A DNA stretch of 64,000 nt, taken from contig JAPZRU010000002.1 of the NCBI GenBank assembly GCA_027531255.1, positions 1-64,000 on the forward strand, in the 5' to 3' direction. The translations under genes and the position numbers were made by a program. The notes beneath the pieces were generated by a model, which saw only the letters and a list, made by a program, of their open reading frames with translations, did no database searches and was not told the DNA's origin. Every line of letters starts with the position of its first letter. The first letter of the stretch is position 1. Below, one piece after another: positions 1 to 64,000 of the stretch. This DNA is from Steroidobacteraceae bacterium (lineage in GTDB: Bacteria; Pseudomonadota; Gammaproteobacteria; Steroidobacterales; Steroidobacteraceae).

Positions 1-75
1 CAGCGCCTCGATCAGCGCGAGACGCTCATCGACCCCGAGTTGGTCGATTCCGAGGGACTTGAGGGTGACTGCCAT
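1..75 (-). CDS. Addiction module component, TIGR02574-like (5' part only)
   Basis: Only the first 25 codons are in the window; the gene starts at an ATG at 75-73 and runs off the left edge. The peptide begins MAVTLKSLGIDQL and continues to VDERLALIEAL. This resembles the N-terminus of the small 'putative addiction module component' proteins (TIGR02574), which usually sit before a RelE/ParE-type toxin. It lies 60 bp from a candidate integron recombination site and reads away from the integron integrase. That is the position and orientation expected of the first gene cassette of an integron. Toxin-antitoxin cassettes are common in chromosomal integrons. The family call rests on a short fragment, and the toxin partner is not visible. 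Confidence 0.55.
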   Translation of the reverse strand, partial: MAVTLKSLGIDQLGVDERLALIEAL

Positions 76-134
76 GGCCCAAACCTACACCGACGCTCCT
101 GGGAGCGCAAAGCCGGCAAAGTGGCGTGACACGC

Positions 135-242
135 GCCTAACATCCTATGTACGGTAAGGCGGAACATATCAGGACGTGGATTCCGCCGCCCTCTTCTGCA
201 CGAATCTGCCGCCAAATCATCCACTAGTTCTTCCCGTTAGGC
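135..242 (-). other. Candidate integron recombination site (attI core or attC)
   Basis: GCCTAAC at 135-141 and its exact reverse complement GTTAGGC at 236-242 match the R-box consensus of integron sites (RYYYAAC / GTTRRRY). They bound 108 bp of noticeably AT-richer DNA. Inside are smaller inverted repeats: GGCGGAA 158-164 with TTCCGCC 181-187, and TGCCGCC 207-213 with GGCGGCA 240-246. The site lies between the integrase start and the addiction-module gene, where attI and the first cassette junction belong. Matching inner L boxes were not evident, so I cannot say whether this is an attC or the core of attI. Confidence 0.4.
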
Positions 243-331
243 GGCATATCTACGCGTAGCGGTGCATTACGCGCCGCACCCACTTCCTCCGTCCTCCGCA
301 CACTGGCGTCTCCGCTTTACGGAACGCCCCC

Positions 332-1378
332 ATGTCCTCCACGCGTCCGTCGCGCCTCCTCGACCAGGTTGCGTGGTGCTGCCGCCGCCGCAACTACAGT
401 GCGCGCACGGCAGAAGCTTACGTCTACTGGACGCGGCGCTTCGTGCTGCACCACCGCAAGGCGCATCCGACGAAGCTCGGCGAATCGCACGTTCGCGCGT
501 TTCTCGACGCGCTGATCCGCACCGGCGTGGCTGCGGCGACCCACTCGCAGGCGCTCTGCGCGCTCGTCTTCCTCTACCGCGACGTGCTCGGCACGCCGTT
601 CGAATGGCTGGATACGCTGGAGCGACCGAAACGCCCGCAGCGGCTACCGACGGTGCTCTCGCCGGAGCAGGTCGCGCGCGTGCTCGAGGCGATGGACGGC
701 ACGGCGGCGCTGCAGGCGCGACTGATCTACGGCTCGGGCCTGCGGCTGCGCGAGTGCCTCGAGCTTCGGGTCAAGGACCTGCAGTGGGACCGAGCGGCGA
801 TCGTCGTGCGCGCCGGCAAGGGCGGCAAGGATCGGCTCACGCTGCTTCCGGCGAGCCTGCGGCACGAACTGCGCGCGCAGGTAGCGAAGGTCGCGGCGGA
901 ACATCGCCTGCGCGTGGCGCGGGGCGGCGGGTACGCACCGCTGCCGGGTCGACTGGTGCGCAAGCATCCGGCGGCTGCACGCGCGCTGCCCTGGCAGTTC
1001 GTGTTTTCCGCCGCCACCGATCGCTGGAACGCGGAGACCGGGCGCTGGGAACGCTGGCACGCCTCGCCCTCGACGCTCCAGCGGGAGTTCCGGCAGGCCG
1101 TGCGCCGCGCGGGAATCGCGCAGGCGGCCTCGGTGCACACGCTGCGCCACGCGTTCGCGACGCACCTGCTGCGGACGGGCACGGACGTGCGCACGCTGCA
1201 GGAACTGCTGGGGCACGCGAAGCTCGACACGACGATGATCTACACGCACGTCGAGGACGTGCACCGGAGCGTCGCGAGCCCGCTGGACGGGCTTGCCGGT
1301 CCGGATTGCCGCGCGGGCGGCGGGCGCCAGGGAAGCGGCGCGCGCGAGGGGCGCGGCGTGCGCTACTCGAAGTCGTAG
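332..1378 (+). CDS. intI: Integron integrase (tyrosine recombinase)
   Basis: A 348-residue tyrosine recombinase that would join gene cassettes at attI/attC sites. The N-terminal SAM-like DNA-binding domain covers about residues 8-100. The catalytic residues are visible: R138 in SGLRLRE, H269-x-x-R272 in HTLRHAFATHLL, H295 in LLGHAKLDTT and the nucleophile Y304 in MIYTHV. Between catalytic boxes, about residues 197-235, lies the extra stretch with ALPWQFVFSA that sets IntI apart from XerC/XerD. The gene reads away from the candidate att site and addiction-module gene, the normal integron layout. About 35 residues after VASPLDGL form an unusual Gly/Arg-rich tail. The last 16 bp overlap the convergent Dabb gene. 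It looks intact and is probably active. Confidence 0.92.
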   Translation: MSSTRPSRLLDQVAWCCRRRNYSARTAEAYVYWTRRFVLHHRKAHPTKLGESHVRAFLDALIRTGVAAATHSQALCALVFLYRDVLGTPFEWLDTLERPKRPQRLPTVLSPEQVARVLEAMDGTAALQARLIYGSGLRLRECLELRVKDLQWDRAAIVVRAGKGGKDRLTLLPASLRHELRAQVAKVAAEHRLRVARGGGYAPLPGRLVRKHPAAARALPWQFVFSAATDRWNAETGRWERWHASPSTLQREFRQAVRRAGIAQAASVHTLRHAFATHLLRTGTDVRTLQELLGHAKLDTTMIYTHVEDVHRSVASPLDGLAGPDCRAGGGRQGSGAREGRGVRYSKS

Positions 1379-1659
1379 ATCAGCACGCGGACCCACTTCG
1401 ACGAGTTGCGCTGCAGGAAGCCCGTGTGCAGCGGGTGGACCTGGTATTCGTCGTGGCCCTTCAGGTCGTCGAAGTGCACCGCGACGCCGACGTCGTAGGT
1501 GCGGTCCACGACCGGCCGGTTGGTCGCCGACGGCTGGCCGACCTGCACGAAGCGCACGCTGGGGATGCCGCGCAGCGCCTCGAGGTCGGCGACGAACGCG
1601 GCGCGGTCCGCTTCCGACAGGTTGCGGTCCAGCCAGAACAGGACGGTGTGGACGAGCAT
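1363..1659 (-). CDS. Dabb-domain (stress-responsive A/B barrel) protein
   Basis: A 98-residue protein starting MLVHTVLFWLDRNLSEADRAA. It carries the Dabb-family pattern: a first strand with the His of VHTVLFWL, a helix with DLEALRGIPSV, then the DVGVAVHFDDLKGHDEYQVHPLH block. Family members are small dimeric alpha/beta barrels; their role in bacteria is mostly unknown. A purine-rich stretch (GAGAGAGGGGAT) upstream of the ATG is a plausible ribosome site. The 3' end overlaps the convergent integrase by 16 bp, so this gene marks the boundary between integron and core chromosome. It lies 15 bp downstream of ppx and is probably co-transcribed with it. Confidence 0.8.
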   Translation of the reverse strand: MLVHTVLFWLDRNLSEADRAAFVADLEALRGIPSVRFVQVGQPSATNRPVVDRTYDVGVAVHFDDLKGHDEYQVHPLHTGFLQRNSSKWVRVLIYDFE

Positions 1660-1674
1660 CGGCGATCCCCTCTC

Positions 1675-3180
1675 TCAGAACACGCGCAGGCGGAAGCCCA
1701 CGGCCTTCAGGAACTCGACTTCCTGCTGCAGGTCGGCGAGCGTCAGCGGGTGCTGCTTCAGCCAGCCGCGCGGGAAGTTGAGCTCCAGCGAGCGCGGCTT
1801 GGGCACGAGGCGGATCTGCGGCAGCGGCATGCGCGAGCGGCCGCGGTGGAGCAGCACGGCGAGGCGCAGTGGCACGATCAGGTTGAAAACCTTATCGTGC
1901 CAGGGCGGCAGCAGGTCGTCGGTGCGGTCGAGCGAGACCTTGCGCCGGTGGTTGCCGACGATGCACGCGAGCAGTCGCTGTTCCTCGCGCGGGAAGCCCG
2001 GCAGGTCGGCGTGCTCGAGGAGATACGCCGCGTGCTTGTGGTGGCTGGAGTGCGAGATGTCGAGGCCGATCTCGTGCAGGCGCGCGGCCCAACGCACCGC
2101 GTTCTCGGCGAGCGGGTCCTTCACGCCCCACGCTTCCTCGACCTGGCGCAGGAAGTCGATCGCGGTCTTCTCGACGCGCTCGGCCTGCTGCTCGTCGACG
2201 TGGAACCGTGCCGCGAACGACTTCACGCTGCGTTCGCGCGCGTCCTCGTCGGTGTAGCGGCCGATCATGTCGTAGAGCAGGCCTTCGCGCAGCGCGCCCT
2301 CGGCCACGCGCATCTCGTCGATGCCGAGGGCCTTGAAGATGCCGATCATGATCGCGAGGCCGCCCGGGAACACCACCCAGCGCTCCTCGTTGATGCTGGT
2401 GATGCCGGCCGCGCGCACGTTGCCGGCCTGCACGAGCCGCTCCCGCAGCATCGCGAGGCCGTCGGCGGTGATCGTCTGCTGGGCGGGGTCGAGTTCGCGG
2501 ATCGCCTCGCCGATCGCGCGGGCCGAGCCGGAGCTGCCGATGGCGTGCTCCCAGCCGATCGCGCGGAACGGCGCGCGCATCGGCTCCATCTCCGCTTCGC
2601 AGGCGATCACGGCGCGGTCGAAGCGCTTGGCGACGACCCTTCCGTCCGGAAAGTACTCCTGCGAGAGCGCGACGCAGCCGAGGTAGAGGCTCTCGAGGAT
2701 GCGGGGTTCGTAGCCTTCGCCGACGATGCACTCGGTGCTGCCGCCGCCGATGTCGATCACGAAACGGCGGCCCGGCTCGAGCGGCATGGTGTGCGTGACG
2801 CCCGAGTAGATGAGGCGTGCCTCCTCGATGCCCGAGATGATCTCGATCGGGTGGCCGAGGTACTCGCGCGCGCGCTCGAGGAAGCCGGCCTTCCGGCGCG
2901 CCTTGCGCAGGGTGTTGGTGCCGACCACGCGCACGCTCTTCGCGCGCATGTCGCGCAGGCGCTGGCCGAAGCGCTGCAGCGCGCCGAGGGCGCGGTCGCT
3001 CGCCTCCTTCGACAGTCGGCCCTGGTCGTCGAGGCCGGCCGCGAGGCGGACCATCTCGCGCAGGCGGTCGACGATCGTCAGCTGGCCGTGGCTGTAGCGC
3101 GCCACGACCATGTGGAAGCTGTTCGAGCCGAGGTCGACGGCCGCGAGGACGTCGGGGATCTTGTCCGGGGCCGTGGCCAT
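1675..3180 (-). CDS. ppx: Exopolyphosphatase, Ppx/GppA family
   Basis: A 501-residue enzyme expected to release phosphate from the ends of inorganic polyphosphate, or to act on pppGpp. The actin-fold nucleotide/phosphate motifs are present: DLGSNSFHMVVA at about residues 16-27 and IDIGGGSTECIVGEG near 141. EVARLIYSG-type segments are seen as EEARLIYSGVTHT. The C-terminal third has the HD-like helical domain with WAARLHEIGLDISHSSHHKH. The length matches long Ppx proteins of proteobacteria. No ppk is in the window, so Ppx cannot be firmly separated from GppA. It lies between erpA and the Dabb gene on the same strand. Confidence 0.9.
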   Translation of the reverse strand: MATAPDKIPDVLAAVDLGSNSFHMVVARYSHGQLTIVDRLREMVRLAAGLDDQGRLSKEASDRALGALQRFGQRLRDMRAKSVRVVGTNTLRKARRKAGFLERAREYLGHPIEIISGIEEARLIYSGVTHTMPLEPGRRFVIDIGGGSTECIVGEGYEPRILESLYLGCVALSQEYFPDGRVVAKRFDRAVIACEAEMEPMRAPFRAIGWEHAIGSSGSARAIGEAIRELDPAQQTITADGLAMLRERLVQAGNVRAAGITSINEERWVVFPGGLAIMIGIFKALGIDEMRVAEGALREGLLYDMIGRYTDEDARERSVKSFAARFHVDEQQAERVEKTAIDFLRQVEEAWGVKDPLAENAVRWAARLHEIGLDISHSSHHKHAAYLLEHADLPGFPREEQRLLACIVGNHRRKVSLDRTDDLLPPWHDKVFNLIVPLRLAVLLHRGRSRMPLPQIRLVPKPRSLELNFPRGWLKQHPLTLADLQQEVEFLKAVGFRLRVF

Positions 3181-3259
3181 GGCAGGGCGCAGCGTGGCGG
3201 CCGCGAGGCCGGTCGCCGTTCTCGTGTTCGCGTTCAGGCGAGAATCGGGGCGGTGGGGA

Positions 3260-3637
3260 TCAGGCGGCGAACGAGGAGCCGCAGCCGCACGTGGTCTTCG
3301 CGTTCGGGTTGCGGATGACGAACTGGGCGCCCTCGAGACCTTCGCGGTAGTCGATCTCGGCGCCGGCGAGGTACTGGAAGCTCATCGGGTCGATGATGAG
3401 CGTGACGCCCTGGTTCTCGACGGTGAAGTCGCCTTCCTCGATCGCCTCGTCGAAGGTGAAGCCGTACTGGAAGCCCGAGCAGCCGCCGCCCTGCACGTAC
3501 ACGCGCAGCTTCAGCGCCGGGTTGGCCTCCTCGCGGATGAGTTCGGCGACCTTGGTGGCCGCGGCATCCGTGAAGACGAGGGGCATCGGCGGCATCTCTT
3601 CCGCGCCGACCGTGTCGAGGGTCTGGGACTGGCTCAT
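3260..3637 (-). CDS. erpA: Iron-sulfur cluster insertion protein ErpA
   Basis: An A-type [Fe-S] carrier that passes clusters to apoproteins. The three conserved cysteines are visible in [11 protein letters not shown] and the C-terminal TTCGCGSSF motif, with [18 protein letters not shown] between them, diagnostic for the HesB/IscA fold. I chose the ATG at 3637 (MSQSQTLDT, 125 aa) because GGAAG lies 5 bases upstream; an in-frame ATG at 3655 would add six residues. Position beside bactofilin/DUF6776/hemJ resembles erpA loci in other gammaproteobacteria and favours ErpA over IscA. A G-quadruplex-type tract lies upstream at 3729-3747. Confidence 0.9.
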
Positions 3638-3728
3638 GGGAGCTTCCGGAATCAAGTACTTGCCCGGATTCTAGAGGTACGGCCCGCGGGTAGCAAAAAG
3701 GCTTGCCGCGGCCGGTTCGGTCCGGCTC

Positions 3729-3747
3729 GGGGCGGGGCGGGGCGGGG
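3729..3747 (+). other. G-quadruplex motif, four G4 runs with 1-base loops
   Basis: The plus strand reads GGGGCGGGGCGGGGCGGGG: four runs of four G separated by single C. This is the densest form of intramolecular G-quadruplex sequence. It lies between the bactofilin stop and the erpA start, on the template strand for both genes. Confidence 0.7.
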
Positions 3748-3755
3748 ATCGGGCC

Positions 3756-4208
3756 CTAGCCGGCCGGCTCGACCGTTGCCGGCCCCGACAGGCCACCGCG
3801 TTCGCCGCCTCCCCCGCCGCGCTCGGCCGGCTCCGCGGACTGCGCGCCGCCGGCCACCGCCATCAGGCGGCCCTGGATCACGGCGCCGGCCGCCATCTCG
3901 ATCGTGCCGTACAGCACGTTGCCGCTGACGCGCGCGGTGGGCCCGAACTGCACCTTGTCGCGGGCCCGGATGTCGCCCTTCACCTCGCCGTGCACGACCA
4001 CGCGGGGCACGTCGACGAGCCCCTCGACGGTACCCTTCTCGGCGATCGCGAGCCACGTGGCGGCCTCCGGTGCGCCGGTGACGTTGCCCTTGACGTAGCC
4101 CTCGAGGTGCATGCCGCCGCCGATCTGCACGTTGCCTTCGACGCGTGTGCCCGCGCCGACCAGCGTCTCGACCTGGGACGACTCGACCTTCGGCTTGCGC
4201 TTGAACAT
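3756..4208 (-). CDS. Bactofilin (polymer-forming cytoskeletal protein)
   Basis: A 150-residue bactofilin: a right-handed beta-helix protein that self-assembles into filaments and scaffolds cell-wall or polar complexes. The DUF583 core runs from about residue 14 to 120, seen as repeating short strands such as TRVEGNVQIGGGMHLEGYVKGNV, EGLVDVPRVVVHGEVKGDI and ARVSGNVLYGTIEMAAGAVIQGR. Short polar tails flank it, as usual. The C-terminal tail is Gly/Glu-rich. It starts 15 bp downstream of the DUF6776 gene, so the two probably form an operon. Partners cannot be inferred from the sequence. Confidence 0.92.
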   Translation of the reverse strand: MFKRKPKVESSQVETLVGAGTRVEGNVQIGGGMHLEGYVKGNVTGAPEAATWLAIAEKGTVEGLVDVPRVVVHGEVKGDIRARDKVQFGPTARVSGNVLYGTIEMAAGAVIQGRLMAVAGGAQSAEPAERGGGGGERGGLSGPATVEPAG

Positions 4209-4223
4209 GGGGTCTCCCGGCCG

Positions 4224-4949
4224 TCAGGCCGTCGCGATGTTCCACGGGTAGGTCTGCCGGACCGGCGCGTCGGCATTGCGCGGCCGCACCTCCACCTGCA
4301 CGCGCTGCGGCACGAAATCGGCCGGCAGAACCACCTCGGCCTCGACTTCCTGGAAGTAGCGGAACGAGAACTCGAGGCTCTTCGAGCGGGCATCCTGCGC
4401 GATGGCGTCGAGCGGCAGGCTCGCCGGCCGGCCGGCGCGCGCACCCTCGACCAGGAGCTCGACGCGCCCCGCGATGCGGGCGTCGCCGCGCGCGGCCTGG
4501 ATCAGCACGATGCGCAGGCGGAAGTGGCTGGGCTTCTCGCCGGGCACGACGAGCAGGCGCTGCACGCGGAGGCCCGCGGAGCCGTCCGCCGGGCTGACGA
4601 TGCCCCGATAGAACGCCAGCTCCTGCGACTGCTCGCCGAGCTGGGCCTGCAGGTCCGCGAGCGACTTCTCGACCTGCGAGTAGGCCTCGCGATCCACGCG
4701 CTTCGCGATCTCGGCGCCGGCGACGCGCGCCTCGAGCTCCGCGACCTGCGCCTGCAGGGACTCGGCGCGCTCCACGAGCGCGGAACGCTCGGCGTACCAG
4801 CTCGCCACGGAGAAGCCCGCCGATGCGCGTCCGGCCTCGAACACGCCCCACAGCAGCAGCAGCGCGGCGAGCGCGAAGCCCGCGTACAGCGCGAGCGTGC
4901 GGCGCGGGCCCTGCGGGCGGATGACGAGACGGCGGGTGTCCGTGGGCAT
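4224..4949 (-). CDS. DUF6776-family inner-membrane protein
   Basis: A 241-residue protein with one N-terminal membrane segment (about residues 20-42, TLALYAGFALAALLLLWGVFE). A heptad-rich coiled coil follows (about 50-110, with ERAESLQAQVAELEARVAG). The globular C-terminal part contains FYRGIVSPADGSAGLRVQRL and an FRYFQEVEAEVVLPADF strand pair. This matches the family annotated DUF6776, typically found next to bactofilin in gammaproteobacteria. A link to the bactofilin polymer at the membrane is inference from gene order. It is divergent from hemJ. Confidence 0.75.
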   Translation of the reverse strand: MPTDTRRLVIRPQGPRRTLALYAGFALAALLLLWGVFEAGRASAGFSVASWYAERSALVERAESLQAQVAELEARVAGAEIAKRVDREAYSQVEKSLADLQAQLGEQSQELAFYRGIVSPADGSAGLRVQRLLVVPGEKPSHFRLRIVLIQAARGDARIAGRVELLVEGARAGRPASLPLDAIAQDARSKSLEFSFRYFQEVEAEVVLPADFVPQRVQVEVRPRNADAPVRQTYPWNIATA

Positions 4950-5033
4950 GGGGCGGATCCGGCCCTAGAATCCGACCGGGGCGCGCGGGCGCGCGAACGG
5001 GCGCACGCGGCGCCCGGCGGCCGGGAGAAGCGG

Positions 5034-5456
5034 ATGACGTACCTGTGGGTGAAGGCGCTGCACGTGATCTTCGTGGTGACCTGGTTCGCCGGGCTCTTCT
5101 ACCTGCCGCGCCTGTTCGTCTACCACGCCGACGCGCGCGACGACGTGGGCAGCGAGCGCTTCAAGATCATGGAACGCCGACTCTACTTGCTGATGACGAT
5201 GGGCGCGACGCTGACGGCCGCCTTCGGCGTGGCGCTGCTCGCGATGAACCCCGGGCTGCTGCAGGCCGGGTGGGTCCATGCGAAGCTCGCGCTGCTCGCC
5301 GGTCTCGTGTTCTACCATGTCTGGTGCGGCCGGCTAGTGTCTCGATTCCGCGACGGCCGCAACGTGCACTCCTCGAAGTGGTACCGGGCGTTCAACGAGG
5401 TGCCGACCCTGTTCCTGTTCGGCATCGTCATCCTCGCGATCGTGAAGCCGTTCTGA
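5034..5456 (+). CDS. hemJ: Protoporphyrinogen IX oxidase HemJ
   Basis: A 140-residue membrane enzyme for the penultimate step of haem synthesis. Four hydrophobic segments are visible, with conserved features of the HemJ family: MTYLWVKALHVIFVVTWFAG at the N-terminus, LPRLFVYH after the first helix, MERRLY before the second, and KWYRAFNEVPTLFLFGIV at the end. I chose the ATG at 5034, preceded by GGGAGAAG; the frame stays open far upstream but has no family similarity there. It diverges from the DUF6776/bactofilin operon and converges with the esterase gene. Confidence 0.92.
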   Translation: MTYLWVKALHVIFVVTWFAGLFYLPRLFVYHADARDDVGSERFKIMERRLYLLMTMGATLTAAFGVALLAMNPGLLQAGWVHAKLALLAGLVFYHVWCGRLVSRFRDGRNVHSSKWYRAFNEVPTLFLFGIVILAIVKPF

Positions 5457-5507
5457 CGGGGCCCGCCCCGCCGGATCGGCCCGGACGTCCGGCACTGCGA
5501 GGACGCC

Positions 5508-6959
5508 TCACGGCGGCTCGGGCAGCCGTATCAGCGCGAACTCCGTCGCTTCCGGGGCCGTGGTGGTGCGCCCGCCGTTGCCCGGGAAGTTGTTGTCGTT
5601 GATCACGAGCAGCGTACGCGGATCCACGACCGCGACGCTCTCGATCGTCACGAACGGCATCGTGTAGCGCGTGCGGCCGTCGCGGTCGAGGTCGTCCGGA
5701 TCGGCCACGTCGAGCAGGTTCGCGAGCTCGCGCTTGGCGAGGAAGCCGTCGGCGTCGGTCGCGCGGAGATCCACGAGGTAGAGCTTCTTGTGGCGCGCGG
5801 GATCCGGGAAGCGCGCCGGTTCGTTCGGATCGCCCTGCGTGGAGTCGCGCTCGATCACGACGAGCCTGTGCCCGTCGAGGGCGGCCATGCCACCGACGTT
5901 CGTGCCCTCGGTCGAGAGACGGTAGTGGCTCACGCGTCCCGTGAAGCGCATCGACTCCGTGTCGAACTCGTAGAGAGGCAGCCGCTTCGGGTCGGGATCG
6001 CCCACGAGCGGGGCCTCCAGCATCGCGTAGAGGCGCGTACCGCCCGGCGGGATCGCGACCGCCTCGAAGCCCGCGGAAGCGCGCGCATTCGGTCGCGCTC
6101 CCGCGAGCAGCGGATTCTGCGGCGAGCGCACCGGCGCGTCGGGCGCCGCCGGGAGCGGCGGCGGCACGGGCACGGACACCGGCGGCGCGAGCAGGCGGCC
6201 GCGCGCATCGGTGACGACGAGGAAGGGGCCGAACTCGTCGCCGAACCAGTAGCGCCCCCGGGCGTCGCGCGCGAACTCCTCCGGGTCGAGATCGCCGCCC
6301 GTCAGGAGGCGTTCGCGGCGCACGCGCGGGTCCACGGGCGCGCCGGGAGCACCGGGACCCGTGCCGGCGTACGGATAGGTCTCGGCATCCGCGACCGCGG
6401 GATAGCCGAGACGGCGCCCGGGATCGCTCAGCGCCAGCCACGTGCGCGCGTCGAACGTCCGGCGCGGACGGCCGTCGTCGAAGCCGACCGGGACGACGCG
6501 GCCGTCGCCGCCAGCGGCGCTGCGGAACTCCGGGCGCACCGCGTAGGCGCGCAGCACGACGTCGGGCGAGTTCGCGCGGGTGCCGAAGCCGTTGTCGACG
6601 AGCACGCGGAACGTGCCGGGGCGCGGCCCCGCGATCACGCTCGAGAAGCCCTGCACGGGGACGCGCGACCCGAACGGCGGCACGACGCCGTTGGCGGGCG
6701 CGACGAAGCGTCCTGACGTCGGGCCCTCGGCCCACGTCTCGGCGTCGAGGCGCGCGAAGCCGACGAGCGTCGGACGCGCGATCGCGGTGGCGACCGGGTT
6801 CGGGGTCGTGCCCGATGCGGCGCTCGCGCCTGCCGTGGCGCGCGGGCCGGGCGCACCGGTCGAACCCGGCGCGGCGCACCCGCCGGCGACCAACACCGCG
6901 ACCGCGACCACGATGGCAGTGCTGGTCGTCCGCGACGGCTTGCGGTGCATGCGGTTCAC
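5508..6959 (-). CDS. Esterase-like activity of phytase family lipoprotein
   Basis: A 483-residue exported protein. The N-terminus has basic residues, a hydrophobic core (TAIVVAVAVLVAGGC) and a Cys at a lipobox-like site. A low-complexity Ala/Gly/Pro linker follows, then a domain from about residue 70 to the end. That domain resembles the phytase-like esterase family (PF13449), with segments such as GFSSVIAGPRPGTFRVLVDNGFG, GGDLDPEEFARDARGRYWFGDEFGPFL and TRYTMPFVTIESVAVVDPRTLLVINDNNFP, typical of a six-bladed propeller. Substrate is unknown; the family includes presumed phosphoesterases. It converges with hemJ and lies immediately upstream of rppH on the same strand. Confidence 0.8.
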   Translation of the reverse strand: MNRMHRKPSRTTSTAIVVAVAVLVAGGCAAPGSTGAPGPRATAGASAASGTTPNPVATAIARPTLVGFARLDAETWAEGPTSGRFVAPANGVVPPFGSRVPVQGFSSVIAGPRPGTFRVLVDNGFGTRANSPDVVLRAYAVRPEFRSAAGGDGRVVPVGFDDGRPRRTFDARTWLALSDPGRRLGYPAVADAETYPYAGTGPGAPGAPVDPRVRRERLLTGGDLDPEEFARDARGRYWFGDEFGPFLVVTDARGRLLAPPVSVPVPPPLPAAPDAPVRSPQNPLLAGARPNARASAGFEAVAIPPGGTRLYAMLEAPLVGDPDPKRLPLYEFDTESMRFTGRVSHYRLSTEGTNVGGMAALDGHRLVVIERDSTQGDPNEPARFPDPARHKKLYLVDLRATDADGFLAKRELANLLDVADPDDLDRDGRTRYTMPFVTIESVAVVDPRTLLVINDNNFPGNGGRTTTAPEATEFALIRLPEPP

Positions 6960-6960
6960 G

Positions 6961-7512
6961 TCAGCGTTCGGCGCTCGCGATGGCGGGCTTCTCGGCGCGC
7001 CACCACTCCGGGTACGGCGGCAGGCCGGCGGGAAAGGCGTGCCGCCCCAGTTCGTGCAGCGCGCGGCGGTAGACCTCGCGCTTGAAGTAGATCACCTCGC
7101 GCACGGGCTCCCAGTAGTCCGCCCAGCGCCAGCGGTCGAACTCGGGTGGCTCGAGCGTCCGGTCGAACCGCACTCGGTCTTCGGCAGCGCGCATCCGCAG
7201 CAGGAACCAGCGCTGCTTCTGGCCGATGCAGAGCGGCGTGGAATGGCGACGTACGTACTGGCGCGGCAGGCGATAGTGCAGCCAGTCGGACGTGGTTCCG
7301 GCGACCTCGACGTCTTCGGCGCGCAGCCCGACCTCTTCCTCGAGCTCGCGAAACAGCGCGTCCTCGACCTTCTCGCCGCGGCGGATGCCGCCCTGCGGGA
7401 ACTGCCAGCCGCGACCGCCGGGGCGGCCGCCGAGGAACACCTGGCCGTCGTCGCGCATCAGCACGATGCCGACGTTGGCGCGGAAGCCCTGGCCGTCGAT
7501 CCAGTCCGACAT
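6961..7512 (-). CDS. rppH: RNA pyrophosphohydrolase RppH
   Basis: A 183-residue Nudix hydrolase that removes pyrophosphate from the 5' end of triphosphorylated transcripts and starts mRNA decay. The Nudix box is complete ([23 protein letters not shown], about residues 36-58). The family N-terminus [22 protein letters not shown] and the [26 protein letters not shown] block are clear RppH signatures. I chose the ATG at 7512 (MSDWIDGQ); the frame is open upstream for 143 codons without family similarity. It is divergent from the btuC-like permease. Confidence 0.93.
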
Positions 7513-7669
7513 CGCGCGCGCCGTCTCCGATCTTTCGTCTCGCAACGATTGTTCCACAGGGCCCCGGGGAGGCCAACCGGCGGGCGGACCCGGGCACGCG
7601 GGCGCGCGACGGGACCGCTCCGTACGCACGGCTCGAATGCCGCTGCCGACGATTCGGTAGGCTAGCCGC

Positions 7670-8704
7670 ATGACCGGTTCCACGGACCTCGGCCTGCCGC
7701 TCGCCAGCGCGCCACGGCGGCGACCTGCGGCGGTGCTCGCTACACTCGCCGCGCTCGCCGTGTTCGCGCTGCTGCTCGCGGTGTCGATCGGCACCGCCGG
7801 TCCCGGCCCGGGCGCGGTCTGGCGCGAGCTGCTCGCGGGCAGCGATCCGCTCGTCGAGGCGCTCGTCCTGGACCTGCGCTTGCCGCGTGCGCTGAACGCC
7901 TTCGGCGCCGGGGCGGCGCTCGCGCTCGCCGGCGTCTGCATGCAGGTGCTGCTGCGGAACCCGCTCGCCGACCCCTACGTGCTCGGCGTCTCGGGCGGCG
8001 CGGCGGTCGCGGCGCTCGGCGCGATGCTGCTCGGACTCGGGATGTTGGCGGTGCAGGTCGGCGCGATCGGCGGCGCGCTGGCGGCGACGCTGCTCGTGTT
8101 CACGCTAGCGCGCGGTAGCGACCTGGGTGCCGGTGCGTGGACGCCGTCGCGGCTGCTGCTGACCGGCGTCGTGCTCGCCGCCGGCTTCGGCGCTCTCGTC
8201 AGCCTGCTGCTCGCCCTCGGCGACGCGACGCAGCTCCGCGGCATGCTGTTCTGGCTGATGGGCGATCTCTCTTTCGCGGGCGCGCCGTGGGCGCTGCTCG
8301 GCGTCGCGCTGCTCGCGGTGCCGCTGGGACTCGCGTTCGCGCGGCCGCTCAACGTGCTGTCGCGCGGCGAACTGCAGGCGGAACTGCTCGGCGTGCCGAC
8401 GCGCGCGCTCCGGATCGGGCTCTACGTCGCCGCCAGCGTGCTGACGGCGGTGACCGTGACGAGCGTCGGCACGATCGGCTTCGTCGGCCTCGTCACGCCG
8501 CACCTCGTGCGGCTCGCGCTCGGCGCGGACCACCGCTGGGTGATACCGGCCGCCGCGCTCGCCGGCGGCACGCTCGTCGTCGTCGCCGACCTGCTCGCGC
8601 GCACCGCCTTCGCACCGCGCATGCTGCCGGTCGGCGCGCTCACCGCGCTGGTAGGCGTGCCGCTGTTCCTGGCGCTGATGCGCCGCACTCGTGCTGCGGG
8701 CTGA
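7670..8704 (+). CDS. FecCD-family ABC permease, BtuC-like
   Basis: A 344-residue integral membrane subunit of a cobalamin/siderophore-type importer, with about nine or ten hydrophobic segments. It carries family motifs [44 protein letters not shown] near residues 65-110 and [30 protein letters not shown] near 260-290. No ATPase or binding protein gene adjoins it. The best ATPase candidate is at 16770, next to the riboswitch-controlled btuB locus, so a role as BtuC is an inference from the shared B12 theme. The last 65 bp overlap the convergent fbpC-like gene, which is unusual. Confidence 0.85.
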
Positions 8705-9737
8705 ACGCGACGACGTGATCGGTCTCGAGGCGGATTCCGATGCGCTCGCCGATCCGGTGGTCGTGGTGGCTCGGCACCAGCGACAGCACCTGCGTGCCGT
8801 CCGCGAGCCGCAGCGTGTAGAGGAAGTCGGCGCCCCGGAACGCCTTGCGCACCACCTCCGCGGTCTGCGGGCTCGCGTCGTCGTGCACGACGTCGTCGGG
8901 GCGCAGCAGCAGGTCGACGCCGGAACCGGGCGTGCACGGGCAGTGCGCCGCGTGCGGCGCGCGCGCGAGGCCGAGCGCGGTCTCCACCGTGCCGTCCTGC
9001 AGGCAGCGACCCGGCAGGAAGGTGCCGAGCCCGACGAACTCCGCGACGAAGCGGGTCGCCGGCTGGTGGTAGAGGTCGTACGGCGTGGCCCACTGCTCCA
9101 GGCGCCCCGCGCGCATCACGCCCACTTCGTCGGCGATCGCGAACGCTTCCTGCTGGTCGTGCGTCACGAGCAGCGCGGTCGTGCCGTAGCGCTTCAGGAT
9201 CGCGCGCAGTTCCGCGCCGAGCCGCTGGCGCAACTCGACGTCGAGGCTCGACAGCGGCTCGTCGAGCAGCAGCAGGCTCGGACCCGGCGCAAGCGCACGG
9301 GCGAGCGCGACGCGCTGCTGCTGGCCGCCGGAGAGTTCGTGCGGCCGCCGCGACTCGAGGCCTTCGAGGCCGACCGCGGCGATCAGTTCCAGCGCGCGCG
9401 CGCGGCGATCGGCGGCGGGTCGAGACTGAAGGCCGAACGCGACGTTGCCGAGCACGTCGAGGTGCGGGAACAGCGCGTGTTCCTGGAACACCATGCCGAC
9501 GCGCCGTTCCGGCGCCGGCACGTGCACGCCGGGCGCGGCCAGCAGCCGGCCGTCGCCGAGCACGCGACCGCCGTCCACCGGCTCGAAGCCCGCGATCACG
9601 CGCAGCAGCGTGGTCTTGCCGCAGCCGCTCGGGCCGAGCACGCAGCCGATCGTGCCGGGCTCGAGCACGAGCGAGATGCCGTCGAGCACGGCATGGCCGC
9701 CGAACGCGCGTTCGACCGACTGCACTTCAAGCCGCAC
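8640..9737 (-). CDS. fbpC: Ferric iron ABC transporter ATP-binding protein
   Basis: A 365-residue ATPase of the FbpC/PotA type. Walker A is [12 protein letters not shown] (about residues 35-46), the Q-loop is [13 protein letters not shown], the signature is [17 protein letters not shown], Walker B is [12 protein letters not shown] and the switch His is in [13 protein letters not shown]-terminal TOBE-like regulatory region (about 240-350) contains [10 protein letters not shown]. The start is a GTG at 9737; it overlaps the permease stop by 11 bp, so translation is probably coupled. The last 65 bp are antisense to the end of the btuC-like gene. It energises import with the permease and binding protein upstream. 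Confidence 0.9.
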
Positions 9738-11400
9738 GGTCGACCCTCCGGAGGATCAGCGCGACGGGCACGAGGCCGGCGAGCACGATCGCGAGCGCCG
9801 GCAGCGCGGCGCGCGTCCACTCCCCTTCCGAGGTCAGTTCGAACACGCGGACCGCGAGCGTGTCCCATCCGAACGGACGCGTCATCAGCGTGATGGGCAT
9901 CTCCTTCATCACGTCGACGAACACGAGCGCCGCCGCCGTGAGCAGGCCGGCCCGCAGCAGGGGCAGGTGCACGCGCGCGACGAGCGACAGGCCGGAGGCG
10001 CCGAGCAGTCGCGCGCTGTCGTCCAGCGCGCGCGTGACGCGTCCCAGGTTCGCCTCGACGGGCGCGTGGCCGACGGCCAGGAAGCGTGCCGCGTAGGCCA
10101 TCAGCAGCACGACGAACGTGCCCTGCAGGTAGAACGGCCAGTCGGCACCGAGACGCGCGCCGACCGCTTCGAAGGCGTTGTTGAGCGTGGCGACCGGCAC
10201 GAAGACGCCGACCGCGAGTACCGCGCCCGGCAGCGCGTAGCCGAGCGTCGCGAGCCTCGCCAGCGCGCGCGTCGCCGCGCCGGGGCGCGCGCGCACGGCG
10301 TAGGCCAGCGCGAGCGCCAGCGCGCAGACCAGCGCGGCGGCCATCAGCCCGAGCAGGAGGCTTCGCCAGGCGGCGTCGAAGTAGTCGGCGTCGAGGTCGC
10401 GAGCGGCGTGGCGCGCGCTCCAGCTCACCAGCGCGATCAGCGGCAGCACCAGGGCGACCGTCAGCACGGTGGCCGGCGCGGCCGTGGCCAGCGCCGCGCG
10501 CCAACCGCGCAGGCGCCGGCGGTCCGCCGCCGGGCCGCCGAGCGCCGTGTGGCGCTGCGCGGCGCGGGCGCGCTGCTCGACGACCAGGGCGCCGGCGACC
10601 AGGACGACCAGCAGCCCCGCGAGCTGCAGCGCCGCCTCGAGCGAGTAGAGGCCCGACCACGCGCGGTAGATCGCGGTCGTGAACGTGTCGTAATTGAACA
10701 CCGCGACCGTGCCGAAGTCGGCCAGCGTCTCCATCGCGACCAGCGCGATGCCGCCGGCGATCCACGGCCGTGCCAGCGGCAGCTGCACGCGCAGGAAGGC
10801 CTGGCGCGGCGAAAGCCCGAGCGACTGCGCGACCTCGAGCGCGCGCCGGCCCTGCGTTGCGAACGCGCCGCGCGCGAGCAGGTAGACGTAGGGGTACAGC
10901 GCGAGGCCCATCACGAGGATGACGCCGCCGGTCGAGCGGATCGGCGGCAGCCGGAGCTCGGGACCGACCACCGTGCGCAGCCAGCCCTGCACCGGGCCCG
11001 CGTAGTCGAGCGCCGCGATCGCGACGAACGCGAGCACGTACGCGGGTGCGGCCAGCGGCAGCAGGAGCGCCCACGCGTAGAAGCCGCGCAGCGGGAAGTC
11101 GTAGGTCGAGACGAGCCACGCGAGCCCGGTGCCCAGCAGGCCCGCGACCAGCGCGACACCGGCTACCAGCACCAGCGTATCGACGACCACGCCCGGCACG
11201 ACGTGCCGGAACAGGTGCGACACCACCTCGGCGTCGCCACCGAACGCGCCCTGCGCCAGCGCGCCGAGCACCAGCACGAGCGGCAGCGCGACGAGCGCCG
11301 CGACCGCGAGCGGCCAGCGTCCGGCCGTCGCGCGCGCGGCATCCGCACCGCGACGCAGGCTGCGGCCGGAGATCGCGGGATCGGCCGGCACGGCGCTCAT
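9727..11400 (-). CDS. fbpB: Ferric iron ABC transporter permease
   Basis: A 557-residue fused permease with two copies of the six-helix BinPD transport domain, the architecture of FbpB/SfuB. The two EAA-like cytoplasmic loops are visible in each half (EVAQSLGLSPRQAFLRVQLPLARPWI near residue 200, and DDSARLLGASGLSLVARVHLPLLRAGLL near 470). Many hydrophobic segments alternate with short Arg-containing loops. It sits between the iron-binding protein gene (69 bp upstream) and the ATPase gene (overlapping), forming a complete importer operon controlled from the Fur box at 12571-12585. Confidence 0.92.
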   Translation of the reverse strand: MSAVPADPAISGRSLRRGADAARATAGRWPLAVAALVALPLVLVLGALAQGAFGGDAEVVSHLFRHVVPGVVVDTLVLVAGVALVAGLLGTGLAWLVSTYDFPLRGFYAWALLLPLAAPAYVLAFVAIAALDYAGPVQGWLRTVVGPELRLPPIRSTGGVILVMGLALYPYVYLLARGAFATQGRRALEVAQSLGLSPRQAFLRVQLPLARPWIAGGIALVAMETLADFGTVAVFNYDTFTTAIYRAWSGLYSLEAALQLAGLLVVLVAGALVVEQRARAAQRHTALGGPAADRRRLRGWRAALATAAPATVLTVALVLPLIALVSWSARHAARDLDADYFDAAWRSLLLGLMAAALVCALALALAYAVRARPGAATRALARLATLGYALPGAVLAVGVFVPVATLNNAFEAVGARLGADWPFYLQGTFVVLLMAYAARFLAVGHAPVEANLGRVTRALDDSARLLGASGLSLVARVHLPLLRAGLLTAAALVFVDVMKEMPITLMTRPFGWDTLAVRVFELTSEGEWTRAALPALAIVLAGLVPVALILRRVDRAA

Positions 11401-11469
11401 CGCGCTCGCACTCCCGCACCGGTCGCGGATCGATCGTTCATCACGGCCGCGGCAGCTTTCCCGCCCGCC

Positions 11470-12543
11470 TCACTTCCAGCCGACGCGGTCCATCAGCTTC
11501 GCGGCGTCCGGCTGCATCGAGCCGACCTTCGCGACCGAGATCGGGTCCGCGCGGTACTCGCCGAAGCCCTTCACGATGTCGGAGGGCTGCGCCTGCGGAT
11601 TGGCCGGGTACTCCTGGTTCGCACCGGCGAACTTCGCCTGCACCTCCGGCGTCGAGAGCCACTCGAGCAGCTTCAGCGCCGCGTCGCGGTTCTTGGCGTG
11701 CGCGGTGAGGCCCGCGCCGGAGATGTTCACGTGCACGCCGGCACCGTCCTGGTCGGGCCAGCGGATCGCGATCGGCTGCGTGCCCTTCTCGGCGATCATG
11801 CGGCCGAGGTAGTAGTGGTTGACGATGCCGACGCCGCACTGGCCGGCGGCGATCGCCTCGAGCAGCAGCGTGTCGCTGGAGAACGGGTCGGTGGCGAGGT
11901 TCGCGACCCAGCCCTTCACGATCTCCTCCGTCTTCGGCTCGCCGTAGCGCGCGATCAGCGCGGCGACGAGCGAGCGGTTGTAGACGTGCTTCGAGCTGCG
12001 CAGGCACAGCTTGCCCTTCCACTTCGGGTCGGCGAGGTCCGCGTAGCCCTTCACCTGCGACGCGAACTGCTCGGCCGTGGTGCCCTGCGTGCCGTACGCG
12101 ATCGTGCGCGCGCGCACCGCGAGGCCGTACCAGCGGTTCTCGGGATCGCGGAGGTTCTCGGGCACGTTCGCCGCGAGCGTCGCGGACTGCACGGGCGCGA
12201 GCAGCCCCTCCTGCGCGGCGAACCAGAGATCGCCGGCATCGACCGTGATCAGCACGTCCGCGGGGGTGTTGGCGCCCTCGGCCTTGAGCTTCTGGATCAG
12301 CGGGCCGGCGTCGTCGGTGACGGCGCGGATCCGCACGCCGGTGTCCTTCGTGTACTGCTCGAACAGCTCCTCGACCAGCTGGTACTTGCGGGCCGTGTAG
12401 ACCACGACCTCGCCCGCCGCTGCCGCGGGTGCGGCCGCAGGGTCGGTGCCGGCCGGGGTCTGTGTCGGGGCATCGCCACCGCGGCCGCAGGCGGCCAGCA
12501 ACAGGGCGGCGCCGAAGCAGAGCAGGAACTTCAATGAATTCAT
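11470..12543 (-). CDS. fbpA: Fe(3+) ABC transporter substrate-binding protein
   Basis: A 357-residue periplasmic iron-binding protein. The chosen start is the ATG at 12543 (MNSLKFLLCFGAALLLAACG), which gives a clean signal with a lipobox (LLAAC); an in-frame ATG eight codons upstream would spoil it. The mature protein starts EVVVYTARKYQLVEELFEQYTKDTG and has the two-lobe type II transferrin-like fold. It includes a YNRSLVAALI segment and NHYYLGRMI, whose paired tyrosines are the usual iron ligands of FbpA/FutA proteins. The Fur box lies 28 bp upstream of the start, a strong sign of iron repression. Confidence 0.93.
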   Translation of the reverse strand: MNSLKFLLCFGAALLLAACGRGGDAPTQTPAGTDPAAAPAAAAGEVVVYTARKYQLVEELFEQYTKDTGVRIRAVTDDAGPLIQKLKAEGANTPADVLITVDAGDLWFAAQEGLLAPVQSATLAANVPENLRDPENRWYGLAVRARTIAYGTQGTTAEQFASQVKGYADLADPKWKGKLCLRSSKHVYNRSLVAALIARYGEPKTEEIVKGWVANLATDPFSSDTLLLEAIAAGQCGVGIVNHYYLGRMIAEKGTQPIAIRWPDQDGAGVHVNISGAGLTAHAKNRDAALKLLEWLSTPEVQAKFAGANQEYPANPQAQPSDIVKGFGEYRADPISVAKVGSMQPDAAKLMDRVGWK

Positions 12544-12570
12544 GGACTTCGCCCCTCGTCCGAGCACGAA

Positions 12571-12585
12571 TGAGAATCACTCTCA
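12571..12585 (-). promoter_or_regulatory. Fur box (7-1-7 operator) of the iron ABC operon
   Basis: The sequence TGAGAATCACTCTCA is a 7-1-7 palindrome with one mismatched pair, close to the Fur core TGATAATNATTATCA. It is centred 35 bp upstream of the fbpA ATG, in a locally AT-rich patch suitable for a promoter. With iron bound, Fur would block transcription of fbpA-fbpB-fbpC. Confidence 0.8.
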
Positions 12586-12666
12586 AACATGATAGCAAAG
12601 CGTAGCGGGATTTCGGGACGGGGAAGTTTCGGATGGCGCCGAGGCGCGGCCGCTGCCCGCGCTGTC

Positions 12667-13764
12667 TCAGCCGGCGACGGCCACGCGGTCCCGCCCCGCC
12701 GCCTTGGCGCGGTACAGGGCGGCGTCGGCGTCCGCGAGCAGCCGGTCCGCGAGCGCCTTCAGGTCGGCGTCCGACCGCGTCGGCTGCACGGCCGCCGCAC
12801 CCATCGACAGCGTCACCGCGAGGCGCGTGCCGTGGCCGATCTCGACCGGTGGCGCGAGCGCGGCCCGGATGCGCTCGCCGAGGATCGCCGCGTCGGCGAG
12901 CGCGGTGTCCGGCAGCAGCAGCGCGAACTCGTCGCCGCCGAAGCGCGCGGTCGTGTCGCTGGCGCGGATCTGCGTCTCGACGCGGCTCGTGATCTCGCGG
13001 ATCGCCTCGTCGCCGCCGAGATGACCGTGCGTGTCGTTGATCTCCTTGAACCGGTCGACGTCGATCATGATGCAGGCCACGCTAGTGCCGGTCCGCTGCG
13101 CGCGCGCGAGCTCCTCGCGCAGGCGCGCGTGCAGGTAGCGGCGCGTGTGCCAGCCGGTCAGGTAGTCCGCGAGGCCGCTCTTCAGCACGCGGGCACGGTT
13201 GCAACCGTTCTCGATGCAGACCGAGACGATGCTGCCGAGGTGCTGCAGGAAGTCCGAGGCCATCCGGTGCGTGTAACGCTCGCGGTCGTGGCTTCCGAAG
13301 CACAGCACGCCGACGGTGCGCGCCTGCCGACGCAGCGGCACGAGCGCGAGCGACTGCAGTTCCTTCGCGCGCGGCCCGCGGAACAGCAGCTGGTGGTCGG
13401 GCTTCACGTAGGCGCCGAGCCACGGCCGGTGCAGCGCGGCGAGCTGCGGTGCGAGGCCGACCAGCGTGTCCACGAAGTGCACGTCCGGAAAGTCCTCGGG
13501 GTGGTCGCCCGCGCCGATCAGCAGGTGGCGGATCTCGTGCTGCGGATCCTCGAGCAGCAGCGACACCTGCTCGAGGTGGTAGGCGCTCTCGAGGCCCGCG
13601 GTGGCCTGGCCGAACAGCTCGGGCAGCGTCTCGGCGCGCAGCAGTTCGATCTCGACCTGCTGGCGGCGCTTCAGCAGGGTCTCGTTGCGCGCCGCTTCCT
13701 CGCGCAGCGCGCGGATCAGCGCCTTCAGTTCGTCGATCTCGGCGTCGCGCGGGCCGACGCTCAC
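12667..13764 (-). CDS. Diguanylate cyclase with N-terminal GAF-like (DUF484) region
   Basis: A 365-residue c-di-GMP synthase. Residues about 8-45 form a coiled coil (IDELKALIRALREEAARNETLLKRRQQVEIEL). A DUF484/GAF-like domain follows (about 50-195, with LALVPLRRQARTVGVLCFGSHDRERYTHRMASDFLQHL). The GGDEF domain fills the rest: DVDRFKEINDTHGHLGGDEAI, the active-site FGGDEFALLL, and the inhibitory RxxD site RASD five residues before GGDEF. There is no membrane segment. Translation starts at GTG 13764, sharing GTGA with the tyrA stop, so it is translationally coupled to tyrA. A long in-frame extension upstream is only the shadow of tyrA. Confidence 0.9.
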   Translation of the reverse strand: MSVGPRDAEIDELKALIRALREEAARNETLLKRRQQVEIELLRAETLPELFGQATAGLESAYHLEQVSLLLEDPQHEIRHLLIGAGDHPEDFPDVHFVDTLVGLAPQLAALHRPWLGAYVKPDHQLLFRGPRAKELQSLALVPLRRQARTVGVLCFGSHDRERYTHRMASDFLQHLGSIVSVCIENGCNRARVLKSGLADYLTGWHTRRYLHARLREELARAQRTGTSVACIMIDVDRFKEINDTHGHLGGDEAIREITSRVETQIRASDTTARFGGDEFALLLPDTALADAAILGERIRAALAPPVEIGHGTRLAVTLSMGAAAVQPTRSDADLKALADRLLADADAALYRAKAAGRDRVAVAG

Positions 13765-14921
13765 GCGGGCTCTCCGCCGACGCGCAGGGACGCTGGACCG
13801 GGCGTCACCTCGGCCGTGGTGACGGCATCCGGCGCGGGGCGCTCGTCGAGGTAGTGACGCCCGCGCACCATCATCTCGGTGAAGCCGGCGAGATCCCCGG
13901 AGCGAACCACCGCGCGGAGGCGCTCGACCGCGAACAGCAGCGCGGCGAGCGACTCGCCCCCGTAGTCGTTCAGGGCCTGGATCTCGTAGTACAGGGCGGG
14001 CGACTCGCTCGCGACGCGGCGCGCGACCTCGAGCTGCGCGCCGAACGTGGTGCTCGAGATGCGCGTCAGGCGCGTGGCCACCTCGCCGCTCTCGGCGAGC
14101 GCGGTGAAGAACGCGATGTTGACCGCGTGCGAGAGACCGAGCACGTAGGCGATCTGGCGATCGTGCTCGTCGAGGCTCATCACGACGCGGTTCGCCATCG
14201 TCGCGGCGAACAGTTCCTCGGCCGCGGCCAGCGCGGCGGGATCGCCGAGGTCGATCAGGATCACGTGGCGGCCGGACAGCAGGTCGGTATCCGGACCGAA
14301 CATCGGGTGGATCGGCGCGACGCGGCAGCCGGCTTCGACGAGTGCGCGAAGACCCGCCCGCAGCGGCGTCTTCAGCGACGAGAGCTCGCAGACGAGGCCG
14401 CGCGGCCGCCGCGCGGCGAGTTCGGCCAGCACGCGGGCGGTCACGCCGAGCGGCGTCGCGACGACGATCAGGTCGTGGTCGAGCGGCGAATCCTGCCAGC
14501 GCTCGACGTGCGCATGGCCGGCGACGGGACCCGCGGGATCGGCGACCTCGACGTCCCAGCCCTGGCTGCCGAGGAACTCGACGAACCAGCCGCCCATCTT
14601 GCCGCGCCCGCCGATCACGAGCGCCCGCTTGCCGCGGCCGCCGGCGCGGGCCTCGACCTGCACGCGCTCCTGCGTGGCGAGCGACGAGCGGATCAGCAGG
14701 CGGAGGATCTGCTCCGCGACGTCCGGAGGAACGTCCAGCGCCTCGGCGGCGGCGCGCGCATTGAGGATGACTTCGCGCTCGCGCACGAAATCGCGCGTCG
14801 GGCGGCCGGTCGCGCGCTTCACGCGCGCGATCTCGCGGGACAGGCGCTGGCGCTCCGCCACGAGCTCTAGCAACTCGCGGTCTACGCGCGAGAGGCGCTC
14901 GCGCAGCTGGGTCAGGTCCAT
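13761..14921 (-). CDS. tyrA: Chorismate mutase / prephenate dehydrogenase fusion
   Basis: A 386-residue bifunctional enzyme of tyrosine synthesis, converting chorismate to prephenate and then to 4-hydroxyphenylpyruvate. Residues 1-90 are an AroQ-type chorismate mutase (MDLTQLRERLSRVDRELLELVAERQRL..., with VKRATGRPTRDFVREREVI). From about residue 98 a Rossmann domain begins with LVIGGRGKMGGWFVEFLGSQGW. The dehydrogenase motif HPMFGPDTDLLSGRHVILID and the helical C-terminal dimer domain follow. The fusion matches enteric TyrA. It is coupled to the downstream GGDEF gene by a GTGA overlap. Confidence 0.94.
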   Translation of the reverse strand: MDLTQLRERLSRVDRELLELVAERQRLSREIARVKRATGRPTRDFVREREVILNARAAAEALDVPPDVAEQILRLLIRSSLATQERVQVEARAGGRGKRALVIGGRGKMGGWFVEFLGSQGWDVEVADPAGPVAGHAHVERWQDSPLDHDLIVVATPLGVTARVLAELAARRPRGLVCELSSLKTPLRAGLRALVEAGCRVAPIHPMFGPDTDLLSGRHVILIDLGDPAALAAAEELFAATMANRVVMSLDEHDRQIAYVLGLSHAVNIAFFTALAESGEVATRLTRISSTTFGAQLEVARRVASESPALYYEIQALNDYGGESLAALLFAVERLRAVVRSGDLAGFTEMMVRGRHYLDERPAPDAVTTAEVTPGPASLRVGGEPA

Positions 14922-15006
14922 GCGGCTCCCCGTCGGCAGGAGCCGTATTTGAGCGCCGCGCTGCGGCCGCCCGCAAGTCGGCCGCGGTGCGACCGCGAGC
15001 GGAGCG

Positions 15007-15195
15007 CTAGAGCGGCACGCGGGTCACCGGGCTGACCTCGCCGACGTAGGTCCAACCGCCGCGCTCCGGAGCGTACCATCCGCGCCGCTCGTCCGAATCC
15101 GCGCACGCCGGCCCGGCGAAACCGAGAGTCGAGAGCGCGAGCGCCGCCGGCACGGCCCGTCCGCCTGCCCGGTAGGTAGTGTTCGCAACTTTCAT
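15007..15195 (-). CDS. Small secreted protein of unknown function
   Basis: A 62-residue protein. The ATG at 15195 is preceded by a perfect AAGGAG five bases upstream, one of the best ribosome sites in the window, which argues that the gene is real. The N-terminus (MKVANTTYRAGGRAVPAALALSTLGFAGPACADS) is a signal peptide with a likely cut after ACA. The mature part is only about 28 residues, with aromatic and charged residues (ERRGWYAPERGGWTYVGEVSP). I do not recognise the family. It stands alone between tyrA and pdxH, on the opposite strand to pdxH. Confidence 0.6.
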   Translation of the reverse strand: MKVANTTYRAGGRAVPAALALSTLGFAGPACADSDERRGWYAPERGGWTYVGEVSPVTRVPL

Positions 15196-15274
15196 AGGCA
15201 CTCCTTACGGACGACGCCCGCATGCTCTCCATGCGAGGCTGAGCGCCCGCTGAACCGCAACGGACCGAACGAGA

Positions 15275-15982
15275 ATGGCCAACAAGGCGATGTCCCAGCT
15301 GCTGCCGGACCCGCTCCCGCCGGAGCCGCTGCAGATCACCGAGAAGTGGCTGCGACAGGCCTGGGACGAGCAGGTGCAGCCGAACCCGAACGCGATGGTG
15401 CTCGCGACCGTCGGCGCGGGCGGGCAGCCGTCCGCGCGCGTGGTACTGGCCAAGGACCTGATGCTGCCCGACGGCTACGTCATGTTCTACACGAACTACG
15501 ACTCGCGCAAGGCGGCCGAGCTGGCGGCCAATCCGCGCGCCACCGGCGTGCTCTACTGGGACACGGTCTATCGGCAGGTGCGCGTCGAGGGCTTCGTCGT
15601 GAAGTCGCCGGCGGCCGAGAGCGACGACTACTTCGCGACGCGCCCGTGGCAGAGCCGCGTCGGCGCGTGGGCCAGCCAGCAGAGCCGCCCGATCGGGTCG
15701 CGCGCGCAACTGATCGAGCAGTGGCGGGCGGCCGCGAAGCGCTTCGACACGCCGCCGGTCGGCCCCGACGCGGACGAGGCGGACGACGATCCGCAGGGCG
15801 TCGAAGTGCCGCGCCCGCCGAACTGGGGCGGGTACCGACTGTGGGTCGAAGCGGTCGAGCTGTGGATCGGCGGCGAATACCGCATCCACGACCGCGCGCG
15901 CTGGACGCGCACGCTGACGCCGCTGGCCGACGGTCACCGCTTCCACTCCACGGCCTGGCACGTGACGCGGCTCCAGCCCTGA
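15275..15982 (+). CDS. pdxH: Pyridoxamine 5'-phosphate oxidase
   Basis: A 235-residue FMN enzyme that makes pyridoxal 5'-phosphate. Family blocks are clear: MVLATVGAGGQPSARVVLAKDL, the FMN/substrate region GYVMFYTNYDSRKAAELAANPRATGVLYW, VRVEGFVVKSPAAESDDYFATRPWQSRVGAWASQQS, and the C-terminal WGGYRLWVEAVELWIGGEYRIHDRARW ending in RLQP. A slightly long insert around FDTPPVGPDADEADDDP (about residues 163-180) separates the last two blocks. It uses the ATG at 15275. Confidence 0.94.
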   Translation: MANKAMSQLLPDPLPPEPLQITEKWLRQAWDEQVQPNPNAMVLATVGAGGQPSARVVLAKDLMLPDGYVMFYTNYDSRKAAELAANPRATGVLYWDTVYRQVRVEGFVVKSPAAESDDYFATRPWQSRVGAWASQQSRPIGSRAQLIEQWRAAAKRFDTPPVGPDADEADDDPQGVEVPRPPNWGGYRLWVEAVELWIGGEYRIHDRARWTRTLTPLADGHRFHSTAWHVTRLQP

Positions 15983-16122
15983 GCGGGCGAAGAGGCAGCG
16001 GCTCCCGGGCTCCGAACGCCGGCGCGGTCCGCGTGCCGGTGAGTGTCGCCGTTGATCCACAGGTGCGCGGCGCCGCCGGCCCGCGTTAGCCTTGCGGCCT
16101 TCGACCCGCCGGGAGAATCCCG

Positions 16123-16779
16123 ATGCCCGCCCCTGCACCGCGCCCGGCGCGCCGCCTCGCGCGCGCGCGTTCGCTGCCGCTCGTCGCCCTGCTGCTCGCG
16201 CTGGCGCCGACCGTAGCCGTCTTGGCCGCGGACCTGCCGCCGCCGCGCGTGATGAGCGACGCGCCCGCCGAGCGCGGCGCGTGGCGCATGGAGATGCTCG
16301 AGGTGAACGGCGCGCCACCGCAGGGTGCGCAGGCGTTCGCGAGCGGGCTGACGGTGTGCACCACGGCGGCCCAGGCGATGTCTCGCGGCGAGCAGGCCGG
16401 CCGCAGCCGCTGCGAGTCGCGCTACCTCGAGAACACCGCCGAGCGCGCCGTGATGGAAGTGAGCTGCACGGGCGACCCGCCGACGCGGACGCGCAGCACC
16501 GTGACGCGGGACCCGGACGGCACGGGCGCCTATCGCGTCGAGACCGAATCGGTGCGCGGCGACCGCACGGATCGCGCCAGGCTGCGGCTCGTCCACGCCG
16601 GGCCGTGCGGGAGGAACGACGGCGTGATCTCGCTCGGCAAGGACTCGCCCGTCTGCCGCAACGCGGCCGCCCAGCTCGCCGAGATGGATCCTGCGAAGCG
16701 CTGCACGGGCGACGACCGCGCCGAGTGCGAGCGCACGATCGCGCAGATGCGCGCCCGCGTGGAGAGCCTGTGCAAGTAG
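16123..16779 (+). CDS. DUF3617-like secreted protein
   Basis: A 218-residue exported protein with a basic N-terminus and a hydrophobic signal segment (LPLVALLLALAPTVAVLAAD, about residues 22-42). The body shows the DUF3617 pattern: an opening strand RGAWRMEMLEVNG, the SGLTVCTTAAQAM segment, a NTAERAVMEVSCTGDPPTRTRSTVTRD core and several cysteines (VCTT, SRCESR, VSCTG, PVCRN, RCTGDDRAEC, SLCK), likely disulfide-bonded. The ATG at 16123 follows GGGAGAATCCCG. Function is unknown. Its final codons overlap the start of the downstream ABC ATPase, suggesting co-translation. Confidence 0.65.
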   Translation: MPAPAPRPARRLARARSLPLVALLLALAPTVAVLAADLPPPRVMSDAPAERGAWRMEMLEVNGAPPQGAQAFASGLTVCTTAAQAMSRGEQAGRSRCESRYLENTAERAVMEVSCTGDPPTRTRSTVTRDPDGTGAYRVETESVRGDRTDRARLRLVHAGPCGRNDGVISLGKDSPVCRNAAAQLAEMDPAKRCTGDDRAECERTIAQMRARVESLCK

Positions 16780-17582
16780 GCGCGGCGCCGGCCGCGCTCG
16801 ACGTGGGCGGCGACGTGGCGCTGCAGGCGGTGTCGCTGACGATCGAGGCCGGCGGGCGCACGCTGGTGCGCGAGCTGTCGTTCGCCCTGCCCTGCGGACG
16901 GATGCTCTGCATCCTCGGCGAGAACGGCGCCGGCAAGACGCTCACGCTGCACGCGCTCGCGGGCCAGCGCGCGCCGGCGGCGGGGCACGTGCGCCTCGCC
17001 GGGCGCGGTCTCGCCGACTGGACGCGCCGCGAGCGCGCGCGCCGGCTCGGTCTGCTGCCGCAGGCGACCGAGGACCCGTTCCCCGTGACGGTGCTCGACG
17101 CGGTGCTGGTCGGCCGGCATCCGCACCTCGACTTCTTCGCGTGGGAAGGGCCTGCGGACCTCGCGGTCGCGCGCGCGTCGCTCGCGGCCTGCGATCTCGC
17201 GGGCTTCGAATCGCGCGGAGTCGACACGCTGAGCGGCGGCGAGCGTCGTCGCGTGGCGCTGGCGGCGGTGCTCGCGCAGGACCCGGACGTGCTGCTGCTC
17301 GACGAGCCGCAGAACCACCTCGACCCGCACCACCAGCGCGACGTGCTGGAGCTGCTCCGGGCCCGCGTCGGCGGCGGCTCGCGGCGCACGGTGATCGCGA
17401 CGCTGCACGACCCGACGCTCGCCCTGCGCTACGCGGACGACGTGCTGCTGCTCTACGGCGACGGGCGGTGGCGCTACGGCACGCCGGCGGAGGTGCTAAG
17501 CGCGCCCACGCTGTCGGAGCTCTACCGCATGCCGATGGGAGAGATCGAAGCGGCGGGGCGGCGGGTCTTCTACGCGCTGTGA
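16770..17582 (+). CDS. ABC transporter ATP-binding protein, BtuD/FecE-like
   Basis: A 270-residue ATPase. Walker A is LGENGAGKTLTLHALAG (about residues 50-66), the Q-loop is LLPQATEDPFPVTVLDAVLVGRHPHLDFF, the signature is TLSGGERRRVALAAVLAQ, Walker B is VLLLDEPQNHLDPHH and the switch is ATLHDPTLALRYADDVLLL. The VLVGRHPH and DEPxxHLD features are typical of iron-chelate/cobalamin importers. The GTG at 16770, inside the end of the DUF3617 gene and preceded by GGAG, is the most likely start. No permease adjoins it; the btuC-like gene is 8 kb away. The link to B12 comes from the neighbouring riboswitch/btuB locus. Confidence 0.85.
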   Translation: MQVGAAPAALDVGGDVALQAVSLTIEAGGRTLVRELSFALPCGRMLCILGENGAGKTLTLHALAGQRAPAAGHVRLAGRGLADWTRRERARRLGLLPQATEDPFPVTVLDAVLVGRHPHLDFFAWEGPADLAVARASLAACDLAGFESRGVDTLSGGERRRVALAAVLAQDPDVLLLDEPQNHLDPHHQRDVLELLRARVGGGSRRTVIATLHDPTLALRYADDVLLLYGDGRWRYGTPAEVLSAPTLSELYRMPMGEIEAAGRRVFYAL

Positions 17583-17585
17583 GAA

Positions 17586-17636
17586 ACGGGGTCAGACCCC
17601 TCTTGCCGCGGGGCCGAAGCAGGGGTCCGACCCCGT
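17586..17636. repeat. REP-like inverted repeat / bidirectional terminator candidate
   Basis: ACGGGGTCAGACCCCT (17586-17601) and AGGGGTCCGACCCCGT (17621-17636) form a 16-bp inverted repeat with one mismatch around a 19-bp spacer. Each arm is itself near-palindromic (GGGGTCNGACCCC). It fills the 57 bp between two convergent genes. A related single arm is at 32353-32370. The motif resembles short dispersed extragenic elements; it could also fold into a terminator hairpin, though there is no T-run. Confidence 0.7.
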
Positions 17637-17639
17637 TCC

Positions 17640-18422
17640 TCACAGCGCCGCGCTGATCGCCCCGTGCAGCCGCCCGTTCGTCGCGAGCACCGTCGTCGTC
17701 GCGAGCCCGACCTCGAGGCCCTCGAGGTCCGTGAAGCGGCCGCCCGCCTCCTCGACGATCGTGACCAGCGCGGCGACGTCGAGGATGTTCACGTCCGACT
17801 CGAGCACCGCGTCGATCTTGCCGGCGGCCAGCAGGTGGTAGTGCAGGAAGTCGCCGTAGCCGCGGATGCGGTTCACGCGCGCGACCAGCGCGCCGTACCT
17901 CGACCACCGCGACCCGGACGCGAGCGTCTTCAGGTTGCCGGCCGAAAGCGCCGCGTTCTCGATCGCGTCGATCGTGCTGACCTGCAGGCGTCGCCCGTTC
18001 AGCCACGCGCCGCGTCCGCGCTCCGCGTACGCCAGTTCGCCGTACAGCGGCGCGCACGACACGCCGAGCACGAGCCGCCCCTCGCGCATCAGCGCGATCT
18101 GCGTCGAGAACATCGGGTACTCGCGCACGAAGGCCTTGGTGCCGTCGATGGGGTCCACGAGCCACAGCGAGTCGGCGTCGCCCGTGCGGCCGGTCTCCTC
18201 GCCGTAGAACGCGTGCTGCGGAAAGCGCGACTGGATCACGCCGCGGATCGCCTGCTCCGCGCGCACGTCGGCCTCGGTGACCGGCGACTTGTCCTCCTTC
18301 AGCTGGACCGCGACGTTGCGCTGGTACAGCTCGCGGATCACGCGCGCGGCGGCCTCGGCGGCCTCGAGCGCGCAGGCGAGCTCGGCGCTCGGCACGCCCA
18401 CGGTGTCGGTCGAAAGGCTCAT
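17640..18422 (-). CDS. hisN: Inositol monophosphatase-family phosphatase, HisN-like
   Basis: A 260-residue Mg-dependent phosphatase. The metal-binding motifs are present: GEETG (about residues 74-78), LVDPIDGTKAFVREYPMFSTQIAL (about 88-111) and NILDVAALVTIVEEAGGRFTDLEG (about 213-236). DGTKAF followed by REYPMF resembles the histidinol-phosphatase (HisN/HolPase) branch rather than SuhB, so the last step of histidine synthesis is likely, but CysQ-like activity cannot be excluded. The gene stands alone, convergent with the BtuD-like gene across the REP-like repeat and divergent from btuB. Confidence 0.75.
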   Translation of the reverse strand: MSLSTDTVGVPSAELACALEAAEAAARVIRELYQRNVAVQLKEDKSPVTEADVRAEQAIRGVIQSRFPQHAFYGEETGRTGDADSLWLVDPIDGTKAFVREYPMFSTQIALMREGRLVLGVSCAPLYGELAYAERGRGAWLNGRRLQVSTIDAIENAALSAGNLKTLASGSRWSRYGALVARVNRIRGYGDFLHYHLLAAGKIDAVLESDVNILDVAALVTIVEEAGGRFTDLEGLEVGLATTTVLATNGRLHGAISAAL

Positions 18423-18552
18423 CGACGGTACTCCGGCTCCCGCGGCGCAGCAATGCGTGCGCCTGTCTCGCGAGCGCGCGGAGACTGGCCAGCGCGGCGC
18501 GACCTGTCAATCGCCTTGACACCCGCACCCCGCCCGACGACCATCCGCGCGT

Positions 18553-18815
18553 CAGGTGACTCGTTCAGGATGCGTCCTCCGCGCAAGGAAGACGCCGCCC
18601 GGGCGAGAGAAACGGGAAGTCGGTGCCGCGGTCGCGAGACCGCCATGCCGGCGCTGCCCCCGCAACGGTAGCCGAGTTGCGGAACCGTCAGCCGCGAGCC
18701 CCCAGCGATCCGTCGCCGGTGTTCGTGGCAGCCACTGCGCCTCGCGGCGTGGGAAGGCGACGGTTCCCGGTCACGCGAGTGGCCCGCTCGGGAGTCCGGA
18801 GACCGGCCTGGCGAA
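18553..18815 (+). ncRNA. Cobalamin (AdoCbl) riboswitch
   Basis: Conserved blocks appear in the right order in the btuB leader: GGGAAGTCGGTG at 18614-18625, GCTGCCCCCGCAACGGTA at 18653-18670, and the B12 box AGTCCGGAGACCGGCCTG at 18793-18810. The 5' edge is approximate. Binding of adenosylcobalamin is expected to shut off btuB and the adenosyltransferase gene. Confidence 0.93.
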
Positions 18816-18832
18816 CAACTACAGCCACCGTT

Positions 18833-18850
18833 CCATGCGGGAGTGCATGG
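18833..18850 (+). promoter_or_regulatory. Hairpin next to the btuB ribosome site (riboswitch expression platform)
   Basis: CCATGC (18833-18838) can pair with GCATGG (18845-18850), a 6-bp stem whose foot touches the Shine-Dalgarno GGGGGAG at 18849-18855. It lies after the B12 box and before the btuB ATG. Its place suggests that the riboswitch controls translation by occluding the ribosome site, rather than transcription; no T-run terminator is seen. Confidence 0.5.
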
Positions 18851-18860
18851 GGGAGCAGTC

Positions 18861-20714
18861 ATGCGTCGCCATCGTGTCGCCGCGGCCGTCCTGGTCGCGG
18901 TATCCGTCGTCCTGTCCCAAACCCTCGTCGCGGGCGCCGTAGTCGCGCAGTCCGCCGCGACCGGCTCCGCTGCGCCGTCCAGCCGCGGCCTCGCCGACGA
19001 CGTCGTCGTCACCGCCACGCGCGTGCCGCAGCCCGCGGCCGAGGTGCTGGCGCCGGTCGTCGTGATCGACCGCGAGACGATCGAGCGCTCGCTGGCGCCC
19101 GACGTCGCCGACCTCCTCCGCTTCCACGCCGGGCTCGAACTCGCGCGCAACGGCGGGCCTGGCCAGACCACCTCGCTGTTCATCCGCGGCACCGACTCGA
19201 ACCACGCGATCTTCCTGGTCGACGGCGTGCGCGTGAACCCGGGCACGATCGGCGGCGCCGCGCTGCAGAACGTCGCGCCCGAACTTGTCGAGCGCATCGA
19301 GATCGTGAAGGGCCCGCGCTCGACGCTGTACGGCACCGACGCGATCGGCGGCGTGGTCAACGTGATCACGCGGCGCGGCGGCAGGAGCGGCCTCGACGCG
19401 ATGGTGGGCTTCGGCCGCTACGGGCTGCAGCAGTTCACCGCGTCCGGCCGCTGGGTCGGCGACGCGGCCGAGGTCTCGCTGTCCGCGAACTCGACCGAGG
19501 CGGACGGCTTCCCGACCCGCCGCGGCGACTCCACCGACCGCGGCTACCGGAACCGCTCGTTCGCGCTCTCGGCCCGCACCGAGGCGGGACCCGTGGAGCT
19601 CGGCGCGCGCGTCTGGCGCGCGGCGGGCAACACCGAGTACTCGGACTTCTTCCTGACGCCGGTCGACCAGGACTTCACGAACTCCGCCGCCGCCGTCGAG
19701 GCCGGCTGGCGCGCGAACGAGGCGTTCCGTTCGCGCGTGACCGTGTCGCGCATCCTCGACGACGTCGAGCAGTCGCAGTCGCCGGACTTCGTCCAGACGC
19801 GCCGCGACTCGGTCGACTGGCAGAACGAACTCGAACTCGGCCACCACTCGCTGACCTTCGGTGCCCTGCTGACGCGCGAGGACACGCGCACGCTGTCGTT
19901 CGGCTCGGGCTTCGACACCGCCACGGACTCGAACACCTTCTACGCGCAGAACCAGGTGCGGCTCGGCGCGCACCGCCTGCTGCTCGCGACCGGCTACACC
20001 GACCACGAGACCTTCGGCGGCCACGCCACCTGGAACGTCGAGTACGGCCACGCCCTCGGCCGCGACACGACGCTGACGGCCGCGGTCGGCACCGCGTTTC
20101 GCGCGCCGGATGCGACCGACCGCTTCGGCTTCGGCGGCAACCCGGCGCTCGACCCGGAACGCTCGAGGAACGTGGAGCTGGGGCTGCGGCACCGGCTGGC
20201 GCCGGGCCACGTGCTCGGCGTGAGCGCGTTCGACAACCACATCGACGACCTGATCCAGTTCGTCACGGTATCCTTCACGCCGTTCAGCGGCGAGAACCGC
20301 AACGTCGATCGCGCGCGTATCCGCGGCGTCGAGGCGACGTGGCAGTACGACTCGCCATCCTTCAGCGCGCGCGCGACCGCGATCCGCCAGCAGCCCGAGG
20401 ATCGCAACACCGGCGCGCGCCTGCTGCGCCGCGCCGAGCAGAGCTACACGTTCGCGCTCGCGCGCCGCGTCGGCCGGCACGAGTTCGGCGCGGACGCGCT
20501 CGTGTCCGGCGACCGCGAGGACTTCGGCTTCCCGCGGCCCGTGCGGCTCGGCGGCTATTCGCTCGTGAACCTGCACGCGCGGATCGCGCTGACGCCCGCC
20601 TGGACCGTGCAGGCTCGGCTCGAGAACGCGCTCGACCGCCGCTACGAGCTGGCGAGCGGCTTCAACACGATGCGGCGCGCCGTGATGGTTGCGACGCGCT
20701 ACGGCTTCCGCTGA
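18861..20714 (+). CDS. btuB: TonB-dependent vitamin B12 receptor BtuB
   Basis: A 617-residue outer-membrane beta-barrel that imports cobalamin using TonB energy. The signal peptide runs MRRHRVAAAVLVAVSVVLSQ... to about residue 30. A TonB-box-like stretch DDVVVTATR follows at about 45. The plug contains VADLLRFHAGLELARNGGPGQTTSLFIRGTDSNHAIFLVDGVRVNPG and IEIVKGPRSTLYGTDAIGGVVNVITRRGG. The barrel (about 190-617) ends LENALDRRYELASGFNTMRRAVMVATRYGFR. I chose the ATG at 18861 behind GGGGGAG. Substrate assignment comes from the cobalamin riboswitch directly upstream and the adenosyltransferase 22 bp downstream. Confidence 0.93.
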   Translation: MRRHRVAAAVLVAVSVVLSQTLVAGAVVAQSAATGSAAPSSRGLADDVVVTATRVPQPAAEVLAPVVVIDRETIERSLAPDVADLLRFHAGLELARNGGPGQTTSLFIRGTDSNHAIFLVDGVRVNPGTIGGAALQNVAPELVERIEIVKGPRSTLYGTDAIGGVVNVITRRGGRSGLDAMVGFGRYGLQQFTASGRWVGDAAEVSLSANSTEADGFPTRRGDSTDRGYRNRSFALSARTEAGPVELGARVWRAAGNTEYSDFFLTPVDQDFTNSAAAVEAGWRANEAFRSRVTVSRILDDVEQSQSPDFVQTRRDSVDWQNELELGHHSLTFGALLTREDTRTLSFGSGFDTATDSNTFYAQNQVRLGAHRLLLATGYTDHETFGGHATWNVEYGHALGRDTTLTAAVGTAFRAPDATDRFGFGGNPALDPERSRNVELGLRHRLAPGHVLGVSAFDNHIDDLIQFVTVSFTPFSGENRNVDRARIRGVEATWQYDSPSFSARATAIRQQPEDRNTGARLLRRAEQSYTFALARRVGRHEFGADALVSGDREDFGFPRPVRLGGYSLVNLHARIALTPAWTVQARLENALDRRYELASGFNTMRRAVMVATRYGFR

Positions 20715-20736
20715 GCGGCGGCGAGGAGACACGACG

Positions 20737-21288
20737 ATGGGCAACCGCCTCAGCAAGATCTACACGCGCACCGGCGACGACGGCTCGACCGGCCTCGGCG
20801 ACGGCACGCGCGTGCCCAAGGAGTCGCTGCGCGTCGACGCGTACGGGACGGTCGACGAGGCCAACAGCGCGATCGGCATGGTGCTCGCCGTGCCGAACCT
20901 GCCGGAGGCCGTGGCGACGTGCCTGACGGAAGTGCAGCACGACCTGTTCGACGTCGGCGCGGAGCTCTGCGTGCCCGGCTACCGCGTCGTCGAGGCGGCA
21001 TGGATCGAGCGGCTCGAGGGCGTGCTCGACGCGTTCAACGACGAACTGCCGCCGCTCAAGGAATTCATCCTGCCGGGCGGTGGACCGGCGGCGGCCGCCT
21101 GCCACCTCGCGCGCACGATCGTGCGGCGCGCCGAGCGCTGCGTGTGGACGCTCGCACGCGTCGAGACGGTGGCGCCCGAGGTCTCGCAATACCTGAACCG
21201 GCTGTCCGACCTGCTGTTCGTGATCGCGCGCGTGCTAGCGCGGCACGAGAACGGCTCCGAAGTGCTCTGGAAGCGCGGCCGGAAGTAG
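20737..21288 (+). CDS. Cob(I)yrinic acid a,c-diamide adenosyltransferase, PduO type
   Basis: A 183-residue enzyme that attaches the adenosyl group of ATP to cobalamin. The N-terminal ATP motif of PduO-type enzymes is intact (KIYTRTGDDGSTGLGDGTRVPK, about residues 6-27). VDAYGTVDEANSAIG, FILPGGGPAAAACHLARTIVRRAERCVW and the YLNRLSDLLFVIARV C-terminus also fit. The ATG at 20737 is preceded by GAGGAG. It lies 22 bp after btuB under the same riboswitch, so B12 uptake and conversion to the active cofactor are co-regulated. Confidence 0.94.
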   Translation: MGNRLSKIYTRTGDDGSTGLGDGTRVPKESLRVDAYGTVDEANSAIGMVLAVPNLPEAVATCLTEVQHDLFDVGAELCVPGYRVVEAAWIERLEGVLDAFNDELPPLKEFILPGGGPAAAACHLARTIVRRAERCVWTLARVETVAPEVSQYLNRLSDLLFVIARVLARHENGSEVLWKRGRK

Positions 21289-21290
21289 CC

Positions 21291-21307
21291 GCGGGCGCGA
21301 CGCCCGC
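21291..21307. terminator. Stem-loop between convergent genes
   Basis: GCGGGCG (21291-21297) pairs with CGCCCGC (21301-21307) around a 3-base loop, directly after the adenosyltransferase stop and before the convergent Imm26-like stop. There is no T-run, so termination is only inferred from position. Confidence 0.4.
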
Positions 21308-21310
21308 GCC

Positions 21311-21829
21311 TCAGCGCCAGGTCGTGTCGTCCGCGGAGGGAATCGCGTTGCGGACGCGCTTGCCGACTTCGTGCGCCAGCAGCCCGGCGTCGAACGCGAA
21401 ATCCTCGGGCAGCTGCTGATCGGCGCTGTCCGCCGCGCGCTCGCGCACCGGCGTGATCAGGTTGTCGTCGGCGTACTCGACGCGCCAGTGCTGCACCGCG
21501 TCGATGCCCGGCGCCTGCGTGGCGGTACCGTCGAAGCGGTGGAACGCGGGCACCGGCCACCCGCCGCGTTCGAACGGCTCGCGCACCGAGAGCAGCCGCC
21601 ATTCGCCGCGGTACAACTGCTGGTCCTTGAAGCGGCACACGAACACGGCGTGATGCGGCCGCAGGCCGTCGAGCCACTCCTGGCCGGGCACCGACGTGCG
21701 GCGCGGGCCGAAGAAATAGCCCAGCAGCACGCCGCCGCGCCGCGGCACACGGGCAATCAGGCCGGTCGCGAAGTGGTCGCGGTCCAGCGGCAGGAGGAAG
21801 AACTGGCCTTCTCGGTAGGGAACGCTCAT
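21311..21829 (-). CDS. Imm26-like immunity family protein
   Basis: A 172-residue protein starting MSVPYREGQFFLLPLDRDHFATGLIARV, then GVLLGYFFGPRR, QLYRGEWRLLSVREPF, and a Trp/Phe-rich middle (GGWPVPAFHRFDG). This resembles the Imm26 family (PF15428), assigned as immunity to polymorphic toxins from neighbourhoods. No toxin, Rhs or secretion gene is nearby, so any immunity role is unproven and the protein may have been co-opted. The C-terminus ends in an extended Asp/Glu-rich tail. It converges with the adenosyltransferase gene. Confidence 0.55.
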   Translation of the reverse strand: MSVPYREGQFFLLPLDRDHFATGLIARVPRRGGVLLGYFFGPRRTSVPGQEWLDGLRPHHAVFVCRFKDQQLYRGEWRLLSVREPFERGGWPVPAFHRFDGTATQAPGIDAVQHWRVEYADDNLITPVRERAADSADQQLPEDFAFDAGLLAHEVGKRVRNAIPSADDTTWR

Positions 21830-21853
21830 GGGGTCTCGGCCGTCGTCATCCGC

Positions 21854-23104
21854 CTATCTAGCGCCGGCGGTAGCAGGCGGCGCAACCCCCGCCCTGCGGC
21901 GCGCCACCTCGTCCCGCACCTGGGTGGCGACGACGATGCCGATCACGACCAGCACCACCAGCAGCCGGAACGCGTCCTCGTAGCTGCCCTGGCGGTCGTA
22001 GAGCACGCCCGTCAGCCAGATCCCGAGGCCGCCGCCGAGCGACTCCATGAAGCTGATCGAGCCGTTGATCGTGCCCGCGTTGCGAAGGCCGAGATTGTTG
22101 ACGACCAGCATGTTGTAGAGCGTGAACAGGCCGCCCCACCCGAGGCCGAACACGACGATCGCGGCCCAGACCAGCGACTTCTGCATGGTCGCGAGCAGCA
22201 CCACGCCGATCAGCGCGACGCCGAGGCACGCGAAGAACACCTTGTGGCGGTCCACGACGTCCGCGATCCAGCCGAGGCCGAACTTCGCCACCAGCGCGAC
22301 GAGGCCGAAGATCGACAGGGCGTACTTGGCGACGCCGAGCTCGTAGCCGAGATCCGTCATGTGCAGGAACAGGTGACTCACGAACGCGAGCGTCGTGTAG
22401 AAGAGCAACATGCCGGACAGGCCGATGGCCCAGAAAGTGCGCGTGCGGATCGCCTCCGCGAACGTGAGACCCTCGCTGCGGAGCTCCGGCGTGCCGGCCG
22501 CCTGGCCCACGGCGGTGCGTCCCACCTCGCCCGGCGTGTTGCGCACCAGCAGCGCGACGAGGAGCAGGACCGCGAGGGGCAGCGCCGATTCGTAGAGGAA
22601 GCCCTGGCGCCAGCCGAAGTTCTCGATCAGCCAGCCGTTCAACGGCGACAGCACGATCGTGCCGAAGCTCGTACCGGTGACCGCGAGGCCGATCACGAGT
22701 CCGCGGTACTTCCGGAACCAGCTCGACACCAGCAGGATCACCGGCGGCGTGCCGGCACAGGCGAGCGCGACCGCGAACAGCGCGTGGATCGCGTACATCT
22801 CCTGCAGCGAGCCGACGCGCGCGTACCACCAGTACCCGAGCGCGAGCAGCGCCATCCCGAACAGGATCATCCGCTTCGGGCCGACGCGGTCCACCAGCAT
22901 CCCCGTGAAGGGCACCAGCAGCGCGACGCCCCAGTAGCTGATCGCGTCGCGCAGCTTGAAATCGCCGCGCGACAGGCCGAACTCGCGGATGATCTCGGCG
23001 TCGAACACCGTGATCGCGGTGGTCGTCAGGCCATTGCTGACGAAGATGATCAGCGGCCCGAAGGCGGCGATCAGCCACGGATAGTGGCGACGACTGTGCA
23101 GCAT
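21854..23104 (-). CDS. MFS transporter, monocarboxylate/oxalate-formate-like
   Basis: A 416-residue carrier with 12 hydrophobic segments split by a cytoplasmic loop around residues 195-220 (VRNTPGEVGRTAVGQAAGTPELRSEGL). The loop 2-3 MFS motif is seen as GMLVDRVGPKRMILFGMALLALGYWWYARV. SSWFRKYRGLVIGLAVTGTSFGTIVLSPLNGWLIENFGWRQGFL is typical of the OFA/monocarboxylate branch. Substrate cannot be deduced. It is 18 bp downstream of ampE on the same strand but has no obvious functional link. Confidence 0.85.
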   Translation of the reverse strand: MLHSRRHYPWLIAAFGPLIIFVSNGLTTTAITVFDAEIIREFGLSRGDFKLRDAISYWGVALLVPFTGMLVDRVGPKRMILFGMALLALGYWWYARVGSLQEMYAIHALFAVALACAGTPPVILLVSSWFRKYRGLVIGLAVTGTSFGTIVLSPLNGWLIENFGWRQGFLYESALPLAVLLLVALLVRNTPGEVGRTAVGQAAGTPELRSEGLTFAEAIRTRTFWAIGLSGMLLFYTTLAFVSHLFLHMTDLGYELGVAKYALSIFGLVALVAKFGLGWIADVVDRHKVFFACLGVALIGVVLLATMQKSLVWAAIVVFGLGWGGLFTLYNMLVVNNLGLRNAGTINGSISFMESLGGGLGIWLTGVLYDRQGSYEDAFRLLVVLVVIGIVVATQVRDEVARRRAGVAPPATAGAR

Positions 23105-23122
23105 GGACGCGTTCTCTCCTAC

Positions 23123-24019
23123 TCAGGCCAGCCACGCCACCAGCGTCAGAGCGGCCAGCGCCGCGAGCCAGGCGACCAGCGCCACGTGCACCAGGCCGAC
23201 GGCGTGACCCACGCGCGCGGCCTCGTCGGGCGCCGCGGTCCAGCGCGCGCCGAGGGCCTCGCGGCCGGCGTGGACCAGCAGCCGGTCGTTGGCGTCCGCG
23301 AAGTGGTCCGACTCCTCCCGCAGGTAGCGACGCCACCCGGCGAACGAATCTTCGAAGCTGCCGGCCAGCCCGTAGCTGAGCGCCAGCAGCCGCGCGGGGA
23401 GCCACGCGAGCCAGCCGTGCACGCGCTGGCAGTCCTGGGCCACGCCCGCGGCGACCGGCGGCGCGTCCACGCGCCCGGCGTGCAGCAGCGCCTCGCGCCG
23501 GAGCAGGTCGGTGACGCGGAACGTCGCCGCACCGAAGGGCCCCAGCAGCACGAACCAGAAGACGACGCCGAACAGGCGATTGTTGGCCTGCACGAACACC
23601 GCCTCGGCGACGGACCCGAGTACCGGGCCGCGGCGCTGCCTGGCGTCGTGCTCGAGGATCTCGGCGGCCACGCGCGCTGCTGCGGGCGCGTCGCCGCGGG
23701 CCAGCGCGGCGCGGTATTCGTCGACCTCCTGCTGCAGGTCGCGCGGCCCGAGGGCGTAGAACAGGACGACCGCGGCGAGCACGGTCCAGAGGAAGCCGTG
23801 GCGATCGGCGCCCAGCAGGCCGATCGCGAGGGCGACGGCGAGCCCGGGCAGCACCGCGCCGCCGAGGGTCCACGCGAGGCGCGACCCGGACGAGGCGCGG
23901 AGTACGCTTCGGAGCGCGCCGCGCACGTAGGCCAGCAGCCAGCCGGGCCCGCGCACGCGCAGCCGCGACGAGAACAGCCGTTCGAGACCGAGCGCGACCA
24001 GCAGCGCGAGGAAGCTCAC
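23123..24019 (-). CDS. ampE: AmpE-like inner-membrane protein
   Basis: A 298-residue membrane protein. It starts at GTG 24019 (VSFLALLVALGLERLFSSRL), which overlaps the ampD stop as GTGA. Several membrane segments are visible (about residues 53-70, 78-90, 153-170, and 275-297), with family features FYALGPRDLQQEVDEYRAAL and EAVFVQANNRLFGVVFWFVLLGPFGAATFRVTDLL. In enterobacteria ampE follows ampD in the beta-lactamase regulation and muropeptide recycling locus, as here. Its biochemical role is unknown. A longer frame reading through ampD is not real. Confidence 0.85.
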   Translation of the reverse strand: MSFLALLVALGLERLFSSRLRVRGPGWLLAYVRGALRSVLRASSGSRLAWTLGGAVLPGLAVALAIGLLGADRHGFLWTVLAAVVLFYALGPRDLQQEVDEYRAALARGDAPAAARVAAEILEHDARQRRGPVLGSVAEAVFVQANNRLFGVVFWFVLLGPFGAATFRVTDLLRREALLHAGRVDAPPVAAGVAQDCQRVHGWLAWLPARLLALSYGLAGSFEDSFAGWRRYLREESDHFADANDRLLVHAGREALGARWTAAPDEAARVGHAVGLVHVALVAWLAALAALTLVAWLA

Positions 24020-24582
24020 GTGTCGGCCCCGGCGAGTTCGGCATGGAGCCGCGCCCAGTCGAACGCGGGGCCGGGATCCGTCTTGCGGCCCGGCGCGACG
24101 TCGCTGTGGCCGGCGATCGCATCCGCGGCGAGCGTGGCATACGCGCGCCGCAGCGCCCGCACCAGGGCGGCGAGCGCGCGGTACTGGGCCGCCTCGTACG
24201 GGACGTGGTCGTCGCCCTCGAGTTCGAGGCCGATCGAGTAGTCGTTGCAGGCGAGGCGGTGTCGCCAGCTCGACGCACCCGCGTGCCAGGCGCGCGCGTG
24301 GAACGGCACGAACTGCACGAGCTCGCCGTCCCGGCGCACCAGTACGTGCGCGGACACCCGCAGGTGCGCGATGGTCGCGAAGTACGGGTGCGCCTCCGGG
24401 AGCAGGCGGTTCGTGAACAGCCGCTCGATCCAGTCGCCGCCGAACTCGCCCGGCGGCAGGCCGATCCCGTGCACGACGACCAGGTCGAGCGTCGCGCCGG
24501 GCGGGCGCGCGTCCTGGTTCGGCGACGGCACGAACCGCGCGCCGACGACGAGTCCCCGACCGGTGTCGATCGCATGAGGCAT
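24016..24582 (-). CDS. ampD: 1,6-anhydro-N-acetylmuramyl-L-alanine amidase AmpD
   Basis: A 188-residue cytoplasmic zinc amidase that strips peptides from anhydro-muropeptides during peptidoglycan recycling. Zinc-ligand motifs are VVVHGIGLPPGEFGG (about residues 33-47), the W/H region FHARAWHAGASSWRHR, and GHSDVAPGRKTDPGPAFDWARLHAEL near the C-terminus. NDYSIGLELEGDDHVPYEAAQYRALAALV is also characteristic. No signal peptide is present, as expected. The stop shares GTGA with the ampE start. It diverges from bioA. Confidence 0.93.
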   Translation of the reverse strand: MPHAIDTGRGLVVGARFVPSPNQDARPPGATLDLVVVHGIGLPPGEFGGDWIERLFTNRLLPEAHPYFATIAHLRVSAHVLVRRDGELVQFVPFHARAWHAGASSWRHRLACNDYSIGLELEGDDHVPYEAAQYRALAALVRALRRAYATLAADAIAGHSDVAPGRKTDPGPAFDWARLHAELAGADT

Positions 24583-24675
24583 GCGGGCAGCTTAAGCCAT
24601 CGGGGCAGTCCGCGGCACGCGACCGCCCGCTACGCCGCGCGCCCGAGTGCAGCGGCCCGCTACACTCGCGCGACC

Positions 24676-26046
24676 ATGGAACCGCTCCACGCCGCCGACC
24701 CGCCGGGCGCCGACCTCGTCCGCCGCGACCTCGCGGTGGTCTGGCACCCCTGCACGCAGATGAAGGACCACGAGGCACTCCCGCCCGTGGCGATCCGCCG
24801 CGGGCGAGGCGTCTGGCTCGAGGGCGTGGACGGACGGCGCTATCTCGACGCGATCGGCTCCTGGTGGGTCTCGGTGTTCGGGCACTGCCACCCGGAGATC
24901 GTCGCCGCCGTGCAGCGCCAGGCGGCGGAGCTCGAACACGTGATGCTGGCCGGCTTCACGCACGGGCCGGCGGTGGAGCTGGCCGAGCGCCTCGTGCGGC
25001 TGGCGCCGGCGGGCCTGACGCGCTGCTTCTACGCGGACAGCGGCTCCGCCGCGATCGAGATCGCGGTGAAGATGAGCTTCCACCACTGGAAGAACGTCGG
25101 CCGACCGAAGAAGCGGCGCTTCGTCACGCTCGCGAACAGCTACCACGGCGAGACGCTCGGCGCGCTCGCGGTCGGCAGCGTGGATCTCTACAAGGAGATC
25201 TACCGGCCGCTGCTGATGGACGTGCTGACGGCACCCTCGCCGGACTGCTACGAGCGCGAGCCCGGCGAGTCCTGGGAGGCGCACTCCCGCCGCAGGTTCG
25301 AGCCGATGCGCGCGCTGCTCGAGACGCACGCCGACGAGATCGCCGCCGTGATCGTCGAGCCGCTCGTGCAGTGCGCGGGGCAGATGCGGATGTACCACCC
25401 GGTGTACCTGCAGCTGCTGCGCGAGACCTGCGACCGGCTCGGCGTGCACCTGATCGCCGACGAGATCGCGGTCGGCATGGGCCGCACCGGCACCACGTTC
25501 GCGTGCGAGCACGCGGGCGTGCGGCCCGACTTCCTGTGCCTGTCGAAGGGCCTGACCGGCGGCTGGCTGCCGGCGAGCGTGGTGCTGACCACCGAGGCGG
25601 TCTACGAGGCCTTCTACGACGACTACGTGAAGCGCACCGCGTTCCTGCACTCGCACACCTACAGCGGCAACCCCCTGGCCTGCGCCGCGGGCCTCGCGAC
25701 GCTCGACCTGCTGGAGCGCCCGGCGACGCGCGCGCGGATCGTGAGTCTCGGCGAGCACCTCGAGCGCGCGACCGCGCCGCTCGCGGAGCATCCCAACGTC
25801 ACCGAGGTGCGCCGCACCGGCACGCTGGTCGCCATCGAGTTCGCGCGCGACCGCCGCACGCGCGAGCCGTTCCCCTGGGTCGAACGCCGCGGCCTGCGTG
25901 CCTACCGCCACGCACTGTCGCGCGGGGTGCTGCTGCGCCCGATCGGCAACGTCCTCTACTACGTGCCGCCGTACGTGATCACCGACGCGGAAGTGGACTT
26001 CCTCGTCGAGGTCACGCGCGAGTGCCTGGACGTCGCGTGCGCCTGA
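24676..26046 (+). CDS. bioA: Adenosylmethionine-8-amino-7-oxononanoate aminotransferase
   Basis: A 456-residue PLP aminotransferase of biotin synthesis, converting KAPA to DAPA with S-adenosylmethionine as amino donor. BioA features are WHPCTQMKDHEALPPVAIRRGRGVWLEGVDGRRYLDAIGSWWV at the N-terminus, FYADSGSAAIEIAVKMSFHHWKNVG, and the PLP lysine K291 in LSKGLTGGWLPASVVL followed by HSHTYSGNPLACAAG. The start is the ATG at 24676; the open frame upstream has no similarity. The 3' end overlaps the start of rsmE by 10 bp. No other bio gene is in the window. Confidence 0.95.
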   Translation: MEPLHAADPPGADLVRRDLAVVWHPCTQMKDHEALPPVAIRRGRGVWLEGVDGRRYLDAIGSWWVSVFGHCHPEIVAAVQRQAAELEHVMLAGFTHGPAVELAERLVRLAPAGLTRCFYADSGSAAIEIAVKMSFHHWKNVGRPKKRRFVTLANSYHGETLGALAVGSVDLYKEIYRPLLMDVLTAPSPDCYEREPGESWEAHSRRRFEPMRALLETHADEIAAVIVEPLVQCAGQMRMYHPVYLQLLRETCDRLGVHLIADEIAVGMGRTGTTFACEHAGVRPDFLCLSKGLTGGWLPASVVLTTEAVYEAFYDDYVKRTAFLHSHTYSGNPLACAAGLATLDLLERPATRARIVSLGEHLERATAPLAEHPNVTEVRRTGTLVAIEFARDRRTREPFPWVERRGLRAYRHALSRGVLLRPIGNVLYYVPPYVITDAEVDFLVEVTRECLDVACA

Positions 26047-26783
26047 CCCGCGTGCACGTGCCGCTGCCGCTCGCGGACGGCGCGACGCTCGCGCTGCCGG
26101 AACGCGCCGCCACCCACCTCGTGCGCGTGCTGCGGCTGCGCGCGGGGGATCGGCTGGCGGTGTTCGACGGCGCCGGGCGCGAGCACGACGCCACCCTCGC
26201 GCAGGTGCGCGGCGATCGCGTCGACGTGGTGCTCGGTGCCCCGCGCGCGGCGGCCGCGGAGTCGCCGCTCGCGATCACGCTCGTGCAGGGCATCTCGCGC
26301 GGCGAGCGGATGGACTACGCGATCCAGAAGGCGACCGAGCTCGGCGTCCGGCGGATCGTGCCGGTATTCGCGGAGCGTTCGGTGGTGCGGCTCGACGCCT
26401 CGCAGGCCGAGCGCAAGCTCGAGCACTGGCGCGGCGTCGCGACCAGTGCCTGCGAACAGTGCGGGCGCGCGCGGCTGCCCGAGTTGCTGCCGCCCCGCCG
26501 CTACCTGGAGTACCTCGCCGAGGCGCGCCCGCCGGCCGAGGCAAGCCACGTGCGCCTCGTGCTCGCACCCGAGGGCACGCACGCGGCGCGCGACCTGCCG
26601 GAACGGCTCGACGCCGCGGAACTGCTCGTCGGACCCGAGGGCGGGCTCACCACCGAGGAGGAGAGCCTCGCGCTCGCGCGCGGCTTCGTCGGCCTGCGGC
26701 TCGGGCCACGGATCCTGCGCACCGAGACGGCGGCGGCGGCGGCGATCGCGGTGCTGCAGGCGCTCCGCGGCGACCTCGCCTGA
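26037..26783 (+). CDS. rsmE: 16S rRNA m3U1498 methyltransferase RsmE
   Basis: A 248-residue SPOUT-class RNA methyltransferase. It begins at a GTG at 26037 inside the end of bioA (VRLTRVHVPLPLADG). The N-terminal PUA-like part contains ATHLVRVLRLRAGDRLAVFDGAGREH. The SPOUT knot has LVQGISRGERMDYAIQKATELGVRRIVPVFAERSVV and the SAM-binding LLVGPEGGLTTEEESLA...LRLGPRILRTETAAAAAIAVLQ. These are complete family motifs. Translation is probably coupled to bioA, although the functions are unrelated. Confidence 0.94.
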   Translation: MRLTRVHVPLPLADGATLALPERAATHLVRVLRLRAGDRLAVFDGAGREHDATLAQVRGDRVDVVLGAPRAAAAESPLAITLVQGISRGERMDYAIQKATELGVRRIVPVFAERSVVRLDASQAERKLEHWRGVATSACEQCGRARLPELLPPRRYLEYLAEARPPAEASHVRLVLAPEGTHAARDLPERLDAAELLVGPEGGLTTEEESLALARGFVGLRLGPRILRTETAAAAAIAVLQALRGDLA

Positions 26784-27085
26784 GGGCCCCGAAGGCGCGC
26801 CAGCGGACGACGACGTCCAACTCGAGATCGAACTCGCGGCCCGGCCCGCTCCCGGTGCAGACGGGGCGTCCCTCGGGATTCACGCGCACGTGGGTGACCG
26901 CGGGAACGGTGGCGTCCGCGCCCGCCACCGGCACGTAGCGCCGGCTCGCGCCGCCGCCGTTCGAGAACGCGACGTCGTCGCCGGCGGCGCCGAGCCCGCC
27001 GACGGCGGCGACCACCAGCAGCAGGAGGCAGGCACGAAGCGACGGCGAGGCGCCACGCGGGACGGTTGGGGAATCGCCCCGAACT
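26784..27085. other. Gene-poor interval; possible remnant of a secreted protein
   Basis: No confident gene. On the minus strand a frame reads LRACLLLLVVAAVGGLGAAGDDVAFSNGG, a signal-like hydrophobic stretch, and continues to VTHVRVNPEGRPVCTGSGPG. Its only ATG (27141) lies inside the upstream dehydrogenase gene, and the frame runs on into antisense rsmE (to 26647), with composition turning to poly-Pro/Arg. It could be an undescribed short secreted protein or a decayed gene. Confidence 0.3.
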
Positions 27086-28246
27086 CTAGCGTCCAGGCGC
27101 TCCCGTGGCGACGGGCTCGACGCGCAGGAGCCGTCCGTCACGCGCGTCCGTCAGCAGGTAGACGAGCCCGTCCGGCCCGACTCGTACGTCGCGGATGCGC
27201 TGCCCGAGGCCCGTCAGCAGCCGCTCCTCGCGGACGAAGCGGCCGTCGGCGTCGAGTTCGACCCGCACGACCTCGCCGCTGACGAGCGCGCCGATCAGCG
27301 CGCTGTTGCGCCACGCCGGGAAGCGGTCGCCCTGGTAGAAGGCGAGCCCGCTCGGCGCGAACGACGGCACCCAGTACTTGACCGGCTGCTGCATCCCGGG
27401 CTTCGACGTGCCCTCGCCGATCGCGAGCCCGTAGTACTCGCGGCCGTACGTGATCACGGGCCAGCCATAGTTCGCGCCGCGCAGCGTGCGGTTCAGTTCG
27501 TCGCCGCCGCGCGGGCCGTGTTCGTGGGTCCAGAGTTCGCCGGTGACCGGGTGCAGCGCGGCACCCTGGATGTTCCGGTGGCCGTAGGACCAGATCTCCG
27601 CCTTCGCGCCCGCCCGGCCGACGAACGGGTTGTCTGCCGGTGTGCGGCCCTCGGTGTCGATCCGGATCACCTTGCCCTGCGTGGCGCCGAGCGACTGCAC
27701 GTTGTCACGCTCGTTGCGGTCGCCGGTGGTCACGAACAGGCGACCGTCGCGCGCGAACACGAGCCGCGAGCCGAAATGCAGGCCGCCGTCGACCTTGGGT
27801 TCCTGCCGCCAGACCACGGCGACGTCCGACAGCCGCGGACCATCGAAGCGCGCTCGCGCGACCGCGGTACCAGCGGTGCGCCCTGGGCCCGGCTCCGCGT
27901 ACGAGAGCCAGATCCGGCGATTCGTCGCGAACTGCGGATCGAGCACGACGTCGAGCAGGCCGCCCTGGCCGGTGGCGGCCACCGCCGGCACGCCCTCGAC
28001 CGGTGCCGACAGGCGGCCGTCGGCGCCGACCACGCGCAGGCGCCCCGGACGCTCGGTGACCAGGAAGCGGCCGTCCGGCAGGAACGCGAGGCCCCACGGG
28101 TGCTCGAGCCCCGCGGCCACGGCGACGACGCGAACGCGACCCTGCGCGGTCGCGAACTCCTGCGCGGCCGCCGGAGCGCCCGTACCGATCCCGAACGCCG
28201 TCGCGAGCACCACCGCGAGTGCCGCCGCCGGTCCGCCTCTGCTCAT
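27086..28246 (-). CDS. PQQ-dependent sugar dehydrogenase, soluble aldose type
   Basis: A 386-residue periplasmic protein of the glucose/sorbosone dehydrogenase family. I chose the ATG at 28246 (MSRGGPAAALAVVLATAFGIG), preceded by GGGGAGCGGGA; it yields a normal signal peptide cut near AAAQE. The six-bladed propeller motifs are clear: LEHPWGLAFLPDGRFLVTERPGRLRVV, GQGGLLDVVLDPQF, GGLHFGSRLVFARDGRLFVTTGDR, SYGHRNIQGAALHPVTGELWTHEHGPRGGDELN and YGWPVITYG. Substrate range of this family is broad; no PQQ synthesis gene is in the window, so the cofactor source is unknown. Confidence 0.9.
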   Translation of the reverse strand: MSRGGPAAALAVVLATAFGIGTGAPAAAQEFATAQGRVRVVAVAAGLEHPWGLAFLPDGRFLVTERPGRLRVVGADGRLSAPVEGVPAVAATGQGGLLDVVLDPQFATNRRIWLSYAEPGPGRTAGTAVARARFDGPRLSDVAVVWRQEPKVDGGLHFGSRLVFARDGRLFVTTGDRNERDNVQSLGATQGKVIRIDTEGRTPADNPFVGRAGAKAEIWSYGHRNIQGAALHPVTGELWTHEHGPRGGDELNRTLRGANYGWPVITYGREYYGLAIGEGTSKPGMQQPVKYWVPSFAPSGLAFYQGDRFPAWRNSALIGALVSGEVVRVELDADGRFVREERLLTGLGQRIRDVRVGPDGLVYLLTDARDGRLLRVEPVATGAPGR

Positions 28247-28372
28247 TCCCGCTCCCCGCCGCATCCGCGGCTGCCTTGTCCAGGCGCCGTCCGACTGCGC
28301 ACGGCGACGCCAAGTTCACTACCGAACCGTTCCGTCCGCGGCTAACCTGACGCACCCGCGCCGTACGGCCGC

Positions 28373-30763
28373 ATGCCGCGGCCAGTCGCCACACCCGCCC
28401 GCTCCGCGTCCATGCCCCGCTCCCGGTTCCGCTTCCGGCCGCACCTCCGCGGCATCCTCCTGACGCTCGTCGCGCTCTTCGTGCTGACGTGCGCCGTCGT
28501 GGTGGCCTGGGTGGTCCACCTCGACCGCCGGGTCGTCGAACAGTTCGAGGGCCGTCGCTGGTCGGTTCCAGCGCGCGTTTACGCGCAGCCGATCGAACTC
28601 TACGCGGGCGCGCCGTTCACCGCCGAGGACCTCGAGCGCGAGCTGAAGCGGCTGCACTACCGTGCCGGCGATCCCGCACGCGGTCCCGGACTCTACCGCC
28701 GACGCGGTGGCGAGTTCGACCTCCATGCACGCCGCGTGCGCTTCGCGGACGAAACCCGCGACCCGGTGCGCGTGTCGATCCGCACCGACCGGAGCGGCAT
28801 CGCCGGACTCGAACGGCGCGGCGGCGAGGAACTGCCGCTGTTCCGGCTCGACCCCCTCCTGATCGGCAGCTACACGCCGGTGCACGGCGAGGATCGGCTG
28901 GTGCTCGGGCCGAACGAGGTGCCGAAGCTCCTCAGCGAGGGTCTGAAGGCGGTCGAGGACCGCCGTTTCGACCGGCACGGCGGCGTGGACTTCCGGGCGC
29001 TCGCGCGGGCGTTCTGGGCCAACCTGCGCGCGGGGCGCGTCGAGCAGGGCGGCAGCACGCTGACGCAGCAGCTGGTCAAGAACTACTTCCTGAACGACGC
29101 GCAGACCTACCGTCGGAAGCTCCAGGAAGCGGTGATGGCCGTGCGCCTCGAGCGGCGCTTCGGCAAGGCCGAGATCCTGAACGCGTACGTCAACGAGGTG
29201 TACCTCGGCCAGGACGGGCAGCGCGCGGTGCACGGCTTCGGGCTCGCCAGCCAGTTCTACTTCGCGAAGCCGCTGGACGAACTCGCGCTCCACGAGACCG
29301 CGCTGCTGGTCGGGCTGGTCAAGGGGCCGTCGTTCTACGACCCGCGCCGCCACCCGAAACGCGCGAAGGCGCGTCGCGACCTCGTACTGCGGCAGTTCGC
29401 CGATGCCGGGCTCGCCACCGAGGCCGAGGCGAAGGCCGCGCAGCGGGAACCGCTCGGCATCCGTCCGCCCGGCGGCGCGTACGTGCCCGCGTACCTCGAT
29501 CTCGTGCGCCGGCACCTGAAGCGCGACTACGGGGAGGCCGACCTCGCCGCGGCGGGCCTCGCGATCCACACGAGCCTCGACCCGCGCGCGCAGGCGGTGG
29601 CGGAGCGCGCGCTGACGCGCCAGCTCGATCGCCTCGACAAGGCGAGCCGCCGCAGGAACGCGAGACTGGAGGGCGCGATGGTGATCGCGGACCCGAACAG
29701 CGGCGACGTGATCGCCCTCGTCGGCGGCCGCGACACCGGCTTCGACGGCTTCAACCGCGCGCTCGACGCGCGGCGGCCGATCGGCTCGCTCGTCAAGCCG
29801 GCGGTGTTCCTCGCCGCGCTCGAGACCGGCCGCTACGGCCCGCACACGATCGTCGACGACGCGCCGATCGAGCTGAAGCTCGCGGACGGCAAGCGGTGGG
29901 CACCGCAGAACTACACGCGCGAGGTCTACGGGCCGGTGCCGCTCGTGTACGCGCTCGGCGAGTCGCTGAACCTCGCGACCGTGCGTCTCGGGCTCGACGT
30001 CGGCCTGCCGGCGGTCGCGCGCACGCTGACGAAGCTCGGCGTCGAGCGGCGCCCGCCGCCGAATCCCTCGCTGCTGCTCGGGGCCCTCGAGCTCTCGCCG
30101 CTCGAGGTGGCGCAGCTCTACGCGCCGTTCGCCAACGGCGGCTTCAAGGCGCGCCTGCGCACGGTGCGCGCGGTGGTGGACTCGGAGGGCAAGGCGCTCA
30201 GGACCTTCCCGGTGCAGGTCGAACAGGTCGCGCACGCCGCCACCGTCTACCAGCTCGATCGGATGCTCGTGCAGGTCGTGGAGCGCGGCACCGGACGCGC
30301 CGCGGGCGCGCGGCTCGGACCCGACGTGGTCGCGGCCGGCAAGACCGGCACCTCGAACGACACACGCGACAGCTGGTTCGCGGGCTTCACCGGCAGTCAC
30401 CTGGCGGTGGTCTGGGTCGGTTACGACGACTACCAGCCGACGGGCCAGACCGGCGGCAGCGGCGCGCTGCCGATCTGGGCCGAGACGATGGCGAGTCTGC
30501 GGCCCGCGTCGTTCGACCCGCCGGTGCCGGAACTGCTGGAGGAACGCTGGATCGAATACGCGACCGGCTACGAGACGCGGCCGGACTGCAGCGACCAGGC
30601 GGCGCGCATCGCCACCGTGCAGGGCGTGTCGTTGCCGGCGCAGGCCGGGTGCCCGGGGCTGCCCGGCCTGCCGGGCGGCGATACCATCGGCGACCCGGTG
30701 GAGCGCGCCGTCGAAGGCGTCGTCGACCGGGTGAGGTCGTGGTTCGAGAGGGCGAGGCCGTGA
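28373..30763 (+). CDS. mrcB: Penicillin-binding protein 1B (class A PBP)
   Basis: A 796-residue bifunctional peptidoglycan synthase. A single membrane anchor lies at about residues 28-48 (ILLTLVALFVLTCAVVVAWVVHL). The UvrB-like UB2H region precedes the GT51 transglycosylase domain, with catalytic E195 in KAVEDRRFDRHGG, GGSTLTQQLVKN and RKLQEAVMAVRLERRF. The transpeptidase domain has S472 in PIGSLVKPAVF, ESLN and KTGTSNDTRDSWFAG. The order and UB2H features fit PBP1B rather than PBP1A. An outer-membrane activator LpoB is not recognisable, but the next gene is a lipoprotein, coupled by a GTGA overlap. Confidence 0.93.
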   Translation: MPRPVATPARSASMPRSRFRFRPHLRGILLTLVALFVLTCAVVVAWVVHLDRRVVEQFEGRRWSVPARVYAQPIELYAGAPFTAEDLERELKRLHYRAGDPARGPGLYRRRGGEFDLHARRVRFADETRDPVRVSIRTDRSGIAGLERRGGEELPLFRLDPLLIGSYTPVHGEDRLVLGPNEVPKLLSEGLKAVEDRRFDRHGGVDFRALARAFWANLRAGRVEQGGSTLTQQLVKNYFLNDAQTYRRKLQEAVMAVRLERRFGKAEILNAYVNEVYLGQDGQRAVHGFGLASQFYFAKPLDELALHETALLVGLVKGPSFYDPRRHPKRAKARRDLVLRQFADAGLATEAEAKAAQREPLGIRPPGGAYVPAYLDLVRRHLKRDYGEADLAAAGLAIHTSLDPRAQAVAERALTRQLDRLDKASRRRNARLEGAMVIADPNSGDVIALVGGRDTGFDGFNRALDARRPIGSLVKPAVFLAALETGRYGPHTIVDDAPIELKLADGKRWAPQNYTREVYGPVPLVYALGESLNLATVRLGLDVGLPAVARTLTKLGVERRPPPNPSLLLGALELSPLEVAQLYAPFANGGFKARLRTVRAVVDSEGKALRTFPVQVEQVAHAATVYQLDRMLVQVVERGTGRAAGARLGPDVVAAGKTGTSNDTRDSWFAGFTGSHLAVVWVGYDDYQPTGQTGGSGALPIWAETMASLRPASFDPPVPELLEERWIEYATGYETRPDCSDQAARIATVQGVSLPAQAGCPGLPGLPGGDTIGDPVERAVEGVVDRVRSWFERARP

Positions 30764-31398
30764 AGAAGATGGCGGTCGCGACGGAATACCCAGTGCAGGC
30801 GGCGCGCGGGACGACCGCGCGGGGCGGCACGGCGCCTCGGTGGCCCGGGCGGCACGCGTCGCCGGCGCTTGCGACCCGCGTGCTCGCGGCCTGCATGCTC
30901 GTGGCCCTGGCCGGCTGCTCGCTGCCGAATCCCTACCGCACCGAATCGCCGCCCGCGCCGGTGCCCGGCCCGACGACCCGCCCGACGCCGCCGACCGGCG
31001 AGCCACCGAACGTGCCGGTCGAGTCCGCGCCCACCCCGGCGCCGACGCCGCCGCCCGCGCCCGTCACGCGGACCTACAAGCTCGGCGCGGCCGCGCAGTC
31101 GCTGGTCACGCAGGCGCGTTCGCAGATCGCCAGGGGCGAACTCGATGCCGCCTCGACCACCCTCGACCGGGCGCTGCGCATCGAGCCGCGCAATCCGCTG
31201 CTGTGGATCGAACTCGGCCGCGTCCGGATCGCGCAGGACGAGCCGAAGCAGGCCGAGAGTTACGCCCGCAAGGCGCTGTCGCTCGCGACCGGCGACCGCC
31301 GCGCCCAGGCCAACGCCAACAAGCTGCTTGCCGAGGCGCTGCGCGAGCAGGGCCGCAACGCCGAGGCGCGGACGGCAGAACGCGCCGCCGGCCCGTGA
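30760..31398 (+). CDS. TPR-containing lipoprotein coupled to PBP1B
   Basis: A 212-residue protein. The GTG at 30760 shares GTGA with the mrcB stop; an ATG at 30769 is an alternative. A long basic N-region precedes the hydrophobic core and lipobox in VLAACMLVALAGCSLPNPY (Cys at about residue 54). A Pro-rich linker follows (about 60-105, TTRPTPPTGEPP...). Two or three TPR-like helices follow (SQIARGELDAASTTLDRALRIEPRNPLLWIELGRVRIAQDEPKQAESYARKAL). Proximity and coupling suggest an outer-membrane partner or regulator of PBP1B, in the way LpoA/LpoB act, but this is inference; TPR lipoproteins of this shape often follow mrcB. Confidence 0.75.
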   Translation: MKKMAVATEYPVQAARGTTARGGTAPRWPGRHASPALATRVLAACMLVALAGCSLPNPYRTESPPAPVPGPTTRPTPPTGEPPNVPVESAPTPAPTPPPAPVTRTYKLGAAAQSLVTQARSQIARGELDAASTTLDRALRIEPRNPLLWIELGRVRIAQDEPKQAESYARKALSLATGDRRAQANANKLLAEALREQGRNAEARTAERAAGP

Positions 31399-31451
31399 CG
31401 CCCGGCGTCGCGAGTCCCCAGAATTCCGCCGCGCACTTCCGGAGCCCGTCG

Positions 31452-31946
31452 ATGACGCTCGCCCGCCCCGCCCGCTCGAACGCCGGCTTCGATCTCTCGC
31501 CGCCCGCGACCGCCGAGAAAGCCGCGCTCGCCGCGAAGCTCGCGCCCGACGAGCGGCGCGTGCTGCTCGAGCACGGCACCGAGGCGCCGTTCTGCGGCGC
31601 GCTGCTGAAGCAGAAGCAGCCGGGTGCCTACTGCTGCCGGCTCTGCGGACTGCCGCTGTTCCGCGCCGGCGAGAAGTTCGACTCAGGCACCGGCTGGCCG
31701 AGCTTCACCGCGCCCTACGACCCGGCGCACGTCGAGTACGTCGAGGACCGCAGCTACCGCATGGTGCGCACCGAGATCCGCTGCTCACGCTGCGGCGGTC
31801 ACCAGGGCCACGTGTTCCCGGACGGTCCGCCGCCGACGTACCGCCGCTACTGCATCAACTCGGTATCGCTCGAGTTCGTGGCGGACGGCGCCCCCCTGCC
31901 CGATCGCCTGGGCCGCGGCGCGCCCGAGGGCCAGCCGTCCCGCTGA
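31452..31946 (+). CDS. msrB: Peptide-methionine (R)-S-oxide reductase MsrB
   Basis: A 164-residue repair enzyme reducing methionine-R-sulfoxide in proteins. Two zinc CxxC pairs (CCRLCGLPLF and CSRCGGHQGHVF), the GTGWPSFTAPYD substrate loop and the catalytic Cys in RRYCINSVSLEF are present. The ATG at 31452 follows GGAGCCCGTCG. An N-terminal extension of about 25 residues (MTLARPARSNAGFDLSPP) precedes the domain and has no signal character, so a cytoplasmic location is likely. Confidence 0.95.
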   Translation: MTLARPARSNAGFDLSPPATAEKAALAAKLAPDERRVLLEHGTEAPFCGALLKQKQPGAYCCRLCGLPLFRAGEKFDSGTGWPSFTAPYDPAHVEYVEDRSYRMVRTEIRCSRCGGHQGHVFPDGPPPTYRRYCINSVSLEFVADGAPLPDRLGRGAPEGQPSR

Positions 31947-32088
31947 AGCGGCGGATCGACGCGGACGGCTCGGCGTCGCGAACACCCGGTCGCGCGAGGC
32001 CAGCGGCGTCGAGCAGCGCGTCGCCGGCCGCCGGGGGACGGAACGGGGCCGCGACGGGTGGCGGCACGAAGAGCCGCCTTGCGGTCGA

Positions 32089-32256
32089 TCAAGCCGCGCG
32101 AGCGGCGGTGACCAACCAGCGCACGGCGCGGCGCGGCGCCTCGCGCGCCGTCTCGGCGCGGCGTCGATCGCGCTCGATGCAGTCCGCGTAGGACGGCCGT
32201 GCGTTGGCCGCCAGTCGACGTAGATGTTCCCTGAACCGTGAAACCCGCGGATCCAT
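32089..32256 (-). CDS. Small basic protein of unknown function
   Basis: A 55-residue candidate starting at ATG 32256 (MDPRVSRFREHLRRLAANARPS) with a strong GGGGAGAGGCG ribosome site just upstream. It is rich in Arg and Ala, likely helical, with a YADCIERDRRRAETAREAPRRAVRWLV C-terminal half. I recognise no family. It sits alone between msrB and the chemosensory operon. The good ribosome site supports translation, but the composition could also come from random high-GC sequence. Confidence 0.45.
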   Translation of the reverse strand: MDPRVSRFREHLRRLAANARPSYADCIERDRRRAETAREAPRRAVRWLVTAARAA

Positions 32257-32352
32257 CGCCTCTCCCCGGCTCCGAACGCGGAAGGCCGCATTGTGACGCG
32301 CGCGTGATGCCATGCACGTTACGGTGGCGTGAAAGGCACGTGACGTTGCGAA

Positions 32353-32370
32353 GCGGGTCCGACCCCTCTT
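32353..32370. repeat. Single arm of the REP-like element
   Basis: GCGGGTCCGACCCCTCTT matches one arm, plus its CTCTT flank, of the inverted repeat at 17586-17636 (GGGGTCAGACCCCTCTT). It lies just beyond the chpC stop, again at a gene 3' end. The partner arm is absent. Confidence 0.6.
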
Positions 32371-32371
32371 C

Positions 32372-32848
32372 TCAGGCGGCGACCGAGGTCTCGTCCGCGA
32401 TCAGCGCCTCGAGGTATTCGAGGTCCGGCACGAGGGGCGCCTCGTTCACCATCCGCAGGCTGCAGAGCGCCGGGCTGCGCTCGGGGAACGAGCGCACCGG
32501 GTCGGGCTTCACGACGTCGGGATTGAGCCGCACGAGCTGCGGGAAGCCCTGGGTCAGCACGCCGAAGCAGCCGGCGGGCAGCCGCGTGCCGAGGCAGTGG
32601 AACACGACGATGCGCGTGCGCCCGCCCGCCTCCGGAATCGCCTGCCCGAGCGTGCCCTCGAACGAGATCACGGGGATCGAGCGGCCGTTCCAAGGGACCG
32701 TGCCCGCGTACCACGACGGCGCGCCCGGCATCGCCTCGGGCGGCTGCCACGCCACGACTTCCGCGACGCAGGCGCGCGGCACGATCAGCCGCTCGCCGGC
32801 CAGCGGCACCAGCAGCCCGTAGAGGTCGTCGCCGTCGTCCGCGGCCAC
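32372..32848 (-). CDS. chpC: CheW-like adaptor ChpC of the Pil-Chp system
   Basis: A 158-residue CheW-domain protein; start is a GTG at 32848, overlapping the chpA TAG by one base. The SH3-like CheW fold is indicated by LYGLLVPLAGERLIVPRACVAEVV, WYAGTVPWNGRSIPVISFEGTLG and RIVVFHCLGTRLPAGCFGVLTQGFPQLVRL. It is the last gene of the pil-chp operon, the position of chpC in Pseudomonas, where it is an accessory adaptor. A REP-like arm follows its stop. Confidence 0.85.
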   Translation of the reverse strand: MAADDGDDLYGLLVPLAGERLIVPRACVAEVVAWQPPEAMPGAPSWYAGTVPWNGRSIPVISFEGTLGQAIPEAGGRTRIVVFHCLGTRLPAGCFGVLTQGFPQLVRLNPDVVKPDPVRSFPERSPALCSLRMVNEAPLVPDLEYLEALIADETSVAA

Positions 32849-35800
32849 TAGATCGCCTCCGGCACACGGTCGCGCCGCGCGTTCACCAGCGGCTCGATCG
32901 CATCGAGCAGCTGGTTCTCCTGGTACGGCTTGCCGAGGTAGTCGTCCACGCCGAGTTCGATCGCGCGCGCACGGTGCTTCTCGCCCTGGCGTGACGTGAT
33001 CATCACGATCGGCACGTGCTTCAGCCGCGGTTCGCCGCGCACGTGCGCCGCGAGCTCGTAGCCGTCCATCCGCGGCATCTCGATGTCGAGCAGGATCACG
33101 TCGGGAACGTGCTCCTGCAGGATCGCGACCGCGTCGACGCCGTCCTTCGCCGTCATCACGCGCATGCCGTTGCGTTCCAGCAGGCGCTGCGTCACGCGGC
33201 GCACCGTGATGGAGTCGTCGACGACCAGCGCGAACGTGCGGCGGTCGGCGCGCTCGCGGGCGGCGTCCGGGGGCGCCGGGCGCAGGCGCCAGTCCGTACG
33301 CACCAGCGAGCCCATGTCGAGGATGACGACGATGCGGCCGTCACCTAGGATCGTCGCGCCCGAGATGCCGCGGATGCCGGCGATCTGCGGACCGACGCTC
33401 TTGACGACGATCTCGCGCGAGCCGACGAGTTCGTCGGCGACGAGCGCGGTCGAACTCTCGCCGGCGCGGATCAGCACGACCGGCACCGGCACTTCCTGCT
33501 CCGGCAGCTGCGACGGCTGGCCGCCGACGAACAGCCCGAGATGCTGGAACCGGTAGCGCTGCCCGCCGTACTCGTAGGTGGCCGTCTCCTGGGCGAGGTG
33601 CTTCAGGACGTCGGCCTTCGGCAGGCGCACGACGCCCTCGACGGTCGGCAGCGGCAGCGCGTACATCTCGTCGCCGGTGCGCACGATCAGCGCCTGCGAG
33701 ATCGCAAGCGTGAACGGCAGCCGGATGGTGAAGCGCGTGCCCTTGCCCTGCGTCGTCTCCATGTGCAGCGCGCCGCCGAGCTTCTTGATCTCGGTGGCGA
33801 CCACGTCCATGCCGACGCCGCGGCCCGCGGCCTGGCTGATCGTCTGCGCGGTCGAGAAGCCGGGCTCGAGGATCAGCTGCATCGCCTCTTCGTCGGAGAG
33901 CGTCTGCTTCGGCTCGAGCATGCCGAGCGACACGGCCTTGGCGCGGATCGCGCGCACGTCGATGCCGTTGCCGTCGTCCGCGACGACGATCACGACCTCG
34001 GCGCCCTCGCGCTTCAGCTGCACGTCGATGCGACCACCGGGCGCCTTGCCCCGCGCGACGCGCTCGGCCGGCGCTTCGATGCCGTGCACGACGGCGTTGC
34101 GCAGCATGTGCTCGAACGGCGGCAGCATGCGTTCGAGCACCTGCCGGTCGAGCTCGCCTGACGCGCCGGAGACGTTGAGCTCCACCTGCTTGCCGGTCTC
34201 GTTCGCGACCTGGCGGACGATGCGCGTCAGGCGTTGCACGTGCCGCGAGAACGGCACCATGCGCGTGCGCATCAGCCCGTTCTGGAGGTCGGTGACGACG
34301 CGCGCCTGCTGCATCAGCAGGTTCTGCGCCTCGCGCGTGAGGCTGTCGAGCAGGCCCTGCACGCTCGCGACGTCGGACGTCGACTCGGCCAGCGCGCGCG
34401 AGTACTGCTGCAGCGCGCTGTACTGGTCGAGCTCGAGCGGGTCGAAGTCCTCGCGGCGGCGGCTCTCGCCGTGCTTGTGGAGGATCTGCGCCTCGGTCTG
34501 GAGTTCGAGGTTGCGCAGCTGGTCCTTGAGGCGCTGCACGACGCGGGACAGTTCGGAGAGGTTGAACTCGACCGACGACAGCTGCTGCTCGAGGCGCGCG
34601 CGGAAGATGCTGACCTCGCCCGCACTGTTCAACAGGCTGTCGAGCAGTTCGGCATCGACGCGCGCCAGCTCCTGGCGCTCGGGCGCCGGCGGCGGCTCCC
34701 GGCCGGGCGGCAGCACGAACGACCGCGACTGCTCCGGCGCCCCGACGACGGCCGGCTCGGGCGCCTCGTCCGCGACCGGCGGCACCCGGGTCGGTGGCAT
34801 GGACGTGCACGCGGTGTCGTCGTAGGTCGGTGCCTCCGCCGCGAGCGCAGCCGCCGCGGGCTCCGCGGCGGGCGGTTCCACCGGCGGCTCGGCTGCATGC
34901 GCGAAGGCCGCGGCGACCGGCGCTTCCTCGGCAGCGGCGGTGAGATCGAAGTCGAGCGCGGTGTCCGAGAGGTCCAAGTCGAGGACGGCTTCCGGCTGAT
35001 CGGGACCCTCGTCCGGTGCGCGCATCGCGAGCGCGTCGTCGGCAGGCGGGGTCGGTGCGGCGGGCGTGCCGGTGACCGGAGACTCGTCCGCGACCGGAGG
35101 CGCCTCCGGCGGCTGGCGGAAGCGGCCGGTCGCGGCGATGTCCTTGACGACCGGCAACTCGACGGCCGGCGGCGCGGGGGTGGGTGTCGCCGGCGCCGGG
35201 GCCGGTGCCGCAGCGGGCGTCGGCAGCGGCTGCTCGGGCGCGACGGTCCTCAGTACCGGTGGCCCGGCCGGACGGTACAGCGAGCGGATCCGCGTGATCA
35301 GGTCGCGAGCCGGCACCACCGGACGTCCGGCGGCCACCGTCTCGCGCATCCGGTGCAGTTCGTCGAGGCTCGCCTGGAGCACGTCGAGCGTGCGCGGCTC
35401 GGACGTGGTGCGCGCGGTCTCGGTCTGGATCAGCAGCGACTCCAGTTCGTGCGCGAGGTCGCCCATCGCGGTGACGCCGGCCATCCGCGCGCCGCCCTTC
35501 AGCGTGTGCAGCACGCGCTTCAGTTCGGTGATGCGGCCTTCGTCGGCGGCGTCGTCGCGGTACGCAGCCAGCGCGGCGTCAGCGAGTTCGAGGAGCTCGG
35601 TGGCCTCCTCGCTGAAGATCATCGCGATCTCGGGATCGTAAGGCTCCGCCTCGGCAGGCGGCGCCGCGACCGACGCGGCCGGTGCGAGCGCGGGCGCAGG
35701 CGCGGCGGGTGCGGGCGGCGGCGCCTCGAGCATCGCGTCGACGTCGATCAGGTCGACTCCCGGTAGCGGCAGCGGGCCGGACTGCTCGGCTGGGTCGATG

Positions 35801-38748
35801 GGGCGCAGGCCACGACGCTGGATCTCGCGATTCGCGTCGCCGTCGAGCCAGGCGAGGCGCGTCAGCAGTTCGTCGTGCGCCGGGAAGCGCGCTTCCGGGT
35901 CCTCGATGCGCGCGACGATCTCGTCCATCGCCACCATCGCGTCCGCGAGCACGCGCTTGCCGGCCTCGGACAAGCCGAGGCCGTGGTCGTGCAGCTTGCG
36001 CACGTACAGGTTCAGCGGCTCGGCGACCCGGATGCCCGCCTCGGCTTCCGCCATCTTCGAGGCACCGGCGAGCGTGTGGCACGCGCGGTGCAACTGTTCG
36101 TTGACGGGGAACGGCGGGAAACGCCCGTCGCACTCGGCCAGCCACGCGCGCACGGCGGCGACGTGGCTCCCGACTTCCTTGCGGTAGATGTCGATCAGCA
36201 CCGGGTCGCTGCCGGCCGGCGCGCCGAGCTCGGGACGGTTCATCACGAACTCGCTGCCCGACGGCGGGGGCGGCGGCGGATTCGCCGAGCGGCGCCGCTC
36301 GTCCTCGTCCGGACGGGGTTGGTCGACGACGCGGACGAAGCGCGTCGGCGGCTCGAGCACCGGCGACGCGCCGTCGGCCGCGGCCGGCGGCACCGGCTTC
36401 GGCAGCGCCGGATCGCTCGACAGCAGGTCCTCCGTCGCGATCAGCGACGTTTCCTCCGACGTCGAGGGCGGCGGCGCGGCCACGGTGGCCGGCGCGTCGG
36501 GCACCTTGCGCGCCGCCACCGCCTCCTGGGGCGCGACGTCGACGGCCTGGGCCTGCGCCGGGTCGCGGCCTTCGGCCAGCGCCTGCGCGCGGCCGATCAG
36601 CAGGCCGACGGCCGCGCTCGGCGTGCGTCCGGATTCGAGCTCGTCGACGAGTTGCGGCAGCGTGGCGACCGCGGCCCGGAGCAGGTCGAGCAGCGCCGGC
36701 CCGCGGGCCAGCGTGCCGCTGATCACGCGATTCAGCAGGTTCTCGATGCTCCACGCGAACTCGCCGACGACCCGCGCGCCGACCATGCGGCCGCTGCCCT
36801 TCAGCGTGTGGAACGACCGGCGCACGCGAACGAGCGAGTCCTGGTCGAGCGGGTTCTCGTCCCACATCGGGAGGTACCGCTCGATCTTCGCGAGCTCCTC
36901 GCGCGCTTCCTCGACGAACAGCGTCACGAGCTCCGGGTCGAGCGCGGGTCCCGCGGCCGGCGCGGACGCAGCCGGCGGATCCAGCTTCAGCGTCTTCGCG
37001 TAGACGCCGGTGTCGCCACTGGCCGGAGCGGAATCCGTCGGCAACGCGAGCGCGTCGGGCGCGCCGAGCGCGCGCAGGCAGCTCTCGGCGTTGTCGAGCA
37101 TGTACCAGGGATCGCTGCGACCGCTCTGCAGCGTCTCCATGTAGTACTCGATCGACACGATCGCGTCGGCGAGGCGGTCGAGCCGACCCGGGTTCAGGCG
37201 CGCGTTCGGCCGCAGCACGTCCTCGACGTGCCGCGCGATGCCTTCCATGATCTCGACCGCGCGCGAGCGGCCGAGCATCAGCAGGCCCGCGGTCAGGCCG
37301 CGCAGCAGCTGCGGCACCTGGTCGGCGCCGGTGAGTTCCCGCCGGCCGACGATGGCGGCGATCGTCTCCTTGATGCGCGCGAGGTTGACGATGCACTCGC
37401 GCAGCGCGGCCTCCTGCACCTGGCGGAAGTCGCCGTCTTCCTCGACGGCATCCGGCACGGGGCCGCCGTGCGCCTGCGGCATGATCAGGCGCACCAGCTG
37501 CGAGTCGAGGCTGTCCTCGACGGCGATCAGCGTCGCGGCCACCTCGACCAGCACGCCGTCGGAAGGCGCGGCGCGGCGCGCGACGACCTCCTGCAGCCTG
37601 GCGATCTGGCCCTGTACCTTCTGCCGCAGGTGGCCGAGGCCGAGCACGCCGAGCGTGTCGGCGATCTTGCGCAGCATGTCGAGCTGCGTGCTCAGCTCCT
37701 CGACCTGCGCGCCACCCTTGCGGACGAAGATGTCCAGCACGTCCTTGACGCGCGAGAGGTCTTCCTTGATGGCGGCCGCGACGGTCTGCATCAGCCTGAC
37801 CGACGGCGCCGACAGGCTCTCGCGCTCCTGCTCGACCTGCTCCGAGACCGGCAGCAGCTCCTGCAGCTTGAACGAGGCGCGGACCGAGGCGACGCGCGGC
37901 CCGTTCGTGGTGGCGCGCGCGACGTAGTACAGCAGGTTGTTCAGCAGGTCGAGGGGCGGGATCTCGGCATAGCGCGCCTCGCCGGTCTCGTAGAGCCGCT
38001 TGAGCTCGCGGTCGGCCTGGCCGAGCAGGCGCTTGACGGTCTGCGTGCCGTCGAGACCGCCTTCGCGGAGCGCCTCGACGATGCTGCCGACCACCCACCA
38101 CAGCTGGAACACCGGCTGGCGGGTCGCGACCTGCTCGAGGTGCTCGGCGACCGCGCTCAGGATCTCGAGGTGCTGCGCGGCCCGCTCGCCCTTGATCCAG
38201 CCGAGCAGGCCGACCTGATAGCGCGGGCGCAGCCGGCGCGCCCACTGCGCGACGTTCAGCGGCGGCTCGCCGGGTTGCGGCGGCACCGGTTGCGGCTGGC
38301 GGTCGGACGTCAGGTTCAGCAGCAGCAGCGTGCCTTCGCTGAGCAGCGCCTGGCCGCGCACCGCGCGGAGATCGTTCAGCAGCGGCAGCAGCACGAGCGC
38401 GAGGTCGCGACCACCGCCGAGCACGCGCTCGAGGTATGCGGGCAGCTGCACCATCGAGCGCATGAGCGCGTCGAGGCCCTCGGCGCTCGCACCGGCCGTC
38501 GGGCGTTCCTCGGCGTCGAGCAGGAAACGCGCGACCTGCTCCATCTCCTCGGCCAGGAGCGCGGCGCCGTACACCTCGACGACGCGCAGGACCCCGTGCA
38601 CCTCGTGCAGGCGGTCCGCGCAGACGGCGAGCGCGGCGGGGTCGTCCGGCCGCTCGGCGTAGGCCTCGAGCGACTGCCGGGCCTCGCCGAGCGTGAGACC
38701 CAGTTCCTTCGCGACGACGTGGAGCGTCTGCTGGGCGACGTCGGCCAT
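32848..38748 (-). CDS. chpA: Hybrid chemotaxis histidine kinase ChpA (PilL)
   Basis: A 1966-residue CheA-type kinase controlling type IV pili. The N-terminal 600 residues are helical, with a degenerate Hpt-like site near residue 46 (DRLHEVHGVLRVV). Three Hpt domains follow: FHTLKGSGRMVG (~644), HTLAGASKMAEA (~891) and HTLKGGARMAGV (~1079). A long Pro/Ala linker leads to the dimer/ATPase region: NAVVHGIEAP (~1548), DDGNGID (~1592), GRGVGMDVV. A CheW domain covers ~1683-1806. A receiver ends the protein, with phospho-acceptor near D1888 in LLDIEMPRMDG. Pseudomonas ChpA is larger, with more transfer sites. The start is the ATG at 38748, 8 bp after pilJ. Confidence 0.93.
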   Translation of the reverse strand: MADVAQQTLHVVAKELGLTLGEARQSLEAYAERPDDPAALAVCADRLHEVHGVLRVVEVYGAALLAEEMEQVARFLLDAEERPTAGASAEGLDALMRSMVQLPAYLERVLGGGRDLALVLLPLLNDLRAVRGQALLSEGTLLLLNLTSDRQPQPVPPQPGEPPLNVAQWARRLRPRYQVGLLGWIKGERAAQHLEILSAVAEHLEQVATRQPVFQLWWVVGSIVEALREGGLDGTQTVKRLLGQADRELKRLYETGEARYAEIPPLDLLNNLLYYVARATTNGPRVASVRASFKLQELLPVSEQVEQERESLSAPSVRLMQTVAAAIKEDLSRVKDVLDIFVRKGGAQVEELSTQLDMLRKIADTLGVLGLGHLRQKVQGQIARLQEVVARRAAPSDGVLVEVAATLIAVEDSLDSQLVRLIMPQAHGGPVPDAVEEDGDFRQVQEAALRECIVNLARIKETIAAIVGRRELTGADQVPQLLRGLTAGLLMLGRSRAVEIMEGIARHVEDVLRPNARLNPGRLDRLADAIVSIEYYMETLQSGRSDPWYMLDNAESCLRALGAPDALALPTDSAPASGDTGVYAKTLKLDPPAASAPAAGPALDPELVTLFVEEAREELAKIERYLPMWDENPLDQDSLVRVRRSFHTLKGSGRMVGARVVGEFAWSIENLLNRVISGTLARGPALLDLLRAAVATLPQLVDELESGRTPSAAVGLLIGRAQALAEGRDPAQAQAVDVAPQEAVAARKVPDAPATVAAPPPSTSEETSLIATEDLLSSDPALPKPVPPAAADGASPVLEPPTRFVRVVDQPRPDEDERRRSANPPPPPPSGSEFVMNRPELGAPAGSDPVLIDIYRKEVGSHVAAVRAWLAECDGRFPPFPVNEQLHRACHTLAGASKMAEAEAGIRVAEPLNLYVRKLHDHGLGLSEAGKRVLADAMVAMDEIVARIEDPEARFPAHDELLTRLAWLDGDANREIQRRGLRPIDPAEQSGPLPLPGVDLIDVDAMLEAPPPAPAAPAPALAPAASVAAPPAEAEPYDPEIAMIFSEEATELLELADAALAAYRDDAADEGRITELKRVLHTLKGGARMAGVTAMGDLAHELESLLIQTETARTTSEPRTLDVLQASLDELHRMRETVAAGRPVVPARDLITRIRSLYRPAGPPVLRTVAPEQPLPTPAAAPAPAPATPTPAPPAVELPVVKDIAATGRFRQPPEAPPVADESPVTGTPAAPTPPADDALAMRAPDEGPDQPEAVLDLDLSDTALDFDLTAAAEEAPVAAAFAHAAEPPVEPPAAEPAAAALAAEAPTYDDTACTSMPPTRVPPVADEAPEPAVVGAPEQSRSFVLPPGREPPPAPERQELARVDAELLDSLLNSAGEVSIFRARLEQQLSSVEFNLSELSRVVQRLKDQLRNLELQTEAQILHKHGESRRREDFDPLELDQYSALQQYSRALAESTSDVASVQGLLDSLTREAQNLLMQQARVVTDLQNGLMRTRMVPFSRHVQRLTRIVRQVANETGKQVELNVSGASGELDRQVLERMLPPFEHMLRNAVVHGIEAPAERVARGKAPGGRIDVQLKREGAEVVIVVADDGNGIDVRAIRAKAVSLGMLEPKQTLSDEEAMQLILEPGFSTAQTISQAAGRGVGMDVVATEIKKLGGALHMETTQGKGTRFTIRLPFTLAISQALIVRTGDEMYALPLPTVEGVVRLPKADVLKHLAQETATYEYGGQRYRFQHLGLFVGGQPSQLPEQEVPVPVVLIRAGESSTALVADELVGSREIVVKSVGPQIAGIRGISGATILGDGRIVVILDMGSLVRTDWRLRPAPPDAARERADRRTFALVVDDSITVRRVTQRLLERNGMRVMTAKDGVDAVAILQEHVPDVILLDIEMPRMDGYELAAHVRGEPRLKHVPIVMITSRQGEKHRARAIELGVDDYLGKPYQENQLLDAIEPLVNARRDRVPEAI

Positions 38749-38756
38749 GATGGCTC

Positions 38757-40142
38757 TCAGGCCTTCGCTCCGCCGGCCTGGCGGGCGGGCTTGGGCGCGG
38801 CCGGCGACGCCTTCGGCTCGGCGCCGTCGGCGGCACCGGGACCCGGAACCACGAGCTTCACGGCCTTGAGCTTCTGCTGGATCGCGGCACCGGCGCCCTC
38901 GGGGAGACGGAAGCCGGCGACGGACTTGCGCAGCTGCGCCGAGAGGTCGGCGAGCTTGCCGATCGACTGCGACATGCCGGTCGTGCCCTCGGCCGTCTGC
39001 GTCGAGATCTCGCGCAGCACCTGCATGTTCCTGGAGATGTTCGCGGACACCGCGGCCTGCTGCCGGGCGCTCGCGCTGATGTTCTGCACGAGGCTCGCGA
39101 TCTGGTTCGAGACCTGCTCGATCTCCTCGAGCGCGGCGCCGGCGTTCTCGGCCAGCAGCGCGCCACCGACCACGTCGGTGGTGCTGCGCTCCATCGAGAC
39201 GACCGCCTCGTTGGTGTCGGCCTGGATGGTGCGGACCAGCACCTCGATCTGCTTGGTGGCGTTCGCCGCGCGCTCCGCGAGCCGCTGCACTTCGTCCGCG
39301 ACCACCGCGAAGCCGCGGCCGGCCTCGCCGGCCATCGAGGCCTGGATCGAGGCGTTCAGCGCGAGGATGTTGGTCTGCTCGGCGATGTCGTTGATCAGTT
39401 CGACGATGTTGCCGATTTCCTGCGAGCTCTCGCCGAGGCGCTTGATGCGCTTCGAGGTCTCCTGGATCGTCTCGCGGATCGCGTTCATGCCGTCGATCGT
39501 GCGGCGCACCGCGTCGCCGCCCTTGTGCGCGATGTCCACCGAGTGGCGCGCGACGTCGGAGGCGCGCTCCGCGTTGCCGGACACCTCCTCGATCGAGACC
39601 GCCATCTCGGCGACGCTCTCGGTCGCGGAAGCGACCTGCTTCGACTGGCCGGCGGACGCCCGGGCGAGGTGGGCTGCGGCGGCCTGCGTGGACTTCGCCG
39701 CGGCGTCGAGCGAGATCGCGCTCTCGTTGATCGTGGTGACCAGTTCGCGCAGCGCCTCGATCGCGTAGTTGATCGAGTCCGCGATCGCGCCGGTGATGTC
39801 CTCGGTGACGGTGGCCTGCACCGTCAGGTCGCCGTCGGCGAGGCTCGAGAGCTCGTCGAGGAGGCGCAGGATGGCCTCCTGGTTGCGCGCGTTCTGCCGC
39901 GCCTGCTGCTCGGCGGCGGCGCGCAGCGTCGCGCCCTTGGCGTAGGCGCCCCACGCGACGCCGACGGCGCCGAGCGCCACGAGGAGCGGGACCAGCGCGA
40001 GCCACGGGCTGGCGAGCGGCCCTTCGATGCCGAGACCGGCCAGCACGAGCGGCCCGACCGCGAGCGCACCCGCGACCAGCGCGATGACCAGCAGCGAGGG
40101 CAGGCGGCTGGCCGCCTTCTGGTTGTCGTTGTTCGGTTCCAT
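38757..40142 (-). CDS. pilJ: Methyl-accepting chemotaxis protein PilJ, lacking the periplasmic domain
   Basis: A 461-residue receptor. Two hydrophobic helices (about residues 14-37 and 45-67) are separated by only about eight residues (IEGPLASP), so there is no periplasmic sensor; typical PilJ is near 680 residues with a roughly 280-residue PilJ domain. A HAMP-like segment (about 95-135, SLADGDLTVQATVTEDITGAI) and the signalling hairpin (about 243-290, NDIAEQTNILALNASIQASMAGEAGRGFAVVADEV) are intact. A Pro/Ala/Lys-rich tail ends it. It sits between pilI and chpA as usual, so identity is clear from context. Confidence 0.88.
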   Translation of the reverse strand: MEPNNDNQKAASRLPSLLVIALVAGALAVGPLVLAGLGIEGPLASPWLALVPLLVALGAVGVAWGAYAKGATLRAAAEQQARQNARNQEAILRLLDELSSLADGDLTVQATVTEDITGAIADSINYAIEALRELVTTINESAISLDAAAKSTQAAAAHLARASAGQSKQVASATESVAEMAVSIEEVSGNAERASDVARHSVDIAHKGGDAVRRTIDGMNAIRETIQETSKRIKRLGESSQEIGNIVELINDIAEQTNILALNASIQASMAGEAGRGFAVVADEVQRLAERAANATKQIEVLVRTIQADTNEAVVSMERSTTDVVGGALLAENAGAALEEIEQVSNQIASLVQNISASARQQAAVSANISRNMQVLREISTQTAEGTTGMSQSIGKLADLSAQLRKSVAGFRLPEGAGAAIQQKLKAVKLVVPGPGAADGAEPKASPAAPKPARQAGGAKA

Positions 40143-40175
40143 CGGTCTCTCCGGCGCCGGCGCGCGTGGCGCGCC

Positions 40176-40736
40176 CTACGACGCCGCCTGCAGGAAACTC
40201 GGGCTCTCGACCAGCAGCTTCAGCGACAGGACCGGCCAGCTATCGTGGCTGCGCCGGAACGCGCCCGCGAGGTAGCGTTCGCAGCGCACCAGCGTCGGGG
40301 GCGGTTCGGGCTGGAATTCCGGGTCCGTGAAGCGGCGGAAGCCCAGCACTTCGTCCACGAGCAGTCCCGCGGGGATGTCGCGGTGGTTGACGACCAGCAC
40401 GCGCACGTTGCGCCCGGTGCTGGTCGCGCCGCTGCCGAGGTACTGGCGCAGGTCGATGATCGGCAGCAGCTGACCGCGGACGTTCGCGAGGCCGCGGATC
40501 CACGGACGCGCGCCGGGCACGCGGGTCAGGAACGACGGCAGCGCCATGATCTCGCGCGTTTCCTCGCGCGCGACCAGGAAGGTCTCGGCGCCGAGCCGGA
40601 ACGCGACCCCGACCCACTCGCGGCCGGCGGCCGATTCGCGGCCGCCGGCGACCGCACGGCCGCGGCGCTCGAGCTCGCGCAGGAGTTCGAACGGGCGGTC
40701 GCGGAGTTCGCGGAGGCTCGGGGCGGCGGCGGGCAT
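40176..40736 (-). CDS. pilI: CheW-like adaptor PilI
   Basis: A 186-residue CheW-domain scaffold that couples PilJ to the ChpA kinase. After a short helical N-terminus (LRELRDRPFELLRELERRG) the domain shows WVGVAFRLGAETFLVAREETREIM, WIRGLANVRGQLLPIIDLRQYLG and VRVLVVNHRDIPAGLLVDEVLGFRRF, the canonical CheW strands. It is the third gene in pilG-pilH-pilI-pilJ. Confidence 0.92.
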   Translation of the reverse strand: MPAAAPSLRELRDRPFELLRELERRGRAVAGGRESAAGREWVGVAFRLGAETFLVAREETREIMALPSFLTRVPGARPWIRGLANVRGQLLPIIDLRQYLGSGATSTGRNVRVLVVNHRDIPAGLLVDEVLGFRRFTDPEFQPEPPPTLVRCERYLAGAFRRSHDSWPVLSLKLLVESPSFLQAAS

Positions 40737-40754
40737 GGAGGCGGTCGGGCCGGC

Positions 40755-41120
40755 CTAGCCCGCGAGGGCGGCCTGCGCCTTCTCGACCAGCTTCTCGGGC
40801 GTCACCGGCTTGACGAGGTAGTCCACCGCGCCCTGGCGCATGCCCCAGATGCGGTCGGTCTCCTGCGACTTGCTGGTGACCAGGATCACCGGGATGCGCT
40901 TGGTCTCGGGATCGTTCGCGAGCTGGCGCGTGGCCTGGAACCCGTTCACGCCCGGCATCACGATGTCCATGAGGATCAGGTCCGGCTTCATCTGCCGCGC
41001 GAGGCGGATGCCCTCGGCGCCGTCGCCGGCCGCCGCGGTCTGGTAGCCGTGCTTCTCGAGCGCCTTCCGGATGACGTGCACTTCGGTCGGCGAGTCGTCG
41101 ACGATCAGGATCAGTGCCAC
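40755..41120 (-). CDS. pilH: Twitching motility response regulator PilH
   Basis: A 121-residue single receiver domain. Start is GTG at 41120 (MALILIVDDSPTEVHVIRKALEKHG). The acidic pocket (DD), phospho-acceptor D in DLILMDIVMPGVNGFQ, the switch Thr/Ser in PVILVTSKSQETD and the Lys in DYLVKPVTPEKL are all present. It has no output domain. In Pseudomonas PilH opposes or tunes PilG output to favour retraction. It lies 12 bp downstream of pilG. Confidence 0.93.
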   Translation of the reverse strand: MALILIVDDSPTEVHVIRKALEKHGYQTAAAGDGAEGIRLARQMKPDLILMDIVMPGVNGFQATRQLANDPETKRIPVILVTSKSQETDRIWGMRQGAVDYLVKPVTPEKLVEKAQAALAG

Positions 41121-41132
41121 GGCCGGGACCTC

Positions 41133-41558
41133 TCAGCTCTGGCGGGCCGCGCCCGCGCCCACGTGCTGCTCGATGGCGGAGAGCAGCTCGTCGCGGGTGA
41201 ACGGCTTCGTGAGGTAGTGCTCGGAACCGACGATGCGGCCGCGCGCGCGGTCGAACAGTCCGTCCTTCGACGACAGCATGATCACCGGGATCGAGCGGAA
41301 GACCTTGTTGTGCTTGATCAGCGAGCAGGTCTGGTAGCCGTCGAGCCGCGGCATCATGATGTCGACGAACACGACGTCGGGCTGGTGATCCGCGATCTTG
41401 GACAGCGCGTCGAAGCCGTCAACGGCGGTGTAGACCTCGCAGCCCTCCTTCGACAGCAGCGTCTCCGCCGTGCGGCGGATCGTCTTGCTGTCGTCGATCA
41501 CGAGGACCTTGAGGCCGGCCAGCCGGGACTTCGGAGCCGCCTGTACTGCGTTTTCCAT
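41133..41558 (-). CDS. pilG: Twitching motility response regulator PilG
   Basis: A 141-residue single-domain receiver, first gene of the pil-chp operon. I chose the ATG at 41558 (MENAVQAAPKSRLAGLKVLVIDDSKTIRRTAETLL), with AGGTG six bases upstream; the frame extends further without similarity. The phospho-acceptor lies in DVVFVDIMMPRLDGYQT, with PVIMLSSKDGLFDRARGRIVGSEHYLTKPFTRDEL after it. The insertion DGLFDRARGRIVGSE is characteristic of PilG. It diverges from gshB. Confidence 0.93.
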   Translation of the reverse strand: MENAVQAAPKSRLAGLKVLVIDDSKTIRRTAETLLSKEGCEVYTAVDGFDALSKIADHQPDVVFVDIMMPRLDGYQTCSLIKHNKVFRSIPVIMLSSKDGLFDRARGRIVGSEHYLTKPFTRDELLSAIEQHVGAGAARQS

Positions 41559-41825
41559 CGCGTGCACCTGGACCGCCCGGCGCGGAGCGCCAAGCTTCGG
41601 CGTTTTAACATATCGAGCCCCGAACGACCACGCGGCCGCTTGGACGCCCGTCACAGAAATCCGTAACCCTCCGCGCACTTCCGGCGGCCCGTCCGCCCGG
41701 AGGCGCGCCGGCCCGGCGCCCTGCCGGTCGGCCCTCGGATGTAACATGCCGGGCCGTAGCCGCGTGGGTGAACGGCATCACGCTTTCGGATATCGACCGC
41801 CCGCCGCCGAACTGTTGGAGACCCG

Positions 41826-42806
41826 ATGCCCCTGCCCGTCCGCCTCGGCGTCCTGATGGACCCCATCGACGAGATCAAGCCGGCCAAGGACTCGACGCTG
41901 GCGATGCTGCTCGCGGCACAGGCGCGCGGCTGGGAACTGCACTACTTCGAGCAGCGCCACGTGTGGCTGCGGGACGGCAAGGCGTACGGGCGGCTGCACC
42001 CGCTGACGGTGCGCGCGGATCTCCACGACTGGTACACGCTCGGGGAGCCGCGGATCGCGCCGCTGGCGGAACTCGACGCGCTGCTGATGCGCAAGGATCC
42101 GCCGTTCGACACCGAGTACATCTACACGACCTACGTGCTCGAGCGCGCCGAGGCGGACGGCGTGCTGGTCGTGAACCGGCCGCAGGGCCTGCGCGACATG
42201 AACGAGAAGGTCTACACGGCCTGGTTCCCGGAGTGCTGCGCGCCGACGCTGATCACCCGCGACATGGACGACATGCACGCGTTCCTGCGCGAGCACGGCA
42301 GGGCGGTCTGCAAGCCGCTCTACGGGATGGGCGGACGCTCGATCTTCGTCCTGGATCAGGGCGACAAGAACGCCAACGTGGTGTTCGAGACGCTGACCGA
42401 CTACGGCACCCGCTACGCGATCGTGCAGCGCTACATTCCCGACATCGTGACCACCGGCGACTCGCGCGTGATCCTCGTCGACGGCGCGCCCGTGCCCTAC
42501 GCGCTCGCGCGCATCCCGTCCGCGGCGGACAATCGCGGCAACCTCGCGGCCGGCGCCAAGGGCGTGGGACGCGAGCTCGACGACCGCGACCGCTGGCTCG
42601 CCGACCGCATCGGTCCGGCGCTCCGCGAGAGGGGCATGCTGTTCGTCGGGCTCGACGTGATCGGCGGCTACGTCACCGAGATCAACGTGACGAGCCCCAC
42701 CGGCATCCGGGAGCTCGACAAGCAGTTCGGCTGCGACATCGGCGGCCTGCTGATGGACGCGATCGCGAAGCGCCTCGACGCGCGCGCGCTGCGGGGCGCG
42801 CCTTGA
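41826..42806 (+). CDS. gshB: Glutathione synthetase
   Basis: A 326-residue ATP-grasp enzyme joining gamma-glutamylcysteine and glycine. The start is ATG 41826 behind GGAGACCCG. Family features are LGVLMDPIDEIKPAKDSTLAMLLAAQARGWELHYFEQ, LLMRKDPPFDTEYIYTTYVLE, KPLYGMGGRSIFVLDQGDKN and GLDVIGGYVTEINVTSPTGIRELDKQFGCDIGG. It is divergent from pilG, a conserved neighbour pair in gammaproteobacteria. Its stop overlaps a TTG start of the TonB-like gene (TTGA). Confidence 0.95.
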   Translation: MPLPVRLGVLMDPIDEIKPAKDSTLAMLLAAQARGWELHYFEQRHVWLRDGKAYGRLHPLTVRADLHDWYTLGEPRIAPLAELDALLMRKDPPFDTEYIYTTYVLERAEADGVLVVNRPQGLRDMNEKVYTAWFPECCAPTLITRDMDDMHAFLREHGRAVCKPLYGMGGRSIFVLDQGDKNANVVFETLTDYGTRYAIVQRYIPDIVTTGDSRVILVDGAPVPYALARIPSAADNRGNLAAGAKGVGRELDDRDRWLADRIGPALRERGMLFVGLDVIGGYVTEINVTSPTGIRELDKQFGCDIGGLLMDAIAKRLDARALRGAP

Positions 42807-43735
42807 ACGACGCCGCGGCCGGCACGCTGGCGGCGGAAGCCACCGGCTTCGTGGACCGGGCGCCCCCGATCCGCGACCGCATGACCACCGCGGTGTTCAT
42901 GGTCGCGATCTTCCACCTGATCGTGATCCTCGGCGTCACGTTCGGCGGCCCCGACGCGGTGCGCACGGACGCGGCGCCCTCGCTCGAGGTGCTGGTCGTC
43001 CACGACCCGGTCGTCGATCCCGCGCCGAACGAGGACGCGGACTATCTCGCCCAGGTGAACCAGCGCGGCTCGGGCACGAGCCCCGACGCCCGCGGCGCGG
43101 CATCGCCGCGCAGCGCGGTGTCCGCCGCCGAGCGGGACGGCGACCCGGACGCGAGCGGCGCCGACGCGGCGGGCGACCGCGCGGTCCACGGCGACCCGGA
43201 CGTGGTCGCGACGCGCGCCAACCCGGCGGACGCGCGCCGCTTCGCGGCCGACGCCACCCGGCCGCGCGCCGGCGCGCCGCTCGTGCTGCTGCCGGCGTCC
43301 GAAGCGTCCGGCGCCGACGAAGGCGAGGAGCTGTCGCTCCGGGGCCGCACCGAGCGCGAACTGCTCGTGACGGCCAACACGCGCGAGTCGAGCGTCGCGG
43401 TCTACCTGCACGCGTGGCGGCGGCGGATCGAGCGCGTCGGCACGATGAACTACCCGCTCGGCGCGATCCGTCGCGAGCGCATGAGCGGCAACCCGGTACT
43501 CGAGGTGCAGCTGCTCGCGGACGGTCGGCTCGGCACCGTGGCCGTGCGCCGCTCCAGCGGCGTGCCCGAGCTGGACAACGCCGCAGTCAGCATCCTGAAG
43601 CTCGCGTCGCCGTTCGAGCCGTTCCCCGCCTCGCTGGCCGCCCGCCACGATGCGCTCCGGCTCGCCTACGAGTGGCAGTTCATCGACGGCGAATTCGGCG
43701 GCTCGTCGGTCCGGGTGCCGGCGAACACGCGCTGA
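42803..43735 (+). CDS. TonB-like protein (TonB3-type)
   Basis: A 310-residue energy-coupling or pilus-related protein. The likely start is TTG 42803, sharing TTGA with the gshB stop; ATG 42881 is the alternative and still precedes the membrane segment (MTTAVFMVAIFHLIVILGVTFGG). A long periplasmic Ala/Asp/Arg-rich spacer follows. The TonB C-terminal domain lies at about residues 230-300 (SGNPVLEVQLLADGRLGTVAVRRSSGVPELDNAAVSILKLASPFEPFP). The Pro-rich tract of classic TonB is weak. In Pseudomonas the gene here is tonB3, reported to affect twitching motility; the same role is inferred from synteny. Confidence 0.82.
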   Translation: MNDAAAGTLAAEATGFVDRAPPIRDRMTTAVFMVAIFHLIVILGVTFGGPDAVRTDAAPSLEVLVVHDPVVDPAPNEDADYLAQVNQRGSGTSPDARGAASPRSAVSAAERDGDPDASGADAAGDRAVHGDPDVVATRANPADARRFAADATRPRAGAPLVLLPASEASGADEGEELSLRGRTERELLVTANTRESSVAVYLHAWRRRIERVGTMNYPLGAIRRERMSGNPVLEVQLLADGRLGTVAVRRSSGVPELDNAAVSILKLASPFEPFPASLAARHDALRLAYEWQFIDGEFGGSSVRVPANTR

Positions 43736-43802
43736 GGCCCGCGCGGCGACGGCCGCGCCGCCGACCTTGTCCGTGCCCGTCGGCCGGGCCGATACTAGCC
43801 CC

Positions 43803-44387
43803 ATGGCCGCCGCCTACCTGACCAACCAGCTGCTGATCGCGATGCCGTCGCTCGCGGACCCGAACTTCGCGCAGACGGTGACCCTGATCTGCGAGCACAC
43901 CGACAAGGGTGCGCTCGGCATCGTGCTGAACCGCCCCCTCGAGATGACCCTCGGCGAGGTCTTCGACCAGCTGTCGTTCGAGTGCGGCGACGCGGAGTTG
44001 CGCGCCCAGCCGGTGCTGCGCGGCGGCCCGGTGCAGCCGGATCGCGGCTTCGTGCTGCACCACCCGGATGCGCTGCCGGGCGGCCCCGCGGACGGCCGCT
44101 GGGACTCCACGCTCGCGGTCTCGCCCAGGCTGCACGTCACCACGTCGCGGGACGTACTCGCCGCGATGGCCGCGGGCCGCGGGCCCGCGCCCGCCGCGAT
44201 CGCGCTCGGCTACGCCGGCTGGGAAGCCGGCCAGCTCGAGGAGGAGATCCGGTCGAACGCGTGGCTGAACGTGCCCGTCGACGAATCGATCCTGTTCGGC
44301 ACGCCGTTCGAGGCGCGCTGGCAGGCCGCCGCGCACCTCATCGGCATCGACCTCGGCCGCCTGAGCCTCCAGGCCGGGCATGCCTGA
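43803..44387 (+). CDS. yqgE: YqgE/AlgH family protein (DUF179)
   Basis: A 194-residue cytoplasmic protein. It matches the DUF179 family: MAAAYLTNQLLIAMPSLADPNFAQTVTLICEHTDKGALGIVLNRPLEMTLGEVFDQL, PVLRGGPVQPDRGFVLHHP and FGYAGW-type block seen as ALGYAGWEAGQLEEEIRSNAWLNVPVDESILF. Biochemical role is unsettled. It overlaps ruvX by 8 bp, and the yqgE-ruvX pairing is conserved in gammaproteobacteria. Confidence 0.93.
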   Translation: MAAAYLTNQLLIAMPSLADPNFAQTVTLICEHTDKGALGIVLNRPLEMTLGEVFDQLSFECGDAELRAQPVLRGGPVQPDRGFVLHHPDALPGGPADGRWDSTLAVSPRLHVTTSRDVLAAMAAGRGPAPAAIALGYAGWEAGQLEEEIRSNAWLNVPVDESILFGTPFEARWQAAAHLIGIDLGRLSLQAGHA

Positions 44388-44874
44388 CGCACCGGCCGGC
44401 GCGGCGTCGCCGGGCGGACCTCCCGCCATTCCGCGTCTCGCGCTCGGCCTCGACTGGGGCGAGCGGCGCATCGGCGTCGCCGCCGGCGACACGCTGACGC
44501 GCACCGCGCGCCCGCTCGGCACCGTGCCCGCGCACGCGGGCCGCCCCGAATGGCCCGCGCTCGAACGCTATTTCCGCGAGTGGCAACCCGCGGTCGCCGT
44601 GGTGGGCGTGCCCTATAATATGGACGGCACCGAGAGCCGCCTGACGCAGCCCGCGCGCGAGTTCGCGCTCGCCGTGCGCGACCGCTTCGGCGTCGAGGTG
44701 ATCCCCGTGGACGAGCGGCTGTCCTCGCGAGAGGCCGAAGACATCCTGCGCCGCTCGCGCGCGAGCGGCAGCCGCAGGCGCCGGGTGCGCGCCGGCGACG
44801 TCGACCCCGTCGCCGCGTGCGTGCTGCTGGAGCAGTGGCTGCGCGCGCCGGCCGCACAACCCGCGAGCGAATGA
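44380..44874 (+). CDS. ruvX: Putative pre-16S rRNA nuclease / Holliday junction resolvase RuvX
   Basis: A 164-residue RNase H-fold nuclease (YqgF). Motifs are LALGLDWGERRIGVAAGD (acidic Asp of the first strand), VVGVPYNMDGTESRLTQPAREFA, VEVIPVDERLSSREAEDIL and the C-terminal DVDPVAACVLLEQWL. Three acidic active-site residues are in place. It overlaps yqgE upstream and pyrB downstream (ATGA), so translation is coupled through the cluster. Confidence 0.92.
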   Translation: MPDAPAGAASPGGPPAIPRLALGLDWGERRIGVAAGDTLTRTARPLGTVPAHAGRPEWPALERYFREWQPAVAVVGVPYNMDGTESRLTQPAREFALAVRDRFGVEVIPVDERLSSREAEDILRRSRASGSRRRRVRAGDVDPVAACVLLEQWLRAPAAQPASE

Positions 44875-45854
44875 CCATGCTTCCGTTCAGCCAGTACGAC
44901 GCCCATGGCCACCTCCGCCACCTGATCACGCTCGAGGGCATGACCAGCGAGCAGGTGCGCGAACTGCTCGACCGCGCGCAGCGCTATCTCCGCCGTCCGG
45001 GCGAGATTCCCGCCCACGGTCGCTCGCTCGCCGGCATCACGGTCGGCAACATCTTCACGGAGCCCTCGACGCGCACGCGCTCGTCGTTCGAGCTCGCCGC
45101 GAAGCGACTCGGCGCCGACGTGCTGAACCTCGAGATCCAGCTGTCGTCGCGCGTCAAGGGCGAGACGGTGCTCGACACCGTCTACACGCTGCAGGCGATG
45201 GCCGTCGACGTGTTCGTGATCCGCGACGCCGAGCCCGGCGTCTGCCAGTACGTCGCCGAGCACGTCGCGCCGCACGTGTCGGTGCTGTCCGCCGGGGAGG
45301 CGCACCTCTCGCACCCGACCCAGGGCCTGCTCGACGCGCTGACGATCCTGCAGTACAAGGGCGGCTTCCGCGACCTCGTGGTCGCGGTCGTCGGCGACGT
45401 GCGCCATTCGCGCGTCGCGCGCTCCGCGTACCAGGTGTTCACCGCGCTCGAGGTCGGCGAACTGCGCATCGTCGCGCCGGACGCGCTGATGCCGGACGAG
45501 GGCGAGATGCCGGAGGCGAAGCGGTTCAAGACGCTCGAGAGCGGCATCGAGCACGCCGACGTCGTGATGATGCTGCGCATCCAGAAGGAGCGGATGGCGC
45601 AGGCCGCGATCCCCGACGCGCACGACTACTTCGCGCGCTGGGGCCTGACGAAGCAGAAACTGAAGCTCGCGCGCCCCGAGGCGATCGTGATGCACCCGGG
45701 CCCGATGAACCGCGAGATCGAGATCGCGAGCGAGGTCGCGGACGGCCCGCACTCGGTGATCCGCCAGCAGGTCACGAACGGCGTCGCGGTGCGCATGGCG
45801 GTGCTCGAGACCGTGATCGAAAACCGCAACCGCCGCTGGAGCCCGCCGCGATGA
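44871..45854 (+). CDS. pyrB: Aspartate carbamoyltransferase catalytic subunit
   Basis: A 327-residue enzyme starting pyrimidine synthesis. Carbamoyl-phosphate motif FTEPSTRTRSSFELAAKRLGADVLN, LSHPTQGLLDALTI and VVAVVGDVRHSRVARSAYQ are complete, and HPGPMNREIEIASEVADG is near the end. I take ATG 44871 (overlapping the ruvX stop as ATGA); ATG 44877 is also possible. No pyrI or inactive pyrC-like subunit follows, unlike Pseudomonas pyrBC'. Its stop shares ATGA with the pyrK start. Confidence 0.95.
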   Translation: MTMLPFSQYDAHGHLRHLITLEGMTSEQVRELLDRAQRYLRRPGEIPAHGRSLAGITVGNIFTEPSTRTRSSFELAAKRLGADVLNLEIQLSSRVKGETVLDTVYTLQAMAVDVFVIRDAEPGVCQYVAEHVAPHVSVLSAGEAHLSHPTQGLLDALTILQYKGGFRDLVVAVVGDVRHSRVARSAYQVFTALEVGELRIVAPDALMPDEGEMPEAKRFKTLESGIEHADVVMMLRIQKERMAQAAIPDAHDYFARWGLTKQKLKLARPEAIVMHPGPMNREIEIASEVADGPHSVIRQQVTNGVAVRMAVLETVIENRNRRWSPPR

Positions 45855-46810
45855 GCGCCGACGAGACCCCCGCCGTGGCCACTCGGGCCATGGCCGCCCC
45901 GGCCGTGGACCGCAGCCACCGCGGCACGATCTTCCTCGAGGACGACGCCGAGGTGCTCGGCCAGGAGACCTGGCCGGGCGACCAGTACGTCATCCGCCTG
46001 CGCGCGCCGAAGTGCGCGGCGCACGCGACGCCCGGCTCGTTCGCGCACGTCACCTGCGACGCCGACATCCCGATGCGCCGCCCGCTGTCGATCCAGCGCG
46101 CCGACGCCGAGGCCGGCTGGATCGAGATCCTCTACAAGGTGCACGGCCAGGGCCTTCGCGCGCTGTCGCGGCTGCGCCCCGGGGACCGCGTGTCGTGCCT
46201 CGGGCCGATCGGCCGCGGCTTCGTGCCGAATCCGAAGCGCCCGCGCGCGCTGCTGGTCGGCGGCGGCGTCGGCATCCCGCCGATGATCTTCCTCGCGGAG
46301 CACCTGCGCGACCGCGCGTGCGACGGCTTCAAGCCGCTGGTGCTGATGGGCTCGGAGATCCCGTTCCCGTTCGGGCTTCGCCCGTCGACGATCCTCGTGC
46401 CCGGCATTCCGGCCGGCGCGATCGCCTGCCACCCGCTGCTCGACTCGTGGGGCGTGCCGAGCCGGCTGTCGAGCTTCGCGGACTACCCTGGCTGCTTCCA
46501 CGGCTACGTGACCGACCTCGCGGCCGAGTGGCTGCAGGGACTCGACGCCGCCGCGCTCGCCGAGGTCGAGATGTATGCCTGCGGCCCGACGCCGATGCTG
46601 AAGGCCGTCGCGAAGGTCGCGCAGCGCTTCGGCGTGCCGTGCCAGGTGTCGCTCGAGGAGTACATGGCCTGCGCGGTCGGCGGCTGCGCCGGGTGCACGG
46701 TGCTCGTGCAGACGCCGGAAGGCCCGGCGATGAAACGCGTCTGCGTGGACGGACCGGTGTTCGACGCGAACGCGGTCTTCCCGCCGGGCGCGGCAGCCGG
46801 GCTCGCGTGA
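45851..46810 (+). CDS. pyrK: Dihydroorotate dehydrogenase electron-transfer subunit (PyrK-like)
   Basis: A 319-residue FAD/[2Fe-2S] reductase subunit. The ferredoxin-reductase fold shows [31 protein letters not shown] (FAD) and [18 protein letters not shown] (nucleotide). The C-terminal cluster motif CAVGGCAGC followed by a Cys 15 residues on gives C-x4-C-x2-C-x15-C, the PyrK signature. PyrK normally serves the NAD-linked class 1B enzyme; gammaproteobacteria usually have quinone-linked class 2. The catalytic PyrD is not in the window. It overlaps pyrB by ATGA, strengthening the pyrimidine role. Confidence 0.85.
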
Positions 46811-46880
46811 TCGGCGTGCCGAGCGTACCGTCCCGAACGGCGAGGCCCGGCGCATCCGCCAGCGCCCGGAGAGCCCCCGA

Positions 46881-47543
46881 ATGAACCTGCGACTGTCGGC
46901 GCTCGAGGCGCGCGTGCTCGGCGCGCTCGTCGAGAAGGAGATCACGACGCCCGACCAGTACCCGCTGTCGCTGAACGCGCTGGTGGCGGCCTGCAACCAG
47001 AAGACCAACCGCGACCCGGTGCTGGAACTCGACGAGCGCACGGTGCAGGAGACGCTCGACGGACTGTCGAAGCGCCACCTCGTGCTGGACCGCAGCGGCT
47101 TCGGCAGCCGCGTGGTGAAGTACCGTCACCGGCTCTGCAACGGCGACCACAACCCGCTGCAGTTCTCACCGCAGGAACTCGCGATCGTCTGTGACCTGCT
47201 GCTGCGCGGACCGCAGACGCCGGGCGAACTGCGCTCGCGCGCGCAGCGCCTCGCGTCGTTCGCGGACCTCGGCGAAGTGGAAGCGACGCTCGCGCGCCTC
47301 GCGGGTCGCGAGGACGGCCCGTTCGTCGTGCGGTTGGAACGCCAGCCGGGCGCCCGCGAGTCGCGCTACGCGGAACTGTTCACGGACGCCGACCGGGTCG
47401 CGGCGGCGCCGTCCGCCGGCGCCTCGCCAGACGCGAACGCCGGCACGGTCGCGACGCTCGAGGCGCGCGTCGCGGCGCTCGAGGTCGCCGTCGCCGAACT
47501 GCGCGCGGCGTTGTCGTCCGCGCGGGAGACCGCAAGCCCATGA
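46881..47543 (+). CDS. YceH family protein (DUF480)
   Basis: A 220-residue protein with two winged-helix-like repeats. The opening [50 protein letters not shown] and the second unit [45 protein letters not shown] match the family. A coiled-coil tail ([22 protein letters not shown]) ends the protein. Function is unknown; regulation of nucleic acid is suggested only by the fold. It overlaps the following VOC gene by ATGA. Confidence 0.9.
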
Positions 47544-48646
47544 ACCGCCGCTACGCCACCACGCTGCTCGCCACCACGCTGCTCGCCGCCACGCTGCTCG
47601 CCGCGCAGGCCGCGCGGGCCGCGACCCCCGCCGAGGCGACGCGGCCGGACACGCCGTTCGGCCCGCCGGTCGTCGACGGCGGCTGGAGCGAAGCCGTCGT
47701 CAGCGTCTCCAGCCTCGCGCGCTCGATCGAGTGGCTGACCTCGGTCGCGCGCTGGGAGGTCCGGCGGCGCGGCACCACGGACCCGGCACTGCTGAAGCAC
47801 TGGGGCCTGCCGCCGACCGCGAGCGGCGCCGAGGCGCTGCTCTGCAATCCCGGCGACCAGTCCGCCTGCGTGCGGCTGATCCGCTTCCTCGGCGTGCCGT
47901 CGCAGGTGCAGATCCGCTCGGGCGCGCAGGCCTGGGAGCCCGGCGGCATCTACAGCCTGATGACCCGCTCGCGCGACACGGAGGCGGCCTTCGCACGCCA
48001 CGTCGCGCTCGGCTACACGGGCGTGTCCGACCCGATCTTCTTCGACTACCAGGGCGTGCAGATCAGGAACGTCGTGCTGCGCGGCCCGGACGGCGTGAAC
48101 CTCGCGATCTACGAGCGCGTGCGCCCGCCGCTGAGCGGCTGGACCACGATCCGCGGCCTGTCGAGCCCGTTCAACGCGATGCAGATGGTGCGCGACCGCG
48201 ACCGCGCGCGGGACTTCTACCTGCGCGTGTTCGGCTACGAGGTGCTGTCGAACGCCGAGTTCCTCGACCCGAAGCCGGGCCCGAACAACTTCGGCGTGCC
48301 GGCGAATCTCGTGACGAGCGTGTCGCGCCGCCACGCGATCCTCGGGATCGGCGTCGCGGGCCTCGGCGACGCCGCGGGCGCGCGCCAGATGGAAGTGATG
48401 CAGTTCGTCGGCCTCGAGGGCCGCGATCTCGCGGACCGCGCGCGGATCCCGAACTTCGGCATCGTCGCCGTGCGCTTCCCGACCGCGAGGCTCGACGAAC
48501 GCGTGAAGGCGGCGCGCGACGGCGGCTACGACGTGGGCGCCGTATCCGAAGCGACGATCGAGGGTTGGGGCCGGGTGCGCGTCGCCGACGTGCGCAGTCC
48601 CGACGGCGCGATCGTGCAGCTCGTCGAGGCCGTGCCTCGGCGCTGA
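47540..48646 (+). CDS. Exported protein with two VOC (glyoxalase-like) domains
   Basis: A 368-residue protein with a signal peptide (about residues 1-28) that is encoded by a 15-bp tandem repeat, giving [17 protein letters not shown]. Two VOC domains follow: about residues 45-200 ([22 protein letters not shown] ... [22 protein letters not shown]) and about 205-365 ([25 protein letters not shown] ... [20 protein letters not shown]). Metal ligands and substrate are uncertain, and exported VOC proteins are unusual. The start overlaps yceH (ATGA). Confidence 0.8.
47558..47605 (+). repeat. 15-bp tandem repeat in a signal-peptide coding region
   Basis: ACGCTGCTCGCC occurs at 47561-47572, 47576-47587 and 47591-47602, each spaced by three variable bases, giving a 15-bp period. 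Gain or loss of a unit keeps frame and changes the hydrophobic core of the signal peptide by five residues. Confidence 0.75.
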
Positions 48647-48796
48647 AGCGGGCCGCCGTGCGGCCCGCCGCGATCCCGCGCGAGCAACGCGGCGACGTCG
48701 ACCTTGCTCGGGACCCGGCGGCTGTTGCGAATGCTGCGGGTCGGAGGCGTCACTCCCGCACCGCGGCACGGCGGCAAGGACCTCGCGAGGCCGTGC

Positions 48797-50011
48797 CTAG
48801 GGCGTGGCCGCACCGGTCGCCGGGCCCGCGGGTGCCGGGGCGGCGGGCTCCGGCGCCCGCCGCCACCGCGCGAAGAAGTCGAGGATCCGCAGGTCGCGAT
48901 CCTGCGCGCTGAACGTCAGGCCGTGGGTGTCGCCGTCGTAGATCACGAGCTGGTAGGGCGCCCGGCGCTCGGCCAGCCGCTGCGCGAACGCGAGCGACTG
49001 GGTCGCGGCCCGCGCGACGCCGTCGGCACCGCCGTGCAGCAGCAGCATCGGCACGCCGATCTGCTCCGGCCAGTACACGGCGGAACGCTCGCGGAGCGCG
49101 GCCTCGACGCGCGCCGGATCCACCGGCGCGCCCGCGACCAGCTCGCGCAGCTGCGGCCGCTCGGCCGCCGCGGCGACGAGGTCGAACAGCCCGCCGACCG
49201 TGGCCACCGCGTTGACGGGCGCGCCGCGGCGGACCGCGAGCGCCGTGACCATCGCACCCCGCGAGTAGCCGAGCATGAACACGTTCGTCACGTCGACGTA
49301 GCCGAGGCGCTCCGCCAGCGGGAACAGGTTCAGCACGTCGCGGACGTCGCCGTCGCCGAACGACTCGCGGCCCTCGCCGCCGTCGTTGCCGCGGTACTGG
49401 GTGGCGAGCACGACGTAGTCGGCCTGCACGAACCGCCAGAAGCCGAACTGCGTGTTCGGGCGCAGCCTCGACTGCTCGCCGACGCCGCCGCGGTTGAAGA
49501 CGATCAGCGGCAGCGTGCGGCCCTCGACGCGCGCCGGGCGCCACAGGTACGCGATCACCTGCAGCCCGTCGCTGGCGTAGACGAGACGTTCGCACACGTA
49601 GTCGCGGTACAGGCGCCGGCCGCGCCAGTCCGGCTCCGCCAGCAGCACGCCGGCGAGTTCGGACTGCGGGCGGATTCCGAGCCGCGCGCGCTTCGCGGCC
49701 TCTGCGTCCTCGCGGTAGGTCGCGACCGCGCGCTCGAGGTACTGGCGGTAGGTGTCGTCCGGCCAGTCGCAGCGCGCCTGGCCGAGGATCGTGCCGTCCG
49801 GCAGCCCCGCGGCCGCGCCGCCGGCCCGCGCCGCGTCGGCCCCGCCGAGCAGGCCCGCCGCGAGGGCGACGCACGGCACGGCGCGACGCGCGGCGAGCGC
49901 CATGGCATCCGCCACGGCGCGCACGGCGCTGCGGACGGCGGCGTGCGCGGCGCCCGCGCCAGCCGGGACTCCGGTCCTCGAAGGGTACGTCGCGTGGCAG
50001 CCGACGCCCAT
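48797..50011 (-). CDS. Secreted alpha/beta hydrolase (S9/dienelactone hydrolase-like)
   Basis: A hydrolase with the nucleophile in VFMLGYSRGAMVTALAV (GxSxG type), an acid in LLLHGGADGVARAA and a His in IYDGDTHGLTF, the order of the prolyl-oligopeptidase/dienelactone-hydrolase fold. YRDYVCERLVYASDGLQVIAYLWRP and PLIVFNRGGVGEQSRLRPNTQFGF form the start of the fold. The ATG at 50011 has an excellent GGAGG five bases upstream. A second ATG at 49903 lies directly before a signal-like stretch (ALAARRAVPCVALAAGLLGG), which would otherwise be preceded by 36 residues. The true start is uncertain, the fold is not. It follows the third PilT-like gene. Confidence 0.82.
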   Translation of the reverse strand: MGVGCHATYPSRTGVPAGAGAAHAAVRSAVRAVADAMALAARRAVPCVALAAGLLGGADAARAGGAAAGLPDGTILGQARCDWPDDTYRQYLERAVATYREDAEAAKRARLGIRPQSELAGVLLAEPDWRGRRLYRDYVCERLVYASDGLQVIAYLWRPARVEGRTLPLIVFNRGGVGEQSRLRPNTQFGFWRFVQADYVVLATQYRGNDGGEGRESFGDGDVRDVLNLFPLAERLGYVDVTNVFMLGYSRGAMVTALAVRRGAPVNAVATVGGLFDLVAAAAERPQLRELVAGAPVDPARVEAALRERSAVYWPEQIGVPMLLLHGGADGVARAATQSLAFAQRLAERRAPYQLVIYDGDTHGLTFSAQDRDLRILDFFARWRRAPEPAAPAPAGPATGAATP

Positions 50012-50027
50012 CGCCACCTCCATGGAC

Positions 50028-51167
50028 TCAGCCGAAGTTGATGCGCGCCTCGAGGTTGTGGCGCGAGTCCGCGTGGCTCAGCGCATCCTCGAGCTCGATG
50101 CGGCCGGCCTTCACGAGGCCGTAGAGGGCGGCGTCGAAGTCCTGCATGCCGCGCTCGGTCGTGGTGCGCAGCGCTTCCTTCATGCCGATCACGTCGCCCT
50201 TCTTGACCAGTTCCTGCATGTGCGGCGTGTTCAGCATCACTTCCATCGCCGCGACGCGCTTCTTGTCCTTGCCGGGCACCAGGCGCTGCGAAAGGATCGC
50301 CTTCAGGTACTGCGACAGGTCGAGGAAGATCTGGTCGTGCTGGTCCCGCGGGAACATGTTGATGATGCGGTCCAGCGCCTCGGCAGCGTTGTTGGCGTGC
50401 AGCGTCGCGACGCAGAGATGCCCGGTGCCGGCCAGCGCGATCGCCGCCTCCATCGTCTCGCGGTCGCGGATCTCGCCGATCAGGATCACGTCGGGCGCGG
50501 CGCGCATGGCGCTCCGCAGCGCGCGGTGGAAGCTCTTGGTGTCGAGCCCGACCTCGCGTTGGTTCACGATCGACTTCTTGTTCGTGTGCAGGAACTCGAT
50601 CGGATCCTCGATCGTGAGGATGTGGTCGGACGCGGTCTCGTTGCGGTGGTTGATCATCGCGGCGAGCGTCGTGCTCTTGCCGGAGCCCGTCGCGCCCACC
50701 ATCAGGACCAGCCCGCGCTTCAGCATCGCGAGGTCCTTTAGGATCTCGGGAAGCCCCAGCTGCTCGAGCCGCGGCATGTCGGCGGTGATGTAGCGCAGCA
50801 CGATCGCGGGGTAGCCGCGCTGGTGGAAGACGTTGACGCGGAACCGGCCGAGCCCGGGCTCCGAGATCGCGAAGTCGATCTCGAGCTCCTCCTCGAAGTA
50901 CTCGATCTGCTCGGCGTTCATCGTGCCGTACGCGGCCTGCTTGACCATGTCGGGCGTCAGGATCTGCTTATTGACCGGGAAGATCTGCCCTTCGATCTTG
51001 ATCTTCACCGGCGCGTACGACGTAAAGAAAAGGTCCGAGGCCTTCTTCTCGACCATCAGCCTGAACAGCGGCTTCGTGTTGAGCCGCGGCGATCCCAGAT
51101 CGGCAGCATCGGGCCCTTCCGACTCCGGCGGCTCGGGAGCACGCGCCACCTCAGAAGACCTTGCCAT
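50028..51167 (-). CDS. Third PilT/PilU-family type IV pilus ATPase
   Basis: A 379-residue hexameric retraction-type ATPase. After a 30-residue polar N-terminus come LFRLMVEKKASDLFFTSYAPVKIKIEG (PAS-like N2 domain), Walker A GATGSGKSTTLAAMI, Asp box ILTIEDPIEFLHTNKKSIVNQREVG, Walker B VILIGEIRDRETMEAA and His box HLCVATLHANNAAEALDRI. All catalytic features are intact. The spacing and GEIRDRETM/ANNA motifs place it nearer PilU than PilT, making it a second PilU. It overlaps the preceding pilU by 17 bp, so the three motors form one unit. Confidence 0.9.
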   Translation of the reverse strand: MARSSEVARAPEPPESEGPDAADLGSPRLNTKPLFRLMVEKKASDLFFTSYAPVKIKIEGQIFPVNKQILTPDMVKQAAYGTMNAEQIEYFEEELEIDFAISEPGLGRFRVNVFHQRGYPAIVLRYITADMPRLEQLGLPEILKDLAMLKRGLVLMVGATGSGKSTTLAAMINHRNETASDHILTIEDPIEFLHTNKKSIVNQREVGLDTKSFHRALRSAMRAAPDVILIGEIRDRETMEAAIALAGTGHLCVATLHANNAAEALDRIINMFPRDQHDQIFLDLSQYLKAILSQRLVPGKDKKRVAAMEVMLNTPHMQELVKKGDVIGMKEALRTTTERGMQDFDAALYGLVKAGRIELEDALSHADSRHNLEARINFG

Positions 51168-52308
51168 GGCTCTCTTCCACGATGCGCAGCGAGCTCGCCT
51201 GCTCGTGCGACAGCTTGTCCTCGCGCTTGCTCTCGAGCTTCACGCGCAGGCGCAGCTCGTTCTTCGAATCCGCGTTGCGCAGCGCTTCCTCGTACGAGAT
51301 CAGGTGCGACTCGTGGAGCTCGTACAGCGCCTGGTCGAAGGTCCTCATGCCGAGCCCGTTCGAGCGCGCCATGACTTCCTTGATCTGGGCGACATCGCCC
51401 TTGAAGATCAGGTCGGCGATCAGCGGGCTGTGCAGCATGATCTCCATCGCGGCGATGCGGCCGCCGCCCGCCTCGCGCGGGATCAGCCGCTGCGAGATCA
51501 GCGCCTGGATGTTCAGCGACAGGTCCATGAGGAGCTGCTCGCGCTTCTCCTCCGGGAAGAAGTTGATGATGCGGTCGAGCGCCTGGTTGGCGCTGTTCGC
51601 GTGCAGCGTGGCGAGCACGAGGTGTCCCGTTTCGGCGAACTGGATGCCGTACTCCATCGTCTCGCGGTCCCGGATCTCGCCGATCAGGATCACGTCCGGC
51701 GCCTGGCGCAGCGTGTTCTTGAGCGCCGCGTGCCAGCTGTCGGTGTCGACGCCGACCTCGCGGTGCGTGACCACGCAGCCCTTGTGGTTGTGCACGTACT
51801 CGACCGGATCCTCGATCGTGACGATGTGGCCGCGGGTCTTCTCGTTGCGGTAGTCCACCATGGCCGCGAGCGTCGTGCTCTTGCCGGAGCCGGTGCCGCC
51901 GACGACGATCACGAGCCCGCGCTTCGTCAGAACCACGTCGCGGAGGATCGGCGGCAGCTGGAGGTCGTCGATCGTCGGGATCCTGGCGTTGATCGTGCGG
52001 ATGACGCAGCCGGTGTGGTGCTGCTGCACGAACGCGCTGACGCGGAAGCGACCGATGCCCGGCGGCGCGATCGCGAAGTTGCACTCCTTGGTCGAGTCGA
52101 AGTCGCGCGTCTGCTTGTCGTTCATGATCGCACGGACGAGCGTGGCGCTCTGCTCGGGCGTCAGCGGCCGGTCGGTCTGCGGGCGGATCTCGCCGTCGAT
52201 CTTGATCGCGGGCGGGAACCCGGCCGTGACGAACAGGTCGGAAGCCTTGCGCTCGACCATGCGCCGCAGCAGGTCCTGCATCAGCTTGATGGCTTGATCG
52301 CGTTCCAC
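51151..52308 (-). CDS. pilU: Type IV pilus retraction ATPase PilU
   Basis: A 385-residue ATPase. PilU features include LLRRMVERKASDLFVTAGFPPAIKIDGEIRP, KECNFAIAPPGIGRFRVSAFVQQ, Walker A GGTGSGKSTTLAAMVDYRN, HIVTIEDPVEYVHNHKGCVVTHREVGVDTDSW, LRQAPDVILIGEIRDRETMEYGIQFAETGHLVLATLHANSANQALDRIINFFP and the LRLRVKLESKRED C-terminus. PilU works with PilT to retract pili under load. It lies 42 bp downstream of pilT and overlaps the third ATPase gene by 17 bp. Confidence 0.93.
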   Translation of the reverse strand: MERDQAIKLMQDLLRRMVERKASDLFVTAGFPPAIKIDGEIRPQTDRPLTPEQSATLVRAIMNDKQTRDFDSTKECNFAIAPPGIGRFRVSAFVQQHHTGCVIRTINARIPTIDDLQLPPILRDVVLTKRGLVIVVGGTGSGKSTTLAAMVDYRNEKTRGHIVTIEDPVEYVHNHKGCVVTHREVGVDTDSWHAALKNTLRQAPDVILIGEIRDRETMEYGIQFAETGHLVLATLHANSANQALDRIINFFPEEKREQLLMDLSLNIQALISQRLIPREAGGGRIAAMEIMLHSPLIADLIFKGDVAQIKEVMARSNGLGMRTFDQALYELHESHLISYEEALRNADSKNELRLRVKLESKREDKLSHEQASSLRIVEESHGKVF

Positions 52309-52350
52309 GGCTGCGTCCTCTCCCCGTACCGTCGAGCCGGCCCGCGGGGG

Positions 52351-53391
52351 CTAGATCGAGTCCTTGTTCTGCGCCTTGTAGCGCGCCTCTTCCTTGCTGA
52401 CGACCCCCTTCGTGACCAGTTCCTGCAGGCACTGGTCCAGCGTCTGCATGCCGACCGCCTGGCCGGTCTGGATCGACGAGTACATCTGCGCGATCTTGCC
52501 CTCGCGGATCAGGTTCCGGATCGCGGGGGTGCCGATCATGATCTCGTGCGCGGCGGCGCGGCCGCCGCCGATGCGCTTCAGCAGCGCCTGGGAGATCACC
52601 GCGCGCAGCGACTCCGACAGCATCGAGCGCACCATCTCCTTCTCGGCCGCCGGGAACACGTCGACGATGCGGTCGATGGTCTTGGCGGCCGAACTGGTGT
52701 GCAGCGTGCCGAACACCAGGTGCCCGGTCTCGGCGGCGGTGAGCGCGAGGCGGATGGTCTCGAGGTCGCGCATCTCGCCGACCAGGACGATGTCCGGGTC
52801 CTCGCGGAGCGCGGAGCGCAGCGCCTCGGCAAAGCCGAGCGTGTCGCGGTGCACCTCGCGCTGGTTGATCAGGCAGCGGCGGCTCTCGTGCACGAACTCG
52901 ATCGGGTCCTCGATCGTGAGGATGTGGTCCGGACGGCTGTCGTTGCAGTGGTTGATCATGCCGGCGAGTGTCGTGCTCTTGCCGGAACCGGTCGGGCCGG
53001 TGACGAGCACCAGGCCGCGCGGCAGCATGCAGAGGTCCTTGAAGACCTTCGGCGCGTTCAGCTCGTCGAGCGACATCACCACGGAAGGGATGGTGCGGAA
53101 CACCGCGCCCGCGCCGCGGTTCTGGTTGAAGGCGTTGACGCGGAAGCGCGCGAGCTTCGGGATCTCGAAGGAGAAGTCGGTCTCGAAGAACTCCTCGTAC
53201 GCCTTCCGTTGCTTGTCATTCATGATGTCGTACACCATGCTGTGCACTTGCTTGTGCGACAGGGACGGCATGTTGATCCGCTTGACGTCGCCGTCGACGC
53301 GGATGAGCGGCGGCATGCCGGCGGACAGGTGCAGGTCCGAGGCGTTGTTCTTGACGGCGAACGCGAGCAGCTGGGCGATGTCGACGGCCAT
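52351..53391 (-). CDS. pilT: Type IV pilus retraction ATPase PilT
   Basis: A 346-residue ATPase that powers pilus retraction and twitching. I chose the ATG at 53391 (MAVDIAQLLAFAVKNNASDLHLSAGMPPLIRVDGD), preceded by GGGGA. Walker A is GPTGSGKSTTLAGMI, the Asp box ILTIEDPIEFVHESRRCLINQREVH, Walker B IVLVGEMRDLETIRLALTAAETGHLVFGTLHTSSAAKTIDRI, and the PilT-specific AIRNLIREGKIAQMYSSIQTGQAVGMQTLDQ motif is present. It is first in a pilT-pilU-pilU2 operon, divergent from yggS, the classic gammaproteobacterial arrangement. Confidence 0.96.
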   Translation of the reverse strand: MAVDIAQLLAFAVKNNASDLHLSAGMPPLIRVDGDVKRINMPSLSHKQVHSMVYDIMNDKQRKAYEEFFETDFSFEIPKLARFRVNAFNQNRGAGAVFRTIPSVVMSLDELNAPKVFKDLCMLPRGLVLVTGPTGSGKSTTLAGMINHCNDSRPDHILTIEDPIEFVHESRRCLINQREVHRDTLGFAEALRSALREDPDIVLVGEMRDLETIRLALTAAETGHLVFGTLHTSSAAKTIDRIVDVFPAAEKEMVRSMLSESLRAVISQALLKRIGGGRAAAHEIMIGTPAIRNLIREGKIAQMYSSIQTGQAVGMQTLDQCLQELVTKGVVSKEEARYKAQNKDSI

Positions 53392-53423
53392 GGAGTCCCC
53401 TGCCGCAGGGCGAGATCGGCCGC

Positions 53424-53429
53424 AGTATA
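53424..53429 (-). promoter_or_regulatory. Possible -10 element for pilT
   Basis: On the minus strand TATACT lies in an AT-richer patch, placing a start of transcription about 26 nt upstream of the pilT ATG. No good -35 partner at 17 bp is visible, so this is a position-based suggestion. Confidence 0.35.
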
Positions 53430-53451
53430 GCCGCGGGTATCCGGCAGCCAT

Positions 53452-54162
53452 ATGTTAATTGGTCCGCAGTTTTCGGCTGGGGATGCGGCCGCCCGGCTGG
53501 CCGTCGTCCGCGACCGGATCGCGCGGGCCTGTGCCCGCGCGGGACGCGACACGGCATCCGTGACGCTCGTCGGGGTTTCGAAGACGCACCCGGCCGCAGC
53601 GGTGCGCAGCGCCCTCGACGCGGGGCTGCGCGACTTCGGCGAGAACTACGTCCAGGAAGGCGTCGCGAAGCTCGCCGCGCTCCCGCGCGACGGCGTGACC
53701 TGGCACTTCATCGGCCAGCTGCAGTCGAACAAGACGCGACCGGTCGCGGAGCACTTCGACTGGGTGCACACCGTGGACCGCGCGAAACTCGCGGAGCGGC
53801 TGTCCGCGCAGCGTCCGCATCACGGCCCCGAACTGCAGGTCTGCCTGCAGGTGGATCTCGACGCGGAGCCGCGGAAGGGCGGTGTCGCGCCGGCCGAGCT
53901 GCCGGCGCTCGCGGCGCAGGTCGCCGCACTGCCCCGCCTGCGCCTCCGCGGCCTGATGTGCATCCCCGCACCGCGCGAGGACGAGGGCGAGCAGCGTCGC
54001 GCGTTCGCGCGACTCCGCGAACTCGAGGATTCGCTGAACGCCGCCGGCCACGCGCTCGACGTGCTGTCGATGGGCATGAGCGCCGACTTCGAGGCGGCGA
54101 TCCTCGAGGGCGCCACGCACGTGCGGGTCGGCACCGCGATCTTCGGCGCACGGCAGGCATGA
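53452..54162 (+). CDS. yggS: YggS family PLP-binding protein (PLP homeostasis)
   Basis: A 236-residue PLP protein with a single TIM-barrel domain. The PLP Lys lies in VTLVGVSKTHPAAAVRSALDAGLRDFGENYVQEG. WHFIGQLQSNKTRPVAEHFDWVHTVDRAKLAERL, LQVDLDAEPRKGGV, LRLRGLMCIPAP and LSMGMSADFEAAILEGATHVRVGTAIFG are all diagnostic. Members maintain vitamin B6 and amino-acid balance without known enzyme activity. It is the first gene of yggS-proC-yggT, divergent from pilT. Confidence 0.95.
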   Translation: MLIGPQFSAGDAAARLAVVRDRIARACARAGRDTASVTLVGVSKTHPAAAVRSALDAGLRDFGENYVQEGVAKLAALPRDGVTWHFIGQLQSNKTRPVAEHFDWVHTVDRAKLAERLSAQRPHHGPELQVCLQVDLDAEPRKGGVAPAELPALAAQVAALPRLRLRGLMCIPAPREDEGEQRRAFARLRELEDSLNAAGHALDVLSMGMSADFEAAILEGATHVRVGTAIFGARQA

Positions 54163-54163
54163 C

Positions 54164-55015
54164 ATGACAGGAGCGAACGTGGACGTCCGACTTCCCCCCG
54201 TCGCCGTGATCGGCGGCGGCCACATGGCGCGTGCGCTGATCGGCGGCTGGCTCGCGCGCGGGCTGGCGCCCGCCGACGTGCACGTATCCGACCCTTCTGC
54301 CGCGCAGCGCGAGGGCCTCCTGCGCGACTTCCCGGGCCTGCGCATCCATGCGGAGAACGCCGCCGCGGCGACCTCGGCCGACGTCTGGGTGCTGGCCGTC
54401 AAGCCTCAGCAGCTGCCCGAGGTCGCGCGCGAGCTCGCGCCGCAGGCCTCGGCCGCCGCACCGCTCGCGATCTCGGTCGCCGCCGGCGTCCGCGCCGCGG
54501 ATCTCGCGCGCTGGCTGGGCCCACGCGCCGAGGTCGTCCGCACGATGCCGAATCGTCCCGCGCTCGTCGGCGCCGGCGTCACCGCGCTGTATGCGCCGCC
54601 CGGCGTCGCCGCCGCGCGGCGCGAGGTCGCGGGCCGGCTGCTCGACGCCGTCGGCACGACGGTCTGGGTGGATGCGGAGGAGCAGCTCGACGCGGTCACC
54701 GCCGTGTCGGGCAGCGGGCCCGCCTACTTCTTCCTGCTGATCGAGCTGCTGGAGGCGGCCGCCGTGGAGCAGGGCCTGCCGCCGGTGGTGGCGCGCCGGC
54801 TCGCGATCGACACGGCGTGGGGCGGCGCGAAGCTCGCGCGGGAGTCCGCGGACGATCCGGCGACGCTCCGCGCCCAGGTGACCTCGAAGGGCGGCACCAC
54901 CGCCGCCGCCCTCGCGGTCCTCGAGTCCGCGGATCTCCGTGCTATCGTTTCGCGCGCCGTCGCCGCCGGCGCCGCGCGCTCGCGCGAGCTGGCCGAAGCC
55001 GCCGGTCGCGGCTGA
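54164..55015 (+). CDS. proC: Pyrroline-5-carboxylate reductase
   Basis: A 283-residue NAD(P)H enzyme for the last step of proline synthesis. The Rossmann motif is VAVIGGGHMARALIGGWLARGL, preceded by about 12 residues. WVLAVKPQQLPEVARELA, VVRTMPNRPALVGAGVTALYAPPG, AVTAVSGSGPAYFFLLIELLEAAAVEQGL and VTSKGGTTAAALAVLESADL are the family blocks. It follows yggS by one base and probably shares its transcript. Confidence 0.95.
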   Translation: MTGANVDVRLPPVAVIGGGHMARALIGGWLARGLAPADVHVSDPSAAQREGLLRDFPGLRIHAENAAAATSADVWVLAVKPQQLPEVARELAPQASAAAPLAISVAAGVRAADLARWLGPRAEVVRTMPNRPALVGAGVTALYAPPGVAAARREVAGRLLDAVGTTVWVDAEEQLDAVTAVSGSGPAYFFLLIELLEAAAVEQGLPPVVARRLAIDTAWGGAKLARESADDPATLRAQVTSKGGTTAAALAVLESADLRAIVSRAVAAGAARSRELAEAAGRG

Positions 55016-55048
55016 TGCGGCCCGCGCCCACCAGGAGCCCCGCGCCCG

Positions 55049-55606
55049 ATGCGTGAGCTGATCTTCGTCGTCGATTCGCTGTTCGCGCTCGTCGTGGGCG
55101 CCTTCCTGCTGCGGCTGCTGTTCCAGCTGGTCCGCGCGGACTTCCGCAATCCCGTCGCGCAGGCGGTGGTCCGCGTGACGAATCCGCTGGTGGTGCCGCT
55201 GCGCAAGGTGCTGCCGCCGATCGGCCGGCTCGACACCGCCTCGGTCGTGGCCCTGCTGCTCGCCCAGATGCTGCGCACCGCCGCGGTCGTGGCTCTGTCG
55301 GGTGCGCCGCTGCCCGGCATCGCGCCGCTGCTGCTGCTGTCGCTCGTCGAGGTGCTCGACCTCGCGCTGCTGATCCTGCTGGTGGCGATCTTCGTCTACG
55401 TGATCCTGGGCTGGGTCGCGCCGGGCGGCTACTCGCCCGTGGCGCGCCTGCTGGGCGACCTCGTGGAGCCGGTGCTCGCGCCGCTCCGTCGCGCCCTGCC
55501 GTCGCTCGGCGGACTCGACCTCTCGCCGCTGGTGGCGATCCTGCTGATCTCCGTGGTCCGGATGGTGCTGAACGGCCGGATCGCCCCGCTGCTGCTCGGG
55601 CTCTGA
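55049..55606 (+). CDS. yggT: YggT family integral membrane protein
   Basis: A 185-residue protein with two tandem YggT units. Each unit has two membrane helices joined by the family motif: ADFRNPVAQAVVRVTNPLVVPLRKVLPPIGRLDTASVVALLLAQML in the first and SPVARLLGDLVEPVLAPLRRALPSLGGLDLSPLVAILLISVV in the second. Four to six membrane segments are predicted by eye. The role is uncertain, with links to cell shape or osmotic balance in the family. It follows proC, the conserved order. Confidence 0.93.
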   Translation: MRELIFVVDSLFALVVGAFLLRLLFQLVRADFRNPVAQAVVRVTNPLVVPLRKVLPPIGRLDTASVVALLLAQMLRTAAVVALSGAPLPGIAPLLLLSLVEVLDLALLILLVAIFVYVILGWVAPGGYSPVARLLGDLVEPVLAPLRRALPSLGGLDLSPLVAILLISVVRMVLNGRIAPLLLGL

Positions 55607-55614
55607 GGCACGCC

Positions 55615-56121
55615 GTGTCGCCCTGCGTCGTCCGCACCCTCGCCCTACGCCGCACGGCCGCGGCGCTGGGCCTGCTGCTCCTCGCCGCGCTCGCGGGCTG
55701 CGGCGGCGGCGCGGAACAGGCCGCGCCGGCCAGGACATGGAGCGACCCCGGCGAGGCCACGCTCGGGAACTGGACGCTCTACTACAACGCGCTGCGCGCC
55801 ACCGAACTCGAGCCTTCGATGGCCGAGGCCTACGGGGTCGCGGTGCGTCCGCGCGGCGTCGTCATCAGCGTATCGCTGGTGCGCGCCGGGGATCCCGCCG
55901 CACCCGGCGGCGCGGACGTGACGATGCGAGCGCGCACGCTGCTGGGCCAGGACCGGCCGGTCCGCGTGAAGCGGGTCGAGCGCGGGGGCGCGGTGTCGTG
56001 GCTCGGCGAACTCGAGTCGGGCGGCCGCGAAACGCTGGTGTTCTCGGTGTCCGCGCGCCTGCCGGACTCGGCCGCGCCGCTCGAGGCGGAGTTCACGCGC
56101 GAACTGCACGCCGCCGACTGA
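55615..56121 (+). CDS. DUF4426-family lipoprotein
   Basis: A 168-residue exported protein starting at a GTG (55615) behind GAGG. The signal ends in a lipobox (LLLAALAGCGG, Cys at about residue 29). The domain contains GNWTLYYNALRATELEPSMAEAYGV, RGVVISVSLVRAG and VSWLGELESGGRETLVFSVSARLPDS, matching DUF4426, often found near yggT/metX in proteobacteria. Function is unknown. It ends the yggS-proC-yggT cluster. Confidence 0.78.
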   Translation: MSPCVVRTLALRRTAAALGLLLLAALAGCGGGAEQAAPARTWSDPGEATLGNWTLYYNALRATELEPSMAEAYGVAVRPRGVVISVSLVRAGDPAAPGGADVTMRARTLLGQDRPVRVKRVERGGAVSWLGELESGGRETLVFSVSARLPDSAAPLEAEFTRELHAAD

Positions 56122-56203
56122 GCGGTCGCCGCGCGGCGCGGCCGCACCGCGCGACTGCGCCGGTCCCCGGAGAAACCGCCGCGCGGCGGTGCGGCCGGTT
56201 CGC

Positions 56204-56656
56204 TCAGCCGCCGCGCACGAGGTTGCGCAGCCGGATCACGTCGCTGCGGGACACGTGCAGCAATTCGGCCACCTTGCCGACGAGGTGGTCCTCGTAGTGG
56301 TCGAGGCGCCCGTCCGCGAGGCACGTGCGCCACAGCAGCTCGACCACGTCGAGCTTCTCGCCGGGCGCGAGCCCGTCGTTCAGCACGCGGGTGAATTCGT
56401 AGAGCGACACCGACTTTTCGGCCGCGCGCTCGGCCTCCGCGACCAGGTCGTCCGCCTCGGCGCCCGTCAGGCCGAAATGCCGTTCGAGCAGGTCCACGAG
56501 CACGCCGCGCTCGACCGCGGTGGCGTCGAAGTCCGCGCGCATCGTCTCGACGAGCAGGGCGGCGGTGGCGAGCCGGACGGCGCCGGCACGCGTCGGCGCC
56601 GCGGCACCCGCGCCGTCCTTCTCGAACTGGGCCCGGATCTTCGCGAGCAGGCTCAT
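56204..56656 (-). CDS. TerB-like helical protein
   Basis: A 150-residue all-helical protein resembling the TerB/TerB-like family. LATAALLVETMRADFDATAVERGVLVDLLERHFGLTGAEADDLVAEAERAAEKSVSLYEFTRVLN and VELLWRTCLADGRLDHYEDHLVGKVAELLHVSRSDVIRLRN contain the paired acidic helices of the fold (ADGRLDHYE). Family members are linked to tellurite resistance and stress, but no other ter gene is present, so a general function is more likely. The start ATG shares ATGA with the upstream hydrolase stop. Confidence 0.82.
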   Translation of the reverse strand: MSLLAKIRAQFEKDGAGAAAPTRAGAVRLATAALLVETMRADFDATAVERGVLVDLLERHFGLTGAEADDLVAEAERAAEKSVSLYEFTRVLNDGLAPGEKLDVVELLWRTCLADGRLDHYEDHLVGKVAELLHVSRSDVIRLRNLVRGG

Positions 56657-57291
56657 CGCAGGCGCTCCCGGATCGCTTCGCGCAGGCCGTTCAGCCGGCC
56701 GTGGAAGAAGTGCTCGGCGCCCGCCATCACGACGATCGTCGGCGCCGGCGTCACCCGCTCGCCCCAGGCGACGACGTCGCGGTAGTCCACGAGTTCGTCC
56801 TGGTCGCCCTGGATCACGACCCACGGCGCCGACGGCACCGGGTACTTCGTGAAGTCGAAGCGCCGCACCGGCGGCGCGATCGTGAACAGCTGCCGCGTGG
56901 CGCGCCGCGCCGCCACCTGGAAGGCGACGAACGAGCCGAACGAGAAGCCCGCGAGCGTCAGCGTCGCGCCGGGCCAGCGGTCGGCGACCCAGTCCGCGAC
57001 GGCGGTCGCATCGTCGGCTTCGCCGCGGCCCTCGTCGAACACGCCCGGGCTCGCGCCGACGCCGCGGAAGTTGAAGCGCACCGTCGCGTACCCGGACTCC
57101 TGCAGGGCGCGCGCCGTGGTGTGCACGACCTTGTTGTCCATCGTGCCGCCGTACAGCGGGTGCGGGTGGCAGACGACCGCGGCGCGCGTGCCGTCGAACC
57201 CTTCCGGCGTCTCGACGAGGGCCTCGAGCGCGCCGACGGGGCCCGGGATCGCGAGGCGCTCCGGCGCCGGGGGACGGAAGGCCGCGGTCAT
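56653..57291 (-). CDS. Alpha/beta hydrolase (cytoplasmic, DLH-like)
   Basis: A 212-residue hydrolase. [45 protein letters not shown] is the hallmark of this small-hydrolase family. The nucleophile Ser is in [17 protein letters not shown], with Asp in [13 protein letters not shown] and His in [11 protein letters not shown]. No signal peptide. Substrate unknown. It overlaps both neighbours by ATGA (amidohydrolase upstream, TerB-like downstream), giving a coupled three-gene unit. Confidence 0.9.
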
Positions 57292-58598
57292 CGGTCGTGA
57301 CGATGGACTCGGCCGTCCTTCATCACGAACTTCACGCGCGTCATCGCGGTGATGTCGGCCAGCGGATCGCCGGGCACCGCGACGAGGTCCGCGAGCTTGC
57401 CGGGCTCGACCGAGCCGAGGCGGTCCGCGACTTCCATGAAGCGCGCGGGCACGCTCGTGGCGGACTGGATCGCCTTCATGGCCGGCATGCCGGCCTCGAT
57501 CATGTAGACGAACTCCTGCGCGTTCCGCCCGTGCGCGGAGACGCCGGTGTCGGTGCCGAACATGATGGGGACGCCGGCCCGGTAAGCCTGGCCGAAGGTC
57601 TTCTGGATCTGCGGGCCGACCGCTGCCGCCTTCGGCACGACGATCGTCGGCAAGAAGCCCGCTTCCTTCGCGCGGTCGCCGACCCAGCGGCCGGCGGAGA
57701 TGGTCGCGACGAGGTAGGTGCCGCGCTCGCGCATCAGCTTCATGGCCTCGTCGTCGAGGAACGTGCCGTGCTCGATCGAGTGCACTCCGGCGCGCACCGC
57801 GCGCTTCGCACCCTCGGCGCCGTGCGCGTGCGCCGCGACCTTGAAGCCGTAGTCGCGGGCGGTGTCGACCACCGCGCGGATCTCCTCTTCGGTGAACTGC
57901 GGGTTCAGCCCGTTCTTCGCTATCGACAGCACGCCGCCGGTCGCGGTGATCTTGATCGTGTCGGCGCCTTCCTTGTAGCGCTCGCGGACGGCGGCGGCGG
58001 CCTCGATCGGGCCGTCGATCACACCCTCCTTCGGGCCGGTCGGGATCACGATGCGCTGCGCCCAGCCGTTGGTCGGATCGGCGTGGCCGCCGGTCGTGGC
58101 GATCGACTTGCCCGAGGAGTAGATCCGCGGGCCCGGCACGACCCCCCGGTCGATCGCATTGCGCAGCGCGGTGGCCGCGTTGAAGCCCGCGCCGAGGTCG
58201 CGTACCGCGGTGAACCCGGCGTCGAGCGTGCGCTTGGCGAACTGCGCGCCGAGCAGCGCGACGTCGGCCTCGTTGAGCGTGAAGCCTTCGAGCTGCGAGC
58301 GCGAGTTGTACTCGCTCGAGATGTGGACGTGCATGTCCCACAGGCCGGGCATCAGGGTGGCGTCGCGCAGGTCGATCACGGTATCGCCCGGTGCCGGCGC
58401 CCGGAAGCCGCGCTCGATCGCCTTGATCGTGTCGCCCTCGACGACGACCGTGACCTGCGTCGTGGGACGGTCGGCCACGCCGTCGATCAGCCTGCCGGCG
58501 TGGATCAGCGTGGCGGCGTCGGCGAGCGCGGGCGCGATCGCCACGGGAGCGAGCGCGAACAGCGCGGCCACGCGGGCCGCGGCGAGACGTGCGGACAT
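57288..58598 (-). CDS. Exported amidohydrolase-family protein (prolidase/imidazolonepropionase-like)
   Basis: A 436-residue metal hydrolase. A signal peptide is visible ([26 protein letters not shown]). Metal ligands are in [17 protein letters not shown] (HxH), the Lys in [10 protein letters not shown], His in [33 protein letters not shown] and Asp in [15 protein letters not shown]. The C-terminal [19 protein letters not shown] segment is also typical. Similar exported proteins hydrolyse dipeptides or amide esters; substrate not determinable. It starts the three-gene ATGA-coupled unit. Confidence 0.88.
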
Positions 58599-58653
58599 CG
58601 GGGAGCCCCTCGTTCTGCTGTGATGTTGCGTGCGGGCGGGGTCGCGCCGCGTC

Positions 58654-59217
58654 TCAGCGCGGCGTCACCAGGGACAGGAGTTCGACGTCGAACACGAGCG
58701 TCGCGCCGGGCGGGATCACGCCGGGCGCGCCGCGGTCGCCGTAACCGAGCTGCGCGGGAATCACGAGGCGGCGCTGTCCGCCGGGCTGCATGCCCGCGAC
58801 GCCGAGATCCCAGCCGCGGATCACGCGGCCGCCGCCGACCGGGAACATGAACGGCCGTCCGCGATCGCGCGAACTGTCGAAGACGCGGCCCTTGCCCTCC
58901 GGCGCCTTCGGGTCGTACAGCCAACCGGTGTAGTGCACGCGCGCGTTCATGCCGGGCAGCGCGACGGTGCCGGTACCGATCTTCAGTTCCCTGATCACCA
59001 GACCCTCGGCCTCGGCGGCCCGGCGCGCGTCGGTCACCGGGTCGGGCAGCGTCGCGGGGGCCGGCGCCGGCGCGGGCGCGGTCGCGGCCGGCGCTGCCGC
59101 GGACGCCGGCGGCGCGGTCGCGGCCGGCGGCGTGCCCTCCGCGGCCACCGCGACGGTGGCGGCCAGCACGAGCGCGGCGGTGACGACGGAACGGAGCACG
59201 GAAAGGTGCAGCGGCAT
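58654..59217 (-). CDS. Periplasmic FKBP-type peptidyl-prolyl isomerase
   Basis: A 187-residue foldase. The start at ATG 59217 ([28 protein letters not shown]) gives a signal peptide; ATG 59226 is the alternative. A low-complexity Ala/Pro linker covers about residues 30-60. The FKBP domain follows: [88 protein letters not shown], with all active-site aromatics. It would assist folding of exported proteins. It lies 55 bp upstream of the amidohydrolase gene. Confidence 0.92.
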
Positions 59218-59249
59218 CGGTGCCATCCGGTGACTAGACGACGCTGCGA

Positions 59250-61130
59250 TTATGCCCCGGCGAGCAGCAGCCGGTTCAGCCGCCTCACGAACCCGGCCGG
59301 GTCGGCAAGCTGGCCGCCTTCGGCGAGCGTGGCCTCGTCGTGCAGCAGCCCGGCGAGGTCTCGGAACTGCTCGCCGTCCGGCAGCTGCTCGAGCTTCTTC
59401 ACCAGCGGGTGCGCCGGGTTGATCTCGAGCGTCGGGCGGGCGGACGGCAGCGCCTGGCCCGCCGCCTCGAGCAGCTTGCGCATCTGCAGGCCGTAGTCGT
59501 TCTCGCTGCGCACGAGGCAGGCCGGCGACTCCGCGAGCCGCTGCGTGACGCGCACCGACTCCACGCGACCCGACAGCGCCTCGCGCAGCCGGCCGCACAG
59601 CGCCGCCGCCGCCTCGTCGTTCTGCGTCTCGGCGGCCTTCTCCTCGGGGCTCACGAGGTCGCCGAGGTCGAGGTCGCCCCGGCTAACGTCGCGGAAGCTC
59701 CTGCCCTCGAACTCGCCGAGGTACGACATCATCCACTCGTCCACGCGGTCGTGGAGCAGCAGCGCCTCGACGCCCTTCTGCCGCAACCGCTCGAGGTGCG
59801 GACTCTGGCGCGCCGAGTTCCAGGTGTCGGCGACGACGTAGTAGACGTGCTTCTGGCCGGGCCGCATCCGCGCGACGTAGTGCTCGAGCGACTGGTCCTG
59901 CGCCTCGCGGTCCGCGTGCGTGGTCGCGAAGCGCAGCAGCCTCGCGATGCGCTCGCGGTTGGTCGCGTCCTCGGCGACGCCCTCCTTCAGGACCTGCCCG
60001 AACTCCTTCCAGAAGCTGGCGTACTTCTCGGGTTCGTCCTTCGCGAGCTTCGTCAGCAGGTCGAGCACGCGGCGTGCGATGCCGGAGCGCATCGCCTCGA
60101 TCTCCGGATCCTCCTGCAGCAGCTCGCGCGAGACGTTGAGGGGCAGGTCGGAGGAGTCGACCACGCCCTTCACGAAGCGCAGGTAGAGCGGCAGGAACTG
60201 CTCCGCATCGTCGAGGATGAAGACGCGCTTGACATACAGCTTGAGCCCGCGCGGCGCCTCGCGGTTCCAGAGGTCGAACGGCGCGCGGCCCGGCACGTAC
60301 AGGAGCGTCGTGTACTCGCGCTTGCCCTCGACGCGGTTGTGGCTCCAGGCCAGCGGCGCGCCGAAGTCGTGCGACACGTGCTTGTAGAACTCGACGTAGT
60401 CCTCATCCGAAAGCGTCGACTTCGCGCGGGTCCAGAGCGCCTGCGCGTTGTTGACGGTCTCGCGCTCCGCCGTCGCCTTGCCCTCGGTCGGCATCCGCAC
60501 CGGGAACGCGATGTGGTCGGAGTAGCGGCGCACGAGGCCGCGCAGGCGCCAGGCGTCGGCGAACTCCTTCGCGTCCTCCTTGAGGTGCAGCACGATGCGC
60601 GTGCCGCGCGACGGCAGCTCCACGCTCTCGACCGTGAACTGGCCGCTGCCGTCGGACTCCCAGCGCACGCCGTGCGCGGCATCCAGCCCGGCCTTGCGGG
60701 AGTAAACCTCGACGCGGTCCGCGACGATGAAGCTCGAGTAGAAGCCGACGCCGAACTGGCCGATCAGCTGCGCGTCCTTCTGCTGGTCGCCGGTCAGCTG
60801 CGAGAGGAACTCCGCGGTGCCGGACTTCGCGATCGTGCCGAGGTGCTCGACCGCCTCCTCGCGCGACAGGCCGATGCCGTTGTCGGCGATCGTGACGGTG
60901 CGCGCGGTCGGGTCGAAGTCGACGTCGATCGCGAGCTGCTCGCCGGCCGGAAGCCACGCCGGCTCCGCGAGCGCGCGGAAGCGCAGCTTGTCGCAGGCGT
61001 CGGACGCGTTGGAGATCAGCTCGCGCAGGAAGATCTCGCGGTTCGAGTACAGCGAGTGGATCATCAGGCGCAGCAGCTGCTTCACCTCGGCCTGGAAGCC
61101 GCGGGTCTCGCGCTGGGTCGCAGTCGTCAT
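59250..61130 (-). CDS. htpG: Chaperone HtpG (Hsp90)
   Basis: A 626-residue ATP-dependent chaperone. The GHKL ATPase domain has [54 protein letters not shown] and [26 protein letters not shown], plus [15 protein letters not shown]. The middle domain contains [52 protein letters not shown] with its catalytic Arg. The C-terminal dimer domain is complete, and there is no charged linker, as in bacteria. The start is ATG 61130. I found no convincing heat-shock promoter upstream. Confidence 0.96.
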
Positions 61131-61431
61131 CTCGAAGGCCCCCGTGGCCGGCGCCGGCCGCGAGGGCGCGGGCGCCGTGCAGTGGTTGAACGAAGCTCGG
61201 TCGAGCGGAATTCGTGCGCGCGCCGGCTCCGGCGCCCCGACGCCGCCGTCCCCGGGACGCGGTCGGGCCGTCCGGGACCGGAAGCCCGCGGCGGTCCTCG
61301 TCTGGGGGCGCCGGGCCGGGATTCAAGGGTGGCAACGGCCCGCGACGCAGTGTGCCGGGCCGTCCGGGGCGAGGGAGCCGCAGGGATGCGCCGGCCCGCC
61401 GGCGCGAAGGCGACGGGTGAGCTTCAGCCGC
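61131..61431. other. Interval upstream of htpG without a supported gene
   Basis: About 300 bases of very high GC. It must hold the htpG promoter, but no sigma-32-like pair or strong -10 is visible. Open frames here are of Gly/Arg/Pro-rich composition and lack ribosome sites. Confidence 0.5.
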
Positions 61432-61569
61432 TCAGCGCGGCGCGGCCAGGAACGGCAGGACGGCGGCGGCGCGGTGGCGCAGGATCGCCACCGCGTCGTC
61501 GAGTTCGTCCAGCATCAGCAGCAGAACTTCCATGGCGGGCACCGGGTTCAGCAGGTCGGGTGCGATCAC
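61432..61569 (-). CDS. Possible 45-residue protein of unknown function
   Basis: A short frame from GTG 61569 to TGA 61432. It reads VIAPDLLNPVPAMEVLLLMLDELDDAV, continuing AILRHRAAAVLPFLAAPR. The mix of hydrophobic and acidic residues looks more protein-like than the surrounding shadows, and the DLLNPVPAMEVL segment could cap a helical hairpin. There is no strong ribosome site, and I know no family. It is in the same direction as htpG, upstream of it. Confidence 0.3.
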   Translation of the reverse strand: MIAPDLLNPVPAMEVLLLMLDELDDAVAILRHRAAAVLPFLAAPR

Positions 61570-61769
61570 GTTCGCAGCCTAGTCGTCGGGGGATTCGCGG
61601 ACCGTGCGGTGGCTCACACCCCGGCGCGACGGAGGAAGACTAGCAAGAAACGCTCCTAACTATCGAACGTTGCTTGCATTGCGCCCCGTCGCCTGCGTAG
61701 GCTTGCGCGGATTCCCCCCGGGTGGCGGAGGGATCTCGGGTCGAGGGGCCGGGCCGACCGGGGCAGTCC

Positions 61770-62492
61770 ATGACGCGGAAGATCGTCGTCCTGAATCCCA
61801 AGGGCGGCTCGGGGAAGACGACCATCGCGATCAACCTCGCCGCATACTACGCGGCGCAGGGCCTCGGTCCCGTGCTGATGGACCACGACCCGCAGGGGTC
61901 GAGCACGCGCTGGCTGAAGAAACGCCTCCAGGACCAGCCGCGGATCCACGGCATCGCCGCCTACGAGAAGAACTTCCGCGTCACGCGCAGCTTCCTGCTG
62001 CGGATCCCCCCCGGCACGCAGCGCGTCGTGATCGACACGCCGGCGGGCGTGCCCGCGCACGGGATGCCGGACCTCGTGAAGGGCGCAGACGCGATCCTCG
62101 TGCCGGTGCTGCCGTCCGACATCGACATCCACGCCTGCTCGAAGTGCATCTCCGACCTGCTGCTGGTCGCGAAGGTCCGGCGCTCGGAGGGCCGCATCGG
62201 CGTGGTGGCGAACCGCGTGCGCCGCAACACCGTCGTGTTCAACACGCTGATGCGCTTCCTCGCGACGCTGCAGATCCCGGTGATCACCACGCTGCGCGAC
62301 TCGACCAACTACCTGCGCGCCGCGGAACTCGGCTACGGACTGCACGAGATGAAGCCGTACCTCGTCCGCGAGGACACGGAAACGTGGCTGCCGCTGATCG
62401 ACTGGCTTGAATCGCGACCTCCGCTGGGGGCGACCGCGTCGCCGGTGCCGCTCGTAGAGGCGTCGACGCCGGTGCTCGAGGCCGCGAGCTGA
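61770..62492 (+). CDS. Orphan ParA/Soj-type ATPase
   Basis: A 240-residue deviant-Walker ATPase starting at ATG 61770 (MTRKIVVLNPKGGSGKTTIAINLAAYYA). The Walker A' motif is NPKGGSGKTT with the signature Lys, Walker A'' region is VLMDHDPQGSSTRWLKKR and the B motif is VVIDTPAGVPAHGMPDLVKGADAILVPVLPSDIDIHA. No ParB or parS-like site is nearby, and it lacks an N-terminal DNA-binding domain. It may position a protein complex (as ParC or MipZ relatives do) rather than segregate DNA. The C-terminus has a poorly conserved tail. It converges with a small protein gene. Confidence 0.85.
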   Translation: MTRKIVVLNPKGGSGKTTIAINLAAYYAAQGLGPVLMDHDPQGSSTRWLKKRLQDQPRIHGIAAYEKNFRVTRSFLLRIPPGTQRVVIDTPAGVPAHGMPDLVKGADAILVPVLPSDIDIHACSKCISDLLLVAKVRRSEGRIGVVANRVRRNTVVFNTLMRFLATLQIPVITTLRDSTNYLRAAELGYGLHEMKPYLVREDTETWLPLIDWLESRPPLGATASPVPLVEASTPVLEAAS

Positions 62493-62529
62493 ACGCTCCG
62501 TGCAGGACGGGCGCCCCGTGGCGTCCGCG

Positions 62530-62793
62530 TCAGGTCTTCGGAACCTTCACCGGCGGCGACTCCGGCACCCAGGTGTCCTTCACTTTCTCGACCCAGGTCT
62601 TGTAGCTCGCGTAGTTGTAGAGCGTGCGCGTGATGGCCGCGTGCCGGTCGGCCCCGGCGGGCGCCGCCGGACGAGCGCTCTTCGACGGCGCGCCCAGGGA
62701 CGCGCGCGGGGGCGGTCGCGTGCGCCAGCCTTCCGCCGCGGCGTCCTTCGGCGGGGGCTGGACGCCGCCGCGGGTCACCTTCGCTTCGCTCAT
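62530..62793 (-). CDS. Small protein of unknown function
   Basis: An 87-residue candidate starting at ATG 62793 (MSEAKVTRGGVQPPPKDAA). The first half is Pro/Arg/Ala-rich and probably disordered. The second half (RHAAITRTLYNYASYKTWVEKVKDTWVPESPPVKVP) has normal composition with Tyr, Trp and Lys, unlike random high-GC sequence. That supports a real gene. I recognise no family. It converges with the ParA-like gene (38 bp between stops). Confidence 0.55.
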   Translation of the reverse strand: MSEAKVTRGGVQPPPKDAAAEGWRTRPPPRASLGAPSKSARPAAPAGADRHAAITRTLYNYASYKTWVEKVKDTWVPESPPVKVPKT

Positions 62794-62950
62794 TGCGCGT
62801 ACCGTTCCATTCGACGCCACGACGGTACGGCGAGGCTCCCGACCCCCACAGGAACTGTGTCACAGGGCTCCGGTTCGGCGCGGCGCCGGGCGGCGCGGGA
62901 CGTCGCGGATGCGAGACACGTCACGCGCGCCGGGGCACGCGCCCCGGCCG

Positions 62951-64000
62951 TCAGGCGACGACGCGGTAGACCGGCCGGTACTCGCCCGAGATCTTCATGC
63001 GCTTCTGCGCGACGAACGAGTGCAGCAGCGCGTCGAGCGCCTTCATCAGCCGCACGTCGCCGTGGATCTCGAACGGCCCGTGCTTCTCGATCTCGCGGAT
63101 GCCCGCTTCCTTGACGTTGCCGGCGACGATCGCCGAGAACACGCGCCGCAGGTTCGCCGCGCGCGAGTGCACCGGCTGGTCGAGGTGCAGGTCGAGCGCG
63201 GCGACCGAGGGGTGGTTGACCTCGAACGGCAGCTGGAAGGCCGGCGGGATCGCGAGGCCCCAGTTGAAGTTGTAGGCGTCGCCGATGTCCTTGCGGTGGT
63301 GGCGCACCTTGTTGAGTCCCGACACCATCGCGCGCGCGACCTCGGCCGCGTCGCCGACCACGATGCGGTAGCGCTCCTGCGCCGCCGGCCCGAGCGTCAG
63401 GCCGATGAACTCGTGGATGCGCTCGAAGTACGCGGCCGCCGACGGCGGACCGGTGAACACCACCGGCAGCGGCTGGTGCGCGTTCGCCGGGTCGAGCAGG
63501 ATGCCGAGCAGGTAGAGGATCTCCTCCGCCGTGCCGACGCCGCCCGGGAACACGATGATGCCGTGGCCGAGCCGCACGAACGCCTCGAGGCGCTTCTCGA
63601 TGTCCGGCATGATCACGAGGTTGTTCACGATCGGGTTCGGCGGCTCCGCGGCGACGATGCCGGGCTCCGTGAGCCCCACGTAGCGGCCGGCCAGGATGCG
63701 CTGCTTCGAGTGGCCGATCGTCGCGCCCTTCATCGGGCCCTTCATCGCGCCCGGCCCGCAGCCGGTGCACACGTTCAGGCCGCGCAGGCCGAGTTCGTAG
63801 CCCACGTCCTTCGTGTACTCGTACTCCTCGCGCGAGATCGAGTGACCGCCCCAGCAGACGACGAGATCCGGGCGTCCCTTGTGGTCCAGCGCGCGCGCGT
63901 TGCGCAGGATGCAGAACACGGCGTTCGTGATGCTCGCGGGCTCGCGCAGGTCGAAGCGGCCGCTTTCGACGATCTCGTTCGAGATGTAGACGATGTCGCG
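62951..64000 (-). CDS. ppnN: Pyrimidine/purine nucleotide 5'-monophosphate nucleosidase PpnN (5' end missing)
   Basis: At least 350 residues are in the window; the start is beyond the right edge, since codons continue from a [18 protein letters not shown]-like stretch to position 64000. The LOG/Rossmann core has [48 protein letters not shown] and the LOG motif [22 protein letters not shown]. The C-terminal extension ([62 protein letters not shown]) is typical of the long PpnN/YgdH form, which breaks nucleotides into base and ribose phosphate and responds to (p)ppGpp in E. coli. Confidence 0.92.

Follow-up and report, generated by a model that had tools for sequence, protein, structure and literature searches.

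How can a Pil-Chp pathway operate when its chemoreceptor, PilJ, has no periplasmic domain with which to sense? This question is raised by a stretch of 64,000 nucleotides from a Steroidobacteraceae bacterium (contig JAPZRU010000002.1, positions 1 to 64,000; hereafter the window), in which pilJ encodes two membrane helices with almost nothing between them. The gene lies in an operon of ordinary Pil-Chp layout, pilG-pilH-pilI-pilJ-chpA-cheW, which places it in this system. The features of the locus are the following:

41133 to 41747, minus strand: pilG, response regulator (PF00072); open frame with a likely start near 41561; named by operon position
40755 to 41120, minus strand: pilH, response regulator (PF00072); named by operon position
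40176 to 40736, minus strand: pilI, CheW-like coupling protein (PF01584, E 2.6e-27), 33 nt before the pilJ start
38757 to 40142, minus strand: pilJ, chemoreceptor of the Pil-Chp system without a ligand-binding domain (LBD), 461 aa (frame, Pfam, hydropathy, AlphaFold2)
40038 to 40094, minus strand: first transmembrane helix, TM1 (hydropathy peak at residues 17-35; AlphaFold2 helix 5-36)
40002 to 40037, minus strand: the entire periplasmic link (residues 36-47 by hydropathy, 37-45 by AlphaFold2)
39945 to 40001, minus strand: second transmembrane helix, TM2 (hydropathy peak at residues 48-66)
39012 to 39560, minus strand: MCP signalling domain PF00015 (residues 195-377)
32848 to 38700, minus strand: chpA, hybrid kinase with four Hpt stretches, HATPase, CheW and receiver (Pfam; start approximate), directly after pilJ
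32372 to 32848, minus strand: second CheW-like gene (PF01584, E 2.1e-13) after chpA, in a ChpC-like position
51256 to 52281 and 52360 to 53379, minus strand: two pilT-family ATPase genes, so that pilus retraction genes are present

The pilJ frame begins with an ATG at 40142, ends with a stop at 38757 and is open throughout. Its transmembrane helices are 12 residues apart as judged by the hydropathy peaks and 9 residues apart in the AlphaFold2 model (single chain, 39-row alignment; mean pLDDT 79, pTM 0.39), in which helices 5-36 and 46-103 are followed by a long helical region. MCPsignal (PF00015, E 3.5e-42) was the sole Pfam match above cut-off. Orthology to full-length PilJ is supported by the identity of the signalling region, up to 90% to long-form relatives (L034), and by the same neighbouring genes. 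The protein keeps both membrane helices and the MCP signalling hairpin and lacks the PilJ/HBM-type periplasmic LBD, which makes it an LBD-less variant and not a standard PilJ. An earlier note on this DNA had described the gene in these terms, as a PilJ without its periplasmic domain, with nearly contiguous helices, an intact signalling hairpin and no lost piece or frameshift, and operon, sequence, hydropathy and AlphaFold2 agree with it on every count; the gap of only 33 nt between pilI and pilJ leaves no space for a missing N-terminal piece. Very long antisense frames, of up to 1297 aa, overlie chpA and pilJ (for example 35875-39768 on the plus strand); they are expected from the high G+C content and we do not regard them as genes.

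The Pil-Chp genes of Pseudomonas aeruginosa are arranged as pilG-pilH-pilI-pilJ and chpA, and the window resembles that system in this order as well as in the two membrane helices and the signalling hairpin of PilJ. The two differ in the periplasmic LBD, present in P. aeruginosa PilJ and missing from the PilJ of the window, and in pilK, which is absent between pilJ and chpA in the window. Receptors in which an MCP signalling domain occurs without a large periplasmic LBD are known from FrzCD of Myxococcus, the HtrII transducers and the 'class III' receptors. These are separate receptor families, while PilJ orthologues with and without the LBD sit within one genus code. We found no report of a naturally LBD-less PilJ in the open-licence literature, a scope outside which most subscription papers fall. 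Receptors of this general kind are known elsewhere; the interest of LBD-less PilJ lies in its recurrence and in its standing as the sole detected receptor in many genomes.

The earlier note presented the architecture as a single oddity, a view that gave way when relatives were compared. We detected pilJ in 51 of 59 relatives searched (E<=1e-30) and in 257 of 311 genomes of its gammaproteobacterial order that are at least 85% complete (E<=1e-80). Together with the window, 120 loci chosen from among the matches listed made up a set of 121, picked to cover short frames as well as a range of long ones, so that the 57 short forms among the 121 orthologues do not represent a frequency. The stretch between the helices was bimodal, with 57 loci short (4-24 residues), 62 long and two intermediate (G209 and G059). 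Long forms have 229-267 residues between the helices where the hydropathy rule worked, and most long relatives have about 230-270. Seven length labels were assigned by hand where the rule failed or the length was in between (G209, G059, G044, G057, G313, G060 and G032); one of these, G060, is labelled long in the trees and has a reduced domain of ~165 residues, which brings the intermediates to three in all. The same architecture was seen in a named strain, Thioalkalivibrio sp. XN8 (L071), and orthologues with and without the LBD coexist within single genus codes (g7, g19, f7 g31 and f7 g67). Comparing PilJ length and helix spacing in relatives, as the earlier note had proposed, thus revealed a recurrent form and no sign of an assembly error.

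Partly reduced periplasmic stretches of roughly 130-170 residues were observed in L224 (G059), L225 (G060), L215 (G209) and L315-L317 (G333, G464 and G558). Two families of the order are represented among them, as is one from outside; these are possibly intermediates or other domains. Record CALQLF020000066.1 (L057), which holds a short pilJ of the order, is titled Candidatus Planktophila lacus, an actinobacterial name, and the title is probably wrong.

To count how often the domain was lost we used a tree of genes that neighbour pilJ (PilG, PilH, PilI, GshB, YqgE, YqgF and PyrB), each of which lies beside it in 93 to 121 of the 121 loci, counts that are affected by the several loci that end at contig ends. 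The tree holds 119 rows, G034 and G300 being omitted for too little sequence. It gave 16 changes of the short label, at least 13 of them forced by supported branches, and 17 maximal short clades with a midpoint root; the window falls, together with g23 and g14, in a group of 13 rows that are all short. In a bootstrapped tree of 51 rows, G060 was treated as long and the other two intermediates (G209 and G059) were left out; this tree gave 14 changes (13-14 over the bootstrap trees), at least 12 of them forced. The tree of the PilJ signalling domain itself, in which 30 of 118 inner branches are well supported and rows mostly group by genus, gave 14 changes, at least 10 of them forced. All these counts cover changes in both directions, short to long and long to short. 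A single origin of the short form that then spread by transfer was rejected, as no fewer than 12-13 supported changes are required by the neighbour trees and no fewer than 10 by the signalling-domain tree.

The direction of change was read from the LBDs themselves. Of 58 splits in the tree of the LBDs of 61 long forms, 37 recur in the neighbour tree, where shuffling left a mean of 0.33. As the LBD tree largely follows the neighbour tree, the LBDs are taken to be homologous and the changes are read as losses; judging from these trees, the short PilJ looks like the product of repeated LBD loss in place. Regain of the LBD is disfavoured by the same agreement, even though family f1 and genus g7 are split in the LBD tree, and this splitting leaves room for some exchange of LBDs between lineages. 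In one close set, the short G163 and G170 compared with the long G006, both helices are closely alike on either side of the gap, which is a 690-nt in-frame deletion inside a direct repeat matching at 11 of 12 positions (found in 0.5-0.65% of random pairs); on the trees G163 and G170 may represent one loss event or two. No repeat was present at the deletion in the pairs G257/G259 and G298/G041, and deletion between short direct repeats was therefore discarded as a general cause.

The short protein also appears to be maintained. For the signalling region, within-genus pairs with dS 0.1-1.5 had a median dN/dS of 0.058 among short forms (162 pairs) and 0.047 among long ones (97 pairs), with maxima of 0.199 and 0.176, so that every pair lies below 0.2. 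By this sequence measure, the signalling half of short PilJ is under purifying selection. The setting of the gene is similar in the two forms: chpA starts at most 151 nt from pilJ in all 57 short loci and at most 232 nt away in 61 of 62 long loci, with median spacings of 71 nt and 75 nt, respectively.

With chpA starting so near pilJ, pilK does not fit between them. No pilK-sized gene can be accommodated there in 120 of the 121 loci (57 short, 61 long and 2 intermediate; the remaining long locus was left unassigned). Because the long-form relatives lack pilK as well, losing it does not account for the choice of lineages in which the LBD disappeared. In the wider class, pilJ was found in 188 of the 370 genomes searched; five of those listed belong to this order. 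From among the matches listed we took 96 loci that lie outside it: the top matches, 60 further down and, deliberately, those listed that looked short or intermediate (all but G652, which is cut by a contig end). All 43 loci with pilK have a full-length PilJ and none a reduced one, whereas the 51 loci without pilK comprise 42 full-length, six short and three intermediate forms (9 of 51 reduced). Two loci stand outside these counts, G358 (without pilK, at a contig end), which was not classed for length, and G638 (long), which is unclear for pilK; in the scoring of pilK, CheR was confirmed by Pfam in one locus and the others were scored by a profile of three such frames. The association between pilK and reduced PilJ outside the order gave a Fisher p of 0.0034 when kinship is ignored, the tree holding ~4 independent reductions, and a test on independent pairs gave no support, at most one of 10 pairs being informative, so that it has no power. 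These counts suggest, less firmly than the losses themselves, that the LBD is shed after PilK has gone, a non-adapting pathway then dropping its sensor.

What would a PilJ without its LBD do for the pathway? The reading that we favour, at a probability of about 0.6, is that LBD-less PilJ keeps the Pil-Chp core as a predicted regulator of the pilus without periplasmic chemosensing. The LBD would have been lost in place while both helices and the signalling hairpin were retained; at the membrane, the short protein would still link PilI with ChpA, and it would maintain a functional level of PilG and PilH output and with it of pilus activity; periplasmic chemical signals would no longer be read by it. 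The predicted working state is most likely that of a membrane-anchored coupling platform which keeps ChpA, PilG and PilH active without periplasmic ligands, and short PilJ may run simply at a set activity.

Engineered forms of P. aeruginosa PilJ provide a parallel. The LBD construct comprises residues 43-306 (PDB 8WDF; PMC12632253). A PilJ without residues 39-303 is stable and well expressed and gives twitching at the wild-type level (PMC10896506); movement is increased and earlier, and the directional response to Staphylococcus aureus products is nearly all lost (PMC10896506, PMC12632253). Removal of residues 74-273 or 80-273 nearly abolished twitching (PMC12632253, PMC10896506), so that loss of the LBD is not always harmless. 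In fly infection, an LBD-less PilJ fully rescued a pilJ mutant and the LBD alone rescued it mildly, and the same text cites work in which the periplasmic domain was dispensable for movement toward a phospholipid (PMC12552656). The deletion of residues 39-303, named PilJ deltaLBD1-2 (PMC10896506), has the same architecture as the natural short forms, with the helices and the cytoplasmic part kept. It is an engineered protein of one strain, described there as having lost chemotaxis, whereas the short PilJ is natural, recurrent, spread over whole clades and known here from its sequence.

Among the alternatives, the one that survives best is that short PilJ still senses, through its membrane helices, taking its input from the state of the membrane, from the pilin pool or pilus machinery, or from a partner membrane protein, as the two-helix transducer HtrII receives its signal from sensory rhodopsin. 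The retention of two helices and a tight hairpin in 57 short forms is in line with this possibility, as are the rescue of the infection phenotype by LBD-less PilJ and the suggestion of transmembrane or HAMP sensing, raised as a possibility in PMC12552656. However, the helices of short forms show no gain in conservation: at 80% identity of the signalling domain, likeness among short and among long forms was 0.34 and 0.33 for TM1 and 0.17 and 0.21 for TM2 (51 short and 49 long rows; the constant offset used for TM2 depresses both of its values). These figures lend no support to a new membrane sensor, and no partner gene for PilJ was recognised in the operon. We consider sensing of this kind rather unlikely. 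The earlier note had held that sensing must go by way of the membrane or the cytoplasm, or else that another protein must supply the input, and that necessity fell away, given these conservation values and the possibility of a set activity.

Input could also come from other chemoreceptors that form mixed arrays with short PilJ. More than one MCPsignal match was found in 26 of 41 short-form genomes, and the window's genome has at least one further strong match (C39, at a contig end) as well as weaker ones. Yet PilJ was the sole MCPsignal match at E<=1e-10 in 15 of the 41 short-form genomes, and likewise in 23 of 39 long-form genomes, and both CheB and CheR are missing from 13 of these 15 and 20 of these 23 genomes. 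With PilJ alone in 15 of 41, at this threshold and in these assemblies, mixed arrays are not the general answer and seem to us improbable; nor is input from another protein a necessity. The genome of the window does not belong to these 15, as it carries at least one further MCP-like frame. The MCPsignal matches of the window's genome at G000:C39:26669-27043, C26:5-124 and C37:5-124 all lie at contig ends, the last two scoring identically, which suggests that the assembly may break off at receptor genes. Near the pilJ locus of the window, no CheB gene turned up. A single frame of 1520 aa elsewhere in the genome carries both CheB and CheR matches (G000:C9:64857-66221) and is likely a CheB/CheR hybrid, similar ones being seen in several relatives. 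PilT family members were present in all 80 genomes searched. Neither PilY1 (28 of 41 short-form versus 29 of 39 long-form genomes) nor any genome-wide CheB (27 of 41 versus 19 of 39) differed clearly between the two forms, and a tie of LBD loss to either was set aside.

A sensor that was detached or duplicated, present elsewhere as a separate LBD protein or as a second full-length PilJ, is very improbable. The Pfam PilJ profile (PF13675) had no match in the window's genome; as it also misses the full-length relative G006, this negative is uninformative, and the profile was dropped in favour of one built from 42 related LBDs. With the latter we searched 80 genomes (57 short, three reduced and 20 long). 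At E<=0.01, 55 of the 57 short-form genomes, that of the window included, had no match, whereas 19 of the 20 long controls had one strong match, in pilJ. Eighteen of the 20 controls were themselves rows of the profile, and the remaining two gave one hit, in G313, and one miss, G057; none of the three reduced forms was found, so that the profile has limited sensitivity for LBDs that are diverged or partial. What speaks for a detached sensor is the weak matches in G034 (E 3e-4 and 1.7e-3) and G126 (E 3e-3), which lie on contigs other than that of pilJ, and the incompleteness of the assemblies. The searches that the earlier note had called for found neither a detached LBD protein nor a second full-length pilJ in the window's genome (40 contigs, 95.6% complete). 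That the short form is a misassembly or a pseudogene on its way out is hardly credible, since, although the titles of nearly all 80 named records call them metagenome bins, it occurs in many assemblies and in strain XN8, its frame is open, all 162 short pairs have dN/dS <0.2 and the spacing to chpA is kept.

The reading of short PilJ as a coupling platform for the pilus pathway can be extended to a wider proposal, which we put forward tentatively. The Pil-Chp core may need no extracellular sensor, the pilus machine being its main input via the membrane or cytoplasm, and the LBD may be an optional chemotaxis module that was shed repeatedly where PilK had been lost, leaving sole chemoreceptors without a sensor domain.

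According to the trees, nature has deleted the LBD some 12 or more times within a single order, and G163 and G170, both short, together with the long G006, form a very close natural set for comparison. The short-form lineages split chemosensing from core pilus control and thus allow a direct comparative test of the role of the receptor. Our results suggest that the control circuit of the pilus is able to run without an outside sensor.
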